Positions 1-64,000 of a DNA stretch of 64,000 bases are shown in pieces. The notes below the pieces were generated by a model, which was not told where the DNA came from, did no database searches, and saw only the letters and a program-made list of their open reading frames with translations. The position numbers and the translations under genes are program-made. Numbering within the stretch: the first letter of the stretch is position 1; each line of letters starts with the position of its first letter. Source of the stretch: Owenia fusiformis. Its lineage: Eukaryota; Annelida; Polychaeta; Sabellida; Oweniidae. The stretch lies in NCBI GenBank assembly GCA_903813345.2, contig CAIIXF020000011.1:12943754-13007753 (forward strand), written 5' to 3'.

Positions 1-586
1 ATCTTCCAGTGGGTTGCTCATCTTCCAGTGAGTTGCTCATGTTCCAGTGGGTTCCTCTTCTTCCAGTGGGTTGCTCATCTTCCAGCATGTGTATTTTCTT
101 CCAGTTGGTTGCTCATGTTTCAGCTGGTTGTTCTTCCAGTTGGTTGTTCTTCTTCCAGTGGGTTGTTCATCTTCCAGTGGGTTGTTCATCTTCCAGTGGG
201 TTGTTCATCTTCCAGTGGGTTGTTCATCTTCCAGTCGGTTGTACATCTTCCAGTGGGTTGTTCATTTTCCAGTGAGTTGCTCATCTTCCAGTGAGTTGCT
301 TATCTTCCAGTGGGTTGCTCATCTTCCAGCGGGTGAATTATCTTCCAGCGGTTGAATAATCTTTCAGTGGGTGGATCATCATCTAGCAGTTGGATCATCT
401 TCAAGGTTGCCATCTTCCACCAGATAGATCATCTTCAACTGGGAACTTGGCTTTCCAATGGGGGACTTGTCTTGCAGTGTGTGGCTTCCAGTGTGTGGCT
501 CAGGTACTAGTGGGCTGATCACCTCCAAGCTAAAGGTAAATCTGGAAGAAATATTGTACATTAGGAAATAAAAATACTGTACTTAC
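1..586. repeat. 19-bp minisatellite array, partial hybrid array plus degenerate tail
   Basis: Positions 1-345 are 19-mers with B-type markers (GTGTATTTTCTTCCAG, TGTTTCAGCTGG), but they run into an A-type tail (GCGGGTGAATTATC, then TAGCAGTTGGATCATC). This array is therefore a B/A recombinant unlike the complete units. The tail (about 346-541) is still 19-bp periodic but heavily diverged. A 45-bp intron-like stretch (542-586, minus strand GTAAGT...CTTCCAG) separates it from the exon-like module at 587-773. Confidence 0.85.
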
Positions 587-773
587 TTGAACCCCACATC
601 CTAGAGATAATCTTCCATCCCGGGCAATGCTTCTTCAGTAACACACAGATATCACCAGAATAACAATATCCTATGTAGAAACAGGCGTTGCAGGCAGATG
701 GTGCATATTGAAGTTACTCTCATAAACTTGTAGGAAAGGACAGAAACTTATCTTCAGGGGAAGAGGAGTGCAT
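587..773 (-). pseudogene. Degenerate 187-bp exon-like module A, unit 0
   Basis: On the minus strand a polypyrimidine acceptor (TTTACTTTCAG) precedes the segment and a strong donor (GTTCAA/GTAAGTAC) follows it. Read as one base plus 62 codons it starts CTPLPLKISFCPFLQVYE and contains two in-frame stops (TAG after PATPVST, then TGA). Its 3' part in another frame reads DICVLLKKHC, resembling NRCVQLKKQQEC of the 156-bp exon at 2469-2624. I therefore infer a decayed paralogue of that exon. No function is assigned. Confidence 0.4.
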
Positions 774-807
774 CTGAAAGTAAATACAAAATAGAAAAAG
801 TTAGGCA

Positions 808-965
808 ATGGTTTCAATTTTCAATTTTTTCAAAAAATCCACCGGTTCAATCAAAATGGAAGGTATCCCACTAACAATAAGAGCAAGATCACTTAACTTA
901 GATGACAGGAACTTCGTGATAAGGCTCATCTTTAAGGGAGTGGAGTCTAGGGGGCGACTTATTTT
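808..965. repeat. Pre-array segment of B array 1 (deleted form)
   Basis: This carries the same AAAATCCACCGGTTCAATC-type sequence that precedes every A array, joined directly to TTTCAATTTTTTC. The ~100 bp between AAGAGC and AAGATCACTT that is present before B2 and B4 is missing here. The loss opens a plus-strand frame from 808 that runs into the array, which I regard as accidental. Confidence 0.7.
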
Positions 966-2086
966 CCAGTGGGTTGTTCATCTTCCAGTGGGTTGCTCAT
1001 CTTCCAGAGAGTTGCTCATCTTCCAGTGGGTTGCTCATCTTCCAGTGGGTGTATTTTCTTCCAGTTGTTTGCTCATCTTTCAGCTGGTTGCTCTCCTCCC
1101 AGTTGGTTGCTCTTCTTTCAGTTGGTTGCTCTTCCTTCAGTTGGTTGCTCTTCTTTCAGTTGGTTGCTCTTCTTTCAGTCGGTTGCTCTTCTTTCAGTTG
1201 GTTGCTCTTCTTCCAGTTGGTTGCTTTTCTTCCAGTTGGTTGCTCTTCTTCCAGTTAGTTGTTCATCTTCCAGTGGGTTGTTCATCTTCCAGTGGGTTGT
1301 TCATCTTCCAGTGGGTTGTTCATCTTCCAGTCGGTTGTACATCTTCCAGTGGGTTGTTCATCTTCCAGTGGGTTGTTCATCTTCCATTCGGTTGTACATC
1401 TTCCAGTGGGTTGCTCATCTTCCATCGGGTTGCTCTTCTTCCATTTGGTTGCCCATCTTCCAGTGGGTTGTTCATCTTCCAGTGGGTTGCTCATCTTCCA
1501 GTGAGTTGCTCATGTTCCAGTGGGTTCCTCATTTTCCAGTGGGTTGCTCATCTTCCAGCATGTCTATTTTCTTCCAGTTGGTTGCTCATGTTTCAGCTGG
1601 TTGTTCTTCCAGTTGGTTGTTCTTCTTCAAGTGGGTTGTTCATCTTCCAGTGGGTTGTTCATCTTCCAGTGGGTTGTTCATCTTCCAGTGGGTTGTTCAT
1701 CTTCCAGTCGGTTGTACATCTTCCAGTTGGTTGTTCATTTTCCAGTGAGTTGCTCATCTTCCAGTGAGTTGCTTATCTTCCAGTGGGTTGCTCATCTTCC
1801 AGTGGGTTGCTCATCTTCCAATGGGTTGCTCATCTTCCAGTGGATTGCTCATCTTCCAGTGGGTTGCTCATCTTCCAGCGATTGAATTATCTTTGAGTGG
1901 GTGGATCATCTTCTAGCAGTTGGATCATCTTCAAGGTTGCCATCTTCCACAAGATAGATCATCTTCAACTGGGACCTTGGCTTTTCAATGGGTGACTTGT
2001 CTTGCAGTGTGTGGCTTTCAGTTTGTGGCTCAGGTACTAGTGGGCTGATCACCTCCAAGCTAAAGGTAAATCTGTAATATAAGTAC
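966..2086. repeat. 19-bp minisatellite array B1 with degenerate tail
   Basis: About 48 tandem 19-mers (966-1880) vary around TTGGTTGCTCATCTTCCAG, with sub-blocks of TTGCTCTTCTTTCAG, GTTCATCTTCCAGTG and rarer TACATC and CATTTGG variants. A degenerate 19-bp-periodic tail follows to about 2086. On the minus strand most units carry GATGA, so each minus frame meets a TGA roughly every 57 bp. Plus frames stay open until a GTGAGTTG variant. The open frames here follow from repeat composition. Confidence 0.92.
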
Positions 2087-2468
2087 ATATAAAATAGGAA
2101 GTCAGCAATGATTTAAATGTTGATTTGTTGTTACAATGCCAAAATGATTGAGCCACTTACTGAACAAGCGGAGGAGGGAATGCAAGAAATTTCCTTTTAT
2201 TGATTCTAGTAAATAGCTCATGGCCTTTCACCCCTTCCGGCTCAAGATTTACATCATCAAATCAACTAACTGCCTTAACAGAAGTATCTCTGTAGAAGTG
2301 AATTGTGGTCTATATATTTTTAGAACATGAATTAAAATTATTTTTTTGAATATTGAATTACCCCCCACCCCCAAGCCCAACATAATGAATAGTTTTATTC
2401 ATTTTTTGATATGTAAAGCCAACATACATATTATCTCCAAATTGGCTCTACACTATAGCTACCCTTAC

Positions 2469-2624
2469 CTGTGTGGTTGTAACATTCCTGTTGTTTCTTT
2501 AGTTGCACACACCTATTAGTACAGGCAGTAGCAATATGCTTTGTAGATACATACACTGCAAACAGCTGACCCAAATCATTGATCCACTTCGAAAGACCAC
2601 AACCAGGGTAGAAATTGTTATGAC
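2469..2624 (-). CDS. Predicted 156-bp internal exon, Cys-rich peptide, unit 0 copy
   Basis: Minus strand: acceptor TACTTTCAG before 2624 and donor ACACAG/GTAAGG after 2469. With two bases completing a split codon, 51 full codons and one trailing base, the segment is open and has phase 1 at both ends, the symmetric class typical of shuffled extracellular modules. The peptide begins HNNFYPGCGLSKWINDLG and ends TNRCVQLKKQQECYNHT, with cysteines at about residues 8, 34, 38 and 47. All seven copies keep the frame and both splice signals. The W-x4-G spacing and C-x3-C loosely recall small disulfide-rich domains, but I assign no family. No start or terminal exon is identified, so this may be a gene fragment carried by the satellite. 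Confidence 0.45.
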
Positions 2625-3331
2625 CTGAAAGTACTTAAAAAAGAAAAAAAAAGTCAGCAATGATTTGACTTTTTTCCTTAAAAGAAACAAGTAAATATAC
2701 CCATCTCACTGAAATGGCCATTTTTCAGATGTGAGTACATTTACATATAACTTTTAAGAGAATGCATGAACATGCAAAATGTCACCACTGGCCATTTGTT
2801 AAAGATGCACTTGGTTACAGTAAGCCGAACACTAATTGATTACTGCCATCAAGAAGTTTCGTCCACCCATCAGTTTGAGAATATAACATTATGTCAACAC
2901 TTCTGTAGTGACATAAAAATCAAATCATTGCCCAGTAAGTACAGTTTACTAAAAAACTATGAACAAAAATCATATCATTACTGAATAAATTTTCAAATTG
3001 TTACTTTAAAAGCTAGCATTATAGTATTCAAATGATCAAGACCAAATTGATAGAGCTAGAACTATTTTGTTGGTAAGTTTCCAAAGTCTCAGAATGAAAA
3101 TTACCAAACACATGCAAACAGAACCACTGTTCCTTGTGTTGCAGCCAAGAACCTGCTTTGCTGGAAATACAAAAAAGATGCTGTAGTACTTGTTAATATT
3201 ACAATTTAAATATATTGCAAAAATTCAAATCAATTAGGAGGGATGGAGTAAGGTACATGTATACATAGTAATACATCTTAACTAGGTAAAAAATACTGCT
3301 TCCAGCACTGTATAGCTGATTCTTCTGGTGG

Positions 3332-3445
3332 GTGTATGATCCTGTGAAAAGAGAATTCATTTATTAGTAACTTCCGCATGCAACAGTAGTAGTTGTAGTT
3401 CAGGCAAGGAGCAGTCTTTAACCCTCTTCAAAACACCTGCAATGA
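3332..3445 (-). other. Weak exon-like segments (minus), present in every unit
   Basis: Two acceptor-like sites lie on the minus strand: TTTTCTCATTGCAG near 3440 and TTCTCTTTTCACAG near 3345. In phase 1, matching the 156-bp exon, the first opens into VLKRVKDCSLPELQLLLLHAEVTNK and then a stop. The second opens into GSYTHQKNQLYSAGSSIFYL. No convincing donor is visible for either. They may be remnants of the same fragmented gene. This is a low-confidence inference from splice motifs. Confidence 0.15.
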
Positions 3446-4239
3446 GAAAATTATTTTACTGTCTACCTCAACTCCAAAGCATGCAAGGGATTATCATTTG
3501 CAAAAAAGTTGCCAAGTTGCCTTTATCAATCAGATTCTAGGTCGTAAATACCTAGATGGTTGATTGCTTATTGGACCAAAACATGGTCGCATTAACACTG
3601 ACCTCAAAACAAGAAAAAAACAGTCAAATTGAAAAATTGATGATGATTTAATGAAACTTAAGATCATCTACCAACTCGCACCAAAAAAGAGAATGGTATC
3701 CGAAAACTGAGACTAACATACGAAGGTATGTTAAATCTCAGGTGAAAATGAGTTTATAAAAAAAATATGAAGACAATATTTTCCAAATATAGCACACATT
3801 ACTTCCATTTTGATAAAACCAGGTGGAATCCATTATTCTTTCATGTCAGAACATAGAATCCGTTAGGAAGCTTTCAAGCCAACACACCTTAACAAAAGAT
3901 CAAACATTGGGTGACCATCCCCCCGCTCATGCTGTATGCTGTCCAGAGAGATTAAGAAGAATAACAAGAATGACATCCTCGGCCATGCATAATTAGGATA
4001 CATCACATTAAAAAGATGAAATACAAGACCATACCACTGTCAATTCCCAATAGTATCTTTACTGTAACACTGATAAGCAATGTCTACCTACCTAAAGAGT
4101 ACAAGGTAACATGTATCAACCCCAAGGCCATTCCGTACAGATCCAAGTGAACTCTTGCTGCGTCCTCACGAGATCTCTGGATCACACTATATCCGTCATA
4201 GCTAACTACTAACATTACAATACGAGCAAGTAAAAATGA

Positions 4240-4437
4240 GTGGACCTTCACCAGAGCTCAACGATACCCCTCCAGAACGACCCAATGCATGCCGGCACCA
4301 CAGCATGCATTGAAGAAAGAAAATTCAGAATACCTCCTCCTGGTGGGTGCAAGACCCACCATTTTGACTCGCAAGTAATGAATGCTTTCACCAGCAATCA
4401 GAATATAGGCAAAACAAAGAACCAAGCTCAACAATAA
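4240..4437 (+). CDS. Short conserved open frame, 65 codons (hypothetical)
   Basis: An ATG-initiated frame beginning MDLHQSSTIPLQNDPMHAG is kept in all seven units (also at 9708, 14905, 20207, 25404, 30312 and 35077). The unit-0 copy differs from the others by QVMNAFTSNQ versus QVKNAFTSHQ. I recognise no domain, signal peptide or membrane segment. Retention is expected from overall unit similarity, so coding is not demonstrated. Confidence 0.12.
   Translation: MDLHQSSTIPLQNDPMHAGTTACIEERKFRIPPPGGCKTHHFDSQVMNAFTSNQNIGKTKNQAQQ
4342..4360. repeat. Perfect hairpin, 7-bp stem and 5-nt loop
   Basis: GGTGGGT-GCAAG-ACCCACC forms a perfect inverted repeat inside the 65-codon frame and is preserved in the spacers of the other units. 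No U-tract follows, so it does not look like a terminator. Its role is unknown. Confidence 0.6.
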
Positions 4438-4586
4438 GAATCCAACTTGGAAACTGTTGGTCGGGACTTACAAGGAATTGATACCTGAAACCCATGCATC
4501 TAGAGATTGATAGACACTGATCATCAGAATCACGGTGGAGGTACTACGAGGAACATCAAACAGTATGACCAAGTAAACCAGAGCTC

Positions 4587-4796
4587 TCAATGCAATGGAT
4601 CAGAATGACCCATGCTCAACGATGCCATTCTTAGATATTCCTCAAAATCAATCGGGACAACATAAAACATGAACAGGGGAAGGCCTCCCAACACTTGATC
4701 AAGTGTTAAGACATGTTTAGCCATCCAGCCTCCTAGCAGATTCCAGGTTCCTTCACTCCAGAATAATGGGTCGGCCAACAAAATCCACCGGTTCAA
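4587..4796 (-). CDS. Short open frame, 69 codons (hypothetical)
   Basis: A minus-strand ATG frame beginning MNRWILLADPLFWSEG is intact in units 0-4 (also 10055-10264, 15252-15461, 20554-20763 and 25751-25960). It is broken by TGG to TGA near 30797 in unit 5 and by a TAA near 35543 in unit 6. Loss in two of seven copies argues against selection. The last codons of the frame start inside the pre-array motif shared by A and B arrays. No family is recognised. Confidence 0.12.
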   Translation of the reverse strand: MNRWILLADPLFWSEGTWNLLGGWMAKHVLTLDQVLGGLPLFMFYVVPIDFEEYLRMASLSMGHSDPLH

Positions 4797-5012
4797 TCAA
4801 AATGGAAGGTGTCCCACTAACGAGAAAACCTGCCGCTCCTAAACCATAGATGGAAAACATGTCTAGCTGGTAGATGACCCCATATGGAATACCTAAGATA
4901 ACCTAACCAAATAACTAAGATAACTGAACAAGATTACTTAACTTAGGTGACAGGAACTTCGTGATAAGGCTCATCTTAAAGGGAGTGGAGTCTAGGGGGC
5001 GACTCATTTTCC

Positions 5013-5955
5013 AATGCATGGTTGCTCTTCTTCCAGTTGGTTGCTCTTCTTCCACTTGGTTGTTCTTCCACTTGGTTGCTCTTCTTCCACTTGGTTGCTC
5101 TTCTTCCACTTGGTTGCTCTTCTTCCACTTGGTTGCTCTTCTTCCAGTTGGTTGCTCTTCTTCCAGTTGGTTGCTCTTCTTCCAGTTGGTTGCTCTTCTT
5201 CCAGTTGGTTGCTCTTCTTCCAGTTGGTTGCTCTTCTTCCAGTTGGTTGCTCTTCTTCCAGTTGGTTGCTCTCCTTTCAGTTGGTTGCTCTTCTTCCAGT
5301 TGGTTGCTCTTCTTCCAGTTGGTTGCTCTTCTTCCAGTTGGTTGCTCTTCTTCCAGTTGGTTGCTCTTCTTCCAGTTGGTTGCTCTTCTTCCAGTTGGTT
5401 GCTCTTCTTCCAGTTGGTTGCTCTCCTTTCAGTTGGTTGCTCTTCTTCCAGTTGGTTGCTCTTCTTCCAGTTGGTTGCTCTTCTTCCAGTTGGTTGCTCT
5501 TCTTCCAGTTGGTTGCTCTTCTTCCAGTTTGTTGTTCTTATTCCAGTGGGTTGTTCATCTTCCAGTGGGTTGTTCATCTTCCAGTGGGTTGTTCATCTTC
5601 CACTTGTTTGTTCATCTTCCAGTGGGTTGTTCATCTTCCAGTGAGTTGCTCATCTTCCAGTGAGTTGCTCATCTTCCAGTGGGTTGCTCATCTTCCAGCG
5701 GGTGAATTATCTTCCAGCGGTTGAATAATCTTTCAGTGGGTGGATCATCATCTAGCAGTTGGATCATCTTCAAGGTTGCCATCTTCCACCAGATAGATCA
5801 TCTTCAACTGGGAACTTGGCTTTCCAATGGGGGACTTGTCTTGCAGTGTGTGGCTTCCAGTGTGTGGCTCAGGTACTAGTGGGCTGATCACCTCCAAGCT
5901 AAAGGTAAATCTGGAAGAAATATTGTACATTAGGAAATAAAAATACTGTACTTAC
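5013..5955. repeat. 19-bp minisatellite array A1 with tail
   Basis: About 36 units of TTGGTTGCTCTTCTTCCAG run in ordered sub-blocks: CCACTTGG variants first, then CCAGTTGG, then CCAGTGGGTTGTTCATC, then the diverged tail and a 45-bp intron-like stretch. The pure part has no stop in any of the six frames. The plus strand reads LVALLPVGCSSSSWLLFFQ and the minus strand KKSNQLEEEQPTGRRATNW in every frame. The marker variant CTCCTTTCAG occurs twice, at 5271 and 5423, exactly 8 x 19 bp apart, which indicates an internal 8-unit duplication not seen in the other A arrays. Confidence 0.95.
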
Positions 5956-6142
5956 TTGAACCCCACATCCTAGAGATAATCTTCCATCCCGGGCAATGCT
6001 TCTTCAGTAACACACAGATATCACCAGAATAACAATATCCTACGTAGAAACAGGCGTTGCAGGCAGATGGTGCATATTGAAGTTACTCTCATAAACTTGT
6101 AGGAAAGGACAGAAACTTATCTTCAGGGGAAGAGGAGTGCAT
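5956..6142 (-). pseudogene. Degenerate exon-like module A, unit 1
   Basis: A 187-bp copy of the module at 587-773 with the same acceptor, donor and two in-frame stops. It carries ACG in place of ACA just before the TAG, a marker shared only with unit 3 (16455-16641). Confidence 0.4.
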
Positions 6143-6433
6143 CTGAAAGTAAATACAAAATAGAAAAAGTTAGGCAATGGTTTCAATTTTCAATTTTTTC
6201 AAAAAATCCACCGGTTCAATCAAAATGGAAGGTATCCTACTAACGATAAGAGCCTGCCGCTCCTTAAGCATAGATGGAAGACCTGTCTAGCTGGTAGATG
6301 ACCCCACATGGAGTAACTAAGATAACTTAACCAAATAACTAAGATAACTCAACAAGATCACTTAACTTAGATGACAGGAACTTCGTGATAAGGCTCATCT
6401 TTAAGGGAGTGGAGTCTAGGGGGCGACTTATTT

Positions 6434-7555
6434 TCCAGTGGGTTGTTCATCTTCCAGTGGGTTGCTCATCTTCCAGAGAGTTGCTCATCTTCCAGTGGGT
6501 TGCTCATCTTCCAGTGGGTGTATTTTCTTCCAGTTGTTTGCTCATCTTTCAGCTGGTTGCTCTCCTCCCAGTTGGTTGCTCTTCTTTCAGTTGGTTGCTC
6601 TTCCTTCAGTTGGTTGCTCTTCTTTCAGTTGGTTGCTCTTCTTTCAGTTGGTTGCTCTTCTTTCAGTTGGTTGCTCTTCTTTCAGTTGGTTGCTCTTCTT
6701 TCAGTTGGTTGCTCTTCTTCCAGTTGGTTGCTTTTCTTCCAGTTGGTTGCTCTTCTTCCAGTTAGTTGTTCATCTTCCAGTGGGTTGTTCATCTTCCAGT
6801 GGGTTGTTCATCTTCCAGTCGGTTGTACATCTTCCAGTGGGTTGTTCATCTTCCAGTGGGTTGTTCATCTTCCATTCGGTTGTACATCTTCCAGTGGGTT
6901 GCTCATCTTCCATCGGGTTGCTCTTCTTCCATTTGGTTGCCCATCTTCCAGTGGGTTGTTCATCTTCCAGTGGGTTGCTCATCTTCCAGTGAGTTGCTCA
7001 TGTTCCAGTGGGTTCCTCATTTTCCAGTGGGTTGCTCATCTTCCAGCAGGTGTATTTTCTTCCAGTTGGTTGCTCATGTTTCAGCTGGTTGTTCTTCCAG
7101 TTGGTTGTTCTTCTTCCAGTGGGTTGTTCATCTTCCAGTGGGTTGTTCATCTTCCAGTGGGTTGTTCATCTTCCAGTGGGTTGTTCATCTTCCAGTCGGT
7201 TGTACATCTTCCAGTGGGTTGTTCATTTTCCAGTGAGTTGCTCATCTTCCAGTGAGTTGCTTATCTTCCAGTGGGTTGCTCATCTTCCAGTGGGTTGCTC
7301 ATCTTCCAGTGGATTGCTCATCTTCCAGTGGGTTGCTCATCTTCCAGCGATTGAATTATCTTTGAGTGGGTGGATCATCTTCTAGCAGTTGGATCATCTT
7401 CAAGGTTGCCATCTTCCACCAGATAGATCATCTTCAACTGGGACCTTGGCTTTTCAATGGGTGACTTGTCTTGCAGTGTGTGGCTTTCAGTTTGTGGCTC
7501 AGGTACTAGTGGGCTGATCACCTCCAAGCTAAAGGTAAATCTGTAATATAAGTAC
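6434..7555. repeat. 19-bp minisatellite array B2 with tail
   Basis: About 48 19-mers in the same variant order as B1. It is preceded by the full pre-array sequence, with CTGCCGCTCCTTAAGC and the following ~100 bp present (6254-6353). Long plus-strand frames here (up to 270 codons) result from repeat composition. Confidence 0.92.
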
Positions 7556-10247
7556 ATATAAAATAGGAAGTCAGCAATGATTTAAATGTTGATTTGTTGG
7601 TACAATGCCAAAATGATTGAGCCACTTACTGAACAAGCGGAGGAGGGAATGCAAGAAATTTCCTTTTATTGATTCTAGTAAATAGCTCATGGCCTTTCAC
7701 CCCTTCCGGCTCAAGATTTACATCATCAAATCAACTAACTGCCTTAACAGAAGTATCTCTGTAGAAGTGAATTGTGGTCTATATATTTTTAGAACATGAA
7801 TTAAAATTATTTTTTTGAATATTGAATTACCCCCCACCCCCAAGCCCAATATAATGAACAGTTTTATTCATTTTTTGATATGTAAAGCCAACATACATAT
7901 TATCTCCAAATTGGCTCTACACTATAGCTACCCTTACCTGTGTGGTTGTAACATTCCTGTTGTTTCTTTAGTTGCACACACCTATTAGTACAGGCAGTAG
8001 CAATATGCTTTGTAGATACATACACTGCAAACAGCTGACCCAAATCATTGATCCACTTCGAAAGACCACAACCAGGGTAGAAATTGTTATGACCTGAAAG
8101 TACTTAAAAAAGAAAAAAAAGTCAGCAATGATTTGACTTTTTTCCTTAAAAGAAACAAGTAAATATACCCATCTCACTGAAATGGCCATTTTTCAGATGT
8201 GAGTACATTTACATATAACTTTTAAGAGAATGCATGAACATGCAAAATGTCACCACTGGCCATTTGTTAAAGATGCACTTGGTTACAGTAAGCCGAACAC
8301 TAATTGATTACTGCCATCAAGAAGTTTCGTCCACCCATCAGTTTGAGAATATAACATTATGTCAACACTTCTGTAGTGACATAAAAATCAAATCATTGCC
8401 CAGTAAGTACAGTTTACTAAAAAACTATGAACAAAAATCATATCATTACTGAATAAATTTTCAAATTGTTACTTTAAAAGCTAGCATTATAGTATTCAAA
8501 TGATCAAGACCAAATTGATAGAGCTAGAACTATTTTGTTGGTAAGTTTCCAAAGTCTCAGAATGAAAATTACCAAACACATGCAAATAGAACCACTGTTC
8601 CTTGTGTTGCAGCCAAGAACCTGCTTTGCTGGAAATACAAAAAAGATGCTGTAGTACTTGTTAATATTACAATTTAAATATATTGCAAAAATTCAAATCA
8701 ATTAGGAGGGATGGAGTAAGGTACATGTATACATAGTAATACATCTTAACTAGGTAAACAATACTGCTTCCAGCACTGTATAGCTGATTCTTCTGGTGGG
8801 TGTATGATCCTGTGAAAAGAGAATTCATTTATTAGTACCTTCCGCATGCAACAGTAGTAGTTGTAGTTCAGGCAAGGAGCAGTATTTAACCCTCTTCAAA
8901 ACACCTGCAATGAGAAAATTATTTTACTGTCTACCTTAACTCCAAAGCATGCAAGGGATTATCATTTGCAAAAAAGTTGCCAAGTTGCCTTTATCAATCA
9001 GATTCTAGGTCGTAAATACCTAGATGGTTGATTGCTTATTGGACCAAAACATGGTCGCATTAACACTGACCTCAAAACAAGAAAAAAACAGTCAAATTGA
9101 AAAATTGATGATGATTTAATGAAACTTAAGATCATCTACCAACTCGCACCAAAAAAGAGAATGGTATCCGAAAACTGAGACTAACATACGAAGGTATGTT
9201 AAATCTCAGGTGAAAATGAGTTTATAAAAAAAATATGAAGACAATATTTTCCAAATATAGCACACATTACTTCCATTTTGATAAAACCAGGTGGATTCCA
9301 TTATTCTTTCATGTCAGAACATAGAATCCGTTAGGAAGCTTTCAAGCCAACACACCTTAACAAAAGATCAAACATTGGGTGACCATCCCCCCGCTCATGC
9401 TGTATGCTGTCCAGAGAGATTAAGAAGAATAACAAGAATGACATCCTCGGCCATGCATAATTAGGATACATCACATTAAAAAGATGAAATACAAGACCAT
9501 ACCACTGTCAATTCCCAATAGTATCTTTACTGTAACACTGATAAGCAATGTCTACCTACCTAAAGAGTACAAGGTAACATGTATCAACCCCAAGGCCATT
9601 CCGTACAGATCCAAGTGAACTCTTGCTGCGTCCTCACGAGATCTCTGGATCACACTATATCCGTCATAGCTAACTACTAACATTACAATACGAGCAAGTA
9701 AAAATGAGTGGACCTTCACCAGAGCTCAACGATACCCCTCCAGAACGACCCAATGCATGCCGGCACCACAGCATGCATTGAAGAAAGAAAATTCAGAATA
9801 CCTCCTCCTGGTGGGTGCAAGACCCACCATTTTGACTCGCAAGTAAAGAATGCTTTCACCAGCCATCAGAATATAGGCAAAACAAAGAACCAAGCTCAAC
9901 AATAAGAATCCAACTTGGAAACTGTTGGTCGGGACTTACAAGGAATTGATACCTGAAACCCATGCATCTAGAGATTGATAGACACTGATCATCAGAATCA
10001 CGGTGGAGGTACTACGAGGAACATCAAACAGTATGACCAAGTAAACCAGAGCTCTCAATGCAATGGATCAGAATGACCCATGCTCAACGATGCCATTCTT
10101 AGATATTCCTCAAAATCAATCGGGACAACATAAAACATGAACAGGGGAAGGCCTCCCAACACTTGATCAAGTGTTAAGACATGTTTAGCCATCCAGCCTC
10201 CTAGCAGATTCCAGGTTCCTTCACTCCAGAATAATGGGTCGGCCAAC
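7556..10247. repeat. Unit 1 spacer
   Basis: A copy of the 2087-4779 spacer. It carries odd-unit markers: AATATAATGAACAG near 7850, GGTAAACAATACTG near 8755, GCAGTATTTAACC near 8880 and GTGGATTCC near 9291. Confidence 0.85.
7938..8093 (-). CDS. Predicted 156-bp Cys-rich exon, unit 1 copy
   Basis: Identical in frame, length and splice signals to the 2469-2624 segment, with phase 1 at both ends and WINDLGQLF retained. Confidence 0.42.
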
Positions 10248-10480
10248 AAAATCCACCGGTTCAATCAAAATGGAAGGTGTCCCACTAACGAGAAAACCTG
10301 CCGCTCCTAAACCATAGATGGAAAACATGTCTAGCTGGTAGATGACCCCATATGGAATACCTAAGATAACCTAACCAAATAACTAAGATAACTCAACAAG
10401 ATTACTTAACTTAGGTGACAGGAACTTCGTGATTAGGCTCATCTTAAAGGGAGTGGAGTCTAGGGGGCGACTCATTTTCC

Positions 10481-11290
10481 AATGCATGGTTGCTCTTCTT
10501 CCAGTTGGTTGCTCTTCTTCCACTTGGTTGTTCTTCCACTTGGTTGCTCTTCTTCCACTTGGTTGCTCTTCTTCCACTTGGTTGCTCTTCTTCCACTTGG
10601 TTGCTCTTCTTCCACTTGGTTGCTCTTCTTCCAATTGGTTGCTCTTCTTCCAGTTGGTTGCTCTTCTTCCAGTTGGTTGCTCTTCTTCCAGTTGGTTGCT
10701 CTTCTTCCAGTTGGTTGCTCTTCTTCCAGTTGGTTGCTCTCCTTTCAGTTGGTTGCTCTTCTTCCAGTTGGTTGCTCTTCTTCCAGTTGGTTGCTCTTCT
10801 TCCAGTTGGTTGCTCTTCTTCCAGTTGGTTGCTCTTCTTCCAGTTGGTTGCTCTTCTTCCAGTTTGTTGTTCTTATTCCAGTGGGTTGTTCATCTTCCAG
10901 TGGGTTGTTCACCTTCCAGTGGGTTGTTCATCTTACAGTTGTTTGTTCATCTTGCAGTGGGTTGTTCATCTTCCAGTGAGTTGCTCATCTTCCAGTGAGT
11001 TGCTCATCTTCCAGTGGGTTGCTCATCTTCCAGCGGGTGAATTATCTTCCAGCGGTTGAATAATCTTTCAGTGGGTGGATCATCATCTAGCAGTTGGATC
11101 ATCTTCAAGGTTGCCATCTTCCACCAGATAGATCATCTTCAACTGGGAACTTGGCTTTCCAATGGGGGACTTGTCTTGCAGTGTGTGGCTTCCAGTGTGT
11201 GGCTCAGGTACTAGTGGGCTGATCACCTCCAAGCTAAAGGTAAATCTGGAAGAAATATTGTACATTAGGAAATAAAAATACTGTACTTAC
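10481..11290. repeat. 19-bp minisatellite array A2 with tail
   Basis: About 29 units with the same sub-block order as A1 and a single CTCCTTTCAG marker (about 10740). A CCAATTGG variant lies at the CACTTGG/CAGTTGG boundary. The diverged tail and 45-bp intron-like stretch follow. Confidence 0.94.
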
Positions 11291-11477
11291 TTGAACCCCA
11301 CATCCTAGAGATAATCTTCCATCCCGGGCAATGCTTCTTCAGTAACACACAGATATCACCAGAATAACAATATCCTATGTAGAAACAGGCGTTGCAGGCA
11401 GATGGTGCATATTGAAGTTACTCTCATAAACTTGTAGGAAAGGACAGAAACTTATCTTCAGGGGAAGAGGAGTGCAT
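11291..11477 (-). pseudogene. Degenerate exon-like module A, unit 2
   Basis: A 187-bp copy with the TATGTAG form of the marker, as in units 0 and 4. In-frame stops are retained. Confidence 0.4.
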
Positions 11478-11668
11478 CTGAAAGTAAATACAAAATAGAA
11501 AAAGTTAGGCAATGGTTTCAATTTTCAATTTTTTCAAAAAATCCACCGGTTCAATCAAAATGGAAGGTATCCCACTAACGATAAGAGCAAGATCACTTAA
11601 CTTAGATGACAGGAACTTCGTGATAAGGCTCATCTTTAAGGGAGTGGAGTCTAGGGGGCGACTTATTT

Positions 11669-12752
11669 TCCAGTGGGTTGTTCATCTTCCAGTGGGTTGC
11701 TCATCTTCCAGAGAGTTGCTCATCTTCCAGTGGGTTGCTCATCTTCCAGTGGGTGTATTTTCTTCCAGTTGTTTGCTCATCTTTCAGCTGGTTGCTCTCC
11801 TCCCAGTTGGTTGCTCTTCTTTCAGTTGGTTGCTCTTCCTTCAGTTGGTTGCTCTTCTTTCAGTTGGTTGCTCTTCTTTCAGTTGGTTGCTCTTCTTTCA
11901 GTTGGTTGCTCTTCTTCCAGTTGGTTGCTTTTCTTCCAGTTGGTTGCTCTTCTTCCAGTTAGTTGTTCATCTTCCAGTGGGTTGTTCATCTTCCAGTGGG
12001 TTGTTCATCTTCCAGTGGGTTGTTCATCTTCCATTCGGTTGTACATCTTCCAGTGGGTTGCTCATCTTCCATCGGGTTGCTCTTCTTCCATTTGGTTGCC
12101 CATCTTCCAGTGGGTTGTTCATCTTCCAGTGGGTTGCTCATCTTCCAGTGAGTTGCTCATGTTCCAGTGGGTTCCTCATTTTCCAGTGGGTTGCTCATCT
12201 TCCAGCATGTCTATTTTCTTCCAGTTGGTTGCTCATGTTTCAGCTGGTTGTTCTTCCAGTTGGTTGTTCTTCTTCAAGTGGGTTGTTCATCTTCCAGTGG
12301 GTTGTTCATCTTCCAGTGGGTTGTTCATCTTCCAGTGGGTTGTTCATCTTCCAGTCGGTTGTACATCTTCCAGTGGGTTGTTCATTTTCCAGTGAGTTGC
12401 TCATCTTCCAGTGAGTTGCTTATCTTCCAGTGGGTTGCTCATCTTCCAGTGGGTTGCTCATCTTCCAGTGGGTTGCTCATCTTCCAATGGGTTGCTCATC
12501 TTCCAGTGGATTGCTCATCTTCCAGTGGGTTGCTCATCTTCCAGCGATTGAATTATCTTTGAGTGGGTGGATCATCTTCTAGCAGTTGGATCATCTTCAA
12601 GGTTGCCATCTTCCACCAGATAGATCATCTTCAACTGGGACCTTGGCTTTTCAATGGGTGACTTGTCTTGCAGTGTGTGGCTTTCAGTTTGTGGCTCAGG
12701 TACTAGTGGGCTGATCACCTCCAAGCTAAAGGTAAATCTGTAATATAAGTAC
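11669..12752. repeat. 19-bp minisatellite array B3 with tail
   Basis: About 46 19-mers. It has the deleted pre-array form and a smaller block of CTTTCAG and CATTCGG units than B2 and B4. Confidence 0.92.
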
Positions 12753-15444
12753 ATATAAAATAGGAAGTCAGCAATGATTTAAATGTTGATTTGTTGTTAC
12801 AATGCCAAAATGATTGAGCCACTTACTGAACAAGCGGAGGAGGGAATGCAAGAAATTTCCTTTTATTGATTCTAGTAAATAGCTCATGGCCTTTCACCCC
12901 TTCCGGCTCAAGATTTACATCATCAAATCAACTAACTGCCTTAACAGAAGTATCTCTGTAGAAGTGAATTGTGGTCTATATATTTTTAGAACATGAATTA
13001 AAATTATTTTTTTGAATATTGAATTACCCCCCACCCCCAAGCCCAACATAATGAATAGTTTTATTCATTTTTTGATATGTAAAGCCAACATACATATTAT
13101 CTCCAAATTGGCTCTACACTATAGCTACCCTTACCTGTGTGGTTGTAACATTCCTGTTGTTTCTTTAGTTGCACACACCTATTAGTACAGGCAGTAGCAA
13201 TATGCTTTGTAGATACATACACTGCAAACAGCTGACCCAAATCATTGATCCACTTCGAAAGACCACAACCAGGGTAGAAATTGTTATGACCTGAAAGTAC
13301 TTAAAAAAGAAAAAAAAGTCAGCAATGATTTGACTTTTTTCCTTAAAAGAAACAAGTAAATATACCCATCTCACTGAAATGGCCATTTTTCAGATGTGAG
13401 TACATTTACATATAACTTTTAAGAGAATGCATGAACATGCAAAATGTCACCACTGGCCATTTGTTAAAGATGCACTTGGTTACAGTAAGCCGAACACTAA
13501 TTGATTACTGCCATCAAGAAGTTTCGTCCACCCATCAGTTTGAGAATATAACATTATGTCAACACTTCTGTAGTGACATAAAAATCAAATCATTGCCCAG
13601 TAAGTACAGTTTACTAAAAAACTATGAACAAAAATCATATCATTACTGAATAAATTTTCAAATTGTTACTTTAAAAGCTAGCATTATAGTATTCAAATGA
13701 TCAAGACCAAATTGATAGAGCTAGAACTATTTTGTTGGTAAGTTTCCAAAGTCTCAGAATGAAAATTACCAAACACATGCAAACAGAACCACTGTTCCTT
13801 GTGTTGCAGCCAAGAACCTGCTTTGCTGGAAATACAAAAAAGATGCTGTAGTACTTGTTAATATTACAATTTAAATATATTGCAAAAATTCAAATCAATT
13901 AGGAGGGATGGAGTAAGGTACATGTATACATAGTAATACATCTTAACTAGGTAAAAAATACTGCTTCCAGCACTGTATAGCTGATTCTTCTGGTGGGTGT
14001 ATGATCCTGTGAAAAGAGAATTCATTTATTAGTAACTTCCGCATGCAACAGTAGTAGTTGTAGTTCAGGCAAGGAGCAGTCTTTAACCCTCTTCAAAACA
14101 CCTGCAATGAGAAAATTATTTTACTGTCTACCTTAACTCCAAAGCATGCAAGGGATTATCATTTGCAAAAAAGTTGCCAAGTTGCCTTTATCAATCAGAT
14201 TCTAGGTCGTAAATACCTAGATGGTTGATTGCTTATTGGACCAAAACATGGTCGCATTAACACTGACCTCAAAACAAGAAAAAAACAGTCAAATTGAAAA
14301 ATTGATGATGATTTAATGAAACTTAAGATCATCTACCAACTCGCACCAAAAAAGAGAATGGTATCCGAAAACTGAGACTAACATACGAAGGTATGTTAAA
14401 TCTCAGATGAAAATGAGTTTATAAAAAAAATATGAAGACAATATTTTCCAAATATAGCACACATTACTTCCATTTTGATAAAACCAGGTGGAATCCATTA
14501 TTCTTTCATGTCAGAACATAGAATCCGTTAGGAAGCTTTCAAGCCAACACACCTTAACAAAAGATCAAACATTGGGTGACCATCCCCCCGCTCATGCTGT
14601 ATGCTGTCCAGAGAGATTAAGAAGAATAACAAGAATGACATCCTCGGCCATGCATAATTAGGATACATCACATTAAAAAGATGAAATACAAGACCATACC
14701 ACTGTCAATTCCCAATAGTATCTTTACTGTAACACTGATAAGCAATGTCTACCTACCTAAAGAGTACAAGGTAACATGTATCAACCCCAAGGCCATTCCG
14801 TACAGATCCAAGTGAACTCTTGCTGCGTCCTCACGAGATCTCTGGATCACACTATATCCGTCATAGCTAACTACTAACATTACAATACGAGCAAGTAAAA
14901 ATGAGTGGACCTTCACCAGAGCTCAACGATACCCCTCCAGAACGACCCAATGCATGCCGGCACCACAGCATGCATTGAAGAAAGAAAATTCAGAATACCT
15001 CCTCCTGGTGGGTGCAAGACCCACCATTTTGACTCGCAAGTAAAGAATGCTTTCACCAGCCATCAGAATATAGGCAAAACAAAGAACCAAGCTCAACAAT
15101 AAGAATCCAACTTGGAAACTGTTGGTCGGGACTTACAAGGAATTGATACCTGAAACCCATGCATCTAGAGATTGATAGACACTGATCATCAGAATCACGG
15201 TGGAGGTACTACGAGGAACATCAAACAGTATGACCAAGTAAACCAGAGCTCTCAATGCAATGGATCAGAATGACCCATGCTCAACGATGCCATTCTTAGA
15301 TATTCCTCAAAATCAATCGGGACAACATAAAACATGAACAGGGGAAGGCCTCCCAACACTTGATCAAGTGTTAAGACATGTTTAGCCATCCAGCCTCCTA
15401 GCAGATTCCAGGTTCCTTCACTCCAGAATAATGGGTCGGCCAAC
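12753..15444. repeat. Unit 2 spacer
   Basis: A spacer copy with even-unit markers (CAACATAATGAATAG, GGTAAAAAATACTG, GTGGAATCC) shared with unit 0. It contains the 65- and 69-codon frames (14905-15102 and 15252-15461) and the hairpin. Confidence 0.85.
13135..13290 (-). CDS. Predicted 156-bp Cys-rich exon, unit 2 copy
   Basis: Open in phase 1-1 with intact acceptor and donor, like the other six copies. Confidence 0.42.
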
Positions 15445-15677
15445 AAAATCCACCGGTTCAATCAAAATGGAAGGTGTCCCACTAACGAGAAAACCTGCCG
15501 CTCCTAAACCATAGATGGAAAACATGTCTAGCTGGTAGATGACCCCATATGGAATACCTAAGATAACCTAACCAAATAACTAAGATAACTCAACAAGATT
15601 ACTTAACTTAGGTGACAGGAACTTCGTGATAAGGCTCATCTTAAAGGGAGTGGAGTCTAGGGGGCGACTCATTTTCC

Positions 15678-16454
15678 AATGCATGGTTGCTCTTCTTCCA
15701 CTTGGTTGTTCTTCCACTTGGTTGCTCTTCTTCCACTTGGTTGCTCTTCTTCCACTTGGTTGCTCTTCTTCCACTTGGTTGCTCTTCTTCCAGTTGGTTG
15801 CTCTGCTCTTCTTCCAGTTGGTTGCTCTTCTTCCAGTTGGTTGCTCTTCTTCCAGTTGGTTGCTCTTCTTCCAGTTGGTTGCTCTTCTTCCAGTTGGTTG
15901 CTCTTCTTCCAGTTGGTTGCTCTCCTTTCAGTTGGTTGCTCTTCTTCCAGTTGGTTGCTCTTCTTCCAGTTGGTTGCTCTTCTTCCAGTTGGTTGCTCTT
16001 CTTCCAGTTGGTTGCTCTTCTTCCAGTTTGTTGTTCTTATTCCAGTGGGTTGTTCATCTTCCAGTGGGTTGTTCATCTTCCAGTGGGTTGTTCATCTTCC
16101 ACTTGTTTGTTCATCTTCCAGTGGGTTGTTCATCTTCCAGTGAGTTGCTCATCTTCCAGTGAGTTGCTCATCTTCCAGTGGGTTGCTCATCTTCCAGCGG
16201 GTGAATTATCTTCCAGCGGTTGAATAATCTTTCAGTGGGTGGATCATCATCTAGCAGTTGGATCATCTTCAAGGTTGCCATCTTCCACCAGATAGATCAT
16301 CTTCAACTGGGAACTTGGCTTTCCAATGGGGGACTTGTCTTGCAGTGTGTGGCTTCCAGTGTGTGGCTCAGGTACTAGTGGGCTGATCACCTCCAAGCTA
16401 AAGGTAAATCTGGAAGAAATATTGTACATTAGGAAATAAAAATACTGTACTTAC
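15678..16454. repeat. 19-bp minisatellite array A3 with tail
   Basis: About 27 units. One unit is interrupted by a 5-bp insertion (TTGCTCTGCTCTTC, about 15800). There is one CTCCTTTCAG marker. Because the period is 1 mod 3, the insertion only rotates the frame and does not introduce a stop. Confidence 0.94.
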
Positions 16455-16641
16455 TTGAACCCCACATCCTAGAGATAATCTTCCATCCCGGGCAATGCTT
16501 CTTCAGTAACACACAGATATCACCAGAATAACAATATCCTACGTAGAAACAGGCGTTGCAGGCAGATAGTGCATATTGAAGTTACTCTCATAAACTTGTA
16601 GGAAAGGACAGAAACTTATCTTCAGGGGAAGAGGAGTGCAT
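16455..16641 (-). pseudogene. Degenerate exon-like module A, unit 3
   Basis: A 187-bp copy with the TACGTAG marker shared with unit 1. Stops and splice motifs are as in the other copies. Confidence 0.4.
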
Positions 16642-16932
16642 CTGAAAGTAAATACAAAATAGAAAAAGTTAGGCAATGGTTTCAATTTTCAATTTTTTCA
16701 AAAAATCCACCGGTTCAATCAAAATGGAAGGTATCCCACTAACGATAAGAGCCTGCCGCTCCTTAAGCATAGATGGAAGACCTGTCTAGCTGGTAGATGA
16801 CCCCACATGGAGTAACTAAGATAACTTAACCAAATAACTAAGATAACTCAACAAGATCACTTAACTTAGATGACAGGAACTTCGTGATAAGGCTCATCTT
16901 TAAGGGAGTGGAGTCTAGGGGGCGACTTATTT

Positions 16933-18054
16933 TCCAGTGGGTTGTTCATCTTCCAGTGGGTTGCTCATCTTCCAGAGAGTTGCTCATCTTCCAGTGGGTT
17001 GCTCATCTTCCAGTGGGTGTATTTTCTTCCAGTTGTTTGCTCATCTTTCAGCTGGTTGCTCTCCTCCCAGTTGGTTGCTCTTCTTTCAGTTGGTTGCTCT
17101 TCCTTCAGTTGGTTGCTCTTCTTTCAGTTGGTTGGTCTTCTTTCAGTTGGTTGCTCTTCTTTCAGTTGGTTGCTCTTCTTTCAGTTGGTTGCTCTTCTTC
17201 CAGTTGGTTGCTTTTCTTCCAGTTGGTTGCTCTTCTTCCAGTTAGTTGTTCATCTTCCAGTGGGTTGTTCATCTTCCAGTGGGTTGTTCATCTTCCAGTG
17301 GGTTGTTCATCTTCCAGTCGGTTGTACATCTTCCAGTGGGTTGTTCATCTTCCAGTGGGTTGTTCATCTTCCATTCGGTTGTACATCTTCCAGTGGGTTG
17401 CTCATCTTCCATCGGGTTGCTCTTCTTCCATTTGGTTGCCCATCTTCCAGTGGGTTGTTCATCTTCCAGTGGGTTGCTCATCTTCCAGTGAGTTGCTCAT
17501 GTTCCAGTGGGTTCCTCTTTTTCCAGTGGGTTGCTCATCTTCCAGCAGGTGTATTTTCTTCCAGTTGGTTGCTCATGTTTCAGCTGGTTGTTCTTCCAGT
17601 TGGTTGTTCTTCTTCCAGTGGGTTGTTCATCTTCCAGTGGGTTGTTCATCTTCCAGTGGGTTGTTCATCTTCCAGTGGGTTGTTCATCTTCCAGTCGGTT
17701 GTACATCTTCCAGTGGGTTGTTCATTTTCCAGTGAGTTGCTCATCTTCCAGTGAGTTGCTTATCTTCCAGTGGGTTGCTCATCTTCCAGTGGGTTGCTCA
17801 TCTTCCAGTGGATTGCTCATCTTCCAGTGGGTTGCTCATCTTCCAGCGATTGAATTATCTTTGAGTGGGTGGATCATCTTCTAGCAGTTGGATCATCTTC
17901 AAGGTTGCCATCTTCCACCAGATAGATCATCTTCAACTGGGACCTTGGCTTTTCAATGGGTGACTTGTCTTGCAGTGTGTGGCTTTCAGTTTGTGGCTCA
18001 GGTACTAGAGGGCTGATCACCTCCAAGCTAAAGGTAAATCTGTAATATAAGTAC
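16933..18054. repeat. 19-bp minisatellite array B4 with tail
   Basis: About 48 19-mers. It has the full pre-array form, as in B2, and almost the same variant order as B2. Confidence 0.92.
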
Positions 18055-20746
18055 ATATAAAATAGGAAGTCAGCAATGATTTAAATGTTGATTTGTTGGT
18101 ACAATGCCAAAATGATTGAGCCACTTACTGAACAAGCGGAGGAGGGAATGCAAGAAATTTCCTTTTATTGATTCTAGTAAATAGCTCATGGCCTTTCACC
18201 CCTTCCGGCTCAAGATTTACATCATCAAATCAACTAACTGCCTTAACAGAAGTATCTCTGTAGAAGTGAATTGTGGTCTATATATTTTTAGAACATGAAT
18301 TAAAATTATTTTTTTGAATATTGAATTACCCCCCACCCCCAAGCCCAATATAATGAACAGTTTTATTCATTTTTTGATATGTAAAGCCAACATACATATT
18401 ATCTCCAAATTGGCTCTACACTATAGCTACCCTTACCTGTGTGGTTGTAACATTCATGTTGTTTCTTTAGTTGCACACACCTATTAGTACAGGCAGTAGC
18501 AATATGCTTTGTAGATACATACACTGCAAACAGCTGACCCAAATCATTGATCCACTTCGAAAGACCACAACCAGGGTAGAAATTGTTATGACCTGAAAGT
18601 ACTTAAAAAAGAAAAAAAAGTCAGCAATGATTTGACTTTTTTCCTTAAAAGAAACAAGTAAATATACCCATCTCACTGAAATGGCCATTTTTCAGATGTG
18701 AGTACATTTACATATAACTTTTAAGAGAATGCATGAACATGCAAAATGTCACCACTGGCCATTTGTTAAAGATGCACTTGGTTACAGTAAGCCGAACACT
18801 AATTGATTACTGCCATCAAGAAGTTTCGTCCACCCATCAGTTTGAGAATATAACATTATGTCAACACTTCTGTAGTGACATAAAAATCAAATCATTGCCC
18901 AGTAAGTACAGTTTACTAAAAAACTATGAACAAAAGTCATATCATTACTGAATAAATTTTCAAATTGTTACTTTAAAAGCTAGCATTATAGTATTCAAAT
19001 GATCAAGACCAAATTGATAGAGCTAGAACTATTTTGTTGGTAAGTTTCCAAAGTCTCAGAATGAAAATTACCAAACACATGCAAACAGAACCACTGTTCC
19101 TTGTGTTGCAGCCAAGAACCTGCTTTGCTGGAAATACAAAAAAGATGCTGTAGTACTTGTTAATATTACAATTTAAATATATTGCAAAAATTCAAATCAA
19201 TTAGGAGGGATGGAGTAAGGTACATGTATACATAGTAATACATCTTAACTAGGTAAACAATACTGCTTCCAGCACTGTATAGCTGATTCTTCTGGTGGGT
19301 GTATGATCCTGTGAAAAGAGAATTCATTTATTAGTAACTTCCGCATGCAACAGTAGTAGTTGTAGTTCAGGCAAGGAGCAGTATTTAACCCTCTTCAAAA
19401 CACCTGCAATGAGAAAATTATTTTACTGTCTACCTTAACTCCAAAGCATGCAAGGGATTATCATTTGCAAAAAAGTTGCCAAGTTGCCTTTATCAATCAG
19501 ATTCTAGGTCGTAAATACCTAGATGGTTGATTGCTTATTGGACCAAAACATGGTCGCATTAACACTGACCTCAAAACAAGAAAAAAACAGTCAAATTGAA
19601 AAATTGATGATGATTTAATGAAACTTAAGATCATCTACCAACTCGCACCAAAAAAGAGAATGGTATCCGAAAACTGAGACTAACATACGAAGGTATGTTA
19701 AATCTCAGGTGAAAATGAGTTTATAAAAAAAATATGAAGACAATATTTTCCAAATATAGCACACATTACTTCCATTTTGATAAAACCAGGTGGATTCCAT
19801 TATTCTTTCATGTCAGAACATAGAATCCGTTAGGAAGCTTTCAAGCCAACACACCTTAACAAAAGATCAAACATTGGGTGACCATCCCCCCGCTCATGCT
19901 GTATGCTGTCCAGAGAGATTAAGAAGAATAACAAGAATGACATCCTCGGCCATGCATAATTAGGATACATCACATTAAAAAGATGAAATACAAGACCATA
20001 CCACTGTCAATTCCCAATAGTATCTTTACTGTAACACTGATAAGCAATGTCTACCTACCTAAAGAGTACAAGGTAACATGTATCAACCCCAAGGCCATTC
20101 CGTACAGATCCAAGTGAACTCTTGCTGCGTCCTCACGAGATCTCTGGATCACACTATATCCGTCATAGCTAACTACTAACATTACAATACGAGCAAGTAA
20201 AAATGAGTGGACCTTCACCAGAGCTCAACGATACCCCTCCAGAACGACCCAATGCATGCCGGCACCACAGCATGCATTGAAGAAAGAAAATTCAGAATAC
20301 CTCCTCCTGGTGGGTGCAAGACCCACCATTTTGACTCGCAAGTAAAGAATGCTTTCACCAGCCATCAGAATATAGGCAAAACAAAGAACCAAGCTCAACA
20401 ATAAGAATCCAACTTGGAAACTGTTGGTCGGGACTTACAAGGAATTGATACCTGAAACCCATGCATCTAGAGATTGATAGACACTGATCATCAGAATCAC
20501 GGTGGAGGTACTACGAGGAACATCAAACAGTATGACCAAGTAAACCAGAGCTCTCAATGCAATGGATCAGAATGACCCATGCTCAACGATGCCATTCTTA
20601 GATATTCCTCAAAATCAATCGGGACAACATAAAACATGAACAGGGGAAGGCCTCCCAACACTTGATCAAGTGTTAAGACATGTTTAGCCATCCAGCCTCC
20701 TAGCAGATTCCAGGTTCCTTCACTCCAGAATAATGGGTCGGCCAAC
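18055..20746. repeat. Unit 3 spacer
   Basis: A spacer copy sharing the odd-unit markers with unit 1 (AATATAATGAACAG, GGTAAACAATACTG, GCAGTATTTAACC, GTGGATTCC). Confidence 0.85.
18437..18592 (-). CDS. Predicted 156-bp Cys-rich exon, unit 3 copy
   Basis: Open in phase 1-1 with both splice signals intact. Confidence 0.42.
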
Positions 20747-20979
20747 AAAATCCACCGGTTCAATCAAAATGGAAGGTGTCCCACTAACGAGAAAACCTGC
20801 CGCTCCTAAACCATAGATGGAAAACATGTCTAGCTGGTAGATGACCCCATATGGAATACCTAAGATAACCTAACCAAATAACTAAGATAACTCAACAAGA
20901 TTACTTAACTTAGGTGACAGGAACTTCGTGATTAGGCTCATCTTAAAGGGAGTGGAGTCTAGGGGGCGACTCATTTTCC

Positions 20980-21732
20980 AATGCATGGTTGCTCTTCTTC
21001 CAGTTGGTTGCTCTTCTTCCACTTGGTTGTTCTTCCACTTGGTTGCTCTTCTTCCACTTGGTTGCTCTTCTTCCACTTGGTTGCTCTTCTTCCACTTGGT
21101 TGCTCTTCTTCCAGTTGGTTGCTCTTCTTCCAGTTGGTTGCTCTTCTTCCAGTTGGTTGCTCTTCTTCCAGTTGGTTGCTCTCCTTTCAGTTGGTTGCTC
21201 TTCTTCCAGTTGGTTGCTCTTCTTCCAGTTGGTTGCTCTTCTTCCAGTTGGTTGCTCTTCTTCCAGTTGGTTGCTCTTCTTCCAGTTTGTTGTTCTTATT
21301 CCAGTGGGTTGTTCATCTTCCAGTGGGTTGTTCACCTTCCAGTGGGTTGTTCATCTTCCAGTTGTTTGTTCATCTTCCAGTGGGTTGTTCATCTTCCAGT
21401 GAGTTGCTCATCTTCCAGTGAGTTGCTCATCTTCCAGTGAGTTGCTCATCTTCCAGTGGGTTGCTCATCTTCCAGCGGGTGAATTATCTTCCAGCGGTTG
21501 AATAATCTTTCAGTGGGTGGATCATCATCTAGCAGTTGGATCATCTTCAAGGTTGCCATCTTCCACCAGATAGATCATCTTCAACTGGGAACTTGGCTTT
21601 CCAATGGGGGACTTGTCTTGCAGTGTGTGGCTTCCAGTGTGTGGCTCAGGTACTAGTGGGCTGATCACCTCCAAGCTAAAGGTAAATCTGGAAGAAATAT
21701 TGTACATTAGGAAATAAAAATACTGTACTTAC
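20980..21732. repeat. 19-bp minisatellite array A4 with tail
   Basis: About 26 units, the shortest of the A arrays. The order is CACTTGG, then CAGTTGG, then GTTCATC variants, with one CTCCTTTCAG marker near 21181. Confidence 0.94.
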
Positions 21733-21919
21733 TTGAACCCCACATCCTAGAGATAATCTTCCATCCCGGGCAATGCTTCTTCAGTAACACACAGATATCA
21801 CCAGAATAACAATATCCTATGTAGAAACAGGCGTTGCAGGCAGATGGTGCATATTGAAGTTACTCTCATAAACTTGTAGGAAAGGACAGAAACTTATCTT
21901 CAGGGGAAGAGGAGTGCAT
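21733..21919 (-). pseudogene. Degenerate exon-like module A, unit 4
   Basis: A 187-bp copy with the TATGTAG marker and in-frame stops retained. Confidence 0.4.
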
Positions 21920-22110
21920 CTGAAAGTAAATACAAAATAGAAAAAGTTAGGCAATGGTTTCAATTTTCAATTTTTTCAAAAAATCCACCGGTTCAATCAA
22001 AATGGAAGGTATCCCACTAACGATAAGAGCAAGATCACTTAACTTAGATGACAGGAACTTCGTGATAAGGCTCATCTTTAAGGGAGTGGAGTCTAGGGGG
22101 CGACTTATTT

Positions 22111-23251
22111 TCCAGTGGGTTGTTCATCTTCCAGTAGGTTGCTCATCTTCCAGAGAGTTGCTCATCTTCCAGTGGGTTGCTCATCTTCCAGTGGGTGTAT
22201 TTTCTTCCAGTTGTTTGCTCATCTTTCAGCTGGTTGCTCTCCTCCCAGTTGGTTGCTCTTCTTTCAGTTGGTTGCTCTTCCTTCAGTTGGTTGCTCTTCT
22301 TTCAGTTGGTTGCTCTTCTTTCAGTTGGTTGCTCTTCTTTCAGTTGGTTGCTCTTCTTCCAGTTGGTTGCTTTTCTTCCAGTTGGTTGCTCTTCTTCCAG
22401 TTAGTTGTTCATCTTCCAGTGGGTTGTTCATCTTCCAGTGGGTTGTTCATCTTCCAGTGGGTTGTTCATCTTCCAGTCGGTTGTACATCTTCCAGTGGGT
22501 TGTTCATCTTCCAGTGGGTTGTTCATCTTCCATTCGGTTGTACATCTTCCAGTGGGTTGCTCATCTTCCATCGGGTTGCTCTTCTTCCATTTGGTTGCCC
22601 ATCTTCCAGTGGGTTGTTCATCTTCCAGTGGGTTGCTCATCTTCCAGTGAGTTGCTCATGTTCCAGTGGGTTCCTCATTTTCCAGTGGGTTGCTCATCTT
22701 CCAGCAGGTGTATTTTCTTCCAGTTGGTTGCTCATGTTTCAGCTGGTTGTTCTTCCAGTTGGTTGTTCTTCTTCCAGTGGGTTGTTCATCTTCCAGTGGG
22801 TTGTTCATCTTCCAGTGGGTTGTTCATCTTCCAGTGGGTTGTTCATCTTCCAGTGGGTTGTTCATCTTCCAGTCGGTTGTACATCTTCCAGTGGGTTGTT
22901 CATTTTCCAGTGAGTTGCTCATCTTCCAGTGAGTTGCTTATCTTCCAGTGGGTTGCTCATCTTCCAGTGGGTTGCTCATCTTCCAATGGGTTGCTCATCT
23001 TCCAGTGGATTGCTCATCTTCCAGTGGGTTGCTCATCTTCCAGCGATTGAATTATCTTTGAGTGGGTGGATCATCTTCTAGCAGTTGGATCATCTTCAAG
23101 GTTGCCATCTTCCACCAGATAGATCATCTTCAACTGGGACCTTGGCTTTTCAATGGATGACTTGTCTTGCAGTGTGTGGCTTTCAGTTTGTGGCTCAGGT
23201 ACTAGTGGGCTGATCACCTCCAAGCTAAAGGTAAATCTGTAATATAAGTAC
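22111..23251. repeat. 19-bp minisatellite array B5 with tail
   Basis: About 49 19-mers with the deleted pre-array form, as in B1 and B3. One extra GTTCATCTTCCAGTGG unit lies near 22850. The longest plus frame here is 319 codons from 21954, again of repeat origin. Confidence 0.92.
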
Positions 23252-25943
23252 ATATAAAATAGGAAGTCAGCAATGATTTAAATGTTGATTTGTTGTTACA
23301 ATGCCAAAATGATTGAGCCACTTACTGAACAAGCGGAGGAGGGAATGCAAGAAATTTCCTTTTATTGATTCTAGTAAATAGCTCATGGCCTTTCACCCCT
23401 TCCGGCTCAAGATTTACATCATCAAATCAACTAACTGCCTTAACAGAAGTATCTCTGTAGAAGTGAATTGTGGTCTATATATTTTTAGAACATGAATTAA
23501 AATTATTTTTTTGAATATTGAATTACCCCCCACCCCCAAGCCCAACATAATGAATAGTTTTATTCATTTTTTGATATGTAAAGCCAACATACATATTATC
23601 TCCAAATTGGCTCTACACTATAGCTACCCTTACCTGTGTGGTTGTAACATTCCTGTTGTTTCTTTAGTTGCACACACCTATTAGTACAGGCAGTAGCAAT
23701 ATGCTTTGTAGATACATACACTGCAAACAACTGATCCAAATCATTGATCCACTTCGAAAGACCACAACCAGGGTAGAAATTGTTATGACCTGAAAGTACT
23801 TAAAAAAGAAAAAAAAGTCAGCAATGATTTGACTTTTTTCCTTAAAAGAAACAAGTAAATATGCCCATCTCACTGAAATGGCCATTTTTCAGATGTGAGT
23901 ACATTTACATATAACTTTTAAGAGAATGCATGAACATGCAAAATGTCACCACTGGCCATTTGTTAAAGATGCACTTGGTTACAGTAAGCCGAACACTAAT
24001 TGATTACTGCCATCAAGAAGTTTCGTCCACCCATCAGTTTGAGAATATAACATTATGTCAACACTTCTGTAGTGACATAAAAATCAAATCATTGCCCAGT
24101 AAGTACAGTTTACTAAAAAACTATGAACAAAAATCATATCATTACTGAATAAATTTTCAAATTGTTACTTTAAAAGCTAGCATTATAGTATTCAAATGAT
24201 CAAGACCAAATTGATAGAGCTATAACTATTTTGTTGGTAAGTTTCCAAAGTCTCAGAATGAAAATTACCAAACACATGCAAACAGAACCACTGTTCCTTG
24301 TGTTGCAGTCAAGAACCTGCTTTGCTGGAAATACAAAAAAGATGCTGTAGTACTTGTTAATATTACAATTTAAATATATTGCAAAAATTCAAATCAATTA
24401 GGAGGGATGGAGTAAGGTACATGTATACATAGTAATACATCTTAACTAGGTAAAAAATACTGCTTCCAGCACTGTATAGCTGATTCTTCTGGTGGGTGTA
24501 TGATCCTGTGAAAAGAGAATTCATTTATTAGTAACTTCCGCATGCAACAGTAGTAGTTGTAGTTCAGGCAAGGAGCAGTCTTTAACCCTCTTCAAAACAC
24601 CTGCAATGAGAAAATTATTTTACTGTCTACCTTAACTCCAAAGCATGCAAGGGATTATCATTTGCAAAAAAGTTGCCAAGTTGCCTTTATCAATCAGATT
24701 CTAGGTCGTAAATACCTAGATGGTTGATTGCTTATTGGACCAAAACATGGTCGCATTAACACTGACCTCAAAACAAGAAAAAAACAGTCAAATTGAAAAA
24801 TTGATGATGATTTAATGAAACTTAAGATCATCTACCAACTCGCACCAAAAAAGAGAATGGTATCCGAAAACTGAGACTAACATACGAAGGTATGTTAAAT
24901 CTCAGGTGAAAATGAGTTTATAAAAAAAATATGAAGACAATATTTTCCAAATATAGCACACATTACTTCCATTTTGATAAAACCAGGTGGATTCCATTAT
25001 TCTTTCATGTCAGAACATAGAATCCGTTAGGAAGCTTTCAAGCCAACACACCTTAACAAAAGATCAAACATTGGGTGACCATCCCACCGCTCATGCTGTA
25101 TGCTGTCCAGAGAGATTAAGAAGAATAACAAGAATGACATCCTCGGCCATGCATAATTAGGATACATCACATTAAAAAGATGAAATACAAGACCATACCA
25201 CTGTCAATTCCCAATAGTATCTTTACTGTAACACTGATAAGCAATGTCTACCTACCTAAAGAGTACAAGGTAACATGTATCAACCCCAAGGCCATTCCGT
25301 ACAGATCCAAGTGAACTCTTGCTGCGTCCTCACGAGATCTCTGGATCACACTATATCCGTCATAGCTAACTACTAACATTACAATACGAGCAAGTAAAAA
25401 TGAGTGGACCTTCACCAGAGCTCAACGATACCCCTCCAGAACGACCCAATGCATGCCGGCACCACAGCATGCATTGAAGAAAGAAAATTCAGAATACCTC
25501 CTCCTGGTGGGTGCAAGACCCACCATTTTGACTCGCAAGTAAAGAATGCTTTCACCAGCCATCAGAATATAGGCAAAACAAAGAACCAAGCTCAACAATA
25601 AGAATCCAACTTGGAAACTGTTGGTCGGGACTTACAAGGAATTGATACCTGAAACCCATGCATCTAGAGATTGATAGACACTGATCATCAGAATCACGGT
25701 GGAGGTACTACGAGGAACATCAAACAGTATGACCAAGTAAACCAGAGCTCTCAATGCAATGGATCAGAATGACCCATGCTCAACGATGCCATTCTTAGAT
25801 ATTCCTCAAAATCAATCGGGACAACATAAAACATGAACAGGGGAAGGCCTCCCAACACTTGATCAAGTGTTAAGACATGTTTAGCCATCCAGCCTCCTAG
25901 CAGATTCCAGGTTCCTTCACTCCAGAATAATGGGTCGGCCAAC
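23252..25943. repeat. Unit 4 spacer
   Basis: A spacer copy with mostly even-unit markers. It also shares AACAACTGATCC (23725) with units 5 and 6 and GTGGATTCC with odd units. This mosaic implies exchange between neighbours. Confidence 0.85.
23634..23789 (-). CDS. Predicted 156-bp Cys-rich exon, unit 4 copy (G to D variant)
   Basis: Open in phase 1-1. It reads INDLDQLF instead of INDLGQLF, a change shared with units 5 and 6, plus a synonymous CTG to TTG. Confidence 0.42.
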
Positions 25944-26176
25944 AAAATCCACCGGTTCAATCAAAATGGAAGGTGTCCCACTAACGAGAAAACCTGCCGC
26001 TCCTAAACCATAGATGGAAAACATGTCTAGCTGGTAGATGACCCCATATGGAATACCTAAGATAACCTAACCAAATAACTAAGATAACTCAACAAGATTA
26101 CTTAACTTAGGTGACAGGAACTTCGTGATAAGGCTCATCTTAAAGGGAGTGGAGTCTAGGGGGCGACTCATTTTCC

Positions 26177-27249
26177 AATGCATGGTTGCTCTTCTTCCAG
26201 TTGGTTGCTCTTCTTCCAGTTGGTTGCTCTTCTTCCAGTTGGTTGCTCTTCTTCCAGTTGGTTGCTCTTCTTCCAGTTGGTTGCTCTTCTTCCAGTTGGT
26301 TGCTCTTCAAGTTGGTTGCTCTTCTTCCACTTGGTTGCTCTTCTTCTACTTGGTTGCTCTTCTTCCACTTGGTTGCTCTTCTTCCACTTGGTTGCTCTTC
26401 TTCCACTTGGTTGCTCTTCTTCCACTTGGTTGCTCTTCTTCCACTTGGTTGCTCTTCCACTTGGTTGCTCTTCTTCCAGTTGGTTGCCCTCCTTTCAGTT
26501 GGTTGCTCTTCTTCCAGTTGGTTGCTCTTCTTCCAGTTGGTTGCTCTTCTTCCAGTTGGTTGCTCTTCTTCCACTTGGTTGCTCTTCTTCCACTTGATTG
26601 CTCTTCTTCCACTTGGTTACTCTTCTTCCACTTGGTTGCTCTTCTTCCACTTGGTTGCTCTTCTTCCAGTTGGTTGCTCTTCTTCCAGTTGGTTGCTCTT
26701 CTTCCAGTTGGTTGCTCTTCTTCCAGTTGGTTGCTCTTCTTCCAGTTGGTTGCTCTTCTTCCAGTTGGTTGCTCTTCTTCCAATTGGTTGCTCTTCTTCC
26801 AGTTTGTTGTTCTTATTCCAGTGGGTTGTTCATCTTCAAGTGGGTTGTTCATCTTCCAGTGGGTTGTTCATCTTCCAGTGGGTTGTTCATCTTCCAGTCG
26901 TTTGTTCATCTTCCAGTGGGTTGTTCATCTTCCAGTGAGTTGCTCATCTTCCAGTGAGTTGCTCATCTTCCAGTGGGTTGCTCATCTTCCAGCGGGTGAA
27001 TTATCTTCCAGCGGTTGAATAATCTTTCAGTGGGTGGATCATCATCTAGCAGTTGGATCATCTTCAAGGTTGCCATCTTCCACCAGATAGATCATCTTCA
27101 ACTGGGAACTTGGCTTTCCAATGGGGGACTTGTCTTGCAGTGTGTGGCTTCCAGTGTGTGGCTCAGGTACTAGTGGGCTGATCACCTCCAAGCTAAAGGT
27201 AAATCTGGAAGAAATATTGTACATTAGGAAATAAAAATACTGTACTTAC
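26177..27249. repeat. 19-bp minisatellite array A5 with tail
   Basis: About 43 units, the longest A array. The CACTTGG block occurs twice, once before and once after the marker unit CCCTCCTTTCAG (about 26486), so the internal order differs from A1-A4. Short deletions (CTCTTCAAGTTGG near 26305, CTCTTCCACTTGG near 26450) only rotate the frame. Confidence 0.94.
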
Positions 27250-27436
27250 TTGAACCCCACATCCTAGAGATAATCTTCCATCCCGGGCAATGCTTCTTCA
27301 GTAACACACAGATATCACCAGAATAACAATATCCTATGTAGAAACAGGCGTTGCAGGCAGATGGTGCATATTGAAGTTACTCTCATAAACCCCTAGGAAA
27401 GGACAGAAACTGATCTTCAGGGGAAGAGAAGTGCAT
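27250..27436 (-). pseudogene. Degenerate exon-like module A, unit 5
   Basis: A 187-bp copy. It carries CCCCTAGG in place of CTTGTAGG and AAGATCAG in place of AAGATAAG, variants typical of the C-type units (5-7). Confidence 0.4.
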
Positions 27437-27539
27437 CTGAAAGTACATACAAAATAGGAAAAGTTCAGCAATGGTTTCAATTTTCAATTTTTCAAAAAGG
27501 CTTCCGTGATCAAGACATTTCCATAACAGGGAGAGGAGG

Positions 27540-27964
27540 GAATGCAAATCTCCAGTGAGATCATCTTTCAGCAGTTTGATCATCTTCCACCAGGAGGATC
27601 ATATTCCAGCGGATGGATCATCTTCCAGCGAATGGATCATCTTTCAGAGAGCAGCTTGTCTTCAGATGAGTGGCTTGACTTTTTGCAGATGGCTCGTAAT
27701 CTGGTAGATGGCTCATATTCCAGGAGCTGGCTAATATTCTAGTGGGTGCCTCATCTCCAGTGGATGGCTCGTCTTCAAATGATTCTGCATCTTTATGAGG
27801 GTGACTCCTCTTCCAGGGGATGGATGATCTTCCAGACAGCATTTTCTGTTCCAGTTGGTTACATGGCTTCCAGTTTGTGGCTCAGATTCTATTCAGCTGA
27901 TCAAACCCATGCTAAAGGCAAATCTGAAATACTGTAAATTTGGAAATAAAACTTCAGTACTTAC
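27540..27964. repeat. Degenerate 19-bp array C, unit 5
   Basis: Strongly diverged 19-bp-periodic sequence (GGATGGATCATCTTCCAGC, ATGGCTCATATTCCAGG and so on) with a single CCACCAGGAGGATCATATT unit. On the minus strand an intron-like stretch (27924-27964) separates it from module C. It occupies the place of the B array found in units 0-4. Confidence 0.75.
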
Positions 27965-28151
27965 TTGAACAGGATCCTTGAGACTTCTCTCATCTTGAAC
28001 AAAGCTACTGCAGTCGCACAAGGACATCACCAGAATAACAACATCATATGTAGATACAGGTGCTACAGACACCAGGTGCTTATTGTAGTTACGATTTGAA
28101 ACATCCCAGAAAGGGTAGTCTGTTTTAACCTCCAGGGTAAGAGGAGTTCAT
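27965..28151 (-). pseudogene. Exon-like module C, unit 5 (mostly open)
   Basis: A 187-bp segment between TGTACTTACAG (acceptor) and GTTCAA/GTAAGTAC (donor) on the minus strand. It has the same length and junctions as module A. The first full codon is TGA where module A has TGC; the next 61 codons are open, starting TPLTLEVKTDYPFWDVSNRN and ending DERSLKDPVQ. It aligns with module A around PVSTYDVVILV versus PVST-stop-DIVILV. I infer paralogous exons that decayed at different positions. Family unknown. Confidence 0.38.
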
Positions 28152-30851
28152 CTGTAAGTACATATAAAATAGGAAGTCAGCAATGATTTAAATTTTGATT
28201 TGTTGTTACAATGCCAAAATGATTGAGCCACTCACTGAAGAAGCGGAGGAGGGAATGCAAGACATTCCTTTTATTGATTCTAGTAAATTTCTCATGGCCT
28301 TTCACCCCTCCCGGCTCAAAATTTACATCATCAAATCAATTAACTGCCCGAACAGAAGTATCTCTGTGGAAGTGAATTGTGGTCTATATATTTTTAGAAC
28401 ATGAATTAAAATTATGTTTTTGAATATTGAATTACCCCCCTACCCCAAGCCCAATATAATGAATAGTTTTATTCATTTTTTGATATGTAAAGCCAACATA
28501 CATATTATCTCCAAATTGGCTCTACACTATAGCTACCCTTACCTGTGTGGGTGTAACATTCCTGTTGTTTCTTTAGTTGCACACACCTATTAGTACAGGC
28601 AGTAGCAATATGCTTTGTAGATACATACACTGCAAACAACTGATCCAAATCATTGATCCACTTCGAAAGACCACAACCAGGGTAGAAATTGTTATGACCT
28701 GAAAGTACTTAAAAAAGAAAAAAAAGTCAGCAATGATTTGACTTTTTTCCTTAAAAGAAACAAGTAAATATGCCCATCTCACTGAAATGGCCATTTTTCA
28801 GATGTGAGTACATTTACATATAACTTTTAAGAGAATGCATGAACATGCAAAATGTCACCACTGGCCATTTGTTAAAGATGCACTTGGTTACAGTAAGCCG
28901 AACACTAATTGATTACTGCCATCAAGAAGTTTTGTCCACCCATCAGTTTGAGAATATAACATTATGTCAACACTTCTGCAGTGACATAAAAATCAAATCA
29001 TTGCCCAGTAAGTACAGTTTACTAAAAAACTATGAACAAAAATCATATCATTACTGAATAAATTTTCAAATTGTTACTTTAAAAGCTAGCATTATAGTAT
29101 TCAAATGATCAAGACCAAATTGATAGAGCTATAACTATTTTGTTGGTAAGTTTCCAAAGTCTCAGAATGAAAATTACCAAACACATGCAAACAGAACCAC
29201 TGTTCCTTGTGTTGCAGTCAAGAACCTACTTTGCTGGAAATACAGAAAAGATGGTGTAGTACTTGTTAATATTACAATTTAAATATATTGCAAAAATTCA
29301 AATCAATTAGGAGGGATGGAGTAAGGTACATGTATACATAGTAATACATCTTAACTAGGTAAAAAATACTGCTTCCAGCACTGTATAGCTGATTCTTCTG
29401 GTGGGTGTATGATCCTGTGAAAAGAGAATTCATTTATTAGTAACTTCCGCATGCAACAGTAGTAGTTGTAGTTCAGGCAAGGAGCAGTCTTTAACCCTCT
29501 TCAAAACACCTGCAATGAGAAAATTATTTTACTGTCTACCTTAACTCCAAAGCATGCAAGGGATTATCATTTGCAAAAAAGTTGCCAAGTTGCCTTTATC
29601 AATCAGATTCTAGGTCGTAAATACCTAGATGGTTGATTGCTTATTGGACCAAAACATGGTCGCATTAACACTGACCTCAAAACAAGAAAAAACAGTCAAA
29701 TTGAAAAATTGATGATGATTTAATGAAACTTAAGATCATCTACCAACTCGCACCAAAAAAGAGAATGGTATCCGAAAACTGAGACTAACATACGAAGGTA
29801 TGTTAAATCTCAGGTGAAAATGAGTTTATAAAAAAAATATGAAGACAATATTTTCCAAATATAGCACACATTACTTCCATTTTGATAAAACCAGGTGGAT
29901 TCCATTATTCTTTCATGTCAGAACATAGAATCCGTTAGGAAGCTTTCAAGCCAACACACCTTAACAAAAGATCAAACATTGGGTGACCATCCCCCCGCTC
30001 ATGCTGTATGCTGTCCAGAGAGATTAAGAAGAATAACAAGAATGACATCCTCGGCCATGCATAATTAGGATACATCACATTAAAAAGATGAAATACAAGA
30101 CCATACCACTGTCAATTCCCAATAGTATCTTTACTGTAACACTGATAAGCAATGTCTACCTACCTAAAGAGTACAAGGTAACATGTATCAACCCCAAGGC
30201 CATTCCGTACAGATCCAAGTGAACTCTTGCTGCGTCCTCACGAGATCTCTGGATCACACTATATCCGTCATAGCTAACTACTAACATTACAATACGAGCA
30301 AGTAAAAATGAGTGGACCTTCACCAGAGCTCAACGATACCCCTCCAGAACGACCCAATGCATGCCGGCACCACAGCATGCATTGAAGAAAGAAAATTCAG
30401 AATACCTCCTCCTGGTGGGTGCAAGACCCACCATTTTGACTCGCAAGTAAAGAATGCTTTCACCAGCCATCAGAATATAGGCAAAACAAAGAACCAAGCT
30501 CAACAATAAGAATCCAACTTGGAAACTGTTGGTCGGGACTTACAAGGAATTGATACCTGAAACCCATGCATCTAGAGATTGATAGACACTGATCATCAGA
30601 ATCACGGTGGAGGTACTACGAGGAACATCAAACAGTATGACCAAGTAAACCAGAGCTCTCAATGCAATGGATCAGAATGACCCATGCTCAACGATGCCAT
30701 TCTTAGATATTCCTCAAAATCAATCGGGACAACATAAAACATGAACAGGGGAAGGCCTCCCAACACTTGATCAAGTGTTAAGACATGTTTAGCCATTCAG
30801 CCTCCTAGCAGATTCCAGGTTCCTTCACTCCAGAATAATGGGTCGGCCAAC
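28152..30851. repeat. Unit 5 spacer
   Basis: A spacer copy beginning with CTGTAAGTACAT directly after module C. In B-type units this join reads AAATCTGTAATATAAGTACAT. The 69-codon minus frame is broken here by a TGA near 30797. Confidence 0.85.
28543..28698 (-). CDS. Predicted 156-bp Cys-rich exon, unit 5 copy
   Basis: Open in phase 1-1 with INDLDQLF, and ECYTHT in place of ECYNHT at the 3' end. Both variants are shared with unit 6. The splice signals are intact. Confidence 0.42.
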
Positions 30852-31084
30852 AAAATCCACCGGTTCAATCAAAATGGAAGGTGTCCCACTAACGAGAAAA
30901 CCTGCCGCTCCTAAACCATAGATGGAAAACATGTCTAGCTGGTAGATGACCCCATATGGAATACCTAAGATAACCTAACCAAATAACTAAGATAACTCAA
31001 CAAGATTACTTAACTTAGGTGACAGGAACTTCGTGATAAGGCTCATCTTAAAGGGAGTAGAGTCTAGGGGGCGACTCATTTTCC

Positions 31085-31938
31085 AATGCATGGTTGCTCT
31101 TCTTCCAGTTGGTTGCTCTTCTTCCACTTGGTTGCTCTTCTTCCAGTTGGTTGCTCTTCTTCAACTTGGTTGCTCTTCTTCCACTTGGTTGCTCTTCTTC
31201 CACTTGGTTGCTTTTCTTCCACTTGGTTGCTCTTCTTCCACCACTTGGTTGCTCTTCTTCCACTTGGTTGCTCTTCTTCCACTTGGTTGCTCTTCTTCCA
31301 CTTGGTTGCTCTTCTTCCAGTTGGTTGCTCTTCTTCCAGTTGGTTGCTCTTCTTCCAGTTGGTTGCTCTTCTTCCAGTTGGTTGCTCTTCTTCCAGTTGG
31401 TTGCTCTCCTTTCAGTTGGTTGCTCTTCTTCCAGTTGGTTGCTCTTCTTCCAGTTGGTTGCTCTTCTTCCAGTTGGTTGCTCTTCTTCCAGTTGGTTGCT
31501 CTTCTTCCAGTTTGTTGTTCTTATTCCAGTGGGTTGTTCATCTTCCAGTGGGTTGTTCATCTTCCAGTGGGTTGTTCATCTTCCAGTTGTTTGTTCATCT
31601 TCCAGTGGGTTGTTCATCTTCCAGTGAGTTGCTCATCTTCCAGTGAGTTGCTCATCTTCCAGTGGGTTGCTCATCTTCCAGCGGGTGAATTATCTTCCAG
31701 CGGTTGAATAATCTTTCAGTGGGTGGATCATCATCTAGCAGTTGGATCATCTTCAAGGTTGCCATCTTCCACCAGATAGATCATCTTCAACTGGGAACTT
31801 GGCTTTCCAATGGGGGACTTGTCTTGCAGTGTGTGGCTTCCAGTGTGTGGCTCAGGTACTAGTGGGCTGATCACCTCCAAGCTAAAGGTAAATCTGGAAG
31901 AAATATTGTACATTAGGAAATAAAAATACTGTACTTAC
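31085..31938. repeat. 19-bp minisatellite array A6 with tail
   Basis: About 31 units. A 3-bp insertion (TTCCACCACTTGG, near 31240) occurs in one unit. The CACTTGG block alternates with CAGTTGG near the start, and one CTCCTTTCAG marker lies at about 31408. Confidence 0.94.
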
Positions 31939-32124
31939 TTGAACCCCACATCCTAGAGATAATCTTCCATTCCGGGCAATGCTTCTTCAGTAACACACAG
32001 ATATCACCAGAATAACAATACCTATGTAGAAACAGGCGTTGCAGGCAGATGGTGCATATTGAAGTTACTCTCATAAACCCCTAGGAAAGGACAGAAACTG
32101 ATCTTCAGGGGAAGAGGAGTGCAT
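31939..32124 (-). pseudogene. Degenerate exon-like module A, unit 6 (1-bp deletion)
   Basis: 186 bp instead of 187. One base is missing at AACAATACCTATG, which shifts the frame on top of the shared stops and supports lack of coding constraint. Confidence 0.42.
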
Positions 32125-32228
32125 CTGAAAGTACATACAAAATAGGAAAAGTTCAGCAATGGTTTCAATTTTCAATTTTTCAACAAGGCTTCCGTGATCA
32201 AGACATTTCCATAACAGGGAGAGGAGGG

Positions 32229-32728
32229 AATGCAAATCTCCAGTGAGATCATCTTTCAGCAGTTTGATCATCTTCCACCAGGAGGATCATCTTCCACCAG
32301 GAGGATCATCTTCCACCAGGAGGATCATATTCCACCAGGAGGATCATATTCCACCAGGAGGATCATATTCCAGCGGATGGATCATCTTCCAGCGAATGGA
32401 TCATCTTTCAGAGAGCAGCTTGTCTTCAGATGAGTGGCTTGACTTTTTGCAGATGGCTCGTAATCTGGTAGATGGCTCATATTCCAGGAGCTGGCTAATA
32501 TTCTAGTGGGTGCCTCATCTCCAGTGGATGGCTCGTCTTCAAATGATTCTGCATCTTTATGAGGGTGACTCTTCTTCCAGGGGATGGATGATCTTCCAGA
32601 CAGCATTTTCTGTTCCAGTTGGTTACATGGCTTCCAGTTTGTGGCTCAGATTCTATTCGGCTGATCAACCCCATGCTAAAGGCAAATCTGAAATACTGTA
32701 AATTTGGAAATAAAACTTCAGTACTTAC
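32229..32728. repeat. Degenerate 19-bp array C, unit 6, with a 5-unit local expansion
   Basis: Equivalent to 27540-27964, but the CCACCAGGAGGATCATC/A unit occurs five times in tandem (about 32273-32367) instead of once. This shows that 19-bp units still expand within the old array. Confidence 0.85.
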
Positions 32729-32915
32729 TTGAACAGGATCCTTGAGACTTCTCTCATCTTGAACAAAGCTACTGCAGTCGCACAAGGACATCACCAGAAT
32801 AACAACATCATATGTAGATACAGGTGCTACAGACACCAGGTGCTTATTGTAGTTACGATTTGAAACATCCCAGAAAGGGTAGTCTGTTTTAACCTCCAGG
32901 GTAAGAGGAGTTCAT
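32729..32915 (-). pseudogene. Exon-like module C, unit 6
   Basis: A copy of 27965-28151 with the same leading TGA and 61 open codons. An open frame continues through the intron-like stretch into the array C side for a total of 113 codons (32495-32836 from its ATG), because the short intron contains no stop in that frame. Confidence 0.38.
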
Positions 32916-35616
32916 CTGTAAGTACATATAAAATAGGAAGTCAGCAATGATTTAAATTTTGATTTGTTGTTACAATGCCAAAATGATTGAGCCACTCACT
33001 GAACAAGCGGAGGAGGGAATGCAAGACATTCCTTTTATTGATTCTAGTAAATTTCTCATGGCCTTTCACCCCTCCCGGCTCAAAATTTACATCATCAAAT
33101 CAATTAACTGCCCAAACAGAAGTATCTCTGTAGAAGTGAATTGTGGTCTATATATTTTTAGAACATGAATTAAAATTATGTTTTTGAATATTGAATTACC
33201 CCCCTACCCCAAGCCAAATATAATGAATATAGTTTTATTCATTTTTTGATATGTAAAGCCAACATACATATTATCTCCAAATTGGCTCTACACTATAGCT
33301 ACCCTTACCTGTGTGGGTGTAACATTCCTGTTGTTTCTTTAGTTGCACACACCTATTAGTACAGGCAGTAGCAATATGCTTTGTAGATACATACACTGCA
33401 AACAACTGATCCAAATCATTGATCCACTTCGAAAGACCACAACCAGGGTAGAAATTGTTATGACCTGAAAGTACTTAAGAAAAAAAAGTCAGCAATGATT
33501 TGACTTTTTTCCTTAAAAGAAACAAGTAAATATGCCCATCTCACTGAAATGGCCATTTTTCAGATGTGAGTACATTTACATATAACTTTTAAGAGAATGC
33601 ATGAACATGCAAAATGTCACCACTGGCCATTTGTTAAAGATGCACTTGGTTACAGTAAGCCGAACACTAATTGATTACTGCCATCAAGAAGTTTCGTCCA
33701 CCCATCAGTTTGAGAATATAACATTATGTCAACACTTCTGTAGTGACATAAAAATCAAATCATTGCCCAGTAAGTACAGTTTACTAAAAAACTATGAACA
33801 AAAATCATATCATTACTGAATAAATTTTCAAATTGTTACTTTAAAAGCTAGCATTATAGTATTCAAATGATCAAGACCAAATTGATAGAGCTAGAACTAT
33901 TTTGTTGGTAAGTTTCCAAAGTCTCAGAATGAAAATTACCAAACACATGCAAACAGAACCACTGTTCCTTGTGTTGCAGCCAAGAACCTGCTTTGCTGGA
34001 AATACAAAAAAAGATGCTGTAGTACTTGTTAATATTACAATTTAAATATATTGCAAAAATTCAAATCAATTAGGAGGGATGGAGTAAGGTACATGTATAC
34101 ATAGTAATACATCTTAACTAGGTAAAAAATACTGCTTCCAGCACTGTATAGCTGATTCTTCTGGTGGGTGTATGATCCTGTGAAAAGAGAATTCATTTAT
34201 TAGTAACTTCCGCATGCAACAGTAGTAGTTGTAGTTCAGGCAAGGAGCAGTCTTTAACCCTCTTCAAAACACCTGCAATGAGAAAATTATTTTACTGTCT
34301 ACCTTAACTCCAAAGCATGCAAGGGATTATCATTTGCAAAAAAGTTGCCAAGTTGCCTTTATCAATCAGATTCTAGGTCGTAAATACCTAGATGGTTGAT
34401 TGCTTATTGGACCAAAACATGGTCGCATTAACACTGACCTCAAAACAAGAAAAAAAACAGTCAAATTGAAAAATTGATGATGATTTAATGAAACTTAAGA
34501 TCATCTACCAACTCGCACCAAAAAAGAGAATGGTATCCGAAAACTGAGACTAACATACGAAGGTATGTTAAATCTCAGGTGAAAATGAGTTTATAAAAAA
34601 AATATGAAGACAATATTTTCCAAATATAGCACACATTACTTCCTTTTTGATAAAACCAGGTGGATTCCATTATTCTTTCATGTCAGAACATAGAATCCGT
34701 TAGGAAGCTTTCAAGCCAACACACCTTAACAAAAGATCAAACATTGGGTGACCATCCCCCTGCTCATGCTGTATGCTGTCCAGAGAGATTAAGAAGAATA
34801 ACAAGAATGACATCCTCGGCCATGCATAATTAGGATACATCACATTAAAAAGATGAAATACAAGACCATACCACTGTCAATTCCCAATAGTATCTTTACT
34901 GTAACACTGATAAGCAATGTCTACCTACCTAAAGAGTACAAGGTAACATGTATCAACCCCAAGGCCATTCCGTACAGATCCAAGTGAACTCTTGCTGCGT
35001 CCTCACGAGATCTCTGGATCACACTATATCCGTCATAGCTAACTACTAACATTACAATACGAGCAAGTAAAAATGAGTGGACCTTCACCAGAGCTCAACG
35101 ATACCCCTCCAGAACGACCCAATGCATGCCGGCACCACAGCATGCATTGAAGAAAGAAAATTCAGAATACCTCCTCCTGGTGGGTGCAAGACCCACCATT
35201 TTGACTCGCAAGTAAAGAATGCTTTCACCAGCCATCAGAATATAGGCAAAACAAAGAACCAAGCTCAACAATAAGAATCCAACTTGGAAACTGTTGGTCG
35301 GGACTTACAAGGAATTGATACCTGAAACCCATGCATCTAGAGATTGATAGACACTGATCATCAGAATCACGGTGGAGGTACTACGAGGAACATCAAACAG
35401 TATGACCAAGTAAACCAGAGCTCTCAATGCAATGGATCAGAATGACCCATGCTCAACGATGCCATTCTTAGATATTCCTCAAAATCAATCGGGACAACAT
35501 AAAACATGAACAGGGGAAGGCCTCCCAACACTTGATCAAGTGTTTAGACATGTTTAGCCATCCAGCCTCCTAGCAGATTCCAGGTTCCTTCACTCAAGAA
35601 TAATGGGTCGGCCAAC
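32916..35616. repeat. Unit 6 spacer
   Basis: A spacer copy. Small differences include GAATATAGTTTTATTC near 33226, AAGAAAAAAAAGTC near 33478, and a TAA in the 69-codon frame near 35543. Confidence 0.85.
33309..33464 (-). CDS. Predicted 156-bp Cys-rich exon, unit 6 copy
   Basis: Open in phase 1-1 with both splice signals and the INDLDQLF / ECYTHT variants. Confidence 0.42.
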
Positions 35617-35829
35617 AAAATCCACCGGTTCAATCAAAATGGAAGGTGTCCCACTAACGAGAAAACCTGCCGCTCCTAAACCATAGATGGAAAACATGTC
35701 TAGCTGGTAGATGACCCCATATGGAATACCTAAGATAACCTAACCAAATAACTAAGATAACTCAACAAGATTACTTAACTTAGGTGACAGGAACTTCATG
35801 ATAAGGCTCATCTTTAAGGGAGTGGACTC

Positions 35830-36797
35830 ATTTTCCAGTGCATGGCTTATCTTCCAGGGGATTGCTCATTTTCCAGCTGGTGGCTCATCTCTCAGCGGGT
35901 GGATCATCTTCCAGCAGGTTTATCAATTGCCAGCAGGTGGATCATCTTCCAGTGGAATGCTCATCTTCTAGTGGGTTGCTCATGTTCCAGCGGGTTGCTC
36001 ATCTTCCATCGGGTTGCTCTTCTTCCATTTGGTTGCCCATCTTCCAGTGGGTTGTTCATCTTCCAGTGGGTTGCTCATCTTCCAGTGGGTTGCCCATCTT
36101 CCAGTGGGTTGTTCATCTTCCAGTGGGTTGCTCATCTTCCAGTTGGTTGCTCATCTTCCAGTGAGGTGCTCATCTTCCAGTGGGTTGCTCATCTTCCAGT
36201 GGGTTGCTCATCTTCCAGTGGGTGAATTTTCTTCCAGTTGGTTGGTCATCTTTCACCTGGATGCTCTTCTTCCAGTTGGTTGCTCTTCTTCCAGTTGGTT
36301 GCTCTTCTTCCAGTTGGTTGCTCTTCTTCCAGTTGGTTGCTCTTCTTCCAGTGGGTTGCTCTTCTTCCAGTGGGTTGTTCATCTTCCAGTCGGTTGTTCA
36401 TCTTCCAGTCGGTTGTTCATCTTCCAGTGGGTTGTTCATCTTCCAGTGGGTTGTTCATCTTCCAGTGAGTTGCTCATCTTCCAGTGAGTTGCTCATCTTC
36501 GGGTGGGTTGCTCATCTTCCAGCGGGTGAATTATCTTCCAGCGGTTGAATTATCTTACAGTGGGTGGATCATCTGCTAGCAGTTGGATCATCTTCTAGCA
36601 GATGGATCATCTTCAAGGTTGCCATCTTCCACCAGATAGATCATCTTCAACTGGGACTTGGCTTTCCAATGGGGGACTTGTCTTGCAGTGTGTGGCTTCC
36701 AGTGTGTAGCTCATTTACTCGTGGGCTGATCACCTCCAAGCTAAAGGTAAATCTGGAAGAAATATTGTGCATTAGGAAATAAAAATACTGTACTTAC
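35830..36797. repeat. 19-bp minisatellite array A7 (mixed A/B composition) with tail
   Basis: About 37 units. The 5' part has old-looking variants (AGCAGGTTTATCAATTGCC) and the B-array signature CATCGGGTTGCTCTTCTTCCA / CATTTGGTTGCCC. The middle is A-type CAGTTGGTTGCTCTTC, and the end is the usual A tail. It therefore resembles an ancestor or donor of both array types. Confidence 0.9.
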
Positions 36798-36984
36798 TTG
36801 AACCCCACATCCTAGAGATAATCTTCCATCCTGGGCAATGCTTCTTCAGTAACACACAGATATCACCAGAATAACAATATCCTATGTAGAAACAGGCGTT
36901 GCAGGCAGATGGTGCATATTGAAGTTACTCTCATAAACTCCTAGGAAAGGACAGAAGCTTATCTTCATGGGAAGAGGAGTGCAT
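36798..36984 (-). pseudogene. Degenerate exon-like module A, unit 7
   Basis: A 187-bp copy with the donor and acceptor retained. It is the last module before the macrosatellite ends. Confidence 0.4.
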
Positions 36985-37087
36985 CTGAAAGTACATACAA
37001 AATAGGAAAAGTTAAGCAATGGTTTCAATTTTCAATTTTTCAACACGGCTTCCGTGATCAAGACACTTCCATAACAGGGGGGGGGGG

Positions 37088-37148
37088 AATGCAAATCTCC
37101 AGTGAGATCATCTTTCAGCAGTTTGATCATCTTCCACCAGGAGGATCA
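37088..37148. repeat. Truncated array C at the macrosatellite edge
   Basis: The first ~60 bp of array C (AATGCAAATCTCCAGTG ... CACCAGGAGGATCATC), preceded by a run of G (37077-37087). Homology to the other units stops at about 37148 and single-copy-like AT-rich DNA follows. Confidence 0.85.
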
Positions 37149-38000
37149 TCTAAAATACAGACCTACAAATGTGACCTAAGGATAAAATATATTCAATATC
37201 ATGTTAAAGTAAACAAAAAAAAGACCAATAAGAATAAGAGGTATCAAGATGTTCTCTTCAAGTATTGCATTGTGGGTGATTTTTCAAGAACAAATTCCAC
37301 TAAAAACATAATTTGTGGGAGAATGTTCACTTTCTGTATTGTCAAAATTATGATGAATTCCATTTTTATCAAATTATCAACATGTAGATAATCATGTTCT
37401 TATTTTTTGGAATGTGCACATTCTCCAATTTTGAAAAACAAGGCAATGCTTTTGTATGAAATATGGGAAGTTTCCTACTCTTCTAGTTGAAAGCAGCCCA
37501 TGCTATAACAGCAAAACTTTTGTTTTATTTGTGCATTCTCTCAGATAAGAGTCTAAGTGGTATGTAGGCAAATCCAATTTGGTAGGATTTAAACCTGAAA
37601 TATAAGAAATCTAAATAATATTGTGCAATAATATATAGAAAAATTTATTCATATAGCACACGAATGACATTTGTATATCTTGGATTGCTTGTAAATTGGC
37701 TCATAAAGTCTGTAACCTCTAATATTTTGATTCTTCTCTACCATGTTAATTTTCAAAGAAATAACATGGCAGACAGACCTCAAATTACAAGAGGACACAG
37801 GCTTATTGCACTAGACACTAAATAATCTGAAATATATAAAATGTCATTCTTGTGCAATATGAATATATTTTCTATATTATGGCACAATGGTCTATAGATT
37901 TCTTATTTTTCAGGTTCAACTGCTTGCCTTTGAAGCAGTGTAACCATGGGCTTTCTAGTTGAAAGCCCATGGTGTAACAGACTGTAATAGCATAGCATAT
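37149..38000. other. AT-rich intergenic stretch, no gene seen
   Basis: No convincing open frame or RNA signature. It contains a partial match (TCTAGTTGAAAGCAGCCCATG..., about 37482) to the hairpin sequence at 37944-37972, which suggests a diverged dispersed repeat. Confidence 0.6.
37944..37972. repeat. Perfect inverted repeat, 12-bp stem and 5-nt loop
   Basis: CCATGGGCTTTC-TAGTT-GAAAGCCCATGG. The arms are flanked by short direct repeats (GTGTAAC left, TGTAAC right). It lies 28 bp from the assembly gap. Confidence 0.85.
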
Positions 38001-38500
38001 NNNNNNNNNNNNNNNNNNNNNNNNNNNNNNNNNNNNNNNNNNNNNNNNNNNNNNNNNNNNNNNNNNNNNNNNNNNNNNNNNNNNNNNNNNNNNNNNNNNN
38101 NNNNNNNNNNNNNNNNNNNNNNNNNNNNNNNNNNNNNNNNNNNNNNNNNNNNNNNNNNNNNNNNNNNNNNNNNNNNNNNNNNNNNNNNNNNNNNNNNNNN
38201 NNNNNNNNNNNNNNNNNNNNNNNNNNNNNNNNNNNNNNNNNNNNNNNNNNNNNNNNNNNNNNNNNNNNNNNNNNNNNNNNNNNNNNNNNNNNNNNNNNNN
38301 NNNNNNNNNNNNNNNNNNNNNNNNNNNNNNNNNNNNNNNNNNNNNNNNNNNNNNNNNNNNNNNNNNNNNNNNNNNNNNNNNNNNNNNNNNNNNNNNNNNN
38401 NNNNNNNNNNNNNNNNNNNNNNNNNNNNNNNNNNNNNNNNNNNNNNNNNNNNNNNNNNNNNNNNNNNNNNNNNNNNNNNNNNNNNNNNNNNNNNNNNNNN
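38001..38500. other. Assembly gap (500 N)
   Basis: Exactly 500 N, probably a default-size scaffold gap of unknown true length. Open frames across it are meaningless. Confidence 0.99.
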
Positions 38501-39274
38501 TTTATTAATTGAACAATATTGATGCAATATTTCTAATAGAGTAGTAGCTATATTGAATATTGATACAGTTAAAACCTGTTTCTGGAGTCTGAAACATGTC
38601 TCTCAAGTAAACACATGTTTAGTGAATACCACTTCAAGATGCATTTAACATTGACTCCTATATCTGTAATGAATACTTAAGTACAATGAACTCTTTAATA
38701 CCAGATTACTTTGAATTAGATTACTATCAGATTACATTACTATCAGATTACTATTTAGTAATTTACATCAATGAACATTTTTTGTGACTGATGTTAATTA
38801 TATACATGTTTTACTGTAAAAAGATGGCATAAGAGGTTTTGGTGAAGCAAGATTACTGTTTATGATATGGAAAAGCAGAAAAGGGTCCCTGTATTTCTTG
38901 ATTCATCAATATATCCAATTGGCATGCAACTAGATGGTAATGTTGGAGTGCTTATTATGATTTCACATTTAAAGTCTGATACCTTAGAGAATAAATGTTT
39001 TGAAGTTTTAAAGATGTGTTGTGTCAATTAGGATTTACCCTGACAAAGTTGAATATGGAAAAATAAATGCAAATAAATGTTAGTGTAACAGAACTTGAAT
39101 TTGGCATCAATGATCAAATAGATAAAAAAGTTTTTAATAGTTAACAATTCAAATCTCATTAAGAACTAGACTTCAACAAGATTTCAAATCTATGTAGCAA
39201 GCGTCCATAGTGATCAAATGAAACAAAGATAAAAAATATCTGTTTCAATGAGTTCCTTAGTTGTTTGTACCAAA
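38501..39274. other. AT-rich intergenic stretch, no gene seen
   Basis: No coding or RNA signature. It has a short imperfect repeat of AGATTACTATC / TACTATCAGATTAC at about 38700-38760. Confidence 0.55.
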
Positions 39275-40300
39275 TTACCACTATATGTCTACGAGATCCA
39301 TAATTGTCAGCTCCAAATCATCACTGTATATGTCCATGAGATCCATTGTCCGCTCCAAATCATCACTGTATATGTCCAGGAGACCATAGTTGTCCCCTCC
39401 AAACTATCACTGTATAGGTCCATGAGATCCATAGCTCTCAGCTTTCAATGATCACCGAATATGTCTATGATATCCATAGTTTCAATGATCACTGTACATG
39501 ACTATGATATCCATAGTTGTCAGCTCCAAATCATCACTGAATATGTCCATGAGATCCATAGTTGTTAGCTCCGAAATATCACTATGTGTACATACAGTAT
39601 TCAATCCATGGCACTCATGGATGTCATACTCAAATAAACGCTTAAAATGTCTATTAGATCCAGTTGTCCGCTACCAACGATCGTGGAGTATATTTAAGGA
39701 CTGTGTAGGAAGAATTGGCTCATAGGGTTCTATCTCTATTATTTCCTAACAAAAAATTCAAAGCACAAAAAGTGATCAAGATATCAATTCCAATCTTTTA
39801 GAACGCTGATTATGAATTTTAACGTATGAGCTCCTTGCGTTCATTCATTTATCATTTAGTTGTCAAAGATATTGGGAGTAAATCACCCCTCCCTCGTTTA
39901 TTCTGTAGCCTATATTCGATAGAGAATATTTGAGAGTGGGGTGACTTACTTGTATCAATGATCACTGAATATGTCTATGGTTATCCATAGTTCTCAGCTT
40001 CAAATGATCACTGAATATATCATTGAGATCCATGTAAGCTCCTGCATGTGTCTATGAGATCCATATTTGTCAGCTGCCAATGATCACTGAATATATATAT
40101 GAAATCCACGTAAGCTCCTGTATGTGTCTATAAGATTCATAGTTCTCAGCTGCCAATGATCACTGAATATATCTACGAGATCCATATAAGCTTATGTACA
40201 TTATGTGTCTATGAGATCCATAGTTGTCAGCTGCCAATGATCACTGAATATATCTACGAGATCCATGTAAGCTTATGTACATTATGTATCTATGAGGCAT
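39275..40300. repeat. Diverged satellite block 1 (GATCCATAG family)
   Basis: Irregular repeats of TATGAGATCCATAGTTGTCAG followed by CTCCAAATCATCACTG and TATATGTCTATG. Spacing is roughly 45-75 bp. It is interrupted by a unique stretch (about 39590-39960) that reappears at about 60340-60870. Confidence 0.85.
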
Positions 40301-41455
40301 CGTCTTATTATATCGATGCGCATTGTACCGAAAACCTGTATACCTACACAATATTTTTGATGTAAAAAGGCTTGTAATGGAAGATGTGTGATAAGAGTAG
40401 AAGAGTGTTATAATATAAGTATTGTTGAAAATCATCTTCATTTAACCAGGAAGATCAAGCAAGAAATAGCAACAGAATACAAGAGTAGATAGCATAGGCG
40501 TCATCAAGGAATGGTTATTCAAAACCGCGTAAAATCAAAGCCCAGGTTGAGCATCTAGGTTAATGAAACAGATTGGCATGTAGCTTCAGTTAGATGTCAA
40601 AATTTCAGGGACTGAGAAGTAATATATTATCACTGTATCATATCATAGCGTACATTCAGGTACTGTTGTTTGTCTGCTAAAATGTCACTTATTTATGATT
40701 AAAGTTCAGTGTTCCATTCAAATCCCCAGGCCTTGAATGATTTACTCAATTCTAGAAGAATTTAAGAAGACGAGATAAGCTTTCCAATGGTGTGCGAAAT
40801 GTGTGGGTGCGTAGCTATGTCATATCATAACAAAAGCTGTAAGTCCGCGAAGATATTTTCATCAGATCATCTATTACATAATTCAATGCGTTACATCTAA
40901 ATTCAGTTCAATTTACTGTCTCTTTCATCATTTTTTTTCCCAATGCTCTGCCCTCAAAAACGGATCATTGAACCTATGCTGGACGACATGAAATAAATGT
41001 TGAAATATGGCAACTTTTTATCAAATGGCTTCCATTTTCAAAGACACTTCTAAATTAGACGTCCTGTTGTCATCAGTTGTTTTCCGAAAAGGCGGACAAA
41101 CAAACAAACAAACGGATCGACTGGGTTTTTTATCTCTGGGAATCAAGTGGAAACGATGACAGATTGTTTTAGTCTCAAATTAGAAGTTCTCCCGTTTGTA
41201 AGGATGCATAATGAATATCATATATCAAATCTTGAAAATTGTCTAATCATATTTTACTTCTAATAAACTTTAAATGTGTGTTCGCTGTTTTGCCTCTCAA
41301 TAACTTTGTGCTTGCTCTTAAAGGTTACAAGAAGATATATACGTTACAACTCACGCAAGAAAACTTCGGTAAAACGCGCATCGGTATTATGGCATTTGGT
41401 ATAAGGCCTTTCGGTACAATGCGCGTCGGTATAATGGGTTTCGGTATTGCGCGGA
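40301..41455. mobile_element. Putative non-autonomous element with 27-bp inverted repeats
   Basis: Left arm 40307-40333 and right arm 41409-41435 are inverted copies matching at 25 of 27 positions, with shared core TTTCGGTACAATGCGC. Satellite sequence lies directly outside both ends. The interior (about 1.1 kb) has no transposase-like frame. The right end carries further GGTATAATG/CGGTATTATGG sub-repeats. Only the left end is found in the paralogous block (about 61075-61190). Exact termini and a target duplication are not resolved. Confidence 0.5.
41095..41115. repeat. Short simple repeat (ACAA)n
   Basis: GGACAAACAAACAAACAAACGG, about five tetranucleotide units. Confidence 0.8.
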
Positions 41456-44319
41456 CCCCGTCTATGAGATCCATAGTTGTCAGCTTCAAATGATCATTGA
41501 ATATGTTTGAGATACATAGTTGTCAGCTCAAAATAATCACTGTATAGCCTAATGTCTATGGTATCAATCATCCATACTTCTCAGCTTCAAATGATAAGTT
41601 AATTTTAATGAGATCCATGTTAGCTCCTGTATGTGTCTATGAGATCCATAGTCGTCATCTTCCAATGATCAAAATACATCTTTGAGATCCTTATCAGGAT
41701 CAACTCCTATTTGAGATCCATAGTTGTCAGCTCCAAATTATCACTGTATATGTCGATCCATCATCTGTATTTCACAGCGTCCAATGACCAGTGGATTTTA
41801 ATGAGATCCACGTAAGCTCCTGTTTATGTCTATGTGATCCATAGATGTCAGCGTCCAATGGTCACTGAGTATATCTATGAGATCCATAGTTGTCTGCTTC
41901 CAATGGTCACTAAATATATCTATGAGATCCATGTCAGCTCCTGTATGTGCCTATGGGATCCATAGTTCTCAGCTTCCAATGGTCACTAAATACTGTATAT
42001 CTATGAGATCCATGTCTGCTCCTGTATGTGTCTATGAGATCCATAGTTCTTAGCTTCCAATAATCACTGAATATGTTTGAGATCCTTATCACGATCAGCT
42101 CCTGTGTGTGTCTATGAGATCCATAGTTCTCAGCTTCCAATTGTCACTAAATACTGTATATCTATGAGATCCATGTCTGCTCCTGTATGTGTCTATGGGA
42201 TCCATAGTTCTCAGCTTCCAATGATCACTGAATATATCTATGAGATCCTTATCACGATCAGCTCCTGTATGTGTCTATGAGATCCATAGTTCTCAGCTTC
42301 AATGCAATGGTCACTAAATACTGTATATCTATGAGATCCATGTCTGCTCCTGTATGTGTCTATGGGATCATAGTTCTCAGCTTCCAATGATCACCGAATA
42401 TATTTATGAGATTCTTATCACGATCAGCTCCTGTACGTGTCTATGGGATTCATAGTTCTCAGCTTCCAATGGTCACTAAATATATCTATGAGATCCTTAT
42501 CACGGATCAGCTCCTGTATGTGTCTATGGAATCCATAGTTCTCAGCTTCCAATGGTCACTAAATATATCTATGAGATCCATGCCTGCTCCTGTATGTGTC
42601 TAAGGGATCCATAGTTCTCAGCTTCCAATGATCACTGAATATGTTTGAGATCCTTATCACGATCAGCTCCTGTATGTGTCTATGGGATCCATAGTTCTCA
42701 GCTTCCAATGGTCACTAAATATATCCATGAGATCCATGTCTGCTCCTGTATGTGGCTATGGGATCCATAGTTCTCAACTTCCAATGATCACTGAATATAT
42801 ATATGAGATCCCTATCACGATCAGCTCCTGTATGTGTCTATGGGATCCATAGTTCTCAGCTTCCAATGGTTACTAAATATATCCATGAGATCCATGTCAG
42901 CTCCTGTATGTGTCTATGGGAGCCATAGTTCTCAGCTTCCAATGGTCACTAAATATATCCATGAGATCCATGTCAGCTCCTGTATGTGTCTATGGGATCC
43001 ATAGTTCTCAGCTTCCAATGATCACTGAATATATCTATGAGATCCTTATCACGATCAGCTCCTGTATGTGTCTATGGGATCCATAGTTCTCAGCTTCCAA
43101 TGATCACTGAATATATCTATGAGATCCTTATCACGATCAGCTCCTGGATTTGTCTATGGGATCCATAGTTCTCAGCTTCCAATGGTCACTAAATATATCC
43201 ATGAGATCCATGTCACCTCCTGTATGTGTCTATGGGATCCATAGTTCTCAGCTTCCAATGATCACTGAATATATCTATAAGATCCTTATCACGATCAGCT
43301 CCTGTATGTGTCTATGGGATCCATAGTTCTCAGCTTCCAATGGTCACTAAATATATCCATGAGATCCATGTCAGCTCCTGTATGTGTCTATGGGATCCAT
43401 AGTTCTCAGCTTCCAATGATCACTGAATATATCTATGAGATCCTTATCACGATCAGCTCCTGTATGTGTCTATGGGATCCATAGTTCTCAGCTTCCAATG
43501 GTCACTAAATATATCTATGAGATCCATATCTGCTCCTGTATGTGTCTATAAGATCCATAGTTCTCAGCTCCCAATGATCACTGAGTATATCTACTAGATC
43601 CTTATCACGATCAGCTCATGTATGTGTCTATGGGATCCATAGTTCTCAGCTTCCAATGATCACTAAATACTGTATATCTATGAGATCCTTATCACGATCA
43701 GCTCCTGTATGTGTCTATGGGATCCATAGTTCTCAGCTTCCAATGGTCACTAAATATATATATGAGTTCGAGACGCGTGTGCTCCTTGCGTTTATTCATC
43801 TATGACATCCATGTCAGCTCCTGTATGTGTCTTTGGGATCCATAGTTCTCAGCTTCCAATGATGACTGAATATATCTACGAGATCCTTATCACGATCAGC
43901 TCCTGTATGTGTCTATGGGATCCATAGTTCTCAGCTTCCAATGGTCACTAAATATATATATGAGTTCGAGACGCGTGTGCTCCTTGCGTTTATTCATCTA
44001 TGATATCCATGTCAGCTCCTGTATGTGTCTTTGGGATCCATAGTTCTCAGCTTCCAATGATGACTGAATATATCTACGAGATCCTTATCACGATCAGCTC
44101 CTGTATGTGTCTATGGGATCCATAGTTCTCAGCTTCCAATGGTCACTAAATATATCTTTGAGATCCATATCTGCTCCTGTATTTGTCTATAAGATCCATA
44201 GTTCTCAGCTTTCAATGATCACTCGGAATATAGTGAGATCTATAGTTGTCATCTTCCAATGGTCACGATTAAAATATATCTATGAGATTTTTATCAAGTC
44301 AGCTCCTGTTTGAGATCTA
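41456..44319. repeat. Satellite block 2, alternating 82- and 76-bp units
   Basis: From about 42000 the array is regular. One unit type contains GAGATCCTTATCACGATCAG (82 bp) and the other GAGATCCATGTCAGCTCC (76 bp). Both share TCTATGGGATCCATAG, TTCTCAGCTTCC and AATGRTCACTRAATATATC. In several stretches (for example 43060-43500) they alternate, making a dimer of about 158 bp. Open frames here are short and repeat-derived. Confidence 0.92.
43764..44155. repeat. 198-bp tandem duplication inside satellite block 2
   Basis: GAGTTCGAGACGCGTGTGC occurs at 43764 and 43962, followed by matching sequence including CCTTGCGTTTATTCATC. That insert resembles the non-satellite sequence at about 39830, so a fragment of neighbouring DNA was captured and then duplicated with satellite units. 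Confidence 0.85.
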
Positions 44320-45313
44320 CAGGGCATATAAAAAAAACGCAACAAGTAGTTATCTCGTAAAATCACAAAACTAGTGATGACTACATCAATTTCATTCAAT
44401 GTACCATAAAGCCACGTCTCTCTTTGCAATGATATGTCATTCATTCACATGCGATAATGGTTGGGTGAGAAATCCTTCCATTTGCACAGTGGGTCAAAAT
44501 CTGCTCTGCGCCAAGTTTTAGATATTGAAAAAATCAGTGCAAGGGCTAAGTTCCAATGGAAGTTCCTCTTACTTGAATTGTTGTGACTTTTTCTTTTGGA
44601 GCTATCTCAGGAGCATATTCTGTGCTCACAATTTCTCCACCAGATATTGCAAAACCTCGAGAAAGAATTGCCAATGGGGTGCTTTTCTCTGCTTTAACCC
44701 ACAGATGACTCATGGCTAAACCATGCATGACGTGGACAGATGAGCGCATCTTTATGTGCAAGAAAGTGGTGGCAATTTGGAGGGGTATAGGATGTATTCT
44801 TGCAAGAGTATGAGTATAAACACTTAACTGTCTATGCCACACCTGTCACACCTTCTTCCAATAGCCCCTATGCCCCTTGTACTGACTTTTGCAATGTTTA
44901 AAACTTGGGTCCGAGCTGAATTTTGCCCCACTTTGCAAAATTAATGATTATTCGGCCAGAGATGACTCCCTGTGAATGAATGATATTCCATTGCAAAGAG
45001 GAGTAATTTGGCTTTTTGGTACATTGAATGAAAAGGATGCAGTCAGCATTGGTTTTATGTTTTCTTCCAATATTGCATCGGCCTCCGTACACTGACTTTT
45101 GCGATGTTTATAACTTGGCCCCAAGCTAATTTCGGCCCACTTTGCAAATGGAATGATTACTCGCCCAACCATGACCAAATATCAATGAATGATATATCAT
45201 TGTAAAGAGGAGACACAATGGCTTTATGGTTCATTGAATGAAATCAATGCTGTTATCACTGGTTTTGTGCCTTTTCGAGATCACAATGTGTTGCGTTTTT
45301 TTGATACGCCCTG
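44320..45313. mobile_element. 994-bp non-autonomous DNA transposon with TA target duplication and long inverted repeats
   Basis: The termini read CAGGGCATATA-AAAAAAACGCAA on the left and the complement of CAGGGCGTATC-AAAAAAACGCAA on the right. TA flanks both ends (44318-44319 and 45314-45315), as in the Tc1/mariner superfamily. The inverted similarity extends much further: 44320-44545 is an inverted, diverged copy of 45091-45313. A third copy of the same ~210 bp (44882-45090) lies in tandem next to the right arm. No transposase is recognised in the interior, so mobilisation in trans is inferred. It is inserted within the satellite and is absent from the paralogous block near 62100. Confidence 0.82.
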
Positions 45314-45670
45314 TATAGTTGTCCGCTCAAAATTATCACTGGATATGTCGATCCATCATCCATCTTTCACAGCGTCCAATGATCAATGGATTTTAATGAG
45401 ATCTATGTAAGCTCCTGTTTATGTCTATATGATCCATAGTTGTCAGCTTCCAATGAGACTGCTCCTGTTTGTGTTTATGGGATGATTGTCAGCTTCCAAT
45501 GGTCACTGAATATATCTACGAGATCCATGTCTGCTCTTATATTTGTCTATTGGATCCATAGTTCTCAGCTTCCAATGATCACTGAATATATCTACGAGAT
45601 CCTTATCACGATCAGCTCCTGTATGTGTCTATGAGATCCATCGTTCTCAGCTTACAATGATCATGGTATA
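45314..45670. repeat. Satellite block 3, continuation after the transposon
   Basis: Diverged GATCCATAG / CAGCTTCCAATG units resume directly after the TA and end at about 45670. Confidence 0.8.
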
Positions 45671-47760
45671 ATATAGCAACGTCAACTCGATCATTGAATA
45701 TGAAAGTCTACCTAAGGTAGCTATTTTTGGATTTTCCGTCCTGAACGCTGTCTTATTAATTAATTACTGGCTTATTAATTTTCTATGTTCTTCAGTGATA
45801 TTTTCTCATTGTGCAAAAGTTGTAAAAGTAATTCTGAGCACACTATAGCCTAAAAAATATTTTTTGGATGCCATATATTATGCTCGATGTTTCAATAGTA
45901 CTCTTTTGCAATGTTTCTGTGCCTCTAATTTTTTCTAATCTGGGCACAGATAAATGGCACTTTTTGAGAAATGAAATTCAAATAATATTGAATTAGTTTT
46001 AAAATATTGAAAGTTGCTTTGTTTCTAATACTGTAGAAAATGCAATGACATCATTATTGCTATGTTAAATAATTTTTGAACAGATTGAATTCCCATTCCA
46101 ACATGCTTTATTTCATAAAGATCAAGACACTATTGACTATTTTATGAATTTTAAAAAGTACACTACAATTTCACATATTCGTGAATCGCGTTCTCTTATA
46201 CGAATTTGAAAGAAAAAGTTTTTTTCTTCTTCCTGATGATATGGATGAATGCCTTTGCAATTTTTGTGCATGTTCCGTAATGCTCAGACAACATCTTACC
46301 GAATCACTTATTGTTATTGATATTACTTCTTGAAATATGAATGTTAAAGACATAAACAACTTGAAATTGTTGATTATTCTATTTCGCGTTCCATTGATTT
46401 CATTGAGTTTTGGCGATACATGGTACATCCTATCCTTAAAGTACAACTTCAGTTCTGAAAAGCTATTATCTGGATTTTATTTCATTTGAAACATAAACGA
46501 TTATTATTTAAGGAAATATAGCATTTTTGGCACCCCTTAAGTCACGTTGACCTCAATTTGACATTTTTGGAGGGGGTGGGAGGTTATTTGGTCTTGCGAT
46601 ATAGTGTTATAAAAAGGTTGCAGACATTTGCGTTAATTGTATCATTGATTACGAATATGTTTCTTTCAATCGATTGATCATATTAGTTTCTTAATCTGTA
46701 TTGTCGTATTACATGTGTACACGATGGAATCAGACAATAATATGTATCTCAATTCAACTATTCAGAAATCGTTAAAATCCCTCAATGTTCAGAGGCCGGC
46801 ATAGCCAGCTTTAGGGGAGGGGTGCGATCGCTAAAACAATTTCGGTCTTCAGTCAGGGGGGTTGCGATTGCAGCATAACAAGCCCAAAATAAGATTTATT
46901 TGAATTTTACAAAAATTGATGCGACCCAGAGCTAGAAGCTTCAAATAAAAAGCATTTTAAAGCTCCTTTCTTCTTCATTCTCATGGTTTTATTGGTTATG
47001 GGGGGATGCATCCATCGCAACCCCCTGGCTACGCGTATGATGTTATCTGGAAAGTCGTCTATATCGTTCGAGAAAAATAACATTTACATTAGAAAAGTGA
47101 GAATGAGTTGTGTCAAGATTTAAAAGATCGACTTTCCATGGTGATTTTATATAATGAAAACATTCGAACATTTTAAGCACATTAGAAAGGTATTGCCATA
47201 AAAATACGTTTTACGAACATAAAATAGGCGTTTTGATATAGAAGATTTGACACAATATGTTTTGGCCTAGGGTATTGTTATCGCCCACGTGTTTGTTCAT
47301 CCCTCTGTCTGTCTATTAACATATTGTTTCTTGTAATTAGTTCGAAATACTCAACAATTGATGAATTCACTCTTAAAATGTGTCCAGCTGAAAGTCTTTG
47401 GCGTCCCCATGCCCCAACCCCCTGGCTCCGTCAGTGTGGTGTCAACTGCTGACAACGTTGTTCAACCGCAAGATTTCAATACACAAGTAGTCTAGTAGTT
47501 GTGGGGTTGATTTGAAAATCCTACCCGACATTTATGGGGTTAAACTCCCACAAGTATTCTATCAATTTGCTTGAAATTGCTTTCAAAGTTAGCTCGACTA
47601 ACCCCCGGGGACTAACCAAGTACTTGAACAAAAATTATTATATTGACCAAAGTTCATATGCAAAAAAACTTTAATTATTCTTAGCTGCTATAAAAATATT
47701 GAAAGTTCAAATCTTCCAATGTGAACTCAATACTCATGAAGGGACATAATTTTTTGGTTG
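45671..47760. repeat. Segmental duplication, left copy (non-satellite part)
   Basis: Sequence such as GGCTATTTTTGGATTTTCCG (written with GTAGC in this copy) and GAATCGCGTTCTCT is matched in order at 62140-63910 with many substitutions. About 290 bp present here (roughly 47215-47510) is missing from the right copy. I see no convincing gene: the longest frame (46171-46446, minus) is unsupported and is not kept in the right copy. Confidence 0.88.
46797..47036. mobile_element. MITE-like element, about 240 bp, left copy
   Basis: It starts ATAGCCAGC...GGGGTGCGATCGC and ends with CATCGCAACCCCCTGGCTACGC, so the ends are imperfect inverted repeats around GCGTAGCCAG / GGGGTGCGAT. No coding capacity. 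A paralogue lies at 63260-63512. Confidence 0.5.
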
Positions 47761-47810
47761 GCCTGCCTCTTTTGTTTAAAAATGAATTGTACTTTAATTA
47801 CACCATGAAA

Positions 47811-47881
47811 GCACTGATGGTTCAGTGGTAGAATGCTAGCCTGTCATCCGGCTGGCCATGGGTCGATTCCTGGTCAGTGCA
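47811..47881 (+). tRNA. tRNA(Gly)-derived repeat, isolated copy 1 (pseudo-tRNA)
   Basis: 71 nt, the usual length of metazoan tRNA-Gly. The acceptor stem GCACTGA/TCAGTGC pairs perfectly. The A box TGGTTCAGTGG is intact and the B box is GGGTCGATTCC. The anticodon loop reads CTGTCAT (GTC), with a mismatched anticodon stem. A T5 run follows at +4. It is followed ~145 bp later by a second copy and then by 2 kb of unrelated sequence. Confidence 0.7.
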
Positions 47882-47955
47882 ATGTTTTTCATTTAAATAC
47901 TCATATGAAGAGAAACTACATCTTTCATGAATTATACTTTACTTACAGAAGGAAA

Positions 47956-48028
47956 GCATTGATGGTTAGTGGTAGAATGCTCGCATGCCATCCAGCTGGC
48001 CATGGGTCGATTCCTGCTGGTCAGTGCA
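47956..48028 (+). tRNA. tRNA(Gly)-derived repeat, isolated copy 2 (pseudo-tRNA)
   Basis: A diverged copy: A box TGGTTAGTGG lacks one base, the anticodon region is changed (GCATGCCATCC), and CTGCTGGTCAG has a small insertion. A T5 run still follows. Confidence 0.6.
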
Positions 48029-48059
48029 ATGTTTTTCATTTAAAGATACTCTATTGAGA

Positions 48060-50129
48060 CTGCTCTGTGGCATTTTTTCTTTATTCCTTTTTGTTTTGAA
48101 TTTTTAACACCATAACATTAACTAACTAGTCAATATGCAACTTTTCACCACGTAGAATTTTAAAATATTAAGTTTGAAAATTCCATTTTTATAATGGAGC
48201 TCAATGGGAAAAACTACATAATTTGAATTATTTTCAAACGTAGCGGCGCGATTTTGATAAAATTGACAGATATAATAAATATTGGTAAGACGAAATGTTT
48301 GATGAAAAATGAAGAAAATTCACCGTCCTGGTTACGCAAACTATAGAAAAATCTGAAATAATCATAAAAACCTGTAAAAATAGATTGAAGGGGGTGATAT
48401 TCATTTCTAATGTGCCTTTCACTACTACAGGGTAACCATAATTTTGGTACTGATTTGATTTTTCAATGAAAATCATTTCTATAGTGTATAGTCAGTTTAA
48501 ATAATACAATTGCTATATTTCTTTACTGAACAGTGCAATTATTTATTTATTTATCAACAGTAATGCAAACTACATATTATACAGTTAGTAAAATATTAAA
48601 ATAATTCTATTAAAATTAAAGCATTGAGATGATACTTAAATAATTACATATTATATTGATAGGCATATTATATTATAGGATTTAAGCCAATGACTCAATG
48701 CATTGTAGATGATTAAATTTAACATATGTCCTGATTCTAGACTATGAACGAGGGTGGTAGTCCAAATTCAAAGCCTAGACTAGAAGACATAAGTGAATTG
48801 AAGCATCCACTATTCATTGAATCATGTGCTTTAATTCAATTTCACACATTGCAAAATATTTTTTACAATTTCACTTAACAGAATGATATTTTTTCAAAGA
48901 TATGTTGTACTTTTAGAATCATTTGCTTCAAAGAATTGAACTATGGCGGCCTTTACTCGTTATTTTACGATTTTTGCTGTAACTCGAAAAGTAGTCGAGC
49001 AATTTTGTTTATATTTGGTATATGAATACTATAAGCATGGCACACTGTCTAATGACACTTTTGGTAGAAGGCAGCCATTTTGAAAAATGGCCGTCATTTT
49101 AACGTATTTTACTATAACTCGAAAAGTAGTAGAGCGATTTTGTTCATATTTGATGCGTGAATACTATAAGCGTGGCACACTGTCTAATGACACTTTTGGT
49201 AGAAGGTGGCCATTTTGAAAAATGGCTGCCATTTTTGCTGTATACTTTGTTTGTAAAAAAAATGCCAGCCATGGCTGTTCGATGGGATTTGCTACACTTT
49301 GGTGTTGCTGTTGTCTAGTTGAAGGATGGATGGACGGACAAATGGAGGGGTCTCTTAGCTTATCCCCTAATCTTCGTTGGATTGAACAATTGTGAATATG
49401 GTTTGTTGGACAAATAAAACTGATTGAATGTCTAAAAGCAAATAATGAAGTGGTAATTTATTTAAAATCATTAAAATCTCAAACATGCTTGCTTTGGTCT
49501 AGTCACTTAATTCCTAAATGTCCCGTAATTAGTATCTATATACCTTATTAGATGCAGTGAAGGAGTTAAATCATTGGGATATGAATAAATCATGCAAAAC
49601 ATATTTTGTACATATTTCTCATCATTTAGGGTTACCCAGTAGTTTACAAGCTGACCTTTGCAAAATATATTTCACTTACTATCCTCATTCGCTATCACGC
49701 TATCTAGTTTCTTTCCAAATTGGCCTGAATTGCCTGGTTTATTGGTTTTAGCGAACCGTCCGTTTCGTCGAACCATCATTTTGCTAAGGTTGTTTGTGAT
49801 GAATATACAATATTCAGTTACATATAACTGTACAGCAACTTTATGCAAGGGAAGGTAATTGTGTGAGAGCACATAAAGTACACGAAGTATTGACCCACTT
49901 GTCTCAGTGAATCTTATAAACAGTGCATAAAGTTTTTTCTATGCAATGATTGGCTCACAGTTACTTATAGTGTAAGTTATTTTATTTCTATACAGTGTGG
50001 AATAGAGTGTATAAACTTTTACAGTTTCAAGCAGGTTTTAGTGTTTTCTGACCAATGATATATTCAGACTTATTCATTTCACGATTATGTAATACTGACC
50101 TACATATCTGTATAGCATATCTTTAAATA
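48060..50129. other. AT-rich stretch between tRNA-like copies, no gene seen
   Basis: No recognisable gene. Short frames (48234-48476 minus, 49557-49751 plus) have no supporting motif. It contains a 135-bp tandem duplication (48960-49235, listed separately) and ATTTATTTATTTATC near 48540. Confidence 0.55.
48960..49235. repeat. 135-bp tandem dimer with AAAATGGC palindromic ends
   Basis: AACTCGAAAAGTAGT occurs at 48981 and 49116. GGCACACTGTCTAATGACAC and TTTTGGTAGAAGG also recur. Each copy ends in CCATTTTGAAAAATGGC. It is probably part of a dispersed repeat. Confidence 0.85.
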
Positions 50130-50907
50130 CTAATATGAAGAGAAATTACAATTTTTATGAATTATATTTTAGGGACAACATGAAAGCCCTGATGGTTCAG
50201 TGGTAGAGTGCTCGCCTGTCATCCAGCTCGCCATGGGTCGATTCCTGGTCAGTGCAATGTTTTTCATTTAAATACTAATATGAAGAGAAATAACTATTTT
50301 TATGAATTATATTTTACTTATAACATGAAATCACTGATGGCTCAGTGGTAGAATGCTCGCCTGTCATCCAGCTGGCCATGGGTGGATTCCTGGCCAGTGC
50401 AATGTTTTTCATTTAAATACTAATATGAAGAGAAATTACAATTTTTATGAATTATATTTTAGGGACAACATGAAAGCCCTGATGGTTCAGTGGTAGAATG
50501 CTCGCCTGTCATCCAGCTCGCCATGGGTCGATTCCTGGTCAGTGCAATGTTTTTCATTTAAATACTGATATGAAGAGAAATTACAATTTTTATGAATAAT
50601 ATTTCAGGGACGACCTGAAAGTACTGATGGTTCAGTGGTAGAATGCTCGCCTGTCATCCAGCTGGCCATGGGTCGATTCCTGGTCAGTACAATGTTTTTC
50701 ATTTAAATACTAATATGAAGAGAAATTACAATTTTTATGAATTATATTTTAGGGACAACATGAAAGCCCTGATGGTTCAGTGGTAGAATGCTCGCCTGTC
50801 ATCCAGGTCGATTCCTGGTCAGTGCAATGTTTTTCATTTAAATACTAATATGAAGATAAATTACATTTTTAATGAATTATATTTTACTTACAACATGAAT
50901 GCACTGA

Positions 50908-50918
50908 TGGTTCAGTGG
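50908..50918 (+). promoter_or_regulatory. Pol III A box (representative unit)
   Basis: TGGTTCAGTGG, identical to the A box of tRNA-Gly genes and kept in nearly every unit of the array. Confidence 0.7.
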
Positions 50919-50949
50919 TAGAATGCTCGCCTGTCATCCAGCTCGCCAT

Positions 50950-50960
50950 GGGTCGATTCC
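50950..50960 (+). promoter_or_regulatory. Pol III B box (representative unit)
   Basis: GGGTCGATTCC, one mismatch from the GGTTCGANTCC consensus. The ATAGTTCAATTCC class of units has a different one-base departure. Confidence 0.65.
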
Positions 50961-50974
50961 TGGTCAGTGCAATG

Positions 50975-50979
50975 TTTTT
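50975..50979 (+). terminator. Pol III T5 terminator (representative unit)
   Basis: TTTTT begins four bases after the end of the tRNA-like head and recurs at the same place in almost every unit. Confidence 0.6.
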
Positions 50980-53900
50980 CATTTAAATACTAATATGAAG
51001 AGAAATTACATTTTTAATGAATTATATTTTACTTACAACATGAATGCACTGATGGTTCAGTGGTAGAATGCTCGCCTGTCATCCAGCTGACCATAGTTCA
51101 ATTCCTGGTCAGAGCAATGTTTTTCATTTAAATACTAATATGAAGAGAAACTACATCTTTTATGAATTATACTTTACTTTCAACATGTAAGCATTGATGG
51201 TTCAGTGGTAGAATGCTCGCCTGTCACACAGCTGGTTATGGGTCGATTCCTGGTCAGAGCAATGTTTTTCATTTAAATACTAATATGAAGAGAAACTACA
51301 TCTTTTATGAATTATACTTTTCTTTCAACATGAAATCAATGATGGTTCAGTTGTAGAATGCTCGCCTGTCATCCAGCTGACCATAGTTCAATTCCTGGTC
51401 AGTGCAATGTTTTTCATTTAAATACTAATATGAAGAAAAACTACATCTTTTATGAATTATACTTTACTTTCAACATGTAAGCACTGATGGTTCAGTGGTA
51501 GAATGCTCGCCTGTCATCCAGCTGGCCATGGGTCAATTCCTGGTCAGTGCAATGTTTTTCATTTAAATACTAATATGAAGAGAAATTACAATTTTTATGA
51601 ATTATATTTTAGGGACAACATGAAAGCCCTGATGGTTCAGTGGTAGAATGCTCGCCTGTCATCCAGCTGACCATAGTTCAATTCCTGGTCAGTGCAATGT
51701 TTTTCATTTAAATACTAATATGAAGAGAAACTACATCTTTTATGAATTATACTTTACTTTCAACATGAAAGCCCTGATGGTTCAGTGGTAGAATGCTCGC
51801 CTCTTGTGCAGCTGGCCATGGGTCGATTCCTGGTCAGAGCAATGTTTTTCATTTAAATACTAATATGAAGAGAAATTACAATTTTAATGAATTATATTTT
51901 ACTTACAACATGAATGCACTGATGGTTCAGTGGTAGAATGCTCGCCTGTCACACAGCTGGTTATGGGTCGATTCCTGGTCAGAGCAATGTTTTTCATTTA
52001 AATACTAATATGAAGAGAAACTACATCTTTTATGAATTATACTTTACTTTCAACATGTAAGCATTGATGGTTCAGTGGTAGAATGCTCGCCTGTCACACA
52101 GCTGGTTATGGGTCGATTCCTGGTCAGAGCAATGTTTTTCATTTAAATACTAATATGAAGAGAAATTACAATTTTCATGAATTATATTTTACTTACAACA
52201 TGAATGCACTGATGGTTCAGTGGTAAAATGCTCGCCTGTCATCCAGCTGACCATAGTTCAATTCCTGGTCAGTGCAATGTTTTTCATTTAAATACTAATA
52301 TGAAGAGAAACTACAATTTTTATGAATTATACTTTACTTTCAACATGAAAGCCCTGATGGTTCAGTGGTAGAATGCTCGCCTCTTGTGCAGCTGGCCATG
52401 GGTCGATTCCTGGTCAGAGCAATGTTTTTCATTTAAATACTAATATGAAGAGAAATTACATTTTTAATGAATTATATTTTACTTACAACATGAATGCACT
52501 GATGGTTCAGTGGTAGAATGCTCGCCTGTCATCCAGCTGACCATAGTTCAATTCCTGGTCAGTGCAATGTTTTTCATTTAAATACTAATATGAAGAGAAA
52601 CTACAATTTTTATGAATTATACTTTACTTTCAACATGAAAGCCCTGATGGTTCAGTGGTAGAATGCTCGCCTGTCATCCAGCTCGCCATGTGTCGATTCC
52701 TGGTCAGTGCAATGTTTTTCATTTAAATACTAATATGAAGAGAAATTACATTTTTAATGAATTATATTTTACTCACAACATGAATGCACTGATGGTTCAG
52801 TGGTAGAATGCTCGCCTGTCATCCAGCTGACCATAGTTCAATTCCTGGTCAGAGCAATGTTTTTCATTTAAATACTAATATGAAGAGAAACTACATCTTT
52901 TATGAATTATACTTTACTTTCAACATGTAAGCATTGATGGTTCAGTGGTAGAATGCTCGCCTGTCACACAGCTGGTTATGGGTCGATTCCTGGTCAGAGC
53001 AATGTTTTTCATTTAAATACTAATATGAAGAGAAATTACATTTTTAATGAATTATATTTTACTTTCAACATGAATGCACTGATGGTTCAGTGGTAGAATG
53101 CTCGCCTGTCATCCAGCTGACCATAGTTCAATTCCTGGTCAGAGCAATGTTTTTCATTTAAATACTAATATGAAGAGAAACTACATCTTTTATGAATTAT
53201 ACTTTACTTTCAACATGTAAGCATTGATGGTTCAGTGGTAGAATGCTCGCCTGTCACACAGCTGGTTATGGGTCGATTCCTGGTCAGAGCAATGTTTTTC
53301 ATTTAAATACTAATATGAAGAGAAACTACATCTTTTATGAATTATACTTTACTTTCAACATGAAATCAATGATGGTTCAGTTGTAGAATGCTCGCCTGTC
53401 ATCCAGCTGACCATAGTTCAATTCCTGGTCAGTGCAATGTTTTTCATTTAAATACTAATATGAAGAGAAACTACATCTTTTATGAATTATACTTTACTTT
53501 CAACATGTAAGCACAGATGGTTCAGTGGTAGAATGCTCGCCTGTCATCCAGCTGGCCATGGGTCAATTCCTGGTCAGTGCAATGTTTTTCATTTAAATAC
53601 TAATATGAAGAGAAATTACAATTTTTATGAATTATATTTTAGGGACAACATGAAAGCCCTGATGGTTCAGTGGTAGAATGCTCGCCTGTCATCCAGCTGA
53701 CCATAGTTCAATTCCTGGTCAGTGCAATGTTTTTCATTTAAATACTAATATGAAGAGAAACTACATCTTTTATGAATTATACTTTACTTTCAACATGTAA
53801 GCATTGATGGTTCAGTGGTAGAATGCTCGCCTGTGATCCAGCTGGCTATGGGTCGAATTCTGCTCAGTGCAATGTTTTTCATTTAAATACTAATATGAAG

Positions 53901-56900
53901 AGAAATTACAATTTTTATGAATTATATTTTAGGGACAACATGAAAGCCCTGATGGTTCAGTGGTAGAATGCTCGCCTGTCATCCAGCTGGCCATGGGTCG
54001 ATTCCTGGTTAGTTCAATGTTTTTCATTTAAATAGTGATATGAAGAGAAATTACAATTTTTATGAATTATATTTTAGGGACAACATGAAAGCCCTGATGG
54101 TTCAGTGGTAGAATGCTCGCCTGTCATCCAGCTCGCCATGGGTCGATTCCTGGTCAGTGCAATGTTTTTCATTTAAATACTGATATGAAGAGAAATTACA
54201 ATTTTTATGAATAATATTTCACGGACGACCTGAAAGTACTGATGGTTCAGTGGTAGAATGCTCGCCTGTCATCCAGCTGGCCATGGGTCGATTCCTGGTC
54301 AGTACAATGTTTTTCATTTAAATACTAATATGAAGAGAAATTACAATTTTTATGAATTATATTTTAGGGACAACATGAAAGCCCTGATGGTTCAGTGGTA
54401 GAATGCTCGCCTGTCATCCAGCTCGCCATGGGTCGATTCCTGGTCAGTGCAATGTTTTTCATTTAAATACTAATATGAAGAGAAATAACATTTTTAATGA
54501 ATTATATTTTACTTACAACATGAATGCACTGATTGTTCAGTGGTAGAATGCTCGCCTGTCATCCAGCTGACCATAGTTCAATTCCTGGTCAGTGCAATGT
54601 TTTTCATTTAAATACTAATATGAAGAGAAACTACATCTTTTATGAATTATACTTTACTTTCAACATGTAAGCACTGATGGTTCAGTGGTAGAATGCTCGC
54701 CTGTCATCCAGCTGGCCATGGGTCAATTCCTGGTCAGTGCAATGTTTTTCATTTAAATACTAATATGAAGAGAAATTACAATTTTTATGAATTATATTTT
54801 AGGGACAACATGAAAGCCCTGATGGTTCAGTGGTAGAATGCTCGCCTGTCATCCAGCTGACCATAGTTCAATTCCTGGTCAGTGCAATGTTTTTCATTTA
54901 AATACTAATATGAAGAGAAACTACATCTTTTATGAATTATACTTTACTTTCAACATGTAAGCATTGATGGTTCAGTGGTAGAATGCTCGCCTGTCATCCA
55001 GCTGGCTATGGGTCGATTCCTGCTCAGTGCAATGTTTTTCATTTAAATACTAATATGAAGAGAAATTACAATTTTTATAAATTATATTTTAGGGACAACA
55101 TGAAAGCCCTGATGGTTCAGTGGTAGAATGCTCGCCTGTCATCCAGCTGGCCATGGGTCGATTCCTGGTTAGTTCAATGTTTTTCATTTAAATACTGATA
55201 TGAAGAGAAATTACAATTTTTATGAATTATATTTTAGGGACAACATGAAAGCTTGATGGTTCAGTGGTAGAATGCTCGCCTGTCATCCAGCTCGCCATGG
55301 GTCGATTCCTGGTCAGTGCAATGTTTTTCATTTAAATACTGATATGAAGAGAAATTACAATTTTTATGAATAATATTTCAGGGACGACCTGAAAGTACTG
55401 ATGGTTCAGTGGTAGAATGCTCGCCTGTCATCCAGCTGGCCATGGGTCGATTCCTGGTCAGTGCAATGTTTTTCATTTAAATACTGATATGAAGAGAAAT
55501 TACTCTTTTATGAATTATATTTTGCTTACAACATGAAAGCACTGATGGTTCAGTGGTAGAATGCTCGCCTGTCATCCAGCTGCCCATGGTTCAATTCCTG
55601 GTCAGTGCAATGTTTTTCATTTAAATACTAATATGAAGAGAAATTACAATTTTTATGAATTATATTTTAGGGACAACATGAAAGCCCTGATGGTTCAGTT
55701 GTTGAATGCTCGCCTGTCATCCAGCTCGCCATGGGTCGATTCCTGGTCAGTGCAATGTTTTTCATTTAAATACTAATATGAAGAGAAATTACATTTTTAA
55801 TGAATTATATTTTACTTACAACATGAATGCACTGATGGTTCAGTGGTAGAATGCTCGCCAGTCATCCAGCTCGCCATGGGTCGATTCCTGGTCAGTGCAA
55901 TGTTTTTCATTTAAATACTAATATGAAGAGAAATTACATTTTTAATGAATTATATTTTACTTACAACATGAATGCACTGATGGTTCAGTGGTAGAATGCT
56001 CGCCTGTCATCCAGCTGACCATAGTTCAATTCCTGGTCAGTGCAATGTTTTTCATTTAAATACTAATATGAAGAGAAATTACATTTTTAATGAATTTTAT
56101 TTTACTTACAACATGAATGCACTGATGGTTCAGTGGTAGAATGCTCGCCTGTCATCCAGCTGACCATAGTTCAATTCCTAGTCAGTGCAATGTTTTTCAT
56201 TTAAATACTAATATGAAGAGAAACTACAATTTTTATGAATTATACTTTACTTTCAACATGTAAGCGCTGATGGTTCAGTGGTAGAATGCTCGCCTGTCAC
56301 ACAGCTGGTTATGGGTCGATTCCTGGTCAGTGCAATGTTTTTCATTTAAATACTAATATGAAGAGAAATTACAATTTTTATGAATTATATTTTAGGGACA
56401 ACATGAAAGCCCTGATGGTTCAGTGGTAGAATGCTCGCCTGTCATCCAGCTGGCCATGGGTCGATTCCTGGTCAGTGCGATGTTTTTCATTTAAATTCTG
56501 ATATGAAGAGAAATTACTATTTTCATGAATTATATTTAACTTACAACATGAAATCACTGATGCTTCAGTGATACAATGCTCGCCTGTCATCCAGTTGACC
56601 ATGGGTCGATTCCTGGTCAGTGCAATTTTTTTCATTTAAATACTGATATGAAGAGAAATTACAATTTTAATGAATAATATTTCAGTGACGACCTGAAAGT
56701 TGATGGTTCAGTGGTAGAATGCTCGCCTGTCATCCAGCTGGCCATGGGTCGATTCCTGGTCAGTGCAATGTTTTTCATTTAAATACTAATATGAAGAGAA
56801 ATTACAATTTTTATGAATCATATTTTAGGGACAACATGAAAGCCCTGATGGTTCAGTGGTAGAATGCTCGCCTGTCATCCAGCTCGCCATGGGTCGATTC

Positions 56901-59900
56901 CTGGTCAGTGCAATGTTTTTCATTTAAATACTAATATGAAGAGAAATTACATTTTAATGAATTATATTTTACTTACAACATGAATGCACTGATGGTTCAG
57001 TGGTAGAATACTCGCCTGTCATCCAGCTGACCATAGTTCAATTCCTGGTCAGTGCAATGTTTTTCATTTAAATACTAATATGAAGAGAAACTACATCTTT
57101 TATGAATTATACTTTACTTTCAACATGTAAGCACTGATGGTTCAGTGGTAGAATGCTCGCCTGTCATCCAGCTGGCCATGGGTCAATTCCTGGTCAGTGC
57201 AATGTTTTTCATTTAAATACTAATATGAAGAGAAATTACAATTTTTATGAATTATATTTTAGGAACAACATGAAAGCCCTGATGGTTCAGTGGTAGAATG
57301 CTCGCCTGTCATCCAGCTGACCATAGTTCAATTCCTGGTCAGTGCAATGTTTTTCATTTAAATACTAATAAGAAGAGAAACTACATCGTTTATGAATTAT
57401 ACTTTACTTTCAACATGTAAGCATTGATGGTTCAGTGGTAGAATGCTCGCCTGTCATCCAGCTGGCCATGGGTCAATTCCTGGTCAGTGCAATGTTTTTC
57501 ATTTAAATACTAATATGAAGAGAAATTACAATTTTTATGAATTATACTTTACTTTCAACATGTAAGCACTGATGGTTCAGTGGTAGAATGCTCGCCTGTC
57601 ACACAGATGGTTATGGGTCGATTCCTGGTCAGTGCAATGTTTTTCATTTAAATACTAATATGAAGAGAAATTACAATTTTTATGAATTATATTTTAGGGA
57701 CAACATGAAAGCCCTGATGGTTCAGTGGTAGAATGCTCGCCTGTCACACAGCTGGTTATGGGTCGATTCCTGGTCAGTGCAATGTTTTTCATTTAAATAT
57801 TATATGAAGAGAAACTACATCTTTTATGAATTATACTTTACTTTCAACATGTAAGCATTGATGGTTCAGTGGTAGAATGCTCGCCGCTTGTGCAGCTGGC
57901 ATGGGTCGATTCCTGGTCAGAGCAATGTTTTTCATTTAAATACCAATATGAAGAGAAATTACAATTTTTATGAATTATATTTTAGGGACAACATGAAAGC
58001 CCTGATGGTTCAGTGGTAGAGTGCTCGCCTGTCATCCAGCTGGCCATGGGTCGATTCCTGGTCAGTGCGAGGTTTTTCATTTAAATTCTGATATGAAGAG
58101 AAATTACTATTTCCATGAATTATATTTTACTTACAACATGAAATCACTGATGGTTCAGTGATAGAATGCTCGCCTGTCATCCGGTTGACCATGGGTCGAT
58201 TCCTGGTCAGTGCAATTTTTTTCATTTAAATACTGATATGAAGAGAAATTACAATTTTTATGAATAATATTTCAGGGACGACCTGAAAGTACTGATGGTT
58301 CAGTGGTAGAATGCTCGCCTGTCATCCAGCTGACCATGGGTCGATTCCTGGTCAGTGCAATGTTTTTCATTTAAATACTAATATGAAGAGAAATTACAAT
58401 TTATATGAATTATATTTTAGGGACAACATGAAAGCCCTGATGGTTCAGTGGTAGAATGCTCGCCTGTCATCCAGCTCGCCATGGGTCGATTCCTGGTCAG
58501 TGCAATGTTTTTCATTTAAATACTAATATGAAGAGAAATTACATTTTTAATGAATTATATTTTACTTACAACATGAATGCAGTGATGGTTCAGTGGTAGA
58601 ATGCTCGCCTGTCACCCAGCTGACCATAGTTCAATTCCTGGTCAGTGCAATGTTTTTCATTTAAATACTAATATGAAGAGAAACTACATCTTTTATGAAT
58701 TATACTTTACTTTCAACATGTAAGCATTGATGGTTCAGTGGTAGAATGCTCGCCTGTCATCCAGCTGGCCATGGGTCAATTCCTGGTCAGTGCAATGTTT
58801 TTCATTTAAATACTAATTTGAAGAGAAATTACTATTTTCATGAATTATATTTTGGGGACAACATGAAAGCCCTGATGGTTCAGTGGTAGAATGCTCGCCT
58901 GTCACACAGCTGGTTATGGGTCGATTCCTGGTCAGTGCGATGTTTTTCATTTAAATACTAATATGAAGAGAAATTACTATTTTCATGAATTATATTTTAC
59001 TTACAACATGAAATCACTGATGGTTCAGTGATAGAATGCTCGCCTGTCATCCAGTTGACCATGGGTCGATTCCTGGTCAGTGCAATTTTTTTCATTTAAA
59101 TACTGATACGAAGAGAAATTACATTTTTTATGAATTATATTTTACTTACAACATGAAATCACTGATGGTTCAGTGGTAGAATGCTCGCCTGTCATCCAGC
59201 TGCCCATGGTTCAATTCCTGGTCAGTGCAATGTTTTTCATTTAAATACTGATATGAAGAGAAATTACTATTTATATGAATTATATTTTACTTACAACATG
59301 AAAGCACTGATGGTTCAGTGGTAGAATGCTCGCCTGTCATCCAGCTGGCCATGGGTCGATTCCTGGTTAGTTCAATGTTTTTCATTTAAATACTGATATG
59401 AAGAGAAATTACTATTTTTATGAATTATATTTTACTTACAACATGAAATCACTGATGGTTCAGTGATAGAATGCTCGCCTGTCATCCAGCTGCCCATGGT
59501 TCAATTCCTGGTCAGTGCAATGTTTTTCATTTAAATTCTGATATGAAGAGAAATTACTATTTTATGAATTATACTTTACCTTCAACATGTAAGCACTGAT
59601 GGTTCAGTGGTAGAATTCTCGCCTGTCATCCAGCTGGCCATGGGTCAATTCCTGGTCAGTGCAATGTTTTTCATTTAAATTCTGATATGAAGAGAAATTA
59701 CTATTTTTATGAATTATATTTTACTTACAACATGAAATCACTGATGGTTCAGTGATAGAATGCTCGCCTGTCATCCAGCTGCCCATGGTTCAATTCCTGG
59801 TCAATGCAATGTTTTTCATTTAAATTCTTATATGAAGAGAAACTACATCTCTAATGAATTATACTTTACCTACAACATGTAAACACTGATGGTTCAGTGG

Positions 59901-60027
59901 TAGAATGCTCGCCTGTCATCCAGCTGGCTATGGGTCGATTCCTGGTCAGTGCAATATTTTTCATTTAAATAAGGTTATGAAGAAAAATTACATCTTTTAT
60001 AAATTATACTTTAGTTACAACATGAAA

Positions 60028-60099
60028 GCATGGATGGTTAAGTGGTACAATGCTAACCTGTCATCCATCTGGCTGTGGTTCGAGTCCCTGGTTAGTGCA
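60028..60099 (+). tRNA. Diverged edge copy of the tRNA-like repeat with consensus B box
   Basis: The head reads GCATGGATGGTTAAGTGG, and the B box GGTTCGAGTCC matches the consensus exactly, unlike the interior units. A T5 run follows. It lies at the right margin of the array, where homogenisation is expected to be weakest. Confidence 0.55.
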
Positions 60100-60173
60100 A
60101 TGTTTTTCATTTAAATACTGATATGAATAGAAATTACTATTTTTATGAATTATATTTTAGTTACAACATGAAA

Positions 60174-60230
60174 GCACTGATGGTTCAGTGGTAGAATGCT
60201 AACTTGTCATCCAGTTTTACTGGGTTGATT
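60174..60230 (+). pseudogene. Truncated last tRNA-like copy
   Basis: It starts GCACTGATGGTTCAGTGG, then degenerates after GCTAACTTGTCATCC and loses the T arm. Duplicated Region 3 sequence begins immediately afterwards. Confidence 0.65.
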
Positions 60231-60536
60231 TGACTTGGGGTTGAGATGACCAGGAAGCACTATGATATCCATAGTTGTCAGCTCGAAATCATCACTGTAT
60301 AATATTATGTCCATGAGATCCATAGTTGTTAGCTCCGAAATATCACTGTGTACATACAGTACCCATGGCACTCATGGATGTCATATTCAAATAAACGCTT
60401 AAAATGACTATGAGATCCTGTTGTCTGCTAGCTACCAATGATCGTGAAGGATTGGCTCATAGGGTTCTATCTCTATTATTTCCTAACTAAACAAGATATC
60501 AATTCCAATCTTTTAGAACGCTGATTATGAATTATA

Positions 60537-60728
60537 AACAGTTATAGTCACCAATAACAACATTTTTAAAGGTCATGGTCTCTGCAATATCAACCATTCT
60601 CCTTGCAGTTCATTTGTGCTAACTTTGTCATAGAAATCAGCACTGAAGACATTGCTTAGATATTAAAATAGTGCGTTGGAATCCTGGGAGCCAGTCCTCC
60701 TTGTAGTATGTGTGAATATGAGATTTCA
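60537..60728 (-). pseudogene. Possible non-LTR retrotransposon endonuclease fragment
   Basis: The minus frame at 60541-60597 reads MVDIAETMTFKNVVIGDYN. The VVIGDYN end resembles the GDFN motif of AP-endonuclease-like domains in LINEs. Upstream the reading continues only with frame changes. The segment is absent from the equivalent place in the left copy (about 39820), so it is either an insertion here or a deletion there. The motif is short, so the assignment is tentative. Confidence 0.3.
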
Positions 60729-60879
60729 TCGTGAGTTCTCGCGTTTATTCATTTATCATTTAGTTGTCAACGATATAGAGAGTAAGTTAGCCCTCCCTCT
60801 TTTATTCTGTAGCCTTTATTAGATGGAGAATATTTGAGAGTGGGGTGTCTTACTCCCCGTATCAATGATCACTGAATAC

Positions 60880-62117
60880 TAGTATGTCTATGGCTATGAT
60901 CCATAGTTCTCAGCTTCCAATGATCACTGAATATTTCTATGAAATCTATGTAAGCTCCTGTATGTGTCTATGAGATCCATAGTTGTCAGCTGCCAATGAC
61001 TCCAATGATCACTGAATATATCAATGAGATCCATGTAAGCTTATGTATGTGTATATCCCGGTGTCTATGAGGATCACCTTATTATACCGATGCGCATTGT
61101 ACCGAAAACCTGTATACCTACACCATATTTTTGATGAAAAAAGGCTTGTAATGGAAGATGTATGATAAGAGAACATTTAGCTTTTTATTAAATTGCTTCC
61201 TGTTTATGTCTATGTGATCCATAGTTGTCAGCTTCCAAAGGTCACTGAACATACATGTGTCTATGAGATCCATGTCTGCATCTGTATGTGTCTATGGGAT
61301 CCATAGTTCTCAGCTTCCAATGATCACCGAATATATCTATGAGATCCTTATCACGATCAGCTCCTGTATGTGTCTATGGGATCCATAGTTCTCAGCTTCA
61401 ATGCAATGGTCACTAAATACTGAATATCTATGAGATCCATGTCTGCTCCTGTATGTGTCTATGGGATCCATAGTTCTCAGCTTCCAATGATCACTGAATA
61501 TATCTATGAGATCCTTATCACGATCAGCTCCTGTGTGTGTCTATGAGATCCATAGTTCTCAGCTTCAATGCAATGGTCACTAAATACTGTATATCTATGA
61601 GATCCATATCTGCTCCTGTATGTGTCTATGGGATCATAGTTCTCAGCTTCCAATGATCACCGAATATATCTATGAGATCCTTATCACAATCAGCTTCTGT
61701 ATGTGTCTATGAGATCCATAGTTCTCAGCTTCAATGCAATGGTCACTAAATACTGTATATTTATGAGATCCATGTCTGCTCCTGTATGTGTCTATGGGAT
61801 CGTAGTTCTCAGCTTCCAATGATCACCGAATATATCTATGAGATCCTTATCACAATCAGCTTCTGCATGTGTCTATGAGATCCATAGTTCTCAGCTTCCA
61901 ATGATCACCGAAAATATCTATGAGATCCTTATCACAATCAGCTCCTGTATATGTGTCTATTGGATCCATAGTTCTCAGCTTTCAATGATCACTGAATATA
62001 TCTACAGTATATGAGATCCTTATCACAATCAGCTCATGTATGTGTCTACGAGATCCATAGTTCTCAGCTTTCAATGATCACTCGGAATATAGTGAGATTC
62101 ATAGTTGTCATATTTCA
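60880..62117. repeat. Satellite block 4 (82/76-bp family, right copy)
   Basis: The same unit types as at 41456-44319 (GATCCTTATCACGATCAG and GATCCATGTCTGCTCC), including the CAGCTTCAATGCAATGG variant also found at about 42300. It is shorter and interrupted at 61075-61190 by the left end of the inverted-repeat element. Confidence 0.88.
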
Positions 62118-63259
62118 ATGGTCGCAGTATAATATAAATATAACAACGTTAACTCAATCATCGAATATGAAAGTCTACGTAAGGTGGCTATTTTTGGATT
62201 TTCCGTCCTAAACACTGTCTTATTAACTAATTACTGGCTGATTAATTTTCCTATGTTCTTCAGTGATATTTTCTCATTGTGCATAAGTTGTAAAAGTAAT
62301 CTCACACTAGCCTAAAAAATGTTTTTTGGATACTATATATTATGTTCGATCTTTCAATAGGCCTAGTACTCTTTTGCAAAGTTTTTATGCCTCTGTTATT
62401 TTTTTAATCTGGGCACAGATAAATGACACTTTTTGAGAAATGAAATTCATATAATAATGAATTAGTTTTAAAATATTGAAAGTTGCCTTATTTCTAATAC
62501 TGTAGAAAATGCAAAGTAATCATTATTGCTCTGTTGAATAATCTTTGAACAGATTCATGAATTCTCTTTCCAAATGCTTTATTCCATCAAAATCAAGACA
62601 CTATTGACTATCTTATGAATTTCAAAAGTAAACTTCAATTTCGCCAAATATTCGTGAATCGCATTCTCTAATACGAATTCGAGAGAAAAAAGTTTTTTCT
62701 TCTACCTGATGACATGGATGAATCCCTTTGCAATTTTTTGTGCATGTTCCGTAATGCTTGGACAACATCTTATCGAATCACTTATTGTTATTGATATTAC
62801 TTCTTGAAATATGAATGTTACAGACAAAAACAACTTGAAAATGTTGATTATTCAATTTCGCGTTCCATTGATTTCATTGAGTTTTGGCGATAAATCCTAT
62901 CCTTGAAAGTACATAAAGTACAACTTCAGTTCTGAAAAGCTATTATCTGGCCATGGATTTTATTTCATTTGAAAGATAAAAGATTATTATAAGGAAATAT
63001 AGCATTTTTGGCACCCAACGTTGACCTTTTTGACTTTTTTGGGGGGTATTTGGTCTTGCGATATAGTGTTATAAAAAGGTTGCAGACATTTGAGTTAATT
63101 GTATCATTGATCACGAATATGTTTCTTTAAATCGATTGATCATACTAGTTTCTTAATCTGTATTTGTCGGTTTGCATGTGTACACGATGGAATCAGACAA
63201 TATAATATGTATCTAAATTCAAATATTCAGAAATCGTTAAAATCTCTCAATGTTCAAAT

Positions 63260-63512
63260 GCGTAGCCAGCTTTCGATCGGGGAGGGGGTGCGATCGCTAA
63301 AACAATTTTGGTTTTCAGTCAGGGGGTTGCGATTGTGGCATAACAAGCCCAAAATAAGATTTATTTGAATTTTACAAAAATTGATGCGACTTCCTTCAAA
63401 ATTGAACGAGAAGCTTCAAATAAAAAGCATTTTAAAGCTCTTGTCTTCTTCTTTCTCATGGTTTTATTGGTTATGGGGGGGGGGGTTCACCCATCGCACC
63501 CCCTGGTTACGC
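63260..63512. mobile_element. MITE-like element, right copy
   Basis: It starts GCGTAGCCAGC and ends CATCGCACCCCCTGGTTACGCC, paralogous to 46797-47036. A poly-G run (about 63476-63486) lies near the right end. A short plus frame (63365-63646) crosses it and is not credible. Confidence 0.5.
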
Positions 63513-63910
63513 CTATTATGTTATATGGAAAGTCATCTATATCGTTCGAGAAAAATAACATTTACATTAGAAAAGTGAGATATGATGGGTTGTGTCATCG
63601 ACTTTCCATGGTGATTTTATATAATGAAAACATTCGAACATTTTAAGCACATTAGAATAGGTATTGCCATAAAATTTGAAAATCCTACCCCACATTTATG
63701 GGGTTAAACTCCCTCAAGTATTCTAGCAATTTGCTTGAAATTGCTTTCAAAAGCTCGACTAACCCCCGGGGACTAACAAGGACTTGTCTTGACCAAAATT
63801 CATATGCAAAAAAACTTTAACTATTCTTAGCTGCTAAAAAATATATATTGAAAGTTCAAATCTTCCCATGTGAACTCAATACTCATGAAGGGACATATAT
63901 TGGTTGGCAT

Positions 63911-64000
63911 GCCTCTTGTTAAAGATGTCTATAATTAATGACCCGGGAGTTTCAAGAAATCCTTTTCGTTCATTGCATTACACTGAACTGGGTTCTCATT
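63911..64000. other. End of window, no feature seen
   Basis: Sequence after ATGCCTCTTGTTAAAG no longer matches the left copy of the duplication. Nothing is recognisable. Confidence 0.5.

Follow-up and report, generated by a model that had tools for sequence, protein, structure and literature searches.

Location and extent of the array

The window analyzed in this study is a stretch of 64,000 bp (positions 12943754-13007753 of contig C11) from a genome of 498 Mb in 525 contigs. It contains a main satellite array on the plus strand at 50122..60214, which is composed of 70 units of approximately 145 bp and was delimited by Tandem Repeats Finder and core matches. Tandem Repeats Finder reported a period of 145, 69.7 copies, and 90% matches for this interval, and a mismatch scan with a 36-base core found 70 cores between 50191 and 60179, all of them on the plus strand, with a core-to-core spacing of 135-146 bp. 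No core was found on the minus strand of the main array with up to 12 of 36 mismatches allowed. The first-pass annotation had described about 70 tandem units, and both the number and the tandem organization are borne out, with two outlying units to be added.

These two units lie at 47784..48044 on the plus strand (cores at 47816 and 47960), and the outlying unit at 47811-47881 scores 34.2 bits with the Rfam tRNA model. Based on the core scan and the alignment of the junctions, we place the start of the array at about 47784, upstream of 50122. The units at this 5′ start are separated from the main array by an insertion of 2,077 bp (48045..50121, no strand assigned) with TTTAAA at both edges. 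Both junctions of the insertion align to the unit, and the array breaks off and resumes at the identical point of the linker; the whole is read as a single array of 72 units that the insertion would have interrupted. The ends of the insertion, GATACTC and GCATATC, show an inverse match over GATA only, and its interior contains a 135-bp tandem pair at 48958-49235. No clear higher-order repeat was detected in the window array, in which identity stays between 0.89 and 0.92 at lags 1-30. Head-to-tail arrays of this unit are long, with 70 units here, and occur at many places on C2 and C11, as expected of a satellite.

Other repeats surround the array. A composite repeat of about 5 kb occurs several times in positions 1-37000 of the window, always with long 19-bp minisatellites, and a 187-bp part of this repeat is 83-86% similar to sequence by the 3′ end of the C11 array at 13.38 Mb. 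A run of 500 N, either a gap or a withheld stretch, lies near 38000-38500. A tandem repeat with periods of 76, 82, and 158 bp flanks the tRNA satellite on both sides (41874-45663 and 61194-62091) and is also found about 2 kb from the C11 array at 13.40 Mb (L022:3055-3201). Just right of the window (L029:2005-2090), a tRNA-like stretch with an exact B-box consensus was seen by eye on the minus strand.

Structure of the repeat unit

The unit, which is tRNA derived and carries A and B boxes, consists of a 71-bp part related to tRNA-Gly(GCC) and a 74-bp AT-rich linker that starts with ATGTTTTT. The A box, TGGTTCAGTGG, is exact in 59 of the 70 main-array units and in 15 of the 15 array or cluster consensuses that we made. 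The B-box consensus is RGTTCRANTCC, and the units agree with it without mismatch in 21/70, with one mismatch in 45/70, and with more in 4/70. A T5 run is present in 69/70. In 55 of the 69 complete window units, the exact A box occurs together with a B box that has at most one mismatch and with a run of at least four Ts after the tRNA part; a T4 within the first 66 bases occurs in none of the 69.

The stems are kept to very different degrees. Among the 69 complete aligned units, the D stem is full in 65 and the acceptor stem is fully paired in 23, and neither the anticodon stem nor the T stem is fully paired in any (0/69 for each). The anticodon triplet is GTC in 65/69, CTT in 3/69, and GTG in 1/69, so that the glycine anticodon GCC does not occur. 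With the Rfam tRNA model, 37 main-array units and one outlying unit reach the gathering score of 29 bits, with a range of 29-44, and the top unit of the window (44 bits) lies at 55539..55609 on the plus strand. One example is the tRNA-related part at 52496..52566 on the plus strand (36.3 bits with the same model), which has a paired acceptor stem, an A-box-like TGGTTCAGTGG at 52503..52513, a B-box-like AGTTCAATTCC at 52545..52555, and, 3′ of the tRNA-related part, a T5 run at 52570..52574, all on the plus strand. This part folds no better than its shuffles (z -0.70). Functional tRNA-Gly(GCC) genes were considered as a candidate for the array and rejected: the cloverleaf is incomplete, the anticodon is not GCC, and the score lies below that of intact genes.

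These counts qualify the anatomy given in the first-pass annotation. Its statement that each unit keeps an exact A box was too strong, and its T5 terminator holds for every unit except one. The near-consensus B box (at most one mismatch in 66/70), the fully paired acceptor stem in many units, and the degraded anticodon and T stems agree with our results. Scoring of the units with a tRNA model, which it had named as a check, divides them into the 37 main-array units that pass the gathering score and the rest that fall below it.

Distribution and homogenization of the satellite

The genome-wide search that the same annotation had recommended was run with a 35-base core pattern and gave 990 matches with at most two mismatches; the reversed control gave 0. 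The 100 matches listed of these 990 all lie in clusters on C2 and C11. Further arrays were located on C11 at 9.93-10.08, 12.90-12.93, 13.38-13.40, 13.51, and 15.28-15.30 Mb and on C2 at 9.98-10.01 Mb, and related subfamilies occur on C2 at 11.23-11.29 and 14.03-14.10 Mb and on C11 at 8.27 and 11.86 Mb. Most arrays were fetched in part, and figures taken from the matches are to be read as "at least." The pattern of the old subfamily gave 39 matches, all in one array. In this older subfamily (L006/L007, C11 11.8585-11.8705 Mb), the anticodon stem is fully paired in 38/53 units and the anticodons are varied. Both sides of the C2 10.0 Mb array (L025 and L026, C2 9.979-9.982 and 10.010-10.013 Mb) carry a different common repeat with 72-85% identity.

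For the comparison of arrays, 453 complete units were aligned, after 28 units with the next unit absent or at a distance of <125 or >165 bp had been dropped (1/70 in the window array), together with units cut by a locus end and the loci L002 and L003, which overlap L005. Homogenization was examined in 362 units from seven arrays, a set that leaves out the gene clusters, the old subfamily, and that of C2 14.1 Mb. The nearest neighbor of a unit lies within its own array in 77% of cases versus 16% expected, and the set contains 51 identical unit pairs within arrays and 0 between arrays. The units are homogenized array by array.

The 5′ flank of the array in the window (45533..47700, plus strand; blastn and genome search) recurs beside other C11 arrays at 94-96% identity and is common to four C11 arrays. 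The parts matched by blastn are 46492-47700 at C11 12.93 Mb, 45533-47593 at 13.40 Mb, and 46401-47700 at 15.28 Mb. The copies at these three arrays occur in both orientations, each with the array following, and the junction between flank and array is identical at all three, whereas that of the window is shorter by about 40 bp. Three of the nine flank pieces fetched share this 5′ flank, and the other six, including 3′ sides, are without it. When 46500-47700 was used as the query, the first 763 of its 1201 bases also matched repeats on C1, C3, C6, C12, and elsewhere, mostly at 81-92%, and matches of the full-length query at 94-96% were restricted to C11. From the recurrence of the flanks beside the C11 arrays, we infer that these arrays seem to have moved together with their flanks.

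Relationship to tandem tRNA-Gly(GCC) genes

A search with a tRNA-Gly(GCC) pattern found 56 places at no more than two mismatches, of which 23 are exact. The exact places include tandem gene clusters, and some of the places with two mismatches are satellite units. The cluster at C7:34.7045-34.7072 Mb (L004) has 18 core matches that are 133-254 bp apart; 9 of its 17 spacings are 146-147 bp, and the others are 133, 142, or 254 bp. Intact copies are intermixed in it with several deletion-bearing copies, and it is possibly an early stage of satellite-type decay. The cluster at C2:29.323-29.328 Mb has 20 core matches, with 10/19 spacings of 149-150 bp. Copies scoring 50-66.7 bits account for 11/18 core matches in the C7 cluster and 13/20 in the C2 cluster. 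Satellite units score at most 45.1 bits in eight array loci (L006-L008 and L010-L014; the scan left out L009, L016-L018, and L028) and at most 44 in the window. All 15 complete C7 units have an exact A box and a full acceptor stem, and the RNA of a C7 gene folds better than its shuffles (z -2.65). A single tRNA-Gly(GCC) gene elsewhere lies about 1 kb from a U1 snRNA gene (L001:348-511, 157.9 bits).

The C7 cluster resembles the satellite throughout the unit. The unit consensus of the C7 cluster is 147 bp long and that of the young satellite arrays 145 bp, and the tRNA part of the satellite is identical to the gene at 59/71 positions. One acceptor pair, G7-C in the gene, is A7-T in the satellite consensus, a change on both sides that preserves the pairing. 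The satellite linker and the C7 spacer are identical at 55/72 aligned bases, with a score of 67.3 (z 7.8), whereas 1000 composition shuffles averaged 16.9 and reached at most 38.5. Since gene, spacer, and unit length agree, the satellite unit corresponds to a tRNA-Gly gene unit, and, to judge from these alignments, it is the whole gene-plus-spacer unit that turned into satellite. The spacer of the C2 29.3 Mb cluster has no recognizable homology to the linker (z 1.5), and the case for descent therefore depends on the C7 cluster, which is either the parent or a sister of the satellite. Used as a genome query, the C7 spacer gave 20 matches, all on C7, which indicates that this search was too insensitive for the diverged satellite linkers. 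The glycine-tRNA origin proposed in the first-pass annotation is thus supported and now has an explanation in the tandem tRNA-Gly gene cluster.

Conservation of the Pol III signals

When heterozygosity was ranked over 11-base windows, the A box stood at 26 among the 145 windows of the window array and at 25 in the seven arrays pooled, and the B box stood at 97 and 110. The B box varies as much as the linker. The exact 11-mer of the A box is retained at 0.84 in the window array, where the linker windows have a median of 0.54 and a maximum of 0.90. Of 56 linker windows, 9% do equally well, and the A box is slightly favored by the way in which units were detected, since the 26-base core used for this purpose (up to 7 mismatches allowed) overlaps it. 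The spacing of the window array is unbroken, so no unit of the main array was lost to this core-based detection. The corresponding retention of the B box is 0.54, which 50% of the linker windows match; owing to variation at two positions of the box, it drops to 0.07 in the seven arrays pooled, a value lower than that of any linker window. At 1.00, the window of the T run is part of the best-kept stretch of the window array, which extends into the linker. In the old array at C11 11.86 Mb, the A box reaches 0.91, above all 56 linker windows. The better keeping of the A box than of the linker could reflect weak selection. Rare alleles per site among the 362 units amount to 1.73 in the A box, 1.18 in the B box, and 0.95-1.00 in the linker, so that the boxes are not depleted of rare variants. 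The first-pass annotation had set its functional suggestion against the conservation of the two boxes relative to the linker: this comparison weakly favors the A box and goes against the B box, as about 50-60% of the linker windows of the window array are equally well kept. Its wording of about 70 Pol III-type transcription units thus goes further than the sequence shows.

The changes between gene and satellite were also examined with regard to CpG sites. The window consensus differs from the gene at 12/71 sites, and 7 of the 12 are among the 14 CpG nucleotides of the gene; the A box contains no CpG. Outside CpG, 5/57 sites are changed, with 1/20 in the boxes (P 0.42), and the avoidance of the boxes in the other three related consensuses gave P values of 0.17, 0.10, and 0.42, in a test of low power with only 4-9 changes per consensus and with consensuses that share ancestry. 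Without the CpG correction, P was 0.011 and 0.008 for two of the four consensuses, in which box avoidance looked real, and 0.057 and 0.082 for the other two. The observed/expected ratio of CpG is 0.31 in the window, and most arrays are depleted too; the depletion is not genome-wide, with ratios of 0.93-1.29 in some fetched loci.

No covariation of the acceptor stem was detected in the window array (p 0.60, with pairing equal to that in 200 permutations per array). A p of 0.03, uncorrected for several arrays, was obtained for one of the seven young arrays, that at C2 10.0 Mb, and the old array gave p 0.08. Three unit RNAs folded no better than their shuffles (z -0.70, -0.05, and +0.35). For the old array at C11 11.86 Mb, the consensus forms a long hairpin that beats its shuffles (z -2.20), and the pairing of this hairpin is 0.894 versus 0.889 in the permuted data (p 0.007), with only 4 double-changed cells, too few to claim. 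On the sequence evidence, the boxes are best read as inherited, and selection on them is not clearly apparent; for the A box and terminator, weak selection is possible.

Discussion

As far as can be judged from its sequence, the array is a real satellite that derives from tandem tRNA-Gly genes and carries what appear to be relic Pol III signals. Very probably, the satellite consists of decayed tandem tRNA-Gly gene units that were amplified and homogenized, with boxes that are mostly relics. We suggest that a tRNA-Gly(GCC) gene multiplied together with its spacer into a tandem row, such as C7 still shows, and that a copy of such a gene cluster was released from selection as tRNA. The units would then have decayed through the loss of the T and anticodon stems, the change of the anticodon from GCC to GTC, and the loss of CpG sites, while unequal exchange or gene conversion probably went on multiplying and homogenizing the 145-bp unit. 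Larger duplications that included flanking DNA may then have carried the arrays to other places on C11 and to C2. Both boxes and the T run would be mostly inherited relics that are presumably not in use now.

It could also be proposed that the units are transcribed or bind TFIIIC for chromatin, with the boxes under selection and the fold dispensable. Such transcription or TFIIIC binding is possible: 55/69 units combine an exact A box, a near B box, and a T4 or longer run with no internal T4 in any of the 69, and the A box belongs to the best-kept 9% relative to the linker windows, ranks top in the old array, and is exact in all 15 consensuses. However, the B box ranks only 97 of 145 and its pooled consensus occurs in only 7% of the units, rare alleles are more frequent in both boxes (1.73 and 1.18) than in the linker (0.95-1.00), and avoidance of the boxes outside CpG is no better than chance (P 0.42, 0.17, 0.10, and 0.42). 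The stems of the window array also lack covariation, and three RNAs fold like shuffles. We therefore regard a functional Pol III satellite as unlikely. The broader form of this proposal is improbable. In it, the satellite would have gained a new function after its tRNA role was lost: roughly 1,000 units with A and B boxes on two chromosomes would act as putative massed TFIIIC/Pol III sites that organize chromatin or give a satellite small RNA, and the A box and terminator would be selected in whole arrays and not in individual units.

Tandem amplification of a tRNA-headed SINE would likewise give units with a tRNA-related head and A and B boxes, as in the satellites of scaled reptiles described in part of PMC10702118. 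This origin is very unlikely, considering that the linker shares homology with the spacer between genuine tRNA-Gly genes in tandem, that the 100 core matches listed of 990 are all clustered, and that 39/39 matches of the old subfamily lie in one array. It is hardly conceivable that the units are functioning tRNA genes, whether or not their anticodon was altered to GUC on a glycine body. Although 37/70 units pass the Rfam gathering score and the GTC triplet is shared by 65/69, a fully paired anticodon or T stem occurs in 0/69, ARAGORN (bacterial code) calls none, and the scores of 29-44 compare with 50-66.7 in the better tandem-gene copies. We thus return to decayed tandem tRNA-Gly gene units as the preferred origin of the satellite.

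The birth of a satellite from a tandem tRNA cluster can be traced here, as a cluster with intact genes, related subfamilies, and decayed arrays are present in one genome. The case lets the silence, transcription, or TFIIIC binding of hundreds of tandem relic Pol III promoters be tested. No description of this satellite was recognized in the open-licence literature searched, which says little. Satellites of this kind are already known, and what is added is the traceable origin from a gene cluster.

Several known systems share features with the satellite. According to the parts of PMC2652664 that concern them, the Entamoeba arrays also consist of tandem tRNA genes that are homogenized, probably by concerted evolution, but there is no clear evidence in those parts for nonfunctional copies, whereas the anticodon and T stems are kept in 0/69 units here. 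Tandem tRNA duplicates occur in many plants, where they likewise reflect local duplication of tRNA genes; the clusters described in the relevant part of PMC12652284 contain up to 26 identical genes, in contrast to the decayed units here, of which there are 70 in the window array. The SINE-derived satellites of scaled reptiles, as presented in part of PMC10702118, resemble the satellite in having tRNA-related promoter parts in tandem units. Unlike them, the satellite has no dispersed copy among the matches listed, and its linker matches a tRNA gene spacer.

In kind, the closest known relatives appear to be the amphibian tRNA-related satellites such as OAX and PolIII/TAN, at least among the families covered by the pertinent part of PMC10702118, namely, OAX of Xenopus, PolIII/TAN of the newt Cynops, Rana/polIII, and Hy/polIII. 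As in the satellite, their tandem units contain a tRNA-related segment, which is doubted there for Hy/polIII, and transcription of PolIII/TAN is reported there to be possible in vitro. Their units are longer, about 200, 250, and 360 bp for the three families with a stated length, compared with 145 bp here. The origins of these families are treated as uncertain in that part of the source, whereas here a tandem tRNA-Gly cluster with a homologous spacer and a near-equal unit length is found in the same genome.
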